Shown: positions 1 through 47,077 of the stretch, one piece after another | Position numbering within the stretch: position 1 is the first letter of the stretch | How the letters are laid out: each line of letters starts with the position of its first letter | From: an uncultured Candidatus Actinomarina sp. | GTDB taxonomy: Bacteria > Actinomycetota > Acidimicrobiia > Actinomarinales > Actinomarinaceae | Assembly: GCA_902596545.1 (NCBI GenBank) | Contig: CACJUH010000008.1 | Location: forward strand, 1-47,077 | Reading direction: 5' to 3' | DNA length: 47,077 bases | The notes under the pieces: model-generated | What the model saw: only the letters and a program-made list of their open reading frames with translations | Databases searched by the model: none | Told to the model about the DNA's origin: nothing | Program-made: the position numbers and the translations under genes

Positions 1-873
1 TCAACATTTAAAGTTAAAAAGGGTTTAGCTGAAATGCTAAAGGGTGGCGTGATTATGGATGTAGTCAACGCCGAACAAGCAGTTATTGCAGAAAAATCTG
101 GAGCTGTTGCTGTAATGGCTTTAGAAAGAATACCAGCAGACATAAGAGCTGACGGTGGAGTAGCAAGAATGTCTTCTGTCGGTGTTATTCAAGAAGTAAT
201 GGACGCTGTATCGATACCTGTAATGGCAAAAGCTAGAATTGGTCATTTTGTCGAAGCTCAAATTTTAGAATCTATCGGAATCGACTTTATCGACGAATCA
301 GAAGTTTTAACCCCTGCTGATGATGTAAATCATATAAATAAAAACAATTTTAAATCTCCTTTTGTTTGTGGAGCTACTGGACTTGGTGAAGCATCAAGAA
401 GAATAGCAGAAGGCGCTGCAATGATACGTACCAAAGGTGAAGCAGGTACTGGAAATGTTATTGAAGCTGTTAAACATATGAGAACAATAACTAATGAGAT
501 TAATGAAGTACTAACATGCGATACAAATCAGTTAGTTGCTTTGAGTAAAAAATTTAGGGCACCATTGAATGTATTAGAAATGATTAAAGAGTTAGGAAAA
601 CTTCCTGTAGTTAATTTTGCAGCTGGTGGAATTGCTACACCAGCAGATGCCGCTTTAATGATGCAACTAGGATGTGATGGAGTATTTGTAGGTTCAGGTA
701 TATTTAAAAGTGGTGACCCCGCTGAAAGAGCTGAAGCTATAGTTGTTGCGACTACTAATTATAATGATCCAAAAGTTCTCGCAGATGTCTCAAAAGATTT
801 AGGCGAACCTATGGTTGGAATAAACATTGATACTCTGACAGAAGAAGAGAAATTAGCTAAAAGAGGTTGGTAA
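1..873 (+). CDS. pdxS: PdxS, pyridoxal 5'-phosphate synthase lyase subunit (5' end cut by window edge)
   Basis: PdxS condenses ribose 5-phosphate, glyceraldehyde 3-phosphate and ammonia from PdxT into pyridoxal 5'-phosphate. The frame is open from base 1 and the residues before the first in-window ATG (34) already match the family, so the true start lies upstream. The family blocks [26 protein letters not shown] and VMAKARIGH are present. The Schiff-base lysines fall at about 229-231 (MAKAR) and 433-435 ([10 protein letters not shown]). The C-terminal [16 protein letters not shown] and GVFVGSGIF blocks form the phosphate site. The next gene, pdxT, begins directly after the stop, as expected for the PdxST complex. 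Identification is secure; only the N-terminus is missing. Confidence 0.97.
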
Positions 874-1455
874 TTGAAAGTAGGGATACTTTCTTTACAA
901 GGTAGTTTCTTTGATCATCAAAAAAGTTTAGATCTAATTTCTTTAGAGTCGTTACTAGTAAAAACACCTGAAGATTTAGATAAAGTAGATGGAATTATAC
1001 TTCCAGGTGGGGAATCTACAGCTATGTCGAAAATATCATCATATAATAATTTGTATAAAAAGTTAGATACAAAAATAAAACAAGGATTGCCAACTCTTAG
1101 TACTTGCGCAGGAACGATAATTCTTGCAAAATCAGTTATTGACGGAGATACTCATATCCCGAATATTGATATAGAAATTCAAAGAAATGCATATGGCAGA
1201 CAAAATGAATCATTTGAAGCAGATGTAAAATTTTTAAATAATAATGACATATATTGTTTTATACGTGCACCAAAAATTATAAGAACGTTAAATAATGATG
1301 TTAAAGTTATTGCTACACAGATTGACGATATTGTTGGTGTTTCACAAAACAATATAGTCTCACTTACATACCATCCAGAATTGACAAATGATAACTATTA
1401 TCTCGAATGGTTGCTTGCTTTTATGAAAGAAGGAAAATATGTCGGGTCATTCTAA
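874..1455 (+). CDS. pdxT: PdxT, glutaminase subunit of PLP synthase
   Basis: This class I amidotransferase hydrolyses glutamine and channels ammonia to PdxS. The 193-residue length is typical. The GGESTAMSK loop (about 45-53), the nucleophile Cys78 in STCAG, and His167/Glu169 in YHPEL complete the triad. The start is a TTG placed immediately after the pdxS stop, with no gap, which implies translational coupling. The 3' end overlaps yebC by 17 bp. Nothing suggests loss of activity. Confidence 0.95.
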   Translation: MKVGILSLQGSFFDHQKSLDLISLESLLVKTPEDLDKVDGIILPGGESTAMSKISSYNNLYKKLDTKIKQGLPTLSTCAGTIILAKSVIDGDTHIPNIDIEIQRNAYGRQNESFEADVKFLNNNDIYCFIRAPKIIRTLNNDVKVIATQIDDIVGVSQNNIVSLTYHPELTNDNYYLEWLLAFMKEGKYVGSF

Positions 1456-2182
1456 ATGGTCTACCATAAAGCGAAAAAAAGGAGCTAACGATGCTAAAAG
1501 AGGACAATTATTCGCAAAATTAGTTAAAGCTATAGAAATTGCTGCACGTAATGGAGGCACTGACCCAGCAAATAACGCATCGCTCTACCAAGCTATACAA
1601 AAAGCAAAATCTAATTCAGTACCTAATGAAAATATTGAACGAGCTTTAAAACGTGTTGATGGAAATTTAGAAACTGGAGAAATATTCGAATTATCATACG
1701 AAGGATACGCACCACATGGTGTTGCTCTATTAATTAGTTGTCTTACTGATAATAAGAATAGAACTTCATCTGATGTAAAAGCTACTCTTACTAAACATGG
1801 TGGCTCGATGGGTACACCGGGTAGTGTTAATTACTTATTTGAAAGAAAAGCTGTATTTCAATTTGATAAATATAACGATGAATTAATCGATTTAGCTTTA
1901 AACTCTGATTGTTTAGATATTCTAGAAAGTAATCAATCAGTAACATTTGAATTCCCACCATCTGATTTTAAGAATATGAATGAAAAATTTAATAACAATT
2001 CGTTTGTTCCATCAAATGCTGAAATTGCTCAGATTCCGAATGTCGGTGTAGTCATTGATATGGAAAAATTCAAGTCAGTATCAAAATTGATTAGTGCATT
2101 AGAAGACCTTGATGATGTCCAAGATGTTTATGCAAATTTTGACATTGAAGAAAAAGAGTTAGAAGCGTTACTTTCTGAATAA
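1439..2182 (+). CDS. yebC: YebC/PmpR family protein
   Basis: This 247-residue protein carries the unmistakable YebC N-terminus (MSGHSKWSTIKRKKGANDAKRG) and the middle block GYAPHGVALLI. The family has been described as DNA-binding regulators and more recently as factors that help ribosomes through difficult peptide sequences; which applies here cannot be read from sequence. The ATG overlaps the end of pdxT and has an AAGGAA ribosome site just upstream. In many bacteria yebC is followed by ruvC-ruvA-ruvB; here it is followed by an unrelated small nuclease. Confidence 0.95.
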   Translation: MSGHSKWSTIKRKKGANDAKRGQLFAKLVKAIEIAARNGGTDPANNASLYQAIQKAKSNSVPNENIERALKRVDGNLETGEIFELSYEGYAPHGVALLISCLTDNKNRTSSDVKATLTKHGGSMGTPGSVNYLFERKAVFQFDKYNDELIDLALNSDCLDILESNQSVTFEFPPSDFKNMNEKFNNNSFVPSNAEIAQIPNVGVVIDMEKFKSVSKLISALEDLDDVQDVYANFDIEEKELEALLSE

Positions 2183-2188
2183 AAAAAT

Positions 2189-2194
2189 TAAAAT
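2189..2194 (+). promoter_or_regulatory. Possible -10 box (TAAAAT) for a leaderless nuclease gene
   Basis: The 18-bp gap after yebC contains TAAAAT ending exactly 7 nt before the ATG at 2201. This is the same spacing seen at other starts in this window where a leaderless transcript is likely. In such AT-rich DNA the match could be chance, and there is no clear -35. Confidence 0.25.
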
Positions 2195-2200
2195 AAATAC

Positions 2201-2557
2201 ATGGTAAATAAGGCAAAAAAACAGGGAACTATGTACGAAACAAACATAGTTAATAGATTGAATAAAGAAATTAATTTTAAAGCTCAAAGGTTTGCTGAAG
2301 GGGGATCAAAAGATCTGGGAGATATACAATTATTTGTTAAAAATGAAGAATATTTTCTTGAAGCAAAATCTAGACAAAATTTAAATATTCATCAATCTTT
2401 AGAAAAAGCTATTGAAAAATCAGGGGATAAAAATACAGTACTTTTTTGGAAGAAATTAAAAAGAAAACAAGGGAACTCCAGACGCACAAATGACGGAATG
2501 CCAGAAGTTGTAACTATGTCTTATGATTTGTTTATTAAATTGCTAAATAGTAAATAA
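2201..2557 (+). CDS. Small PD-(D/E)XK nuclease, candidate Holliday-junction resolvase
   Basis: This 118-residue basic protein shows the pattern of the PD-(D/E)XK superfamily: Glu13 in a helix (GTMYETNIVNRL), Asp41 in GDIQLF, and Glu54-x-Lys56 in FLEAKSR. That spacing resembles archaeal Hjc and phage resolvases more than RuvC. Its location is telling: it occupies the slot between yebC and queA where ruvC, ruvA and ruvB normally sit. A role as a replacement junction resolvase is therefore a reasonable inference, but a general endonuclease role is possible. No close family member is recognised by name. The stop overlaps the queA start (TAATG). Confidence 0.6.
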   Translation: MVNKAKKQGTMYETNIVNRLNKEINFKAQRFAEGGSKDLGDIQLFVKNEEYFLEAKSRQNLNIHQSLEKAIEKSGDKNTVLFWKKLKRKQGNSRRTNDGMPEVVTMSYDLFIKLLNSK

Positions 2558-3546
2558 TGATTAAAAGTAGTTTACTAAACTACGAGTTACCAAATTCATC
2601 TATAAATCAAGAGCCATATGAAAATCCATTAGATTCAAAACTTTTAATTGCTAAAAATAGAGAAATAATATTATTTAAACAGTTCCCTGAATACGTTGAA
2701 TCTGATTCTCTATTTATATTCAATAAATCTACTGTACGTAAGGTAAGAATTTTGACAGAGAAAAATACTGGAGGATCTTTAGAAATATTTATAACTAAAA
2801 AATTGAATGATTTTGAAGCAATATGTCTATTAAAATCTTCCGATAAAAAAAGTAAAAATAAAAAATATCAAACAAATTTATTTAATTTTCAAATACAAGA
2901 AGTTTTAGATGAAGCATTTAGATGTATTTTTGATACGAAAATTGATGACATTATAAATAAACATGGAATACTTCCGTTGCCACCATACATTAAAGATAAT
3001 CCCAATAAAAGAAAATTCTATAACAATCAATTCTCAGATAGCGGGTTTTCGATTGCTGCACCAACAGCTGGTTTACATTTCACTAATGAATTAATTGAAG
3101 AATTTAAGAACAAAAATATTGAAACTGCATTTATTAATTTAGATGTAAATCTTAATACGTTCAAACCTGTTAAATCAAAAAATTTAAATGATCATAATAT
3201 TCATAAGGAGTTTTATTCAATAGATAAGACTGAATATAACAAAATAATTACTTATAAAGAATCCAATAAAAATATTTATTGCGTAGGAACTACAACTCTT
3301 AGAGCAATTGAAACAGCATACAATACAGAAAATCTAGTTGGTAATACAGATCTTTTTATTTTGCCTGGTACAAAAATTAATTTACCTACACATTTAATTA
3401 CGAATTTTCACGCTCCAATGAGTTCACTTCTTTCAATTGTTCAAAATGTATATGGAGATAACTGGAAAGAATTGTATAAATATGCAATTGATCAAGGTTT
3501 AAAATTTTTAAGCTTCGGTGATGCTGTATTATTTAAATATAAATGA
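2557..3546 (+). CDS. queA: QueA, S-adenosylmethionine:tRNA ribosyltransferase-isomerase
   Basis: QueA transfers the ribosyl moiety of S-adenosylmethionine to preQ1 in tRNA, making epoxyqueuosine. The 329 residues include the family blocks SIAAPTAGLHFT, GTTTLRAIETA, TDLFILPG and LITNFHAPMSSLLSIV. It overlaps the upstream nuclease gene by one base and the downstream tgt by four (ATGA), so the two queuosine enzymes are cotranscribed and probably coupled. The order queA-tgt-yajC-secD-secF is a widely conserved bacterial neighbourhood. Confidence 0.95.
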   Translation: MIKSSLLNYELPNSSINQEPYENPLDSKLLIAKNREIILFKQFPEYVESDSLFIFNKSTVRKVRILTEKNTGGSLEIFITKKLNDFEAICLLKSSDKKSKNKKYQTNLFNFQIQEVLDEAFRCIFDTKIDDIINKHGILPLPPYIKDNPNKRKFYNNQFSDSGFSIAAPTAGLHFTNELIEEFKNKNIETAFINLDVNLNTFKPVKSKNLNDHNIHKEFYSIDKTEYNKIITYKESNKNIYCVGTTTLRAIETAYNTENLVGNTDLFILPGTKINLPTHLITNFHAPMSSLLSIVQNVYGDNWKELYKYAIDQGLKFLSFGDAVLFKYK

Positions 3547-4628
3547 ATAACATCAATTTAGAATTACTTGCAGTAGATGGTAAAGCAAGAGTAAATAAAG
3601 TAAAAATAAACAAACATGAATTTAATACTCCAATTTTTATGCCTGTTGCTACAAGAGGTTCAATTAAATCAGTTAACTTAGAACTACTTTCAGATACAAA
3701 AATTATCCTAGGAAATACATATCATCTTTATTTAAGACCTGGTTTAGACATCATCAAGGATTTTGGAGGATTGCATGAATATATTAATTGGGATCAATTA
3801 ATTTTAACTGATTCAGGAGGATTTCAAGGTTGGTCCATTCCAAACTCTCAAACAGATGATGGTATTTTATTTAAGAACATATATGATGGAACAAAATTTT
3901 TAATGACTCCTGAATTATCAATTCATATACAAGAAACATTAAATAGTAATATTGCAATGATACTTGATCAATTAATAGATATTAATGCTTCAAAAGATAT
4001 GCAAAAACAAGCAATAATCAATACAAATATTTGGGCAAAAAAAGCACGAGAAATTCACAACAATAAAAATCAATCGTTATTTGGAATCATTCAAGGTGGT
4101 AAATATAAAGACTTAAGAGAAATTTCTACAAAAAATATGTTGGAGAATGACTTTAATGGTTATGCAATAGGTGGACTTGCTATTGGTGAAACTGAAAAAG
4201 AGAGGAATGAGATTGTATCATTTACTACAGATTTATTACCTGTTGATAAATTACGATACGTTATGGGTGTTGGAGATATAAAAAGCCTAATTAATTTGAT
4301 TGAGTTAGGTGTTGACATGTTTGATTGTGTTTGGCCGGCAAGAATTGCACGCCATGGAAAAATTATAAATAGAGCAAAATATTTTAATCTAAAGAACAGT
4401 AAATACAAAAATATTAAAGACCCGTTAGTTGAAGATTGTAATTGCAATACGTGTTTAAATTTTTCAACATCTTACATGAGACACTTGTTAATTAATGAAC
4501 CGACTTCATCATGGCAATTTCTTACAATTCACAATATATATCAGACACAAAATATCATTAACGAAGTAAGAGAAAGTATATTAAACTCAGATTTTGATAA
4601 TTATAAGGAAAAACTTTTAAATGAATGA
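3543..4628 (+). CDS. tgt: Tgt, queuine/preQ1 tRNA-guanine transglycosylase
   Basis: Tgt exchanges guanine-34 of GUN-anticodon tRNAs for preQ1. The TIM-barrel family blocks are present: DSGGFQ, GIIQGG, GYAIGGLAIGE and DMFDCVWPARIARHG with the nucleophilic Asp. The zinc site is CNCNTC with a later His in LTIHN. Several positions around the base pocket differ from the usual sequence: DSGGFQGWS instead of the usual VFS ending, PAR instead of PTR, and LDQL where FDEC is common. The enzyme is probably active but diverged. Length (361) is normal. Confidence 0.94.
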   Translation: MNNINLELLAVDGKARVNKVKINKHEFNTPIFMPVATRGSIKSVNLELLSDTKIILGNTYHLYLRPGLDIIKDFGGLHEYINWDQLILTDSGGFQGWSIPNSQTDDGILFKNIYDGTKFLMTPELSIHIQETLNSNIAMILDQLIDINASKDMQKQAIINTNIWAKKAREIHNNKNQSLFGIIQGGKYKDLREISTKNMLENDFNGYAIGGLAIGETEKERNEIVSFTTDLLPVDKLRYVMGVGDIKSLINLIELGVDMFDCVWPARIARHGKIINRAKYFNLKNSKYKNIKDPLVEDCNCNTCLNFSTSYMRHLLINEPTSSWQFLTIHNIYQTQNIINEVRESILNSDFDNYKEKLLNE

Positions 4629-4869
4629 AATCATAACTTTATTACCTTTAATTACTGTATTTATTATCTTTTACGTTATTTTGTATATTCCTCAAAGAAG
4701 GAGACAAAAAAAACATAAAGAATATGTAGAGAATTTAAAAATTGGTGACAATGTAATAACTGATTCTGGTATTTTTGGACGTGTTGTAAATATAAAAGAA
4801 GAAAAAGTTACTTTAGTTGTCAAAAAAGGAGAGATTGAGATATTAAAGTCGAACATATCTTATAAATAA
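4621..4869 (+). CDS. yajC: YajC, Sec translocase accessory subunit
   Basis: This 82-residue membrane protein has one N-terminal transmembrane helix (about residues 4-24, ending LYIPQRRRQKK) and then a small cytoplasmic domain with the family pattern IGDNVITDSGIFGRVVNIKEE. YajC associates with SecD and SecF, whose genes follow directly. An AAGGA lies about 10 nt upstream of the ATG, and the start overlaps tgt by 8 bp. Confidence 0.93.
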   Translation: MNEIITLLPLITVFIIFYVILYIPQRRRQKKHKEYVENLKIGDNVITDSGIFGRVVNIKEEKVTLVVKKGEIEILKSNISYK

Positions 4870-4870
4870 C

Positions 4871-6316
4871 ATGAAATCTTTTTTGAAACTTATATTTTTA
4901 CCCCTACTTTCCGTTGGATTATTTATTTTTGTATATATAAATAATATTCAACCAAAACTTGGATTAGATTTACAAGGAGGTGTATCAGTAATTCTAACTG
5001 CTGAAGAGGGAACAGATCCTGAATTGATTGAACAAGCAGTTGAAATTATGAGAACAAGAATTTCAGCTTTTGGTGAAGTACAAGAACCTGAGATTTCAAT
5101 TAGTGGAGAAAATTCAGTTTTAGTTCAATTGCCAGGTCTCACAGACCAGGAAAAAGCAATTGAAGCTGTTGGAACTACTGGACTACTCACATTTAGACCT
5201 GTTCTCAACTCCTCATTGAATTTAGGATATTCTCCAGCTTTAACAATAACTCCAAATGAGGATGATCCTGATAATCCAACTGTTACTGCACCAGCTGGTG
5301 TTGATCAATTAACTGGTTTAACTTTAGACGACAATCCCGACACAGATTCATATTTACTTTCACTGTCTGATGGATTTCCAATAATCTATCATTTAGGTCC
5401 TGCTGAATTGACAGGTAATGATATAGATGACGCCTTAGCAGTTTATCCTCAAAATGAATGGATAGTTCAACTAGTTTTAAAAGACACTTCGGAGCAAAAA
5501 TTTACTGATTTAACCAAAAAATTGGCAAAGTTAATGGGAGAACAAAGACGCTTAGCTATTGTTTTGGATGGTCAAGTTATTTCTGCACCTGGTATAGCAA
5601 TGGATGTTAACCCAGAAATAGGTATAACAGGTGGAACTGCTGCAATATCAATGGGCAATTCTGATCAAGGTGAATCTGCAAATAATTTAGCGGTTATTTT
5701 AAGATACGGAGCTTTACCTGTAGCTTTTGAAAGATCTTCAATTCAGAAAGTTTCTGCGACTTTAGGTGAGAATACATTATCACTTGGATTACAGGCAGGA
5801 TTTGTAGGTCTTATTATTGTTAGTCTATTTTTATTGTTTTATTACAGACTATCTGGAATTATTGCAATACTTGGACTAGGTTCCTTTGGTGCTCTTTTTT
5901 ATTCTGTTATTGCATTATTAGGTGAGTATCAAGGATATACGTTAACTTTAGCTGGTATAGCTGGTGTAATAGTTTCTATAGGATTAACAGCAGATTCTTA
6001 TATCGTTATTTTTGAAAAACTAAAAGACGAGCTTAAAGTAGGTAGATCATTTAACTTTGCAGCTGAAAAAGCAGTTACTGAAGCATGGAATACTATATTA
6101 GTAGCTGACTTTGTATCAATTATTGCATCAGTTATTTTATATATACTCGCAATCGGACCTATTAGAGGATTCGCCTTAACTTTAGGACTTGCAACAGTAT
6201 TTGATCTCTTTTATACAAGAATGTTCATAAGAAACGCTGTTCCACTATTTGGAAATATAACTGATAACCCTCGTAGTTATTTTCCTTTAACAAAGAAAGA
6301 TATTGAAAATGTTTAA
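4871..6316 (+). CDS. secD: SecD, protein-export membrane protein
   Basis: SecD with SecF uses the proton gradient to complete protein translocation through SecYEG. The protein has an N-terminal membrane helix, the GLDLQGGVSV signature (about residues 31-40), a large extracytoplasmic domain, and five C-terminal helices with a GIAGVIVSIGLTADSYIV block whose Asp is conserved for proton flow. At 481 residues it is short compared with E. coli SecD but usual for Actinobacteria. It overlaps secF by 14 bp. Confidence 0.96.
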   Translation: MKSFLKLIFLPLLSVGLFIFVYINNIQPKLGLDLQGGVSVILTAEEGTDPELIEQAVEIMRTRISAFGEVQEPEISISGENSVLVQLPGLTDQEKAIEAVGTTGLLTFRPVLNSSLNLGYSPALTITPNEDDPDNPTVTAPAGVDQLTGLTLDDNPDTDSYLLSLSDGFPIIYHLGPAELTGNDIDDALAVYPQNEWIVQLVLKDTSEQKFTDLTKKLAKLMGEQRRLAIVLDGQVISAPGIAMDVNPEIGITGGTAAISMGNSDQGESANNLAVILRYGALPVAFERSSIQKVSATLGENTLSLGLQAGFVGLIIVSLFLLFYYRLSGIIAILGLGSFGALFYSVIALLGEYQGYTLTLAGIAGVIVSIGLTADSYIVIFEKLKDELKVGRSFNFAAEKAVTEAWNTILVADFVSIIASVILYILAIGPIRGFALTLGLATVFDLFYTRMFIRNAVPLFGNITDNPRSYFPLTKKDIENV

Positions 6317-7214
6317 GAGATTGTTTCTAGGTAATACAAATATTGATTTTCATAATATTGGCAGTCGATTTTATAAAATATTTATTATTGAATTTATATT
6401 TTTTTCTGCTGTTTTGATTGGATCCATATTTGGTTTCTTAAATTTAAATCTTTCAGTTGATTTTACTGGTGGGACAACATATCAACTCGATACTGAATAT
6501 ACAGATAATGATATAGATGATGTATTAAACAATACAATCCTCCCAGTATCTAGATATCAAACATTCGACAATTCAAATACAATCATATTTAGAGCAGTTG
6601 AGTCTACGCAGGAGCGTGAAACTGAGTTATTAAATTATTTATCAAACAAATTCAGTGTAGAAAAAAATGAAATAGAGTTTCAAAGAGTCGGTCCTACTTT
6701 TGGTGAGGAAATAACAAACAAAGGGATTAGAGCACTTGTTATATTTTTATCCATAATTGCACTTCTTATATCATTCAGATATGAATATAGATTTTCATTC
6801 ATCGCATTAACGGCATTAATGCATGATCTTTTATTAACCTTTTCTGTCTATGTAATTTTAGGACTCGAGATAACGCCATCTACAATAATTGCTCTATTAA
6901 CAATATTGGGTTATTCCTTATATGACACGGTTATTTTATTTGATAAATTAAAAGATTCTCAAAAATCATTTAAGAGAGATACGCTTACGAGTGAAATACT
7001 TAACAAAACATTTAATGAAGTGTTAATGAGAAGTATTAATACTTCTTTTACATCAGCTATTCCGATTATTTCAATAATTCTTATTGGTAATTATTTAGGT
7101 ATTGAAGGAAACCTATCTGATTTTGCTATTCCTTTATTAATTGGGATATTATCTGGTACATACAGTTCTATATTTGTTACTGTACCATTTTTGTCAAAGA
7201 TAATTAAAACTTAA
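6303..7214 (+). CDS. secF: SecF, protein-export membrane protein
   Basis: The 303-residue protein has the SecF signature VDFTGGTTYQL after the first membrane helix. Further blocks are LTALMHDLLLTFSVYVILGLEITPSTIIALLTILGYSLYDTVILFDKLKD (split here only for description), with the conserved Asp-Thr-Val motif, and RSINTSFTSAIP. It partners SecD encoded just upstream. A 21-bp gap, large for this region, separates it from rel. Confidence 0.95.
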   Translation: MKMFKRLFLGNTNIDFHNIGSRFYKIFIIEFIFFSAVLIGSIFGFLNLNLSVDFTGGTTYQLDTEYTDNDIDDVLNNTILPVSRYQTFDNSNTIIFRAVESTQERETELLNYLSNKFSVEKNEIEFQRVGPTFGEEITNKGIRALVIFLSIIALLISFRYEYRFSFIALTALMHDLLLTFSVYVILGLEITPSTIIALLTILGYSLYDTVILFDKLKDSQKSFKRDTLTSEILNKTFNEVLMRSINTSFTSAIPIISIILIGNYLGIEGNLSDFAIPLLIGILSGTYSSIFVTVPFLSKIIKT

Positions 7215-7223
7215 GAAATTTAG

Positions 7224-7229
7224 TACCAT
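7224..7229 (+). promoter_or_regulatory. Possible -10 box (TACCAT) for rel
   Basis: In the 21-bp gap before rel, TACCAT fits the TAnnnT pattern and ends exactly 7 nt before the ATG at 7236. A leaderless start for the stringent-response gene is possible. The motif is short and has no clear -35. Confidence 0.25.
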
Positions 7230-7235
7230 TAATAT

Positions 7236-9401
7236 ATGTCGACTAAAAGTCCTGTGAAAACAGCTGATGAACTATTTAATAGTATTTTAGAAAACTATCC
7301 AAAATCTTCTCATAAGCTTTTAAATGATGCATATAAGTTTGCAGCTAATGGACATAAAAACCAAAAAAGAAAATCAGGTGAAGACTACATTACTCATCCA
7401 CTACAAGTTGCTCTATATCTCGCTGAATTGAATCTTGATAAAGAAACAATCATAGCTGCATTTTTACACGATTTGATAGAAGATACTGATGTAACTTATT
7501 CTGATATAAAAAAAGATTTTGGTAAAGAAGTTGCTGATATCGTTGATGGTGTAACGAAATTAGATAAAATAAATTACAACTCAAAGGAAGAAGCTAAAGC
7601 AGATGCAATAAGAAAAATGGTTATTGCTATGTCAAAAGATATTAGAGTGTTAATTCTCAAATTAGCTGACAGACTTCATAATATAGAAACAATACAATAT
7701 CATACTGATTGGAAACAAGAGAAAATAGCTAATGAAACACTTTACGTGTACGCACCATTGGCACATAGATTAGGTTTGCAATCAATTAAACATAAATTAG
7801 AAGATACTTCCTTCAAGATCCTTTTTGATAAACAAAATAATGAAATTCAAGAACAGATAACTCAAACAAGGCCAGATAGAGAAAATCAACTTGAAGAATC
7901 TTTAAATATAATTAAGTCATTGTTATCAGATAACTCAATTTCTGCAGAAGCATACGGCAGACCAAAACATAATTATTCAATATACAAAAAAATAGTTAAT
8001 AATGGATTAACGTTTAATGAAATTAATGATTTAGTTGGAATAAGAATAATTACTGATGATGTTAAAAATTGTTATACGATACTTGGATTAATTCATGCAA
8101 ATTTTCAACCTGTTCTAGGACGATTTAAAGATTTTATTTCAATGCCTAAATTTAATTTGTATCAAAGCCTTCATACAACAGTTATTACCTCTGATGGTAA
8201 TAAAATGGAAATTCAAATTAGAACTCATGATATGCATTACAGAGCAGAATTTGGAGTGGCTGCACATTGGAAATACAAGGAAAAACCTTCTAACGATCTT
8301 ACTAGATGGACTAATGAGCTTACAGAGATGTCGTCAGAATATCCTGATCCTAATGAATTTTTACAGCATATGAAGTTAGATTTGTATGAAAATGAAGTAT
8401 TTTGTCTTACACCTGAAGGCGATGTCTTATCTTTGCCACAAGGTTCCACACCAGTTGATTTTGCCTTTGCCATTCATACACAGGTAGGTGAGAAACTGAT
8501 TGGTGCGAAAGTAAATGGAAAATTAGTAAATTTAAGTAATGAACTAAAATCTGGGGATACAGTAGAAATACTTACAAGCAAAGATAAGAACAAAGGACCT
8601 AGTAGAGATTGGTTAAATATAGTAAAAACTACAAGAGCAAGATCCAAAATAAAACAATGGTATCAAAAGCAACTTAAAAATGAAGACATCCAAAAAGGAA
8701 AAACAGTATTAAATACCTGGTTAGACGAGAATAATGATGTTTTGGAAGTAAGTTCAAAAGACCAAATATTAAATGAATTGTTATTAGAAATGAAGCTTCC
8801 TAATATCGAAACTTTGTATCAAAGTCTTGGAAATGGAAATACAGGTATAAATATTGTTGGTAACAAGATACGGAAAATAGTATTTCCAAATGAAATATCT
8901 GTTGATGACGATTTATATTCGCCTGAAATTAAGAGTGATAGTAAATCGGATTTAATTATTGTTGAAGGATATGATGACATACAAGTCAGAATGGCAAAAT
9001 GCTGCGTACCCGTACCTGGTGACGATATTTTAGGATTTATAACTATATCAAATGGTATTGCAATTCATCGTTCTGATTGTTTAAATATAAAAATTGATCC
9101 AAATAAAGGGGAAAGAATTTTAGATGTAAGTTGGGGATTTGAACCTAATACTGGAACTATTGTTTGGCTTGAAATAGAAGCTATTGACAGACCTTATTTA
9201 CTTAGAGATGCGACTATTGCAATTTCTGATAATGGAGGAAATATATTGGTAGCAAAATCTGTTACAAGTAGTAAAAGAATTGTAAGTTTGATATTTCAGA
9301 TTGAAGTTAGTGATGTTACTCAATTAGATGCAATATTAAATGATGCTAAAGATATTGAGAATGTTTTTGAAGCAACAAGAATCTATCCAGGAAGAAAATG
9401 A
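7236..9401 (+). CDS. rel: Rel, bifunctional (p)ppGpp synthetase/hydrolase
   Basis: Rel makes and degrades the starvation alarmone (p)ppGpp. Domains in order: HD hydrolase (His54, His78-Asp79 and ED following, FLHDLIEDTD), synthetase (GRPKHNYSIYKK, DLVGIRIIT, YQSLHTT, QIRTHDMHYRAEFGVAAHWKYK), TGS (FCLTPEGDVLSLPQGSTPVDFAFA), a conserved Cys/His region, and a C-terminal ACT domain. The RFKD motif in the synthetase domain is the form typical of bifunctional enzymes rather than monofunctional RelA, and the hydrolase residues are intact. At 721 residues it is full length. The context secF-rel-MBL-hisS-aspS matches other Actinobacteria. Confidence 0.96.
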   Translation: MSTKSPVKTADELFNSILENYPKSSHKLLNDAYKFAANGHKNQKRKSGEDYITHPLQVALYLAELNLDKETIIAAFLHDLIEDTDVTYSDIKKDFGKEVADIVDGVTKLDKINYNSKEEAKADAIRKMVIAMSKDIRVLILKLADRLHNIETIQYHTDWKQEKIANETLYVYAPLAHRLGLQSIKHKLEDTSFKILFDKQNNEIQEQITQTRPDRENQLEESLNIIKSLLSDNSISAEAYGRPKHNYSIYKKIVNNGLTFNEINDLVGIRIITDDVKNCYTILGLIHANFQPVLGRFKDFISMPKFNLYQSLHTTVITSDGNKMEIQIRTHDMHYRAEFGVAAHWKYKEKPSNDLTRWTNELTEMSSEYPDPNEFLQHMKLDLYENEVFCLTPEGDVLSLPQGSTPVDFAFAIHTQVGEKLIGAKVNGKLVNLSNELKSGDTVEILTSKDKNKGPSRDWLNIVKTTRARSKIKQWYQKQLKNEDIQKGKTVLNTWLDENNDVLEVSSKDQILNELLLEMKLPNIETLYQSLGNGNTGINIVGNKIRKIVFPNEISVDDDLYSPEIKSDSKSDLIIVEGYDDIQVRMAKCCVPVPGDDILGFITISNGIAIHRSDCLNIKIDPNKGERILDVSWGFEPNTGTIVWLEIEAIDRPYLLRDATIAISDNGGNILVAKSVTSSKRIVSLIFQIEVSDVTQLDAILNDAKDIENVFEATRIYPGRK

Positions 9402-10018
9402 CTGATATAAAAAAATTTACAAGTTTTGCAACATCAAACTGTTATCTAATAAGCCCTTTTGATAATGAAATTGTATTTTTAATAGATTTACCACCAAATA
9501 TTGATGAAGTAATTGATTACATAAATACAAATAATTTAACTATTGGAGGTGCATTTATAACACATGGTCACTGGGATCATGCAATAGGACTATCTTCTTT
9601 TGATTCAAAGGCTTATATCAATCTTGATGACGAACATTTAGCAAGAAATCCAAGCGAGCAAATAGGAGATTTTCTTGGTGATAAGGTATCTGTAAACAAA
9701 TATGAAGGTAATTTACATAACGTTTTAGACCATGAATATGATTTTTTAAATGTTTATATAAACCCTGGACATACTAAAGGTAGTGTATCATTTGAATTTA
9801 AGGATTTAGGGGCAGTTTTTACTGGAGATTTTATATTTAAAGATAGTATTGGAAGAACAGATTTGTATTCAGGAGATAATAATGAAATGATTGATTCTAT
9901 AAACAATGTTTTCACTCTTTTTCAAGATGATTTTCAATTATTTCCTGGTCATGGAGATGATGATACTGTAATAAATATTAAGAATAACAATCCATTTATT
10001 AGAGAGTATTTGAAATGA
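9398..10018 (+). CDS. MBL-fold metallohydrolase (glyoxalase II-like)
   Basis: This 206-residue metallo-beta-lactamase-fold protein has the metal motif THGHWDHAIG, a second-sphere His in NPGHTKGS, the bridging Asp in FTGDFIFKDSIGRTD, and a terminal FPGHGDD. These are the glyoxalase II-like subgroup features. It lies between rel and hisS, overlapping both by 4 bp, a position where many Actinobacteria also carry an MBL hydrolase. The substrate cannot be told from sequence; hydroxyacylglutathione-like thioesters are only one option. Confidence 0.85.
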   Translation: MTDIKKFTSFATSNCYLISPFDNEIVFLIDLPPNIDEVIDYINTNNLTIGGAFITHGHWDHAIGLSSFDSKAYINLDDEHLARNPSEQIGDFLGDKVSVNKYEGNLHNVLDHEYDFLNVYINPGHTKGSVSFEFKDLGAVFTGDFIFKDSIGRTDLYSGDNNEMIDSINNVFTLFQDDFQLFPGHGDDDTVINIKNNNPFIREYLK

Positions 10019-11187
10019 TAGATCAAGTTAAGGGAACAAGAAATTTATACGGTAAAGATATAGACAATTACTTACACATAAAAGATAAATTTTTAAACTG
10101 TTATGCAAGTTATGGTTATAAATTTGTTGAATTGCCAAACATTGAACACAAAGATTTATTTACAAAATCTATAGGTGAAAATTCCGAGATAGTTACTAAG
10201 CAAATGTATGAATTTGAAGATAAAGCTGGACGAAGTCTTGTATTGAGACCAGAAGGAACAGCTAGCGTCGTAAGGTATCATAACGAATTTCATAAAGATC
10301 AATCAAATAAATATAGTTATTTTGGAAAAATGTATAGATACGAAAATCCACAAAAAAATAGATACAGAGAATTTCATCAAGCGGGGGCTGAACTAATTGG
10401 AACATTAGATAATTATTCTGACGTTCAATTAATTAAATCTTCATTTAGATTTCTTAATTCACTTGAATTAAATTTTAAATTAAAAATTAACACAATAGGT
10501 AGTGTCGATGAAAGAAAGGAGTATGTAAGTGTTTTAAAAAAGTATTTTGATAAAAACAAAAAAGATTTGTCTAAAGAGAGCGTTGAAAAGATTGAATCAA
10601 ATACATTAAGAATATTAGATTCAAATGTACAAGAGGACTTACAGATTATTGATCTGGCCCCACTAATTACAAATTATCTAGAAGATGACACATTACAGAA
10701 ATACGAAGATATAAAGAATATGCTAAATAATATTAATATTCCTTACTCCGAAGATCATAAGTTAGTTAGAGGTTTAGATTATTACAATGATTTAACTTTT
10801 GAATTTGTAGCCGATGGTGTAGTTATTGGTGGTGGTGGTAGATATGATAAATTGTCACAAATACTTAACATAGGTCAATCTCAAGGAGTGGGTGTCGCTT
10901 TCGGAGTAGACCGTATAATAAACCAACTTCAACTTGATACTCATAAAGAAAAAATATTTTTAATATCTCAATATGAAGAAGAAATGTATGACATTTCTGA
11001 TGAATTAGATAAAAATCATATACCTTATGAAGTACCTATAAGATTCAGTAAGGAAAATACTCAGTACAAAGAAGCTATAAAGAATAATGCGACATTAGTA
11101 ATTAATTGTTCTGAAAAAACTATTAAGATTATCAGCAGCAATAAAGTTGTACCATTCGACATTAATAAATTAAAGGAATTAATTTGA
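10015..11187 (+). CDS. hisS: HisS, histidyl-tRNA synthetase
   Basis: A class II aminoacyl-tRNA synthetase with motif 2 region VLRPEGTASVVRYH, the histidine-binding block RGLDYYNDLTFEF, and motif 3 region GGGGRYDKL plus GVGVAFGVDR. A short anticodon-binding domain follows. At 390 residues it is at the short end for the family (usually 410-430), mostly from trimming of linkers. The stop overlaps the TTG start of aspS. Confidence 0.95.
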   Translation: MIDQVKGTRNLYGKDIDNYLHIKDKFLNCYASYGYKFVELPNIEHKDLFTKSIGENSEIVTKQMYEFEDKAGRSLVLRPEGTASVVRYHNEFHKDQSNKYSYFGKMYRYENPQKNRYREFHQAGAELIGTLDNYSDVQLIKSSFRFLNSLELNFKLKINTIGSVDERKEYVSVLKKYFDKNKKDLSKESVEKIESNTLRILDSNVQEDLQIIDLAPLITNYLEDDTLQKYEDIKNMLNNINIPYSEDHKLVRGLDYYNDLTFEFVADGVVIGGGGRYDKLSQILNIGQSQGVGVAFGVDRIINQLQLDTHKEKIFLISQYEEEMYDISDELDKNHIPYEVPIRFSKENTQYKEAIKNNATLVINCSEKTIKIISSNKVVPFDINKLKELI

Positions 11188-12887
11188 ACATTAACGAATT
11201 AGTAAATGCAAAAAACAATGCTGAAGTTCAAAATGTTAACGGTTGGGTTTCATCTATAAGAGATCATGGGGGACTTACTTTTATAGATCTTCGTGATTTT
11301 TATTCTTCTATACAAATTGTTTACGAGCAAAGCAAAAATATGCCTTCTGATATAAAGAATGAATATTACATTTCTGTATCAGGTGTATTTAAAGAGCGAG
11401 ATAAAGAACTAGTTAATAAAAATACTCAATTAGGCATGTATGAGATTCAGGCTTCTGAAATAAATATTATAAATAAAAGTAAGACTTTGCCATTTCAAAT
11501 AGATAACAATATTGATACTGACGAAAGTATAAGATTGAAATATAGATATCTTGATTTGAGAAGACAATCTATGAAATCAAACATAGTCGGCAGATCTAAT
11601 ACTTTTAAATCTATAAGAAAGATTATGGACAAAATGGATGTGTTAGAAATAGATACACCTACTCTTATCAAATCAACTCCTGAAGGTGCTAAAGATTTTT
11701 TAGTACCTTCGCGTAAAAACAGCAATACTTTTTATGCCTTACCACAATCACCTCAGATGTATAAGCAACTATTCATGATGGCTGGATTTCCAAATTATTA
11801 CCAAATTGCAAAGTGTTACAGAGATGAAGACTCAAGAAAAGATAGACAACCTGAATTTACTCAACTGGATGTAGAATTTTCGAATGCAAATCCTGAAATA
11901 GTTAAAAAAAATATTGAAACTATCGTTAAATTTGTCTTTCAAGATGCATACGATATAAAAATAGACTCTGCATTTAAAAATATGACTTTTTCTGAAGCTA
12001 TATCTTTGTATGGAACTGACAAACCTGATTTAAGAATTAAAGAAACAATAAGTGATTGTACTGAAGTATTTAAAGCGACTGAAATTAATTTTTTGAGTGA
12101 TATTTTAAATAAAGAAGGTGTAATCAGATTTTTAAAAACTGACGATTCGATTACTCGAAAAATAATTGACCAGTTAGATCAAGAATTAAAAGAATTAGGT
12201 TCAAATGGTCTAGGCTGGTTTAAGATTGAAAACAAAGATATATCAGGTCCTTTATCTAAATTAATTTCAGAATCAGAGAAAGAATTTCTGATAAGTCAAG
12301 GTAACGGAGTATTTCTTTTTCAGGCTGGACAAGAGATGGAAATAGCACCATTTCTTGATCATATAAGAAGATATATTTTCAAACCTACCACCGAAGAACA
12401 GTTTACTTTTTGCTGGATTGATGATTTCCCATACTTTGAAGTCGAAAATGGTAATTTACAACCATCTCATCATCCATTTACAGCTCCAACAAATGAAGAC
12501 GATTTTATTGATAATCCAGAGCTTTCGACAGCTTTACATTACGATTTAGTTCTTAATGGGGTTGAGCTTGGATCAGGTTCTCAAAGAATAAGTAATCCAG
12601 ATTTACAACGTATTGTTCTTGAAAAATGGGGTTTAAGTAATGAAGAAATTCAGGATAGGTTCGGTTGGTTTATAGAAGCACTTTCATATGGAACACCACA
12701 ACATGCAGGATTTGCTATAGGCATAGATAGATTGATTGCTGAAGTATATAATCAAAATTCAATAAGAGATGTAATACCATTTCCTAAAACACAATCTGGA
12801 CTAGATCCACTTACTGATGCGCCTTCATATATCAATGAAAATATATTAGAAGAATATAATTTAAAGTACATTAACAAAGATGAATAG
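11184..12887 (+). CDS. aspS: AspS, aspartyl-tRNA synthetase
   Basis: A class II synthetase with an N-terminal OB-fold anticodon domain (about 1-110: VNGWVSSIRDHGGLTFIDLRD). Motif 1-2 region includes TPTLIKSTPEGAKDFLVPSR and FPNYYQIAKCYRDEDSRKDRQPEF; a GAD-like insertion follows; motif 3 is GFAIGIDRL. The 567 residues are normal for bacteria. The start is TTG at 11184, overlapping the hisS stop; no better ATG preserves the OB fold. Whether it is strictly tRNA-Asp specific or also charges tRNA-Asn cannot be decided here. Confidence 0.95.
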   Translation: MNINELVNAKNNAEVQNVNGWVSSIRDHGGLTFIDLRDFYSSIQIVYEQSKNMPSDIKNEYYISVSGVFKERDKELVNKNTQLGMYEIQASEINIINKSKTLPFQIDNNIDTDESIRLKYRYLDLRRQSMKSNIVGRSNTFKSIRKIMDKMDVLEIDTPTLIKSTPEGAKDFLVPSRKNSNTFYALPQSPQMYKQLFMMAGFPNYYQIAKCYRDEDSRKDRQPEFTQLDVEFSNANPEIVKKNIETIVKFVFQDAYDIKIDSAFKNMTFSEAISLYGTDKPDLRIKETISDCTEVFKATEINFLSDILNKEGVIRFLKTDDSITRKIIDQLDQELKELGSNGLGWFKIENKDISGPLSKLISESEKEFLISQGNGVFLFQAGQEMEIAPFLDHIRRYIFKPTTEEQFTFCWIDDFPYFEVENGNLQPSHHPFTAPTNEDDFIDNPELSTALHYDLVLNGVELGSGSQRISNPDLQRIVLEKWGLSNEEIQDRFGWFIEALSYGTPQHAGFAIGIDRLIAEVYNQNSIRDVIPFPKTQSGLDPLTDAPSYINENILEEYNLKYINKDE

Positions 12888-15399
12888 TAACCAAATAAGA
12901 ACAGAGTTTTTAAATTATTTTGAATCTAAAAATCATGACGTTATCAAGTCTGCATCTTTAATACCTCACGACAATACTTTGTTATTCACAGCTGCAGGAA
13001 TGGTACCCCTAAAAGATTATTTCTCTGGAAATAAAGTCCCTGATAATCCAAATATGGCTTCTTCACAGAAATGTATAAGAACAATTGATATTGATATTAT
13101 TGGAGATACTGACAGACATCTTTCATTTTTTGAAATGTTAGGAAATTTTAGTGTTGGAAAGTATTTTAAAAAAGAAGCAATACGTTATTCGTATGAATTT
13201 ATAACAGAAGTTTTATCAATTAATCCAGAAAGATTATGGTTCACAGTTTATAAAGATGATAAAGAATCTTTCGATATTTGGCTCAATGAAATAGGCGTTC
13301 CGGAAGAAAGAATACAGTATGGCGATAAAGATAATTTCTGGCATATGAATATCCCTGGACCCTGTGGGCCCTGTTCAGAAATTTTTATTGACAGAGGATC
13401 AAAATATGGACCAGATGGGGGACCAATTGGAGGGGGAGAAGACCGATTTGTTGAGATATGGAATCTTGTATTTATGGAATCTATACAAGATAAACCTTTT
13501 GAAGTAGTAGGAACATTACCAAGTAAAAACATAGATACTGGTATGGGTTTAGAGAGAATTGCAATGATTATGCAAGAAAAAGAATCTTTGTTTGAAACAG
13601 ATTTATTTAGTTCAATACATAAAGAACTATCAAAAAAAATAAAAAACTCAGATGTTAAATACGAAAAAATTATTTTAGACCATATAAAAGCATCCACTTT
13701 TATGCTTAGTGATGGTGTTGTTCCTACTAACGAAGGTAGAGGTTATATCTTAAGAAGACTCATTAGAAGAGCTTTAAGAGCTTATAATAAATTAACTGAT
13801 GAGCCATCATCACTCGATTTTCTTATCAAAGAAGTTACAAAATTGTACAGCGAACCTTATCCTGAACTTGATAAAAATATTGAAAAAATAACAAAATTAT
13901 TTAAAACTGAAGAGGATTTATTCGGCAAAACATTAAATAAAGGAATCCAAGAAATTAATACAATTCTTGAAACAGGTGAACTATCTGCAAAACAAGCTTT
14001 CTATCTATTTGAAACATACGGTTTTCCTTTTGAATTAACACAAGAAATTGCTCTTGAGAATAACATAACTTTAAATGAAGAAGATTTTCAACAATATTTT
14101 GAAAATCATAAGATTAAATCTAAAGGTTCCTCTACTAAAATAGATCAAAATATGAAATTAGATATAGATTCCAATGATTTTTGTGGATATGAAACAATAG
14201 ATACCGTATCTGAGATATATCATGTAGAACCTCTAGAAAATAAATCTATAATATTTACTAAAATAAATCCATTCTATTTTGAAGCAGGTGGACAAATTTC
14301 TGATGAAGGAAAAATTAGAATTGATGAAAGAGAATATTTTGTTGAGAAAGTTGTTCAGAGTGAAAATGGAGCAACAGGATTAGTTGTTGATGTAAATAAT
14401 GTAAACATTGGCGATGAAGTTCAATTAACAGTAGATGATTCTTTTAGAAATGCAGTATCTAAAAGTCATAGTGCAGCACATATTGTACATTCTGCTTTAA
14501 GAAATATTTTAGGGGATCATGTTGCACAAGCCGGTTCTAACGTTGCGCCTGGTAGATTTAGATTTGATTTTAGCCATACTCAGAAAGTCTCTGATGAGGA
14601 GTTGTCAGACATTTTCGAAACAGCAAACAAAGTAATTTTTGATGATCTCGAAGTTAATACAAATATTATGAATATTGATAAAGCTAAAGAGGAAGGTGCT
14701 TTAGCATTTTTTGGCGATAAGTATGAAGACGATGTGAGGGTAGTTAATATTGGTTCATTTTCAAAAGAATTATGTGGTGGTACTCATGTTAAAAATTCTC
14801 ATGACGTTGGATTAGTTGTATTAACTCAAGAATCTTCAATTGGTTCAAACTTAAGACGTGTAGAAATGCTATCTGGCTCACATGCTTATGATTTCTTAAA
14901 TACAGCTTATAAATCTTATCAAGATGTTGCTGATATTCTTAAAGTACAAACTAGTGAAGTATCAACTAAATTAAAACAAAACCTTGAAACACTTGAAGAA
15001 TACAAATTAAAAATATCGAATTTTAGAAAGGATGAGTTAACAAAGTTAACACAAGATTATTCTTCTAAATCTTCAAAGATTGGTAAATACAATGTAATCG
15101 TTGAAACCATTTCTTTAGAAAATTCCAATGAGTCTAGAGAAGTTGCTTTAAATATAGTTAACAACTTTGATGTTGATATTTGCATATTATTTTCAAATAT
15201 ATCTGGTAAAACTACAATCGTTGGCTCAACTAAACCAAGTATTGATCTTGATATCTCAATAATTATCAATGACCTATCATCATTGTATAGTGGAGGAGCT
15301 TCAAAAGATCCAAATCTATCTATAGGTGGAGGTCCTGGCAAATATGATACAGCTAAAGCAATTAATGCCGCTAAACAATTCTTAACAAAATTACTTTAA
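12880..15399 (+). CDS. alaS: AlaS, alanyl-tRNA synthetase
   Basis: The N-terminal catalytic core contains TAAGMVPLKDYF, SSQKCIRTIDID and GPCGPCSEIF. The editing domain carries the zinc ligands HSAAH (His-x3-His) and CGGTHV. A coiled-coil and C-Ala domain ending GGGPGKYDTAKA follow. At 839 residues it is modestly shortened against the usual 870-900. It overlaps aspS by 8 bp and is followed by ruvX one base after its stop, a common bacterial neighbourhood. Confidence 0.96.
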   Translation: MNSNQIRTEFLNYFESKNHDVIKSASLIPHDNTLLFTAAGMVPLKDYFSGNKVPDNPNMASSQKCIRTIDIDIIGDTDRHLSFFEMLGNFSVGKYFKKEAIRYSYEFITEVLSINPERLWFTVYKDDKESFDIWLNEIGVPEERIQYGDKDNFWHMNIPGPCGPCSEIFIDRGSKYGPDGGPIGGGEDRFVEIWNLVFMESIQDKPFEVVGTLPSKNIDTGMGLERIAMIMQEKESLFETDLFSSIHKELSKKIKNSDVKYEKIILDHIKASTFMLSDGVVPTNEGRGYILRRLIRRALRAYNKLTDEPSSLDFLIKEVTKLYSEPYPELDKNIEKITKLFKTEEDLFGKTLNKGIQEINTILETGELSAKQAFYLFETYGFPFELTQEIALENNITLNEEDFQQYFENHKIKSKGSSTKIDQNMKLDIDSNDFCGYETIDTVSEIYHVEPLENKSIIFTKINPFYFEAGGQISDEGKIRIDEREYFVEKVVQSENGATGLVVDVNNVNIGDEVQLTVDDSFRNAVSKSHSAAHIVHSALRNILGDHVAQAGSNVAPGRFRFDFSHTQKVSDEELSDIFETANKVIFDDLEVNTNIMNIDKAKEEGALAFFGDKYEDDVRVVNIGSFSKELCGGTHVKNSHDVGLVVLTQESSIGSNLRRVEMLSGSHAYDFLNTAYKSYQDVADILKVQTSEVSTKLKQNLETLEEYKLKISNFRKDELTKLTQDYSSKSSKIGKYNVIVETISLENSNESREVALNIVNNFDVDICILFSNISGKTTIVGSTKPSIDLDISIIINDLSSLYSGGASKDPNLSIGGGPGKYDTAKAINAAKQFLTKLL

Positions 15400-15400
15400 A

Positions 15401-15781
15401 GTGAATAATTTATTATCAATAGATTTTGGCGAACGTTATATGGGATTTGCAATAAGAACAGTTAAAACACAGATACCTATACCAATAGAAGTCGTAGACA
15501 TTAAAAAGGATAATATTGCAAACAAAATATCTACATACGTCGATTCCTATGATATTAATAAATTTATTATTGGCTATCCATTAGGTATGAATCTTTCTGA
15601 AAATAGAATGACTAATAATGTTGATAATTTTATTGAAGAAGAATTAAAAAAATATAATTTGCCAATTTCAAAAATAGATGAAAGATTCACTTCTGAATTA
15701 ATCAAAAATAGTAAAAAAGACAGAGTTGATGATTTGTCAGCATTAGAGATATTAGAAACTTATATTAAAAATAATGATTAA
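15401..15781 (+). CDS. ruvX: RuvX/YqgF family nuclease
   Basis: A 126-residue RNase H-fold protein, with SIDFGERYMGFAI at the N-terminus carrying the first catalytic Asp, then IIGYPLGMNLSE, IDERFTSE and a final VDDLSALEIL helix with the last acid. The family is called a putative Holliday-junction resolvase, though work on YqgF points mainly to 16S rRNA 5' maturation. The start is GTG, one base after alaS. It is one of two potential resolvases in the window, relevant because ruvC is missing from its usual place. Confidence 0.88.
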   Translation: MNNLLSIDFGERYMGFAIRTVKTQIPIPIEVVDIKKDNIANKISTYVDSYDINKFIIGYPLGMNLSENRMTNNVDNFIEEELKKYNLPISKIDERFTSELIKNSKKDRVDDLSALEILETYIKNND

Positions 15782-16844
15782 ATTTCTATTTAAAAACAGA
15801 ACGGCTTTACAAATATTTCTTGTAACTACTTTTTTATTAGTTGGGTACAATGTTACAAATTCAATTGCAGATAATGTAGAAATTAACACAATTGATGGAT
15901 CTCAAAATATTGATGATTTACAAATTATAAACGTAAATATTCCCCAAGGGAGCTCTGCTTCTGAGATATCTTCTATCTTAGATTCTACTGGTGTAATAAC
16001 ATCTAAACTTGCCTTTGAGCTATATTTACGTAATGAAAATCTTACTGATAAATTAAGATCAGGCACTTATGAAATACCAAATAATTTAAATTTTGAAGAA
16101 CTTACTTCAGTTCTATTAAAAGGGCCACCTCTTAAAACATATACAATTACAATTCCAGAGGGATTATGGCTGAGTGAAACATTAGAAACTGTTTCGGCTC
16201 AAACAGGTTATGATGTTATTCAACTTGAAAATTCACTAATATCAGGAAGCGTTAAGAGTTCATATTTACCTGATAATGATTTTTCTAAATTACAAAATTG
16301 GGAAGGCTTACTTTTTCCAAACACTTACCAAATAGATATTGAAGCTAACGGTGAAGATATTTTGCAAATTCTTGCAAATGAATTAGAAAATAGATTTGAA
16401 AATTTACTTTCTGCTAACTCTATACCTTCTTGGATATCTTCACCAAATGAGTTCTTTACTGTAGCAAGTTTGATTGAAGCTGAAGCTAAATTAGATGAAG
16501 ATAGACCATTGGTGTCTTCTGTTATTAGAAACAGACTTGATCAAAATATGCTTTTACAAATAGATGCAACTGTACTTTATTCATTACAAAAAAGAAAAAC
16601 ACAAGTACTGTTAATTGATTTACAAGTAGACAGTCCTTACAATACCTATAAATATACATCACTTCCTCCAACGCCAATATCTGGATTTGGTGAAAAATCT
16701 ATGGAAGCTATTTTTAATACACCGGAGAATCCATTTATTTACTATCTATTAACAGATATAAATGGGAAGATGACTTTTACAGATAATTATGAAGAATTTA
16801 TTAATCTTAAAAATAAAGCTAAAGATGAAGGAGTGATACCTTAA
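15774..16844 (+). CDS. mltG: MltG, endolytic murein transglycosylase
   Basis: MltG cleaves nascent glycan strands and so ends peptidoglycan polymerisation. One N-terminal membrane anchor (about residues 10-30) precedes a LysM-like region (VNIPQGSSASEISSIL) and the YceG domain. The catalytic Glu lies in ASLIEAEAKLDEDRP, followed by VSSVIRNRL, LLQIDATVLYSL and DSPYNTYKYTSLPPTPI. At 356 residues it is typical. It overlaps ruvX by 8 bp and ends one base into efp. Confidence 0.93.
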   Translation: MIKFLFKNRTALQIFLVTTFLLVGYNVTNSIADNVEINTIDGSQNIDDLQIINVNIPQGSSASEISSILDSTGVITSKLAFELYLRNENLTDKLRSGTYEIPNNLNFEELTSVLLKGPPLKTYTITIPEGLWLSETLETVSAQTGYDVIQLENSLISGSVKSSYLPDNDFSKLQNWEGLLFPNTYQIDIEANGEDILQILANELENRFENLLSANSIPSWISSPNEFFTVASLIEAEAKLDEDRPLVSSVIRNRLDQNMLLQIDATVLYSLQKRKTQVLLIDLQVDSPYNTYKYTSLPPTPISGFGEKSMEAIFNTPENPFIYYLLTDINGKMTFTDNYEEFINLKNKAKDEGVIP

Positions 16845-17401
16845 TGGTTTCTACAAACGATATACGGCCTGGACAGTCAATATTAGTTGATGGAATTATC
16901 TATCAGATAATTGAATACCAACATGTAAAACCTGGTAAAGGGAAAGCATTTGTTAAAACAAAACTAAAGAATCTAACTAATGGAGGTGTTTTAGATAAGA
17001 CCTTCAGAGCAGATGAAGATGTTGAGCAAGCATATATTGATAAACAAACATTTCAATATTTATACAATGACGCTGATAAATATTTTTTTATGAATGCTGA
17101 TAGCTATGAACAAATTGAATTATCTAAAGATCAACTTAATGATAAAGAATTATTATTAAAGCCAAATCAAGAAGTAACTCTATCAATGTATATGGGTAAA
17201 CCAATAGATATACAACTCCCTGCAACAATCAACTTGTTAGTAACGCATTCAGAGCCTGCTGTTAAAGGTGATTCGGTAAATTCCAACAACAAGGAAGTTA
17301 CCTGTGAAACTGGGTTAACAATCCAGGTTCCTATGTTTATAGAAGAAAACGATGTTATAAAAATTGATACTAAAGCAATAAGTTATATTACAAGAGTATG
17401 A
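16844..17401 (+). CDS. efp: EF-P, translation elongation factor P
   Basis: EF-P relieves ribosomes stalled at polyproline. The KOW-like N-terminal domain displays the loop HVKPGKGKAF whose tip lysine (Lys32) is the usual contact or modification site. Two OB domains follow, with VTCETGLTIQVPMFIEENDVI near the end. The 185-residue length is standard. A good GAAGGAG ribosome site sits inside the end of mltG. Confidence 0.96.
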   Translation: MVSTNDIRPGQSILVDGIIYQIIEYQHVKPGKGKAFVKTKLKNLTNGGVLDKTFRADEDVEQAYIDKQTFQYLYNDADKYFFMNADSYEQIELSKDQLNDKELLLKPNQEVTLSMYMGKPIDIQLPATINLLVTHSEPAVKGDSVNSNNKEVTCETGLTIQVPMFIEENDVIKIDTKAISYITRV

Positions 17402-17763
17402 AACACGATTTTAGACATTATTCATTCACTTCGCTTTTTTCGTCAGACAGCTATACAGACAACATACTTCTTGTTGAAAATGATTTATCAGAAAATCAGC
17501 TACTAAGAGCACAGCAATTAATTACTTACTTTAATGAGAATGCTCAGCAAATTATGTTAAAGATAGATGAATTATCTCAAAATTGGTCATTTGAAAGAAT
17601 TGCAAAACCTGAAAGAACAGCATTAATGCTTGGAATAGCTGAGTTGAAAATGAAATTAACTCCTAGAAAAGTAGTAATATCCGAATGGGTTAAATTAGTC
17701 GATAAGAACTCCTCATCGGATGGTGCAAAATTTGTTAATGCAATCTTGGATAGCTATGAATGA
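17398..17763 (+). CDS. nusB: NusB, transcription antitermination factor
   Basis: NusB with NusE binds boxA in rRNA leaders and allows read-through. The 121-residue all-helical protein ends in the family block SEWVKLVDKNSSSDGAKFVNAILDSY; the middle contains ERIAKPERTALMLGIAEL. Its targets are probably the two boxA-like repeats in the rRNA operon further along this window. The start overlaps efp by 4 bp (ATGA). Confidence 0.92.
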   Translation: MKHDFRHYSFTSLFSSDSYTDNILLVENDLSENQLLRAQQLITYFNENAQQIMLKIDELSQNWSFERIAKPERTALMLGIAELKMKLTPRKVVISEWVKLVDKNSSSDGAKFVNAILDSYE

Positions 17764-18046
17764 TAATCATCTTTCTAATATTTTAGATATTAAAAATTAT
17801 AGAAAATCATTTATAGAGTCTTTTGATACAAATGACATAGAAATTAAAAATAAACTTATAAATGCAACTAATGATATTAATTTACAATCTATAAGAATCC
17901 ATAAATTAATAACTCACAATGGCAACATTGGAAAAGTTTTATTTGCTAGATTTCTTTCGACAATAAATTTAGATGAACAAACACGTATCATGGAATTGAA
18001 TATTTCAAATATTGAAGATATAGTAAATTTTATAGAGAATATATGA
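17756..18046 (+). CDS. mihF: Actinobacterial integration host factor-like protein (mIHF)
   Basis: A 96-residue protein placed directly before gmk and rpoZ, which is where Actinobacteria carry mIHF, a small nucleoid-associated DNA-binding protein. The stretch HKLITHNGNIGKVLFARFLSTI (about 49-70, split pattern: helix, GNIGK turn, helix) aligns by eye with the mIHF helix-turn containing GVGKVRA. The N-terminal part is diverged and less basic than in mycobacteria. The ATG at 17756, 8 bp inside nusB, is preferred; an upstream in-frame start at 17720 would only add nusB-overlapping sequence. Assignment rests mainly on position plus this motif. Confidence 0.65.
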   Translation: MNDNHLSNILDIKNYRKSFIESFDTNDIEIKNKLINATNDINLQSIRIHKLITHNGNIGKVLFARFLSTINLDEQTRIMELNISNIEDIVNFIENI

Positions 18047-18573
18047 TATTTATTATTACTGGTCCATCTGGAGTAGGAAAAAATACGATTATTAACGAGC
18101 TCTCGAATCATATTGACTTTCATTTTTCAACTTCTTATACAACAAGACCTAGAAGAGACAATGAAATAGAAGGTCAAGATTACTATTTCATTACCCATCA
18201 ACGATTTAATGATCTGATTGATAAAAATCATATGCTCGAATATGAAGAATATGGAGGTTATTTTTACGGTACACCAAAATCTGAAATTGATAGAGATGGA
18301 ATTGTAATATTAGACCTAGAAGTTAATGGTGCTACAAAATTACTAAAATCTAATAGTGATTATATAGGTATATTTATTGATATAAATGATGATGAATTAA
18401 TAAACAGATTAGTTTCTAGAGGCCATGATGAAGATTTTATAAATAAAAGGATGATTCTTGCAAATTCTCAAAGAGAACACAGTGCTGAATACGATTACTA
18501 CATAGAGAACCAAGATTTAAATACTGCAGTTAATAATATAATTGATATAATATGTAAGCTGGAGGAACAATGA
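18043..18573 (+). CDS. gmk: Gmk, guanylate kinase
   Basis: Gmk phosphorylates GMP to GDP. P-loop GPSGVGKNTI lies at the N-terminus. The GMP-binding blocks are TSYTTRPRRDNEIEGQDYYF and EYEEYGGYFYGTP, followed by ILDLEVNG and the lid segment. At 176 residues it is slightly short. The ATG overlaps the mIHF-like stop by 4 bp, and the stop overlaps rpoZ by 4 bp. Confidence 0.95.
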   Translation: MIFIITGPSGVGKNTIINELSNHIDFHFSTSYTTRPRRDNEIEGQDYYFITHQRFNDLIDKNHMLEYEEYGGYFYGTPKSEIDRDGIVILDLEVNGATKLLKSNSDYIGIFIDINDDELINRLVSRGHDEDFINKRMILANSQREHSAEYDYYIENQDLNTAVNNIIDIICKLEEQ

Positions 18574-18797
18574 TAAAACCACCTATTGAAGAATTACTAA
18601 AAGAAACACCAGGAAGATTTGCCCTAGTGATTACTGCATCTAGGAGAGCAAGAGATATAAATTCATATTTTAATCAACTCGGTGAAGGTATTGGTGCATA
18701 TACACCTCCACAAGTTCAAAGTTTAAGCAGGAAACCTCTGACAGTAGCATTTGAAGAAATTGCAGCAGGGAAAGTAGAAGTTTCCGAAGAAAATTAA
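18570..18797 (+). CDS. rpoZ: RpoZ, RNA polymerase omega subunit
   Basis: A 75-residue protein with the omega core FALVITASRRARDINSYFNQLGEG, then KPLTVAFEEIAAGKVE. This matches actinobacterial omega, including the IEELL N-terminus. A strong GGAGGA ribosome site precedes the ATG. Omega helps assemble RNA polymerase. The stop shares one base with the coaBC start. Confidence 0.93.
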   Translation: MIKPPIEELLKETPGRFALVITASRRARDINSYFNQLGEGIGAYTPPQVQSLSRKPLTVAFEEIAAGKVEVSEEN

Positions 18798-19906
18798 TGA
18801 AAAAAAATATACTACTTGCTGTCACAGGTAGTATTGCTTGTTCTAAAGCTGAATTGTTTATAAAGCAGTACGGAAGCCTATATAATTTTAAAGTAATATC
18901 TACATATAATGCCTTACAATTTCTAAGCGATGAATTTAAAAAAAATAATCAAGTCTTAAGTGACTGGGGTGATTTAAAAGGAACTCCTCATATAGAATTA
19001 GCAAGATGGGCTGATATTTTTTTGATTTACCCAGCTACTGCTAATGTTATCGCCAAAATGGCAAATGGTATTGCAGATGATTTGTTAACTTCGACAACAC
19101 TTATGTTTGGTTCTGGAATTTATATATGTCCAGCAATGCATGAGGAAATGTATTTAAACAATACAACACAAAACAATCTTAAAAAACTGTCACAGGATAA
19201 TTTTATAGTAGGTTCAAGATATGGAGATTTAGATATTGGTGATAGAGGTTACGGTAGATTAATTGAACCTATTGATTTAAAGAACAATATTGAAAAAACA
19301 TTGGGGAAGGTAATAGTGACATCTGGACCTACTATAGAAGCTATTGATGATGTTAAAGTAATTACAAATAAATCATCAGGTAAACAGGGGAGGGCAATAG
19401 CAATTGAACTTTCAGCTCGTGGTTATGAAACTATATATATTCATTCAAGTCAGATATTACCAATACCAGGCATTCAGAATGTAGCCTTTACATCATCTTC
19501 AGAATTGCTTACGAAAATAAATGAAAACATAGATAATTGTGAATATTTGTTTATGACAGCAGCAGTTTCAGATTTTACAACGAAGAAAGAGAATGGAAAG
19601 ATAAGTAGAGATTCAGGAAACATTCAACTTAATCTAACACCAAATATCGATTTAGTGAAGACAATTAAAGATAAAAATGAAGATATAGTCACTGTTGCAT
19701 TTTCAGCACAGGTTAATGATGATCTTAATTTTGACAAAATTAAAAATAAAAATTGCGATTACTTAGTAATAAACAACATATTAAAAAATAACTTTGGAAG
19801 CGATCATAATAAAATAAAAATCATTAATAGGAAAGAACTTATATACGAATCGAATGAGAAGTCAAAATCAGATATAGCGTATGAGTTATTAGATGTATTA
19901 CTTTAG
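18797..19906 (+). CDS. coaBC: CoaBC, phosphopantothenoylcysteine decarboxylase/synthase
   Basis: A fused enzyme for two steps of coenzyme A synthesis. The N-terminal flavoprotein decarboxylase has LLAVTGSIACSKA, the catalytic His in PHIELARWAD, and the lid Cys in YICPAMHEEM. The C-terminal synthetase begins near VIVTSGPTIEAIDDVKVITNKSSG and has TAAVSDF and KIKNKNCDYLVINN. The 369 residues are shorter than usual (about 400). In most Actinobacteria metK follows; here it is missing and a degenerate priA comes next. Confidence 0.94.
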   Translation: MKKNILLAVTGSIACSKAELFIKQYGSLYNFKVISTYNALQFLSDEFKKNNQVLSDWGDLKGTPHIELARWADIFLIYPATANVIAKMANGIADDLLTSTTLMFGSGIYICPAMHEEMYLNNTTQNNLKKLSQDNFIVGSRYGDLDIGDRGYGRLIEPIDLKNNIEKTLGKVIVTSGPTIEAIDDVKVITNKSSGKQGRAIAIELSARGYETIYIHSSQILPIPGIQNVAFTSSSELLTKINENIDNCEYLFMTAAVSDFTTKKENGKISRDSGNIQLNLTPNIDLVKTIKDKNEDIVTVAFSAQVNDDLNFDKIKNKNCDYLVINNILKNNFGSDHNKIKIINRKELIYESNEKSKSDIAYELLDVLL

Positions 19907-19908
19907 CA

Positions 19909-21252
19909 ATGTTTGCTGATGTAGAAGTAATTTCAAATAATACATACGGTTATAATCAATTTACTTATTCTATTCCTCATAAGTTTAAGGCAAAATTAAG
20001 TATTGGTTCCTTCGTGAAAGTTGAATTTAGAAACAAGATTGTTGACGCATTAGTTGTAAATTTAAAATCAAAAACTGAAATAAAAAATCCAAAAAATATT
20101 TTAAAAGTATCAAATTTTACTCTTGATAATGAACAAGATCTGTATTGCAAATATATAGCACTTTCTAACAGACTAAATTGTGGAATATTATTACACAATA
20201 TAATTGATTTAGATAATTTAAGAAAACAAAATATTTTAAAAACAAAATCTGTTTCAAATATAAATTTTCAAGAGTTTAATAATTTTAAGTTTGTAAATGA
20301 TAATGTTTTTTTTGTGTCTTCAATTAAACAAGCGAATGAATTATCAAAAAATTTGAAAAATAAACTAAAGATCGACTTTTATCAAAAATTTGGAGGGAAA
20401 GATGAACTTATCAATGTATTAAACAACAAAAAATACAGAAATATAATAATTCTTTCTAATAATTTTGAAAAAGTAATATTAAACGATCATACTAATTATT
20501 TTTTTTATGACAGTAATTCTCCCGCTTATAAGTTACCAAAATTAAATAATCTGAACATTGTTGAGTCATCTTATCTGAAAAATCATATATTTGGAGGTAA
20601 GTTTATTTATATAAATGAATTTCCCAATTTGGAATTTAATGATTTTTATAAATTTAATATTGAAGAGATAAATTATGGAATTGAATATTATTTTTCAAAT
20701 AATTTAAAAGATAATTTAGAGTTACTTAATCATAAATATCCAAATAAAGTTTTCAAAGTCTACTCAAAAGAAACATTTGCAGAAAATAAAAATATTTCAC
20801 AACATGATGATATAAATAATAAAGAAGTAAATACAGTTATTATAAGTAATCCAACTATATCTTCAAAAGGTCTTCTTAATTCATACAAATTAATATCACT
20901 TCTAAGAACATTAAACTTTTGTATTAAAAACAATTTAAAAATCATAATTTTCAATAATAAAAAATTGAATATAGAAAGTTCATTAAATAGCTCATCTTTA
21001 ACTAAGTGGGCAAATAAGGAGTTAGAAACTAGATTAAAATATGGACCAAACAAGTTGTTAAAAGTGTTTCAATTTGAATTACAACAAAAACTTGAAGATA
21101 GTAATGAATTGGTTCTTGGTCCTATAAAAACTGAAAGCGGTTTCAAGTATGAAGTTCAAATAAAATTATCAAAAGATGTAAATTACATAAAATTTATAAA
21201 TCTATTTAAAAGTCTTAACAAAATTGATTTAACAAGAGTAAGGTATATTTAA
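19909..21252 (+). CDS. priA: Degenerate PriA-like protein (primosomal protein N')
   Basis: The first 60 residues (ADVEVISNNTYGYNQFTYSIPHKF, then IGSFVKVEFRNK) match the 3'-DNA-binding domain of PriA, and the position between coaBC and def is that of actinobacterial priA. The rest is strongly eroded: no Walker A lysine loop, no DEAH box, and no paired cysteines for the zinc clusters (only three Cys in 447 residues). Actinobacterial PriA generally lacks helicase activity; this one is also about 200 residues shorter. It may serve only as a DNA-structure-binding scaffold. The composition is very rich in Asn, Lys and Ile. Confidence 0.75.
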   Translation: MFADVEVISNNTYGYNQFTYSIPHKFKAKLSIGSFVKVEFRNKIVDALVVNLKSKTEIKNPKNILKVSNFTLDNEQDLYCKYIALSNRLNCGILLHNIIDLDNLRKQNILKTKSVSNINFQEFNNFKFVNDNVFFVSSIKQANELSKNLKNKLKIDFYQKFGGKDELINVLNNKKYRNIIILSNNFEKVILNDHTNYFFYDSNSPAYKLPKLNNLNIVESSYLKNHIFGGKFIYINEFPNLEFNDFYKFNIEEINYGIEYYFSNNLKDNLELLNHKYPNKVFKVYSKETFAENKNISQHDDINNKEVNTVIISNPTISSKGLLNSYKLISLLRTLNFCIKNNLKIIIFNNKKLNIESSLNSSSLTKWANKELETRLKYGPNKLLKVFQFELQQKLEDSNELVLGPIKTESGFKYEVQIKLSKDVNYIKFINLFKSLNKIDLTRVRYI

Positions 21253-21746
21253 TGAACGATATAGTTGTCTTCGGCCATCCATCATTAACAAGTAAATCAG
21301 AAAATATAATCAATATAGATGATTATGTTGTTAATTTATCAAAAAAGATGATCGATATTATGTATGCTGCTCCAGGGGTTGGTTTAGCTGCCCCTCAAAT
21401 AGGTATAAATAAAAATATATTTGTATTTGATGCTGGAGATGGGCCTAAAGTTGCTATAAATCCAAAACTTGTTAAAACCGAAGGTTCTATAGTATTTATG
21501 GAAGGATGTCTATCTTTACCAGGTTATTATTGGGATATTGAAAGACATGAATACGCTAAAATTCAATGTCTCAATGAAAATGGTGATGAAACAATATATG
21601 AAGGTGACGAACTGATGGGTCGAGTGTTGCAACATGAACTTGATCATTTGAAAGGAAAATTACTTTTCAAATCTATGACACGAAAACAACGAAAAGAAGC
21701 TTTGAAGGAAATTTCAATTAAAGGTTTTCCTGGTGATAAAATATAA
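21252..21746 (+). CDS. def: Def, peptide deformylase
   Basis: Def removes the N-formyl group from new proteins. All three motifs are intact: GVGLAAPQIG (about 42-51), EGCLSLP with metal ligand Cys86, and QHELDHLKG with His128, Glu129 and His132. At 164 residues it is typical. It overlaps the fmt start by 14 bp, so formylation and deformylation genes are coupled. Confidence 0.96.
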   Translation: MNDIVVFGHPSLTSKSENIINIDDYVVNLSKKMIDIMYAAPGVGLAAPQIGINKNIFVFDAGDGPKVAINPKLVKTEGSIVFMEGCLSLPGYYWDIERHEYAKIQCLNENGDETIYEGDELMGRVLQHELDHLKGKLLFKSMTRKQRKEALKEISIKGFPGDKI

Positions 21747-22545
21747 ATATTTTTTCGGTTCAGATGAACGAAGCTTAAATTTTCTAAATACTATATATAC
21801 ACAGTACAACAAAGTTAAAGTTGTAACCCTTGAACCAAAGAAAACTGGTCGAGGTAGAAAAATCACATCAAATCCGGTTCAAATTTACTGTGAACAAAAT
21901 GATATTGAATATTCATACTATCAAGAGGAAAATATATATGAAGATATGGAGTATGGAATAGTTGCTAGTTTTGCAAAAATTTTTACAAATAATTTTATAA
22001 CTAACAATAAACCACTATTTAATATACATTTAAGTTTGCTCCCAAAATACAAAGGACCTACTCCAGTTGAGAGTGCTCTATTAAATTTAGAAAAATTTTC
22101 GGGTTATACAATTTTTAAAATAAATAAAAATGTTGATACTGGAGATATTATTTATCAAAAAACATTAAATATAGAAGGCAAATATGCAACAGAAGTTTAT
22201 GAACAAATTTATGAATCTTTTCATATTGATATTTTGAATATAGATTTTTACAAAGATGGACAAATTCAAGAGAATATTGTTTCTAATACAAGAAAATTTT
22301 TTAAAGAAGATTTTAATATTCAAGATTTACCTATTCAAAATGCTAAATCAAAAATAAGGGCTTTCGACTATCTAGGTCCTGCTTTTATAAAATATAACAA
22401 TATAAATTTAAAAATTCTTAACTACAGTGAAATTGAACAAGGAAGTAGTATTGAACTAAGTGATGGATTATTGTACCCACTAAATGTAATTCCGGAAGGT
22501 AAAAGTAAAATGCTATTTGAAGACTATTTAAGAGGACTTAAATGA
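21733..22545 (+). CDS. fmt: Fmt, methionyl-tRNA formyltransferase
   Basis: Fmt formylates initiator Met-tRNA. The catalytic region IVASFAKIF, FNIHLSLLPKYKGPTPVESALLN and VDTGDIIYQK contains the Asn-His-Asp set, with HLSLLP as the family hallmark. The C-terminal tRNA-binding domain is shortened, giving 270 residues against the usual 310. The start is GTG at 21733, inside def; the residues after it (YKYFFGSDERSLNFL) fit the N-terminal Rossmann strand. In other Actinobacteria rsmB follows, but here it is absent. Confidence 0.9.
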   Translation: MIKYKYFFGSDERSLNFLNTIYTQYNKVKVVTLEPKKTGRGRKITSNPVQIYCEQNDIEYSYYQEENIYEDMEYGIVASFAKIFTNNFITNNKPLFNIHLSLLPKYKGPTPVESALLNLEKFSGYTIFKINKNVDTGDIIYQKTLNIEGKYATEVYEQIYESFHIDILNIDFYKDGQIQENIVSNTRKFFKEDFNIQDLPIQNAKSKIRAFDYLGPAFIKYNNINLKILNYSEIEQGSSIELSDGLLYPLNVIPEGKSKMLFEDYLRGLK

Positions 22546-23129
22546 TCATTTCGGCAAGTATTCAAGCAGCAGATCAACTAAACATCTTACAGAGTATTCA
22601 ACAACATTCATCTGAGTTTGACCAAATACATGTAGATATTACTGATGGTCATTTTACAAATAATATTTCTATGTCATTTAGTCACATCAAAGAAGTGAAG
22701 AATCAAACTGATTACAAAGTAGACGTACAATTAATGGTTGAAGATAATGTAAAACTTGCTCCATTAGCATTTGCACATGGAGCAGATTTAGTATCAATTC
22801 ATCTTGAATCAACACCTATTAAAGACTTTATTAATTTAAGTAATGAATTTACAAACCTTGGTGTTGCTACATTGCCAAATACCGATAATTCAAAATTAGA
22901 TGAATATTTAGAATATTCTTCAGCCGTTTTATTTTTAGGCGTAAATCCTGGATTTTCAAATCAAGGTCAGTCTGTAGATTTAATTGATAAAATTAAGAAT
23001 TTTAAAGTTTTATACCCCACATATGATGGATTAATAATTGCAGATGGTGGCATTCAGAAGAACCACTTAAATTCACTAGAGGATATTGGAGTAGATATAG
23101 CTGTTCAAGGTGGAGCAATTTTTGGCTGA
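22542..23129 (+). CDS. rpe: Rpe, ribulose-phosphate 3-epimerase (diverged)
   Basis: The TIM-barrel family pattern is clear: IHVDITDGHF (metal ligands His30 and Asp32), VDVQLMVED, FLGVNPGFSNQGQS and IADGGI (Asp168). Two oddities stand out. The third metal ligand, His in the usual VHLM motif, is Gln63 here. The protein also stops at AVQGGAIFG, so the last helix of the barrel is missing (195 residues against about 220). Position next to ribD is the usual actinobacterial arrangement and supplies pentose phosphate near riboflavin synthesis. Activity is likely but not assured. Confidence 0.85.
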   Translation: MIISASIQAADQLNILQSIQQHSSEFDQIHVDITDGHFTNNISMSFSHIKEVKNQTDYKVDVQLMVEDNVKLAPLAFAHGADLVSIHLESTPIKDFINLSNEFTNLGVATLPNTDNSKLDEYLEYSSAVLFLGVNPGFSNQGQSVDLIDKIKNFKVLYPTYDGLIIADGGIQKNHLNSLEDIGVDIAVQGGAIFG

Positions 23130-24156
23130 CCCTTCACACTTTTTAGAGTATCCAAATAGCATGTATTTAGCTGTTATTGAGGCATTAAAAGCTGAAACAT
23201 TTCCTAATCCTAAAGTAGGTGCCGTACTGTTAAACAAGAATAATAAAGTAAAAGCAATAGGGCATCATAAGGGTAAAGGCACAAATCATGCAGAAATTGA
23301 GATAATTAATAATACATCAATAGAATCTACTGATACTTTATATGTAACTTTGGAACCTTGTTTTCATACAGACTCGTCACCTTCCTGCGCTGATGAACTT
23401 TTAAAAACTGAAATTCAAAACGTTGTAATAGGTGACATTGATTCTGATAAAAGAACCTCTGGAAAAAGTATTGAAAAACTCAAAAACAATGGTTTAAACG
23501 TTACGTTAATTGAAGGTGTGAACAATTTTGTAAATCCAAACTATAACAAAAAAAACTATGGTGACAATTCTATTACATACATAGGGAAAATAGCTACCAG
23601 TGATGACAATAAAATTTTTGATTACTCTAATTCATCTAAATATATTACGAATTCTGAATCACTTGATTTTACGCATTTACTTAGATCAACTGTTGACGCT
23701 ATTTTGATAGGTAAAAATACACTCATAACAGATAACCCTCAGTTAAACATAAGACTAAACCCGCTTAGCCATATTGATATCTATAAATATGTTCTTTGGG
23801 GAAATGATCGTAATGACATAGAGAAATATGCAAAAAAACATAGTGAAAAATTATTTCTAACATCTTTTGATAACAAGTTATCTAATGTTGTTAATATCAA
23901 TAACTTAACTTTTGAAAATTTAGACTCCCACATGAAGAATCAAAATATAAATTCATTATTGGTTGAGGGAGGAAATTATGTACATAAATTATTCATTTCT
24001 TCACAAATATACGATTATTTTTATAAATTTGTATCAGAAAATACAATCATAGAAGGATTATCCATTGACAAACATATTCTTGAATATTTGATGAACGATA
24101 TGATTCAGATTAAGGAAATTCAACTTAAAGATAATTCATTACACATTTATAATTAG
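23110..24156 (+). CDS. ribD: RibD, bifunctional riboflavin deaminase/reductase
   Basis: RibD performs the second and third steps from GTP to riboflavin. The N-terminal deaminase has zinc motifs NHAEIEII and LEPCFHTDSSPSC with PNPKVGAVL before them. The reductase domain starts near ITYIGKIATSDD, with VDAILIGKNTLITDNPQLNIR and LLVEGG. The GTG at 23110 overlaps rpe by 20 bp; TTG at 23122 or ATG at 23161 are possible alternatives, since family similarity begins only at about MYLAVIEAL. The 348-residue length is normal. Confidence 0.93.
   Translation: MEQFLADPSHFLEYPNSMYLAVIEALKAETFPNPKVGAVLLNKNNKVKAIGHHKGKGTNHAEIEIINNTSIESTDTLYVTLEPCFHTDSSPSCADELLKTEIQNVVIGDIDSDKRTSGKSIEKLKNNGLNVTLIEGVNNFVNPNYNKKNYGDNSITYIGKIATSDDNKIFDYSNSSKYITNSESLDFTHLLRSTVDAILIGKNTLITDNPQLNIRLNPLSHIDIYKYVLWGNDRNDIEKYAKKHSEKLFLTSFDNKLSNVVNINNLTFENLDSHMKNQNINSLLVEGGNYVHKLFISSQIYDYFYKFVSENTIIEGLSIDKHILEYLMNDMIQIKEIQLKDNSLHIYN
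24148..24153 (+). promoter_or_regulatory. Possible internal -10 box (TATAAT) before ribE
   Basis: A perfect TATAAT lies in the last codons of ribD, 9 nt before the ribE ATG. It could give a nearly leaderless transcript of ribE-ribBA-ribH. There is no convincing -35, and the Tyr-Asn codons alone would create the match. Confidence 0.2.
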
Positions 24157-24161
24157 CTTAC

Positions 24162-24737
24162 ATGTTCACTGGAATTGTAAAATCTGTAGGAAGTGTAAAA
24201 ACACTCGAAGAAGATCATTTATTGATCTCAACTAATGACGATAATTTTTATAATCTAGAAACAGGGACAAGTATATCAATAGATGGATGTTGCTTAACGC
24301 TAAGAGAATATATTAACAAGGACTTACTATTTCAAATATCTGATGAGACAATATCAAGAACATCTCTTAATAAAGATCACTGCGGATTTGTAAATATGGA
24401 GTTGCCATTAACTGTAAACTCTCTTCTTAGTGGTCATATTGTACAAGGACACGTTGATGGAGTTATTGAGTTAGATGAAGTTACTAAGTTAGATAATGAA
24501 TTATGGAATTTTCATTTTAAATATGGTGATGAAAAATATATTGTAGATAAAGGATCTATTACAATTAATGGAATATCTTTAACTGTAGTAGAACCAGATA
24601 AAGATAAATTTAGTGTTGCTGTTATTGAAGAAACTTACAAAAGAACCAACTTAAAACATTTAAAAATGAATAGCTCAGTTAATGTTGAGTACGATATTGT
24701 AATAAAGTATTTAGAGAAATTAAATTATGATAAGTGA
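24162..24737 (+). CDS. ribE: RibE, riboflavin synthase alpha chain
   Basis: Riboflavin synthase dismutates two lumazines into riboflavin. The duplicated barrel is visible: first half [12 protein letters not shown] and [11 protein letters not shown], second half [31 protein letters not shown] and [10 protein letters not shown]. The 191 residues are standard. It ends 11 bp inside ribBA. Confidence 0.95.
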
Positions 24738-25929
24738 CATAAAAGAAATAATTAACCTTTTTTCAAAAGGGGAAATGATAATTCTCATCGACGATGAAGA
24801 ACGTGAGAATGAAGGAGACTTAGTTATATCATCTAAGTACTTGACTTCAGACCATATAAATTTCATGATTACTTACGGTAAAGGTTTAGTTTGTGCTCCA
24901 ATATCTTCTTCTATTGCAAAAAAATTGAAATTACCACTAATGGAAGGTGTGAATAACGAAATGCAAACACCATATACACATTCAGTTGATTTAAAGGGTG
25001 ATGGTGTTACTACTGGAATCTCTGCTGAAGACAGATTTAAAACTATTAAAGGTTTAGCTAGTGACGATTCAACGCGTGAATCATTTAATGTACCAGGTCA
25101 TATCTTTCCTTTACAAGCAATGGATGGGGGTGTACTTAGGAGAGCAGGCCATACAGAAGCAGCTGTTGATTTATGTACAATTTCAAATCACAAACAAGTT
25201 GCAGTTATATGTGAAATTATAAATGAAGATGGAACAATGGCTAGATTAGAAGATTTGATTAAATTTTCTCAAGTTCACAAAATTCCAATAGGTACTATTA
25301 AAGACCTTATACAATATCGACTTGATTCATCTAACCCAGTTGAATTTGTTTCAAAATCTAAGATACCAACAGACTACGGTGAATTTATGGGTCATGTTTT
25401 TAAAGATAATGTAGACAATACAGAACATATCGCTTTAACTTTTGGCGATTATTTGTCAGGAGAAGACACAATGGTTCGAGTACATTCAGAATGTTTAACA
25501 GGTGATACTCTTTTTTCAAAAAAATGTGATTGTGGCTCACAACTTTCAAGCGCACTTGAAGCTATATCTAATAATAAGAGTGGTGTATTACTTTATATGA
25601 GGGGTCATGAAGGAAGGGGGATTGGTCTTGGAAATAAAATAAAAGCTTATTCACTTCAAGATGATGGTGAAGATACTGTTGATGCAAATTTAAAACTTGG
25701 TTTTAAAAATGATCAGCGTGATTATGGTACTGGTGCTTTGATTTTAAGAAATTTAGGAATAACTAATATGAATCTATTAACAAACAATCCTTCTAAAAGA
25801 GCTGGTTTAGAGGGATACGGTTTAAATATTACGAAAAGAACTCCACTTTTAGGTAAACAAACACCTGAAAATTCCAAATATCTCGAAACTAAAAAAGATA
25901 AAATGGGTCATGATTTCGATGAAGAGTAA
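24727..25929 (+). CDS. ribBA: RibBA, DHBP synthase/GTP cyclohydrolase II
   Basis: A fusion of two entry enzymes of riboflavin synthesis. The N-terminal 3,4-dihydroxy-2-butanone-4-phosphate synthase has [24 protein letters not shown] and [16 protein letters not shown]. The C-terminal GTP cyclohydrolase II has HSECLTGD, the zinc set KKCDCGSQL, and [16 protein letters not shown]. All key motifs are present and the 400-residue length is usual. It overlaps both neighbours. Confidence 0.96.
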
Positions 25930-26317
25930 TGTTGCTATTGTTGTTTCTGATTATTACGAAGATATATCTAGTGGATTGGTTGATGGTTTTACTAACTCTT
26001 TAGATCCAAAATTTACAATTGACACTCATAATGTGACTGGAGCATGGGAAATTATTCATAAAATTAACTCCCTTACAGATAAATATGATAAGTTCGTTGC
26101 AATAGGTGCAATTATTAAAGGTGGTACTGATCACTACGAATATATCTCACAAGGTGTAATAGATGGTTTAATAAAATTGACGATTGAAAAAAATATATAT
26201 ATTGCAAATTGTGTTTTAAATGTTCATGATGTAAATGATGCTTATGATAGATCTAAAAAAGATGCTAACAATAAAGGATCTCAAGCTGCGTTTGCTATAA
26301 ATAATCTTTTTACTTAA
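25910..26317 (+). CDS. ribH: RibH, lumazine synthase
   Basis: RibH joins the RibBA and RibD products into 6,7-dimethyl-8-ribityllumazine. The family blocks are [11 protein letters not shown] (usually PGAFE), [18 protein letters not shown] with the catalytic His, and [16 protein letters not shown]. At 135 residues it is slightly short. It ends the riboflavin cluster, and the next gene is separated by the longest gap in this half of the window. Confidence 0.92.
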
Positions 26318-26335
26318 TTTATTTACTATTTACGT

Positions 26336-26341
26336 TATAAT
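26336..26341 (+). promoter_or_regulatory. Probable -10 box (TATAAT) of the infC operon
   Basis: A consensus TATAAT lies about 19 bp after ribH, preceded by an AT-rich stretch without a strong -35. A start about 7 nt later would give a leader of roughly 85 nt with the hairpins described next. This is the most convincing promoter in the first 30 kb because real intergenic space exists here. Confidence 0.5.
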
Positions 26342-26351
26342 TCAATCAAGC

Positions 26352-26416
26352 GAACAATGTTCCACCTACTGTGAATAATAGTAAGGTTAAACAAGCGGCT
26401 TCGTGCCGTTTTTTTT
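26352..26416 (+). promoter_or_regulatory. infC leader with alternative hairpins and terminator-like element
   Basis: Three elements can be seen. (a) A small hairpin GAAC-AAT-GTTC at 26352-26362. (b) A larger stem at 26358-26393: TGTT, ACCT and ACT pair with AGT, AGGT and AACA around loop 26371-26379, with small internal gaps. (c) CGGC-TTCGT-GCCG at 26396-26408 followed by eight T (26409-26416). Elements (a) and (b) share bases 26358-26362 and exclude each other. The layout resembles an attenuator. Operons encoding IF3, L35 and L20 are commonly autoregulated by L20 or IF3, but I do not recognise a named leader family here. Confidence 0.5.
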
Positions 26417-26432
26417 ATGAAAGGGGATTAAC

Positions 26433-26948
26433 ATACCAGAACTTAAGATTAATGAAGCAATAAAATCTAAAGAGCTTAGAGTAATAGCACCTGATGGTGT
26501 ACAAGTTGGGGTTCTAGAATTAAAAAAAGCTTTAATTATAGCAAATGAATTGGAACTTGATTTAGTAGAAGTATCTCCAGAAAGTAAACCGCCTGTTGCA
26601 AGATTGATGGATTATGGAAAATATAAATATGAACTTGCTCAAAAAGCTAAAGAATCCAGAAAAAATCAGGTAAAAATATCTGTAAAGGAAATACAGTTAA
26701 AGCCCAAAATAGATACAAATGATTTCAAAATTAAGTTGCAAAAATCAAGGAAGTTTTTAGAAACTGGTGACAAGGTCAAATTTACAATGAGATTTAGAGG
26801 TAGAGAAGCAGAACATCCAGAATTTGGACAAAAAGTATTAGATAACTACAAAGAAGAGTTGTCTGATATTGCAGAATTAGAATCTACTTCAAATCCGGAC
26901 GGTAGATCAATAACTATGGTTTTAGCACCAATTGGAGGTAAAAAATGA
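26433..26948 (+). CDS. infC: IF3, translation initiation factor 3, with non-NUG start
   Basis: IF3 checks start codons and keeps ribosomal subunits apart. The N-domain reads PELKINEAIKSKELRVIAPDG, the linker LVEVSPESKPPVARLMDYGKYKYE, and the C-domain continues to the end. From the upstream stop at 26418 the frame has no ATG, GTG, TTG or CTG until TTG at 26550, which would delete some 40 conserved residues. The start must be ATA at 26433 (AAAGGGG about 6-8 nt upstream) or ATT at 26427. A weak AUU start that IF3 itself discriminates against is established for infC in E. coli. I chose 26433 because of spacing. Confidence 0.85.
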   Translation: MPELKINEAIKSKELRVIAPDGVQVGVLELKKALIIANELELDLVEVSPESKPPVARLMDYGKYKYELAQKAKESRKNQVKISVKEIQLKPKIDTNDFKIKLQKSRKFLETGDKVKFTMRFRGREAEHPEFGQKVLDNYKEELSDIAELESTSNPDGRSITMVLAPIGGKK

Positions 26949-27133
26949 AACATAAAACTCATAAAGGAATGTCGAAAAGAGTTCGAGTTAGTGGGACAGG
27001 CAAATATATGCGAAGACGCTCTCACAGATCTCATTATAAATTGGCAAAGGGATCAGGAACTTGGTCACGTTTAAAAAGAGATGTCGAATCTTCAAAAGGA
27101 GATAGTAGAAAAATTAGAAAGTTGTTAGGTTAA
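26945..27133 (+). CDS. rpmI: Ribosomal protein L35
   Basis: A 62-residue, very basic protein with the L35 pattern [33 protein letters not shown] and a RKLLG end. It overlaps infC by 4 bp (ATGA) and precedes rplT by two bases, the classical infC-rpmI-rplT operon. The ribosome site is weak, so coupling to infC translation is likely. Confidence 0.95.
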
Positions 27134-27135
27134 TC

Positions 27136-27495
27136 ATGGTTAGAATTAAAAGATCCGTACATAGTAAAAAATCTAAAAAGAAAGTTCTTAAAAATGCCAA
27201 GGGTTATACGGGTGCAAGAAGTAAAAGATTAAGAGCTGCAAAAGAACAGGTAATGCATGCAGGAGCTGATGCATTTACCCATCGTAAAGATAAAAAAGCT
27301 GATTTTAGAAAATTATGGATATCAAGAATTAATGCAGCAGCAAGACAAAACGGTTTGACTTATTCAAAGTTCATTAATGGACTAACCAAGGAAGGAATTA
27401 AAGTCGACAGAAAAATTCTTGCAGATTTAGCTGTTAATGATCCTAAAGGTTTTTCTAAACTTGTTGATGTTGCAAAAAAGAATCTAGATGCCTGA
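27136..27495 (+). CDS. rplT: Ribosomal protein L20
   Basis: A 119-residue protein with the L20 features [60 protein letters not shown] and [13 protein letters not shown]. It assembles early onto 23S rRNA and in several bacteria represses its own operon. The start has almost no upstream ribosome site, which fits coupling to rpmI. It overlaps pheS by 8 bp. Confidence 0.96.
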
Positions 27496-28480
27496 GTTAA
27501 ATCTTGATAAGATTTTAGCTTCTTTAGATTTAAGAATTTCAGAAGTCACGTTACCAGATGAATATGATCAAATTTCTAAAGATTATTTAGGTAAAGATTC
27601 ACTTCTAGCTGAAGAACGAAAAAAACTTCCTACCTTATCAAATGAAGATAAGAAAACATATGGAAAAAAACTTACAGAGTTATCTAAAAAAATAGAATCA
27701 AAAATCGCATCTTCTAAAAAACAATTTATATTAGATACTTTTCAAAAAAAAGAGAAAGATGAATTTACTGATATAACCATTGATTGGAATCGTAATGAAG
27801 GATCATACAAACATATACTCTCATCAGTTATGGATGAAGTTGTTAATATATTCTCATCTATTGGATATGAAGTAGCTTATGGTCCTGAAGCAGAGACTTC
27901 ATGGCATAATTTTGATGCTCTAAACACTCCTGACTGGCATCCTGCTAGATACGAATCGGATACAATTTATCTTAATTCTGATTTAGAAACACTCTTAAGA
28001 ACTCAAACAAGCACTGTACAAATAAGACATATGGAGCAAAATGATCCACCTGTTTATATAGTTGCTCCTGGTAGAGTATTCAGATCTGACCAATTAGATG
28101 CAACACATTCTCCAGTTTTTCATCAATTAGAAGGATTGGCTATTGATAAAAATCTTAGTTTTACAGACTTAAAAGGCACTCTTGAGTATTTTACTAAAGA
28201 GTTTTTTGGTGAAAATATTGAAACAAAATTTATTCCTCATTTTTTTCCTTTTACTGAACCATCCGCTGAAGTATTAGTTAAATGGAATGATGGCTCGTGG
28301 CTTGAAATACTTGGTTGCGGTATGGTTGATCCTAATGTTCTTGAGAATGTAGGTTATTCAAAAGAATACAAAGGCTTTGCTTGGGGTGTAGGTATTGAAC
28401 GTTTGGCAATGTTAAGATACAAAATTGATCATATTAAAAATTTCTACGAAAACGATATTAGATTTCTGGAACAATTCTGA
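27488..28480 (+). CDS. pheS: PheS, phenylalanyl-tRNA synthetase alpha chain
   Basis: The N-terminal coiled coil is about residues 1-90. The class II catalytic core has [40 protein letters not shown], the HQLEGLAID block and [15 protein letters not shown], ending in [18 protein letters not shown]. At 330 residues it is typical. It pairs with PheT, encoded directly downstream with a one-base overlap. Confidence 0.96.
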
Positions 28481-30819
28481 TGAAATTATTAAGATCATGG
28501 TTACAAGACTGGATAGATTTAACAGATATTGATGATACTGATTTATCAACAGCCTTAGAATCATTAGGTTTCGAAATTGAAGATTACAAATTAATTAATC
28601 CGGATTACAAAAATATTATTGTTGGAAAAGTTTTAGAAATATATCCACATCCTAATGCAGATAAAGTAAGAGTTACAAAAGTTGATGTAGGAAATAAGAT
28701 CTATGAGATTGTATGTGGAGCATGGAATTTTGAAGAAGGTGCAATTGTTCCTGTTGCCTTGCCTAATTCTTATATAAAAGATTCTTTTAAGATCGACAAG
28801 CGAGACATTAGAGGAGTAGAGTCGAATGGAATGATCTGTTCAGCTTCAGAATTAAATTTATGGGATGAACATGATGGTATTTTAATTTTGGACGAATCAT
28901 TCAAAATAGGTTCTGATTTATCAAAAACTTATAATTCTACAGACTCATACTGGGAAGTAGGGGTCACTCCAAACAGAGGAGATTGCATGTCGTATCTAGG
29001 AATTGCTCGTGAATTGTCTACATACTTTAATAAAAAACTTAAAAAGATTGAAAAGCCATTAAATCCAAAATTGAAACCCGTATTAAAAGTTAATAGTGGA
29101 AAGTCAAAACTTTGTTCATCCTATCAATCTATAGAAATTGAAAATATCTCAATTAAAGATTCATCCTTTCTTATTAAATACAGATTGTCGAATATAGGCG
29201 TAAGAATAATAAATAATGTGGTTGATTATACAAATTATGTATTACATGACATTGGTCAGCCTTTGCACGCTTTTGATAGAGATAAACTGTACGGAACCAT
29301 ATCAGTTAGAAAAGCTAAAGAAGGTGAAAAACTTAAGACTCTTGATGAGCAAATAAGAACTTTAGATAACGATGATTTAATTATAACGGATAATAATGAA
29401 CCGATAGCATTAGCAGGAGTAATGGGTGGTTTCGATACAGAAGTAACTAATGAAACACAAAATCTTCTTATAGAAAGTGCTTACTTTGACAAAGTTTCAA
29501 TAATGAAAACTTCAAGGAAATTAAATTTAATTTCAGACGCCTCGGTTCGGTTTGAACGCGGTATAGACAGAAATATACAAGCTTATGGTTTAAAAAGATT
29601 TACTAATCTGTATGAATTAGATGAAAATATACAATACAGCGAAATTTCAGATAGCTCTAAACAAACTGAAAGTGAAAATTTTATTACTTTCGATACAAGC
29701 TTAATAGAATCCATACTTGGTCAATTAATTGACAATAAATTTATTGCATCAACACTTAAATCATTATCCATTGAGAATGAAATCAAAAAAGACACCATAA
29801 AGTTTAAACAACCAAGTTGGAGATATGATTTAGAACGACCAATTGACTTAATTGAGGAAATTGCTAAACATTATGGATTTAATAATTTTAAATCTACGCT
29901 ACCAATAGGAAATAATTTAAATCAAGTTGGGAATTATTGGAATGTACGTAAATATTTTATAGATAAATTAAGTTTAGAAAAATTTAATGAAACCCAATCT
30001 TTATCTTTTACTCAAAAAGAATACAATGAATTTTTTGATCCTGATAAAGAAGGAGTCAAAGTTTTAAATCCTATTGATCAAACTCAAGAGTATTTACGAA
30101 CAAATTTATATTATTCGTTAATTAAAATATATAAATTTAATTACGATCAAAATAATTTTTCTGGAAAATACTTTGAGATAAATAATATATATAACAATTC
30201 AACAAACAAAAATTATAAAAAGATACCTAAACAGGATTATACTCTTGGATTTTTAGTTCCAGATAACAACTCCGATATTAACCCAATGCAATACATTGCT
30301 TCTTTGCTGAGAAAAATTTTACCTGGAGTAAGTTTCGAACAACTTTCAAAACCTGGATTTCATCAAAACAACTCCTATTTAATTATGGCAGATAACAAAT
30401 TAGTAGGACATACTGGACAGTTATCTTATCTACTTAAAGAGGAACTAGATGTATCTGAAAATTTGTTCATGACACAAATATATTTAGAAGAACTAAACTT
30501 TGTAGGCTTAAATATTACTAATTACAAGCCATTATCGCACTATCCCTTTATTAAATTTGATTTGTCTTTTAAAGTAAATAGAGATTTAAATGCAAATGAC
30601 TTAATTCAAGAAGTGGAAAATTTACTAAAGAATAATGAAAATTCTATAAAAATATTTGATGATTATGCTTTCGAGAAAACTCGTAATTTAGGAATTAGAA
30701 TAATTACTAGAAGCTATGAAAAAACATACAATGAAAAAGAAAATACTGAGATACTTAATATGATTGTTGAGAAATTAACTTCTAAATTTAATATTACTCT
30801 CAACGAAAAAGGAGAGTAA
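28480..30819 (+). CDS. pheT: PheT, phenylalanyl-tRNA synthetase beta chain
   Basis: The large subunit carries an EMAP-type tRNA-binding domain (VGKVLEIYPHPNADKVRVTKVDVG, about 47-70), the B3/B4 editing region (VTPNRGDCMSYLGIARELS, RFERGID), the B5 domain, and a C-terminal anticodon-binding domain (LSHYPFIKFDLSF). The 779 residues are near normal. The gene ends one base into the next, a DNA glycosylase. Confidence 0.95.
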   Translation: MKLLRSWLQDWIDLTDIDDTDLSTALESLGFEIEDYKLINPDYKNIIVGKVLEIYPHPNADKVRVTKVDVGNKIYEIVCGAWNFEEGAIVPVALPNSYIKDSFKIDKRDIRGVESNGMICSASELNLWDEHDGILILDESFKIGSDLSKTYNSTDSYWEVGVTPNRGDCMSYLGIARELSTYFNKKLKKIEKPLNPKLKPVLKVNSGKSKLCSSYQSIEIENISIKDSSFLIKYRLSNIGVRIINNVVDYTNYVLHDIGQPLHAFDRDKLYGTISVRKAKEGEKLKTLDEQIRTLDNDDLIITDNNEPIALAGVMGGFDTEVTNETQNLLIESAYFDKVSIMKTSRKLNLISDASVRFERGIDRNIQAYGLKRFTNLYELDENIQYSEISDSSKQTESENFITFDTSLIESILGQLIDNKFIASTLKSLSIENEIKKDTIKFKQPSWRYDLERPIDLIEEIAKHYGFNNFKSTLPIGNNLNQVGNYWNVRKYFIDKLSLEKFNETQSLSFTQKEYNEFFDPDKEGVKVLNPIDQTQEYLRTNLYYSLIKIYKFNYDQNNFSGKYFEINNIYNNSTNKNYKKIPKQDYTLGFLVPDNNSDINPMQYIASLLRKILPGVSFEQLSKPGFHQNNSYLIMADNKLVGHTGQLSYLLKEELDVSENLFMTQIYLEELNFVGLNITNYKPLSHYPFIKFDLSFKVNRDLNANDLIQEVENLLKNNENSIKIFDDYAFEKTRNLGIRIITRSYEKTYNEKENTEILNMIVEKLTSKFNITLNEKGE

Positions 30820-31391
30820 TGGAAACATTAGGTTTAAATAATAGAGTACTAAAAACACTTTCACAAAGCTCTGCTAAAGCTGCAGTTGATATTTTAGGAA
30901 TGCGTCTTTCTACAACTATTAAAGACAAATTTGTAGAAATTATGATTACTGAAACAGAGGCCTATGGAAGAAAGAATACAGACAAGATGGCATTATTTAA
31001 TACTTATAAAAATATTCCCACATCATTAACATTAGGACCTCCTCATATGAGTGTATTAAGATCTTATGGTTCAAACAGAGGATTATTTTTGTTAACGGGA
31101 AAAAAAGGTTCTGGTGAAGCTGTCTTAATTAAATCTGGAAAAATATTGATCGGAAAAAAACACATTGAAAAGAGACGTAAAACAAAAATGAAGTCAGACA
31201 ATTTAAATGGTCCTGGAAACATAACAAAAGGTTTAGGCATTGATGATACGTTTGACGGATATAATTTACTAACTGGAATTATAGACTTATCACCAAGGAT
31301 TCATCCGTTAGACCAAGCTATAGCTAGACCTAGAAAAAATGCAAAAAGGAACGATAAGAATCTTTGGAGATTCACATTAATAATAAAATGA
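30819..31391 (+). CDS. 3-methyladenine DNA glycosylase (MPG/AAG family)
   Basis: This 190-residue protein matches the alkyladenine glycosylase fold: DILGMRL near the start, the ETEAY block (about 45-49) containing the catalytic Glu, GEAVLIKSGK, the EKRRK segment, LNGPGNITKGLGID, and HPLDQAIARPR near the end. The position just before tyrS is the actinobacterial one. The segment that normally carries the base-flipping Tyr (YVYLxYG) reads MSVLRSYGSNRG, so substrate range may differ. It repairs alkylated bases by cutting the glycosidic bond. Confidence 0.82.
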   Translation: METLGLNNRVLKTLSQSSAKAAVDILGMRLSTTIKDKFVEIMITETEAYGRKNTDKMALFNTYKNIPTSLTLGPPHMSVLRSYGSNRGLFLLTGKKGSGEAVLIKSGKILIGKKHIEKRRKTKMKSDNLNGPGNITKGLGIDDTFDGYNLLTGIIDLSPRIHPLDQAIARPRKNAKRNDKNLWRFTLIIK

Positions 31392-32566
31392 AGTATTTAA
31401 TTGATAGAGCAAGTGCAATTACACCGAAAGATTCACTTGATGATTTATTAAAGAGTAAAAAATCTTTACGCATTAAGTTAGGTGTAGATCCAACAGCTCC
31501 TGATGTAACTTTAGGATGGTATGCGATATTAAGAGCTTTACGAAAATTTCAAGATTATGGACACACTGCTGTTTTAATATTAGGCGAATTTACTGCTCAA
31601 GTTGGAGACCCTTCAGGAAAGTCAGAAACTAGAACTCAACTAAAAGAAAATCAAATAGATGATAATTCAAAGGGAGTACTTCCAATTATTAAAAATATCC
31701 TCAATAAAGAAAATCTAGAAATTGTAAGTAATAAAGATTGGTTATCAAAGTTGTCAACATCAGAATTAGTTCATCTATCATCATCAACTACTTTGGCTCA
31801 AATGCTAGAACGTGACGATTTCGCTAATAGGTATAAAGAAGGAAATCCCATATCCTTAATGGAATTCTTTTATCCACTATTTCAAGGCTACGATTCTGTA
31901 GCTGTTAAAGCTGATATTGAAATTGGTGGCCATGATCAACTTTGGAATTTAATGTTAGGCAGAGAAGTACAAAAATTTTACAATCTAGAACCTCAAATAG
32001 CTATGACATTTCCATTATTAGTCGGAACAGATGGAAATAAAAAAATGTCTCAGTCGCTTAACAATTATATTTCAGTTACTGACACTCCATCTAACATTTA
32101 TGGGAAAATTATGAGTATACCTGACGATATTATGTGGGAATATTACACAATGTTAACTGATATAGAACTTGATGAAATTAACAAAATGAAACATAGTGTA
32201 CTTAACGAAAATCAAAATCCATTTGAATATAAGAAACTACTTGGTGAATTAGTGGTAACAGAATTATATTCTAAGAATGATGCATTGGAAGCTGAAGATC
32301 AATTTAAAAATGTCACAATTAACAAAGATGTGCCAGATGAAATACCTGAATATTATGTAGATGACATTGAAATTCTTCATTTACCTAAGGTTTTTACTGA
32401 TTTAAATATTACAAAATCTAACTCTGAAGCAAGAAGATTGATAACAGCTGGTAGTTTTACCATAGACGGTCAAAAACATAACCAATTGGATGTAGAACTA
32501 AGCCTAATTAATGGAAAAACTCTAAAATTAGGAAAAAGAAATTATTTTTCAATAAATATTAAATAA
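31388..32566 (+). CDS. tyrS: TyrS, tyrosyl-tRNA synthetase
   Basis: A class I synthetase with the Tyr-binding pattern KLGVDPTAPDV, YPLFQGYDSVAVKADIEIGGHDQL, a KMSQS loop (about 219-223) and a C-terminal S4 RNA-binding domain (about 345-392). The signature normally read as HLGH is TLGW at residues 41-44, losing both histidines. ATG 31388 is chosen because it gives the ATGA overlap with the glycosylase gene; an in-frame TTG at 31364 would add eight residues unlike the family. It closes the long + strand gene run. Confidence 0.92.
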   Translation: MKYLIDRASAITPKDSLDDLLKSKKSLRIKLGVDPTAPDVTLGWYAILRALRKFQDYGHTAVLILGEFTAQVGDPSGKSETRTQLKENQIDDNSKGVLPIIKNILNKENLEIVSNKDWLSKLSTSELVHLSSSTTLAQMLERDDFANRYKEGNPISLMEFFYPLFQGYDSVAVKADIEIGGHDQLWNLMLGREVQKFYNLEPQIAMTFPLLVGTDGNKKMSQSLNNYISVTDTPSNIYGKIMSIPDDIMWEYYTMLTDIELDEINKMKHSVLNENQNPFEYKKLLGELVVTELYSKNDALEAEDQFKNVTINKDVPDEIPEYYVDDIEILHLPKVFTDLNITKSNSEARRLITAGSFTIDGQKHNQLDVELSLINGKTLKLGKRNYFSINIK

Positions 32567-32575
32567 ATACACCAC

Positions 32576-32604
32576 TTAAACAAGGTTATGTTAATCTAAA
32601 TATA
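32576..32604 (+). promoter_or_regulatory. Tentative rRNA operon promoter
   Basis: Between tyrS and the boxA-like element, TTAAAC (32576-32581) and AATATA (32599-32604) are 17 bp apart. The match to consensus is poor, but the promoter must lie upstream of 32611 if the boxA repeat and processing arm are transcribed. Another promoter further upstream cannot be excluded. Confidence 0.25.
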
Positions 32605-32610
32605 CGAAAA

Positions 32611-32631
32611 AAATTGGCTTTTTGACAACTG
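32611..32631 (+). promoter_or_regulatory. boxA-like antitermination element before 16S
   Basis: This 21-nt stretch recurs, with two differences, at 34385-34405 before 23S. The core GGCTTTTTGACAACTG resembles bacterial rRNA boxA elements (CTTTGAAAACTG type) that recruit NusB-NusE. A TTGACA inside it looks like a -35 but is better explained this way. Confidence 0.65.
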
Positions 32632-32641
32632 AGTAATGTAT
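32616..32641 (+). other. 16S rRNA processing stem, 5' arm
   Basis: These 26 nt are nearly complementary to 34359-34384 on the far side of 16S; the block TGAGTAATGTAT is fully matched. Such long stems are substrates of RNase III-type processing that releases precursor 16S. The arm overlaps the boxA-like repeat. Confidence 0.75.
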
Positions 32642-32651
32642 GAACGCCGGT

Positions 32652-32684
32652 AGTGCAGATAGAAATATCTAGCACTCTTTTTTT
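32652..32684 (+). terminator. Terminator-like hairpin in the 16S leader
   Basis: AGTGC and AGATA pair with TATCT and GCACT (one bulged A at 32671) around a GAAA loop at 32662-32665, followed by C and seven T. It looks like an intrinsic terminator, yet lies downstream of the 5' processing arm. It could end tyrS transcripts while boxA-modified polymerase reads through. Confidence 0.55.
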
Positions 32685-32705
32685 GTCAACTTTTAACTAA
32701 GTTGA

Positions 32706-32740
32706 TTCAACTTTTTTAAGTTGAAATGGGTAAAACCCAT
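32706..32740 (+). other. Two further hairpins in the 16S leader
   Basis: TTCAACTT and AAGTTGAA form a perfect 8-bp stem around TTTT (32706-32725), followed immediately by ATGGGT-AAA-ACCCAT (32726-32740). They sit between the terminator-like hairpin and 16S. Leader folding during 16S assembly is a plausible role. Confidence 0.5.
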
Positions 32741-32777
32741 GTTGATTCTTTGGTCAGATTTAAATTATTCAAAGATT

Positions 32778-34303
<1,526 letters not shown>

Positions 34304-34358
34304 CTAAGGAGCATAGAACTTCGGTTCTAAGGTCAATCGTCGGTTGTCTACAAGACTG

Positions 34359-34384
34359 ATACATTACTCAGCTGTGAAAAAGTC
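34359..34384 (+). other. 16S rRNA processing stem, 3' arm
   Basis: This is the partner of 32616-32641; together they form a stem of about 26 bp with a few mismatches, closing a loop that contains 16S. It directly precedes the second boxA-like element. Confidence 0.75.
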
Positions 34385-34405
34385 AAATTGGCTTTTTGAA
34401 AATTG
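34385..34405 (+). promoter_or_regulatory. boxA-like antitermination element before 23S
   Basis: Second copy of the 21-nt element, 19 of 21 identical to 32611-32631. The core GGCTTTTTGAAAATTGTATAG is even closer to the usual boxA form. It overlaps the 5' arm of the 23S stem. Confidence 0.65.
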
Positions 34406-34416
34406 TATAGCAAGCG
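34399..34416 (+). other. 23S rRNA processing stem, 5' arm
   Basis: Eighteen nt complementary to 37515-37532 with a single mismatch; the block TATAGCAAGCG pairs perfectly. It brackets 23S for precursor cleavage. Confidence 0.75.
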
Positions 34417-34437
34417 CAATTGCAAAGTATTCATATA

Positions 34438-37498
<3,061 letters not shown>

Positions 37499-37514
37499 GA
37501 ATACCTAGCATGAA

Positions 37515-37532
37515 CGCTTGCTATAGAATTTT
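37515..37532 (+). other. 23S rRNA processing stem, 3' arm
   Basis: Complementary to 34399-34416. It lies in the short 23S-5S spacer, about a dozen bases before 5S. Confidence 0.75.
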
Positions 37533-37544
37533 TAAGAAGAGATT

Positions 37545-37660
<116 letters not shown>

Positions 37661-37673
37661 TTTTAATGAAGAG

Positions 37674-37696
37674 CCCCTAGGAAACTAGGGGTTTTT
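37674..37696 (+). terminator. rRNA operon terminator
   Basis: A perfect CCCCTAG-GAAA-CTAGGGG hairpin followed by TTTTT, 14 nt after 5S. It ends the rRNA transcript; the next promoter's -10 starts only five bases later. Confidence 0.9.
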
Positions 37697-37700
37697 CTTA

Positions 37701-37706
37701 TATAAT
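37701..37706 (+). promoter_or_regulatory. -10 box (TATAAT) for the STAND gene, leaderless start
   Basis: A consensus TATAAT ends 7 nt before the ATG at 37713, so transcription should begin at or next to the A of the start codon. The -35 region would fall inside the rRNA terminator stem. Leaderless mRNAs are common in Actinobacteria. Confidence 0.6.
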
Positions 37707-37712
37707 GTTTTT

Positions 37713-40700
37713 ATGCAAAACACCAAACTGTTATTAATTATTCTAGAATTTGAAAAAGACTTAAAAGACTTCTTATCTTCGAAAAATATATTCAATGAAG
37801 AAGAATCTAATATATCAAAATTGAAAAAATATAAAGATAGAGTAGATTCAAGAAGGAGTCATAAAGCTAATATTAACAAGACTGATATTGATTTATTGAC
37901 AATAAATGAATGCGGTGAATTGTTAAGTCTTCATGCAAATATAATTACACCAGAATTTAAAAAGAATATTGGAGATTACAAACAAATTATTGAAGAAGTA
38001 ACTCAGTTAAGAAATACGCTTGTTCATCCGTTTTCTGTAGAAAATGAATTTGAAGATTTAGATATACCTTATAGTACAGTTAGTAAAATTTACGAAGGTA
38101 TAGAAAAATATACAAAGCTTGACAATTTTGAATGGAAAAGAGTTAAGAATGCATTTATTAAAATAAATTCTCCTGAATTTTTTCTATTAAGTCATCAAGA
38201 AATTATAAAAGATATTGTATATCCAATACTTCATAATTTACCTGATAGTCAACATAAAATTACACAATTTATTGGCAGATCTAAAGAATTAGATAAATTA
38301 AAAATTCTTTTAAAAAATGAAAGATTTCCATTATTGTCAATTTGTGGACCTGGTGGATCGGGAAAAACAGCATTGATTCTTGAAGCTTGTAATCAACTAA
38401 TAGACACACAAGATGATTTTTTTAATAAGATTATTTTTTACACAATGAAAACAGAGGATTTATTGGAGAAAATTGATGAAAATAGAGATAGTAAACTAGA
38501 TTCATTAATTGATACTATTGAAAATGATTTTGAAGTAATACTTGATAATGAAAATGCTTTAATAGAATATATTGATACAAAAGAAACTTTACTTATTTTA
38601 GACAATACAGATAATTTAAGTATCGATGAAATTATTAATTTTTATGAAAAATTTCAACATTGTAAAATTGTAATCACAAGCCGTATCGGACTTGGACAAA
38701 TCGAGAAAAGAATTGAACTTGATAAATATGATCTTGATTCAGGGATGTTTCTTTATACAAAACTCATTGAATTAAATCATTTAGAACATACTAATGAAGA
38801 TTTGTCTTATGATGAACAAAAATCTATTATTAAAAAATTAGAAACACCGTTAGGAATAAAATTTTTAATACAAAAATTACTTCAAGGAACTAGTAATAAA
38901 GAAATATTAGATAACTTAGATGAATTGTATGAATTTTGTTCAAAAGGTATATTTACAGACTTAACAGAAAATACTAAAACGATACTTGCTTGTATGGTAA
39001 AAGCGAATGGAAATTTAAATATTGGAGATATAGTATTAGCAACAAATTTCAATATTGATGACATCACAGAATCATTAAGGCAACTGGAAAGAAGAGGTTT
39101 ACTATTTAAAAAAAATATCAAACAAGATATCTATTATGAAATTAACGATATTTCTAAAACTTATTATGAAAAAAATAAAAATCATTTTATTACTATTTCG
39201 AAGAAATTAGGAGATGTTGAAAGTAAAATTCTAACCTTAAAGGAAAAAACACTTAGAATTAGCAAAACGCGTTCCTTTAATGCTAGACATATATGGATAG
39301 ATTCTGAAAATAAATCTGATTTGCTCATATCTGATTTATTAAATCAAGCACTTGATGAACGCTCTATGAACAATAAAGCAACTGATCTTATTGAGAATGC
39401 TAAAAAAATTAATCGAAATTTTTCCGAAATATATAGAATTGAAGCTTTTTTATATTCAAAAAAAGGAATGCATAAAGAAGCTGATAAAAGCTATTTAAAA
39501 AGTATAGAATTATCTCAGGAATCTAATACCGATTATCTAGGTGCCTCAGCATATTGGTATGCTGGTCATTTATTTAGAAATACAAGTAACTTACAGGAAG
39601 CATTACATTATGCGAAAATAGCTAATGACTTATTTCCAAAAGAGTATATACAACCACAAAGACAATATGCTTCAATTTTGAATGCTACTGGGCAATACGA
39701 TAAGGCATTAAGTGTTTTAAACAATTTAGATATTGAATATAAAGATAAATCAGTATTAATAACACTTCCTGTAAGACAAGTTTTGTCCCTTATATTAGAA
39801 ATCAATAGAAGAAAATTTATAGAGACAATATCAGCAAGAGAGAAACAATCAGACTATGCATTTGAATGTATAGTTGAATTTCTAGAAACTAATCTTCCAA
39901 TATTTTTATCTATTACCAATGACAAAGTGTTGCCTGTTGAAATTAAATCCTTTTTTGCCGAAAGTGATAGATTCGTTATTGGCTTCCTAACACCAGAAGT
40001 TAATAATGAACTTATTGAAAAATACATATCTCTTAGGAAAACACTTCCAATTTATTTGCAAAATAACAAAGAAAGAGAAAACATTATCGAATCTTATAAA
40101 AATTTTATTACTAAACTAGAAGAATTATCATATATTAAAAATATTGAGAAAAGAATCTTTATTTATGAAGAATTTATTGATTATTTAATTGAAACTTCAT
40201 ATGAAAACAATTCTTACGAGATTAAAGAATTTTATTGCACTGGATATATAAATCCAAATACAAGGGGAGATGGTACCTTTCAATGTACAATTTTTAATGA
40301 TGAAATGAATAAACTGCCGATTAATATAAGAGGAAATTCAAAATTAATATTAAATGAAGATTTTAAATTTGGAGATAAAATTAGCTGTATTATTTCAATT
40401 CATGAAGATGGGACTAAAGAAATAATTGATATTGATAAATTAGAATCAAATAATAATAAAGAAGAATACGATGAAGATAGATTTATAACAATAGCTTTAA
40501 ATGAAAAAGAAAATTTTTGTATAATTACTGACTTAAGAACTGGATTGTATTTAGGTAAACACTCAATAAAATATATTGAAAATATTCTTCCTGATTTTAA
40601 ATATTTTTTTCATGGCGCTAGATTTATGTACTTTATTGGTACTTTCAAAATTTCACAAAATAAAGTGCATTTTAATGAAGATTCAATTAAGCCAATTACT

Positions 40701-41018
40701 ACTGGAGTTTTATCTGCACACATAAGCTCATATTTTTATGTTTATCTATTATTTAATTCTATTGAAAATTTAAATAATAAATTAAATGATTTAAAACAAA
40801 ATTATGAACAATTAAAAACTGGTGAAGATTATAAAGCTAAATGTATTTATAAGTCTACATTTGAATATGAAAATCTAACTTTTATTGCAACAGGTGGTGA
40901 TGTTATGGACTTTAAGAGAGATATGTATTATTTAGTATCAATTAATGAAATACGTGATGATGGAAAAATATTTTGTTTTGTAAAAAGAAAACTATTCAAA
41001 CGAGAATTAGAGAATTAA
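37713..41018 (+). CDS. HEPN-like/STAND NTPase/TPR protein, candidate immune sensor
   Basis: A 1101-residue protein with several regions. An N-terminal helical domain holds RNTLVH at 100-105, the R-x4-H signature of HEPN ribonucleases. A STAND ATPase follows: Walker A GPGGSGKT 212-219, Walker B LLILDN 293-298, sensor VITSR 320-324 and a degenerate GLPLA-type TPLGIKFL 378-385. A winged-helix region is about 415-475, TPR-like helices about 545-680, more helices to 835, and beta-rich segments 838-910, 920-995 and 1035-1098. This architecture is that of Avs/NLR-like defence proteins: the C-terminal part senses, the ATPase oligomerises, the N-terminal domain acts. Target and trigger are unknown. 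A STAND transcription regulator is the main alternative. It overlaps the convergent MBL gene by 4 bp. Confidence 0.75.
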   Translation: MQNTKLLLIILEFEKDLKDFLSSKNIFNEEESNISKLKKYKDRVDSRRSHKANINKTDIDLLTINECGELLSLHANIITPEFKKNIGDYKQIIEEVTQLRNTLVHPFSVENEFEDLDIPYSTVSKIYEGIEKYTKLDNFEWKRVKNAFIKINSPEFFLLSHQEIIKDIVYPILHNLPDSQHKITQFIGRSKELDKLKILLKNERFPLLSICGPGGSGKTALILEACNQLIDTQDDFFNKIIFYTMKTEDLLEKIDENRDSKLDSLIDTIENDFEVILDNENALIEYIDTKETLLILDNTDNLSIDEIINFYEKFQHCKIVITSRIGLGQIEKRIELDKYDLDSGMFLYTKLIELNHLEHTNEDLSYDEQKSIIKKLETPLGIKFLIQKLLQGTSNKEILDNLDELYEFCSKGIFTDLTENTKTILACMVKANGNLNIGDIVLATNFNIDDITESLRQLERRGLLFKKNIKQDIYYEINDISKTYYEKNKNHFITISKKLGDVESKILTLKEKTLRISKTRSFNARHIWIDSENKSDLLISDLLNQALDERSMNNKATDLIENAKKINRNFSEIYRIEAFLYSKKGMHKEADKSYLKSIELSQESNTDYLGASAYWYAGHLFRNTSNLQEALHYAKIANDLFPKEYIQPQRQYASILNATGQYDKALSVLNNLDIEYKDKSVLITLPVRQVLSLILEINRRKFIETISAREKQSDYAFECIVEFLETNLPIFLSITNDKVLPVEIKSFFAESDRFVIGFLTPEVNNELIEKYISLRKTLPIYLQNNKERENIIESYKNFITKLEELSYIKNIEKRIFIYEEFIDYLIETSYENNSYEIKEFYCTGYINPNTRGDGTFQCTIFNDEMNKLPINIRGNSKLILNEDFKFGDKISCIISIHEDGTKEIIDIDKLESNNNKEEYDEDRFITIALNEKENFCIITDLRTGLYLGKHSIKYIENILPDFKYFFHGARFMYFIGTFKISQNKVHFNEDSIKPITTGVLSAHISSYFYVYLLFNSIENLNNKLNDLKQNYEQLKTGEDYKAKCIYKSTFEYENLTFIATGGDVMDFKRDMYYLVSINEIRDDGKIFCFVKRKLFKRELEN

Positions 41019-41929
41019 TTATTATCTAAGAAATTTTTTATTCCCTGAATTTGCATTTGTAAATTTCCGTTATCTAAATAATTTTTTATAGTTACTTCAT
41101 CTACACCAAGAATTCTATAATTGCCACTTAACCATGTTTGTAGGGATTCAGCAGCTACATCAATCGATAAATTTGGCAATTTTGTTACAAAGTCAATCCA
41201 GAGTTCAATACTTTCTTTAGCATTGACTATTAATTCATAAGGATTTTTATGTATTCCAAAATGAGCAAGAGCTAAATATTCAAGATCAAGTGTATATAAC
41301 TTATCTAAGGTGTTGAATAGTAATTCTTTATTAAAATCTGGTGGGGGAAGGTTAGGCTGAACAAAGTCTCCATGAGGATAAATTAATCCTAGTGTATCTC
41401 CCATAAATAGTGTTTTAGAATATGCGTCATAAAATGTATAGTGATGTTTTGCATGACCGGGTCCATAGATTGCTTCTAATTTTCTTCCATTACCTAAATC
41501 GATCAACTCTTTATCTTTGAGTGAATGTATATTATTTAATGGTGTTGGTTTGATTTCGCCCCAATTAGTAGATAGCCAATCTTCTGTATATACTTCAGAA
41601 ACAGCTTTCCATAATTTCTCTGGGTTAGGTAAATGTTTTAATCCCAATTCATGAATGTATACAAAATGATCTTTAAACTTTTCAACTAGATGTCCGATTC
41701 CGCCTACATGATCTAGATGTAAATGTGTCATAGCAGATCTGTTAACTTCATTTATACCTAAACTTTCTAAACTTGAAATCAAATAAGGAAAAGACTTCGA
41801 CGGACCAACTTCAATTAATATTGGATTAGATGAATCTATATAGTAACAAGACATTCTTCCTGGTTTATTTTCCATGAAAACATCAATTTGATAAATATTA
41901 TTATCAAATTTAATTACGTCCTGTTTCAT
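41015..41929 (-). CDS. MBL-fold metallohydrolase
   Basis: A 304-residue metallo-beta-lactamase-fold enzyme with the metal motif THLHLDHVGG (about 68-77), a second His in GPGHAKHH, the bridging Asp in LFMGDTLG and a late His in LALAHFG. It has a C-terminal helical extension of about 90 residues. It differs from the smaller MBL protein at 9398. Substrate is unknown; this subgroup is often annotated generically. Its start lies 43 bp from the divergent GGT-like gene. It shares a 4-bp tail overlap with the STAND gene, with no terminator seen between them. Confidence 0.82.
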   Translation of the reverse strand: MKQDVIKFDNNIYQIDVFMENKPGRMSCYYIDSSNPILIEVGPSKSFPYLISSLESLGINEVNRSAMTHLHLDHVGGIGHLVEKFKDHFVYIHELGLKHLPNPEKLWKAVSEVYTEDWLSTNWGEIKPTPLNNIHSLKDKELIDLGNGRKLEAIYGPGHAKHHYTFYDAYSKTLFMGDTLGLIYPHGDFVQPNLPPPDFNKELLFNTLDKLYTLDLEYLALAHFGIHKNPYELIVNAKESIELWIDFVTKLPNLSIDVAAESLQTWLSGNYRILGVDEVTIKNYLDNGNLQMQIQGIKNFLDNN

Positions 41930-41942
41930 ATATATATTTTTG

Positions 41943-41948
41943 CATATA
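41943..41948 (-). promoter_or_regulatory. Possible -10 box (TATATG) for the MBL gene
   Basis: On the - strand TATATG ends 14 nt before the ATG, predicting a leader of about 7 nt. The intergenic segment is only 43 bp and is shared with the divergent promoter. Confidence 0.3.
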
Positions 41949-41953
41949 AAAGT

Positions 41954-41966
41954 TATAAACTACACT
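41954..41966 (+). promoter_or_regulatory. Possible -10 boxes (TATAAA / TACACT) for the GGT-like gene
   Basis: TATAAA at 41954-41959 would give a leader of about 7 nt. TACACT at 41961-41966 ends exactly 7 nt before the ATG and would give a leaderless transcript. Either fits the local pattern. Confidence 0.35.
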
Positions 41967-41972
41967 GTTTAA

Positions 41973-43397
41973 ATGAAAGTTTCTTTATCAAGCACTGCGG
42001 AATATAGCTCTAAAGCAGCTGAATCTATCAAAGACTTAAAACCAAATGCTGCTGATGTAATGATAACAAGTATTGTAACCTCTATGGTTACCGATCTAGG
42101 TGTAGTTGCCCCAACATCTTCAGGCCTATTAACTCTTTATGATGGTAAAACTAACAAATCACACACAATAGATGGTTATTTTGTTTCCCCTAAAAATTTT
42201 AAAGGTAACGATCATGAAGAGCATAGGGTAGTGTTGACTTATGGAGGACATGTGGAAACATGTAAAGGGGCAAATACATTTGCAGTTCCTGGTATTTATA
42301 AAATTTTGGATTTTTTATATCAGAATTATGCATCACTTCCTTTAGATAAATTATTAGAATTTCCTATCAATATTGCAAAGAATGGATTTAAATTAACACA
42401 GCCATCAAGAGATTACTTTCAACATTCATTAGAGCCAATTTTTATGTGGCACGATTATTCAAAAATTATTTTAGAAAATGTTGCAAACAATATAGACAGC
42501 GGAATTGTTAAGTTAGATAAGTTAAGTGATTCACTTAATCATTTAGCAAATGAGGGTTTTAATGACTTTTATGAAGGAGATGTTTCTAAAGAAATACTTA
42601 AAACTATAAATCAAGAGGGTGGACATGTAACTTCGGAAGATTTTGAAAATTATAAATTAATTGAAGATAGTAAATTCATTTTTAGTTATAAAAATTTAAA
42701 TCTTATTGGCCATGCTGGCCCATCTATTGGGGGATTAATGGTTTTAAAATATATTGAAGAACTAAATAAAGGTAAGAACATCCAATCTTTAATAGACGTT
42801 TATAAAAAAAGAAAAAATAATTATGAATTTTTTGGTGATAGACAAACACTCATAAATCAAGAAATCCTAAATCTCTCTTCCTCATCTTCTACGATTCAAG
42901 TCAATACCTCAGATGATTTGAATAATCATTTCTCAATTACATTTTCAAGTGGCTACGGTTCTGGCGTCCTATGTCCAAATACTGGGATGTATTTCAATAA
43001 CTCTCTTGGTGAAATTGAGCTTAACCCTCAAGGTTTCTTAGGAGATACAAAAGGAGATAGATTAATATCGAACATGAGTCCTTTAGTAATTAAAACTGAT
43101 GATGGTATAACAACTATAGGATCTCCAGGCGCAGATCGAATTAGTTCAGCTATTGCACAAGTATTAATAAATTATTCTATAAACAATGACTGGAAACAAG
43201 CTATTGATGCTCCTAGGTTTCATGTAAATGGAGATGGTTCGGTTAGAGCAGAACCTGGCTCATTGGAGATTGACAAAAATATTACAATTACAGAAGAGTA
43301 CGATATGTATTTTGGTGGTGTTTGTGTTTCAGGATTAAATAAAGGTGTTTTTTCACATGGAGACAAGAGAAGAGGAGACACTTCATGGAAAAATTAA
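41973..43397 (+). CDS. Gamma-glutamyltransferase-like Ntn-hydrolase homologue (diverged)
   Basis: A 474-residue protein with the C-terminal hallmarks of gamma-glutamyltransferase: SSGYGSGVLCPNTGMYFNNSLGE, ISNMSPLVI and GSPGADRISSAIAQVL. The nucleophile Thr of the usual TTHxS motif aligns with Thr307 (STIQVNTSD). Two N-terminal family features are missing: the GGGGF stretch (here TSSGLLTLYDG) and the Arg of the RExAP motif that holds the substrate carboxylate (here DGYFVSP). No signal peptide is seen, so it is probably cytoplasmic. It may be a related acylase or an inactive homologue. It overlaps the SURF1 gene by 13 bp. Confidence 0.72.
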   Translation: MKVSLSSTAEYSSKAAESIKDLKPNAADVMITSIVTSMVTDLGVVAPTSSGLLTLYDGKTNKSHTIDGYFVSPKNFKGNDHEEHRVVLTYGGHVETCKGANTFAVPGIYKILDFLYQNYASLPLDKLLEFPINIAKNGFKLTQPSRDYFQHSLEPIFMWHDYSKIILENVANNIDSGIVKLDKLSDSLNHLANEGFNDFYEGDVSKEILKTINQEGGHVTSEDFENYKLIEDSKFIFSYKNLNLIGHAGPSIGGLMVLKYIEELNKGKNIQSLIDVYKKRKNNYEFFGDRQTLINQEILNLSSSSSTIQVNTSDDLNNHFSITFSSGYGSGVLCPNTGMYFNNSLGEIELNPQGFLGDTKGDRLISNMSPLVIKTDDGITTIGSPGADRISSAIAQVLINYSINNDWKQAIDAPRFHVNGDGSVRAEPGSLEIDKNITITEEYDMYFGGVCVSGLNKGVFSHGDKRRGDTSWKN

Positions 43398-44077
43398 ATA
43401 AAATACCACATAAATTCCTTTTTTATTTTGGTTTTTTTATAGTTTTAATATTTTTGAGTCTTTCATACTGGCAATTTACTAGTTTCCAAAATGATAAAAT
43501 TACACTAAATGAATTTAAAAATAATAATATATCTTCAACTATTTCGATATCAGATCTTTATTCAAGTAATGACGAAAACGTATTTGAATTTAACAAGGTT
43601 GTAATTAAAAATAGTAAAAATTTTACAAAAATAAGAGATTGGTATTTACGCTCAAGAGTAAATAATGGTCAAAATGGTTTTCACTTAATAACTTTGTATA
43701 AAGAAAATAATAATGATAAGTACTTGTTAGTGAATAATGGTTGGGTCCCATTAGATAAGAATGTAAACAAAACTTTTCTAGAGGAAGAGATATTGTTTAT
43801 TGGTCGACTTATGAAATACGATCAACAATCTTTTGGTCAAGATGATATTTCAAATTCTGATTATTTATTTAGGATAGATAAAGATTTTATTGAATCGGAA
43901 ACAAGCGTAACACTACCTAATTATTATCTAACGCTTACTGAAGCTTGTGGGGGTGGAGTAGAGTGTATAAATTTAGAAGAACCTTATGATGCTCCGCATT
44001 TAAGTTATGCTTTACAGTGGTTATTTTTTGCTTCATGTTTAATTATTGTTATATTAAGAAAAAATAGGATTATATGA
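43385..44077 (+). CDS. SURF1 family cytochrome oxidase biogenesis protein
   Basis: A 230-residue protein with an N-terminal helix (about 12-29) followed by SYWQF, the family's WQ. A periplasmic domain has LVNNGWVPLD, and the signature DAPHLSYALQWLFFA runs into the second helix. SURF1 helps insert cofactors into haem-copper oxidase subunit I. It overlaps the downstream hydrolase by 4 bp; no oxidase genes are in the window. Confidence 0.85.
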   Translation: MEKLNKIPHKFLFYFGFFIVLIFLSLSYWQFTSFQNDKITLNEFKNNNISSTISISDLYSSNDENVFEFNKVVIKNSKNFTKIRDWYLRSRVNNGQNGFHLITLYKENNNDKYLLVNNGWVPLDKNVNKTFLEEEILFIGRLMKYDQQSFGQDDISNSDYLFRIDKDFIESETSVTLPNYYLTLTEACGGGVECINLEEPYDAPHLSYALQWLFFASCLIIVILRKNRII

Positions 44078-44961
44078 TAAACAAACTTCAATTAGATGAT
44101 TTTGAATTATCTTACACTTCTGAAGGAGAGGGGAGAGATGTACTTTTTTTACATGGATTTCCTTCTAATATGTTCTTTTGGGATGACATAAAAAACGATT
44201 TGAAAGATAAATTAAGAGTTACAGTTGTTGAGCAAAGAGGTTACCCTCTATCATCCATTCAAAATTCTATTGTAAGCGATTTTAATATTGAAAATTTATC
44301 ACTAGATATAGAAAATTTAATAAATAAACTAAACCTTTCTAATAATCTAACTGTAGTTGGACATGATTGGGGTTCTATTGTTGCATGGTCCATAGCTTGC
44401 AGGGGAAATGTGAAAATAGACAAACTAGTTTCTATATGTGGCGGTACTGAATTTCCTTCGTCAAATATTTATGATAATTTAAAATTTAATAAAGGTCATC
44501 ACTATATAAGTTCATTTCAAAATCCCGAAGAAGCAAACAAAATACTTTCAGCAAATCTAGATTTATTCTTTAGGTCTGCATACAGAGTGACACCAAAAAT
44601 TGACTACCAATTAATAGATCTATCATTGAATAATTTATTTACTACACACAATCTAGATAGCAAAATTCATAATATTGATATTGATTCGTTAATTAAGCAT
44701 TTTAAGAAAGGAATGACACAATCAATATCATGGTATTCGAACATAGATTATAATCTAGAGCTTTCTAGTCAATGGAGAAGAGTGCATGACATTGAAGTAA
44801 CTTTTTTATTTGGCGAAAATGATGCTGCTGTAAAATTAAACGAAAAAATGATTAACAGATTAAATTCATCAGGAAAAAATGTGAAAGTTAAAGAAATTAA
44901 GAATGCAGATCATTGGCTACCATTAACACATAAGGAGAGTGTTATACGTGAAATTATATAA
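44074..44961 (+). CDS. Alpha/beta hydrolase, epoxide hydrolase-like
   Basis: A 295-residue alpha/beta hydrolase with the oxyanion motif LFLHGFPSNMFFW (about 24-36). The nucleophile elbow GHDWGS places Asp98, not Ser, at the nucleophile site, as in epoxide hydrolases and haloalkane dehalogenases. The acid is probably in FGENDAA and the catalytic His in NADHWLP. EQRGYPLS corresponds to the usual RGYGxS. Substrate cannot be told. It is last in the GGT-like/SURF1/hydrolase operon. Confidence 0.82.
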   Translation: MINKLQLDDFELSYTSEGEGRDVLFLHGFPSNMFFWDDIKNDLKDKLRVTVVEQRGYPLSSIQNSIVSDFNIENLSLDIENLINKLNLSNNLTVVGHDWGSIVAWSIACRGNVKIDKLVSICGGTEFPSSNIYDNLKFNKGHHYISSFQNPEEANKILSANLDLFFRSAYRVTPKIDYQLIDLSLNNLFTTHNLDSKIHNIDIDSLIKHFKKGMTQSISWYSNIDYNLELSSQWRRVHDIEVTFLFGENDAAVKLNEKMINRLNSSGKNVKVKEIKNADHWLPLTHKESVIREII

Positions 44962-44985
44962 ACTGTGCATTTGTCCTATAATATA

Positions 44986-44991
44986 TATTAT
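44986..44991 (+). promoter_or_regulatory. Possible -10 box (TATTAT) for the adenosine deaminase gene
   Basis: The 38-bp gap holds TATAATATATATTATG, an array of overlapping -10-like hexamers. TATTAT ends 9 nt before the ATG, so a leaderless or nearly leaderless start is likely. Confidence 0.35.
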
Positions 44992-44999
44992 GTTGCGTT

Positions 45000-45938
45000 A
45001 TGTATAAGCATGTTCTACATGATCACTTAGATGGTGGTTTAAGGCCTTCAACTGCCAAGGAATTAGCAGAATCTATTAATTACAAACCCTTACTTGATAT
45101 AGATAACGTAGAAAGTTTTTTTGATAGATCTAGTTCAGATTCTCTAGAAGAATACTTAGAAGCTTTTACCCACACAATTGCCTTAATGCAAAATTATTCT
45201 TCAATTGAGAGAATAGCATTTGAAGCAGCTGAAGATATGCACTTGAATGGTATTAATTTTTATGAATCAAGATATGCTCCATTTTATTCAGTAAATAATG
45301 AAATGACTCCCCTAGATGTTATTGATGCAATTAATTCTGGTTTTAAAATTGCTGAAAATACATATGGAATAAGATCAGGATTAATATTATGCGGTATGCG
45401 TCATGACACAAAAGATGTTATAAATGTTGCAAATCTATGTTTAGAAGCGAAAGATAAAATAATTGGATTTGATATTGCAGGGCCTGAACTTAATTTTCCT
45501 CCTTCATTATTTAGAGAAAGTTTTAAAAAAGTAAAAGAATTAGGCGTTAATATTACAATTCATGCAGGTGAAGGAGACGGTGTAAATTCAATAATAGATG
45601 CTCTCGATAATGGAGCCATGAGAATTGGTCATGGTGTAAGAATTATTGAGGATATAAATAGCAATAAACCTGGAGAAACCGCAAAGAAAATTATTGAACA
45701 ACAAATACCTCTAGAAATCTGCATAACTTCTAATATTCATACAAATATGTACGAAAATTTCGATTCACATCCAATTGTTGATTTAATTGCTTTGGGATTT
45801 AATGTTTATCTAAACACAGATAATAGATTAATGAGTAATACTTCTATATCTAAAGAATTGGAAATAGCGAAAAGTTTAGGAATAGAAAATGTTGAAAATT
45901 TGCTCAAGTATTCAGCTAGCGATAGCTTCTTTGACTAG
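45000..45938 (+). CDS. Adenosine deaminase family protein
   Basis: A 312-residue amidohydrolase with zinc ligands His7 and His9 in HDHLDGGLRPST, the HAGEGDG motif with metal His and catalytic Glu, IGHGVRI, and NTDNRLMS at the final metal Asp. This matches the adenosine deaminase branch that converts adenosine to inosine for purine salvage; related adenine or aminofutalosine deaminases are less likely but not excluded. Its last 27 bp overlap the convergent nuclease-like gene. Confidence 0.87.
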   Translation: MYKHVLHDHLDGGLRPSTAKELAESINYKPLLDIDNVESFFDRSSSDSLEEYLEAFTHTIALMQNYSSIERIAFEAAEDMHLNGINFYESRYAPFYSVNNEMTPLDVIDAINSGFKIAENTYGIRSGLILCGMRHDTKDVINVANLCLEAKDKIIGFDIAGPELNFPPSLFRESFKKVKELGVNITIHAGEGDGVNSIIDALDNGAMRIGHGVRIIEDINSNKPGETAKKIIEQQIPLEICITSNIHTNMYENFDSHPIVDLIALGFNVYLNTDNRLMSNTSISKELEIAKSLGIENVENLLKYSASDSFFD

Positions 45939-46244
45939 ATTTTCATTGTCCTTAGTTAAGAAATTATAAAACTGTTGTTCGTTTATAAGCTTAAATGTAT
46001 TCATTGGGTACAGTTTTCTAGCTAATTTAATTTTATGTTGCTTCTTCGTTATAAGCTTTTGATCCATGGTTGTAATTTCTATATATATATCCATTTCCGG
46101 TAAGTAAAAGTCAGGAGTAAACATCATTTTTATAGAACCACTACCCCACTTCAAAGGAAAGCTCTTAGGTTCATAAATCCATTTAATATCAAATAAATCT
46201 AAATGGTTTGCAAATATCTTTTCTGATTGATGAGCAAATTTCAT
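45912..46244 (-). CDS. Small PD-(D/E)XK-like protein
   Basis: A 110-residue protein with SEKIFANHL (Glu8), a spacer, TPDFYLPEMDIYIEIT with Asp45 and Glu56, then KKQHKIKLARKLYP. The Glu-PD-Glu order is that of PD-(D/E)XK nucleases, but the usual ExK is Glu-Ile-Thr here, so the lysine must come from elsewhere (Lys67 or Lys68) or activity is lost. The function is not known. It is last in the - strand run bfn-merR-nuclease, overlapping the merR stop by 4 bp. Confidence 0.55.
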   Translation of the reverse strand: MKFAHQSEKIFANHLDLFDIKWIYEPKSFPLKWGSGSIKMMFTPDFYLPEMDIYIEITTMDQKLITKKQHKIKLARKLYPMNTFKLINEQQFYNFLTKDNENLVKEAIAS

Positions 46245-46684
46245 CTATTAGCAGCTGAATATTTATCAGGATAAAGTGATAGTATTTCAGCTTCCGTTTC
46301 AGTGTGTACAGGCCCCAGTGATATACCAAAAACTGCTTGACCTTTTTTTAGTAAGTCAATCATTTGGTCATTGTCAGTTAAAACATAGATAGATGATCCA
46401 TCAGAAAAAATAGAGACGTCTGAAATATTTGAATTTTTTCCTAATATTTTGTTTACATTTTTTAATGCAATTCTAATTTTTTGTAAACTTATACCAGCAG
46501 ACCTTAACTTCTTTACTAATTTCACTAAAACAATATCGTTGAAGGAGTAAATTCTATGAAAACCAGAACCTTTAATATTTCTAACAGATGCTTTAATTAA
46601 TTTTGTTGTAGTCCAATGATCAAGTTGCCTGTAAGATATACCAGTAATTTTACAAACTTCTGGACCTGTGTAACCCTGCTGCAT
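46241..46684 (-). CDS. MerR family transcription regulator
   Basis: A 147-residue protein with an N-terminal MerR winged helix: YTGPEVCKITGISYRQLDHW, then SGFHRIYSFNDIVLVKLVKKLRSAGISLQKIRIAL. It lacks the cysteines of metal-sensing members. Following a DUF151 nuclease gene, it resembles mycobacterial Rv1830 in both sequence pattern and position. Regulatory targets are not visible. Confidence 0.85.
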   Translation of the reverse strand: MQQGYTGPEVCKITGISYRQLDHWTTTKLIKASVRNIKGSGFHRIYSFNDIVLVKLVKKLRSAGISLQKIRIALKNVNKILGKNSNISDVSIFSDGSSIYVLTDNDQMIDLLKKGQAVFGISLGPVHTETEAEILSLYPDKYSAANR

Positions 46685-46690
46685 ATGATT

Positions 46691-46696
46691 AATCTA
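46691..46696 (-). promoter_or_regulatory. Possible -10 box (TAGATT) for the merR gene
   Basis: On the - strand TAGATT ends exactly 7 nt before the merR ATG, predicting a leaderless transcript; a TATAAT lies about 8 bp further upstream. The 38-bp gap from bfn leaves room for a separate promoter. Confidence 0.4.
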
Positions 46697-46722
46697 CTAT
46701 GATTATATTTTTTATCAAGGTT

Positions 46723-47077
46723 TTAAGAAAAATCGTTTGGATTAACATTGTCAATGAAATCAATGAATTCTTCTAAATCAACTGATTTCTCATCATAAAT
46801 TTCTATAGAATTATTAATAAATAAATCATAATCAACAGATATCTTAGATGAAGTTCTTAATGCTAAAGCAATGGCATCACTTGGTCGACAAGATAATTTA
46901 ACTTCACCATCATCAGTTAATAAACTAATTTCAGCAAAATAAGTTTTATCTTGTATGTCTGTGATACAAACTTCAATAATTTGAGAATTAAGTGATTCAA
47001 TAATGTTTACAAGTAAATCATGTGTTTGTGGACGAGGGTGAACAAAACCTTCTTGTGCATATGCTATGGAAACAGCT
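46723..47077 (-). CDS. Bifunctional nuclease family (DUF151) protein, 5' end outside window
   Basis: Translating the complement back from the window edge gives 118 residues ending at a TAA at 46723-46725. The readable part has EGFVHPRPQTHDLLVNIIE, KTYFAEISLL and SCRPSDAIALALRTSSKI, which are DUF151 hallmarks. The family was described in plants as combined RNase and DNase; its bacterial role is unclear. In mycobacteria a homologue (Rv1829) neighbours MerR genes, as here. The N-terminus, about 30-40 residues, is missing. Confidence 0.85.
   Translation of the reverse strand, partial: AVSIAYAQEGFVHPRPQTHDLLVNIIESLNSQIIEVCITDIQDKTYFAEISLLTDDGEVKLSCRPSDAIALALRTSSKISVDYDLFINNSIEIYDEKSVDLEEFIDFIDNVNPNDFS

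Follow-up and report, generated by a model that had tools for sequence, protein, structure and literature searches.

The window, by which we mean the whole 47,077-nucleotide stretch of Candidatus Actinomarina DNA analyzed here, carries 16S, 23S and 5S rRNA genes, a large gene (P0001) on the same strand behind them, and a gene of the metallo-beta-lactamase superfamily on the opposite strand (Table 1). P0001 is a single intact ORF of 1101 codons that opens with ATG and has no internal stops; it starts 51 bp past the 5S gene, with a terminator-like hairpin in between, and its stop overlaps that of the opposite-strand gene. Its GC content compares with a mean of 29.5% (sd 2.9) over the 34 other ORFs of the window, the lowest of which stands at 21.3%. 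The host genome comprises 1,097,906 bases in 17 contigs at 94.65% completeness, and these values, together with the mean GC and an order that forms one family and one genus in our sample of 42 genomes, are consistent with the streamlined marine actinobacterium named in the first-pass annotation.

Table 1. Features at the P0001 locus, with positions in the window.
Feature	Position	Strand	Basis
16S, 23S, 5S rRNA genes	32778..37661	+	rRNA gene search
5S 3' end and rRNA terminator, 65-bp element	37638..37702	+	sequence comparison
TATAAT behind terminator, 6 nt before P0001 start codon	37701..37706	+	sequence; possible leaderless promoter
P0001, predicted HEPN-STAND-TPR protein, 1101 aa	37713..41018	+	ORF, GC 24.5%, Pfam, alignment
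N-terminal helical region, residues 1-170, putative Swt1-like HEPN	37713..38222	+	weak, recurrent Pfam matches
RNTLVH, residues 100-105, putative HEPN RNase motif	38010..38027	+	R, N, H invariant in 8/8
STAND/NB-ARC NTPase, about residues 185-400	38265..38912	+	Pfam, motifs
Walker A GPGGSGKT, residues 212-219	38346-38369	+	motif reading
Walker B LLILDN, residues 293-298	38589-38606	+	motif reading
VITSR, residues 320-324	38670-38684	+	motif reading
Winged-helix-like region, about residues 415-485	38955..39167	+	model secondary structure; TrmB E 0.061, below cut-off
TPR array, about residues 534-745	39312..39947	+	profile and model
C-terminal beta-rich part, residues 839-1101	40227..41015	+	model, low confidence
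Metallo-beta-lactamase-superfamily gene, right slot border	41015..41929	-	Lactamase_B E 1.9e-20, above cut-off

Domain architecture of P0001

To place the parts of the protein, P0001 was aligned with seven relatives (L097 to L100 and the viral-contig proteins L101, L102 and L103), leaving out L104, whose N-terminus is different by eye. Only five positions of the N-terminal 170 residues are invariant across these eight proteins (E14, R43, R100, N101 and H105), and P0001 carries the RX4-6H motif of the HEPN superfamily there as RNTLVH. Such a string alone is weak evidence because an RX4H turns up in 11% of shuffles of the P0001 N-terminal region; RNTLVH is more than chance because its R, N and H supply three of the five invariant residues in all eight proteins. 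HEPN_Swt1 of Pfam matches five of the eight N-termini, with a best E of 0.0032 and the scores shown under the 27.5-bit cut-off, every other Pfam family matches just one of the eight, and the P0001 N-terminal piece searched by itself has HEPN_Swt1 as its sole Pfam match (E 0.13). The model of this region is all helical at low confidence (mean pLDDT 47.6); its best PDB match had E 4.1, none reaching E<=0.001, and VIA-align with this poor model gave nothing at Z 5 and no HEPN chain among the matches listed. Together these observations are good evidence, short of proof of the fold, that the N-terminus is a Swt1-like HEPN domain with an intact motif.

The remaining domains are more readily recognized, with Pfam NB-ARC matching residues 193-324 above its cut-off (E 2.3e-9) and the STAND features Walker A, Walker B and a TSR-type sensor all present. 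Walker A is kept in all eight aligned proteins and Walker B and TSR in the seven that cover them, and in each of these seven Walker B ends in DN instead of two acids. The STAND ATPase of the first-pass annotation is thereby borne out, and RNTLVH, both Walker motifs and VITSR lie at the residues it gave. Behind the NTPase, residues 419-477 run helix-helix-helix-strand-strand in a low-confidence full-length model, the order of a winged helix, and TPR_12 matches residues 578-634 below cut-off (E 8.7e-5).

That full-length model, built with AlphaFold2 from P0001 and three relatives (mean pLDDT 53.2, pTM 0.35), is confident in the TPR part only (block means 74-92, residues 561-670). A Foldseek search with this low-confidence model was led by 6mfv, a STAND and TPR sensor, with SAMD9 at rank 2, then Apaf-1 and NLR resistosomes, and EfAvs5 at rank 14, a ranking that, for such a model, is what an NTPase plus TPRs would yield; the Foldseek matches listed included no HEPN chain, and VIA-align listed TPR matches. 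Searching the PDB with P0001 alone gave a best E of 0.25, and an eight-row profile matched, in its NTPase part, chains of plant NLRs (8yl6, E 9e-8; Sr35, E 4e-6) and, besides these, TPR chains. For the C-terminal part, the full model predicts a beta-beta-beta-alpha-beta-beta succession at residues 839-909, which at low confidence has an OB-like strand order. Cold-shock (CSD) matches below cut-off stand at the ends of two relatives, L097 (E 1.1e-4) and L135 (E 2.3e-4), Pfam has no CSD match in the P0001 C-terminus, and a cold-shock profile of six relatives run against that C-terminus returned shuffles in all of its best 14 rows. Searches with just the C-terminal 251 residues recovered no protein other than P0001 itself from the PDB, plasmids or the order. 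The first-pass annotation did not mention this part (about residues 839-1101), nor the slot at the rRNA operon or the 2013 cataloguing of the architecture, both described below.

Fusions of a Swt1-like HEPN domain to STAND-ATPase together with TPR and S1, or to STAND with cold-shock OB folds, appear in the available part of Anantharaman et al. 2013 (PMC3710099), which gives Npun_F6454, MED222_16016, Desac_1927 and one Bacillus cereus protein as examples. P0001 resembles them, by description and not by sequence, in its order of HEPN motif, STAND and TPR, whereas its C-terminus is longer (about 260 residues) and does not match, in sequence, the cold-shock-like ends that its relatives have. A likeness by sequence is phrog_24039, a viral protein family of PHROGs with no assigned function, which matches P0001 over residues 13-680 (E 1.6e-59); P0001 differs in lying on a host chromosome and in exceeding the profile, which has 780 positions, by 321 residues. 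Homology across HEPN, NTPase and TPR thus places P0001, as judged from sequence, in one HEPN-STAND-TPR family with phrog_24039 and the relatives. The first-pass reading of this architecture holds at the level of sequence (invariant RNxxxH, NB-ARC, TPR), with the HEPN_Swt1 matches, five of eight, all below cut-off. The SAMD9 family, which combines AlbA, SIR2-like, STAND-like NTPase, TPR and OB fold in the portion of PMC5445408 available, shares the order of NTPase and TPR, perhaps OB, with P0001 but has another N-terminal effector, and this likeness of layout comes from a low-confidence model and does not imply homology. The architecture has been known since 2013 and P0001 is a further member.

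Distribution and relatives on mobile DNA

Within the order, P0001 was present in one of 42 genomes, namely its own. The completeness of the other 41 ranges from 51 to 93%, so that absence from a single one is weak evidence; a P0001 match was also absent at the assembled slot in 27 relatives and from all 29 stretches fetched around the right-hand gene. P0001 is therefore an accessory gene, and these counts (1/42 genomes, 0/29 stretches) rule out a housekeeping regulator fixed in every relative, the case that the first-pass annotation had held against a defense role. Across the phylum, 82 of 396 genomes matched P0001, its own included (two candidates were scored per genome), with the matches outside its own genome, among those listed, confined to residues 153-429, and the eight-row profile at E<=1e-20 recovered P0001's own genome as the only one of the 396.

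These shared NTPases bear on whether P0001 could be a STAND-type regulator of transcription or stress in the style of AfsR, MalT or LuxR. The combination of NB-ARC and TPR is also found in actinobacterial regulators, which fits such a role, as do the 81 other phylum genomes with their matches, among those listed, within residues 153-429 and two plasmid matches to this NTPase part that are annotated as LuxR-type. The long matches, however, take in the N-terminal RNxxxH region (L101, residues 3-678), Pfam recognizes no terminal DNA-binding domain, the winged helix being internal, and the gene is accessory, so we consider a regulator unlikely.

Relatives matching over more of the protein were found on plasmids and in viral sequences. 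By tblastn, 21 plasmid records matched P0001, none covering 80% of the query, the longest matches being to Planococcus (residues 91-675, E 4e-36), to three records from Rhizobium and to six plasmids of Acinetobacter. Searched with a profile, viral contigs yielded two near-complete proteins (L101/L135 and L102/L136, the first aligned to P0001 over residues 3-678), one fragment (L103) and L104; a second profile returned the same four, and an N-terminal profile returned two known proteins and five matches to about 50 NTPase residues. In the same contigs P0001 alone as query found no relative and the L135 and L136 proteins found themselves only. Among phages P0001 had one match, at the NTPase, and the two prophage proteins had none, while a search of genome contigs gave a TPR match in one Woesearchaeota contig and nothing else.

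The surroundings of these relatives vary. The L135 gene lies directly behind holin and endolysin genes of a prophage and the L136 gene sits in another between a portal gene with one unknown gene on one side and the major head protein gene on the other, both thus amid late genes. Prophages often carry extra genes at such places. Among the other copies, L100 on a Rhizobium plasmid adjoins hsdR/S/M, RelE-type genes occur no more than a few kb from the plasmid copies L097 and L099, and L098 (R. etli) is set among transport and metabolic genes without nearby defense genes; a more distant Priestia protein, matched over the NTPase part only, likewise has transport and metabolic surroundings. P0001 could accordingly be a selfish stability or competition gene, its toxin silenced by its own NTPase and benefiting an element and not the cell, given the relatives on plasmids and in prophages and the RelE genes near two plasmid copies. 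Yet no small partner gene lies between P0001 and its neighbors in the window and no mobile-element gene was recognized in the slot, and for prophage genes benefit to the element overlaps with defense; we rate the selfish gene, too, as improbable.

A variable slot behind the 5S rRNA gene

The least expected finding is that the place of P0001, between the 5S gene and the metallo-beta-lactamase-fold gene, is a variable slot. Stretches of 29 other genomes with the right-hand gene were compared and 27 were counted, G007 (N-masked) and G025 (contig end) being left out because both lack the 5S gene. Five slots are empty, with 39-45 bp from 5S to the metallo-beta-lactamase-fold gene, 16 contain small membrane-protein genes only, and six contain other sets. 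The small membrane-protein genes occur singly in 11 slots (134-143 aa), in pairs in four (the second broken in L078) and as three in L079; they recur in three of the six other sets, and the four tested had no significant Pfam match. The other sets include an AIPR gene (E 3.2e-34; AbiU-like, E 1.3e-17) in L070, T5orf172 in L043 (E 2.3e-18; PADLOC PDC-S57, E 1.2e-67) and in L077 (E 2.2e-18), a HIRAN match slightly under cut-off in L072, Pyr_excise (E 1e-16) with two short lipoprotein-like ORFs in L093, and a lipoprotein-like ORF without Pfam match in L089. Outside the 27, G021 lacks both insert and right-hand gene, G020 ends soon past 5S, and G062, possibly a misassembly, has a cut-off small gene followed directly by other genes.

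The comparison also weighs on two readings that would make the position of P0001 either artificial or meaningful in itself. Regions of rRNA genes are prone to bad assembly, and the stretch could be a misassembly or contaminant joined to the rRNA operon of a draft genome, as might be suspected from the low GC of P0001 (24.5% against a mean of 29.5%, though one other ORF has 21.3%) and from its absence in G064, the nearest relative by the right-hand gene. Against this, the same contig carries both flanks in the order of that sister genome (96.9% DNA identity in the right-hand gene, 95.8% in the next), the ORF is intact, and G064 has a small membrane-protein gene exactly at P0001's place, which makes an artifact very unlikely. 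A factor for rRNA processing or turnover would fit a gene 51 bp behind 5S with a putative RNase motif; but a terminator-like hairpin separates the two, other genomes have a different neighbor or none, and P0001 occurs in one of 42, a distribution that already disfavors this role and leaves it with scant probability.

We consider it probable that P0001 is a single-protein NLR-like sensor, with anti-phage defense as its most likely role. The STAND ATPase, whose motifs are observed, would at rest keep the N-terminal HEPN domains apart, and the TPR array, which both profile and model show, would bind a product of the phage or RNA altered by infection, perhaps together with the beta-rich C-terminal module. 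Protomers with bound ATP might then oligomerize and HEPN pairs build composite RNase sites from R100 and H105, the residues found invariant, such that cellular RNA, probably tRNA or rRNA, would be cleaved and growth would halt before the phage could finish. The defense role, which the first-pass annotation had proposed, gains support from context (one of 42 genomes, defense-type genes in the slot elsewhere, relatives on plasmids and in prophages) and is still one that we infer; counting against it, not all relatives have defense genes nearby, and 16 of 22 occupied slots in relatives hold small membrane-protein genes only, with no known defense link. Its label of Avs type applies in a broad sense, with PADLOC 2.0.0 giving P0001 no family match up to E 1 from a library that we take to include AVAST models. 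Among the relatives PADLOC gave weak PDC-M34B matches to L097 (E 1.2e-5), L135 (E 0.0007) and L100 (E 0.015) and none to L098 or L136. Avs/AVAST proteins and other bacterial NLR-like STAND sensors (TIR-STAND-TPR in the part of PMC9122126 available) likewise join an N-terminal effector, STAND NTPase and C-terminal repeats, whereas the effector of P0001 would be HEPN-type and not nuclease, TIR or SIR2. In the literature as far as it was accessible we found no experimental test of a HEPN-STAND-TPR protein. A streamlined genome of about 1.1 Mb whose sister species have clean empty sites makes P0001 a compact case, and it raises the question for which single gene, and against what, such a cell would pay 3.3 kb.

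Terminator repeats and a possible route into the slot

Some inserts appear to have left traces at the 5S gene end. The 65-bp element of 5S end and terminator is present in more than one copy at six of the 27 loci, among the inserted genes, with up to four copies at 88-100% identity; copies away from 5S scored 62-109 bits, compared with 26 bits for the best of 580 shuffled stretches. In L070, L072 and L093 a later copy matches better than the one adjoining 5S, as if these inserts had entered at the 5S gene end and displaced the native terminator. The right side of P0001 has no element copy, and its whole genome has one match, so with a left element only we do not claim that P0001 arrived as a repeat-flanked cassette. 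Of 24 occupied copies, 16 (the window's among them) have a TATAAT within 48 nt past the terminator, as do none of the seven copies abutting the right-hand gene, and the first ATG or GTG comes 2-11 nt after the box (6 nt in the window); the region is AT-rich and single boxes are no proof.

It is possible, as a tentative reading, that in this order the 5S end and terminator form a landing slot for small cassettes lacking an integrase, each gene being read, often leaderless, from a TATAAT immediately past the terminator, and a rotating holder of defense genes in genomes with hardly any other mobile elements, with P0001 the largest occupant seen and a HEPN-STAND sensor whose C-terminal sensing module is of an unrecognized kind. 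The available part of a Ca. Actinomarinales survey (PMC7771536) describes a single rRNA operon, neither toxin-antitoxin nor CRISPR systems, three insertion sequences, and direct-repeat cassettes at tRNA genes, and in that part of its main text we found no mention of the 5S site. In SAR11, by the accessible portion of PMC2217521, the region from 23S to 5S is hypervariable and homologous recombination in these genes was proposed, a different arrangement from the slot behind 5S here. A literature search for a 5S cassette site found none in titles and abstract openings, with subscription papers scarcely covered, and the slot seems little noticed. It would allow one to trace how defense genes enter genomes for which the consulted part of the survey reports no toxin-antitoxin, no CRISPR and nearly no mobile elements (PMC7771536).

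As to how cassettes move, homologous recombination between the flanks is the simplest idea. Neither a recombinase nor any other mobile-element gene was recognized among the slot proteins, 13 of them compared with Pfam and the others judged by eye. Frames with PF00589 number 0-3 per order genome, are sited away from the slot, measure mostly about 290-300 aa, and by sequence look like XerC/XerD.

Slot occupancy and the motif behind the terminator

Comparison of 27 resolved relatives revealed that the variable place between the 5S rRNA gene and the metallo-beta-lactamase-superfamily gene was occupied in 22 and empty in 5. In 6 of the 27, the slot contained direct repeats made up of the terminator and the 3' end of the 5S gene. 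Among 24 occupied copies, 16 had a TATAAT motif immediately past the rRNA terminator, versus none of 7 empty-type copies, and the motif preceded the first ATG or GTG by 2-11 nt. This position suggests possible leaderless expression of the slot genes.

Coordinates of the slot and of the TATAAT motif
Feature	Window position	Remarks
Variable gene slot behind 5S rRNA gene	37638-41015	also in slot stretches L043, L070, L072, L079, L089 and L093 of other genomes
TATAAT	37701-37706	directly after rRNA terminator; present in relatives too

Gene content of occupied slots

Diverse small membrane-protein genes, mostly of 126-143 aa and numbering one to three per slot, occurred in 19 of the 22 occupied relatives (e.g., L069, L071, L076, and L079), and the four of these genes tested against Pfam gave no significant match. 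The slot of L079 (genome G012) also held, near a repeat copy, a fragment similar to the metallo-beta-lactamase-fold gene at its 3' end, as would be seen if duplication or recombination had brought in an entire slot. In L093 (genome G008), the same slot carried a gene matching Pyr_excise, the pyrimidine dimer glycosylase family, at E 1e-16.

Prophage-like contigs and a nearby XerC/D-like gene

Two prophage-like contigs, L135 and L136, each carried a member of the P0001 HEPN-STAND-TPR family as an extra gene, behind the lysis genes in L135 and within the head genes in L136. Separately, one of the XerC/D-like genes lay ~20 kb from the slot in genomes G064, G033, G017, G063, G031, G010, and G016, a placement that probably reflects merely conserved gene order.
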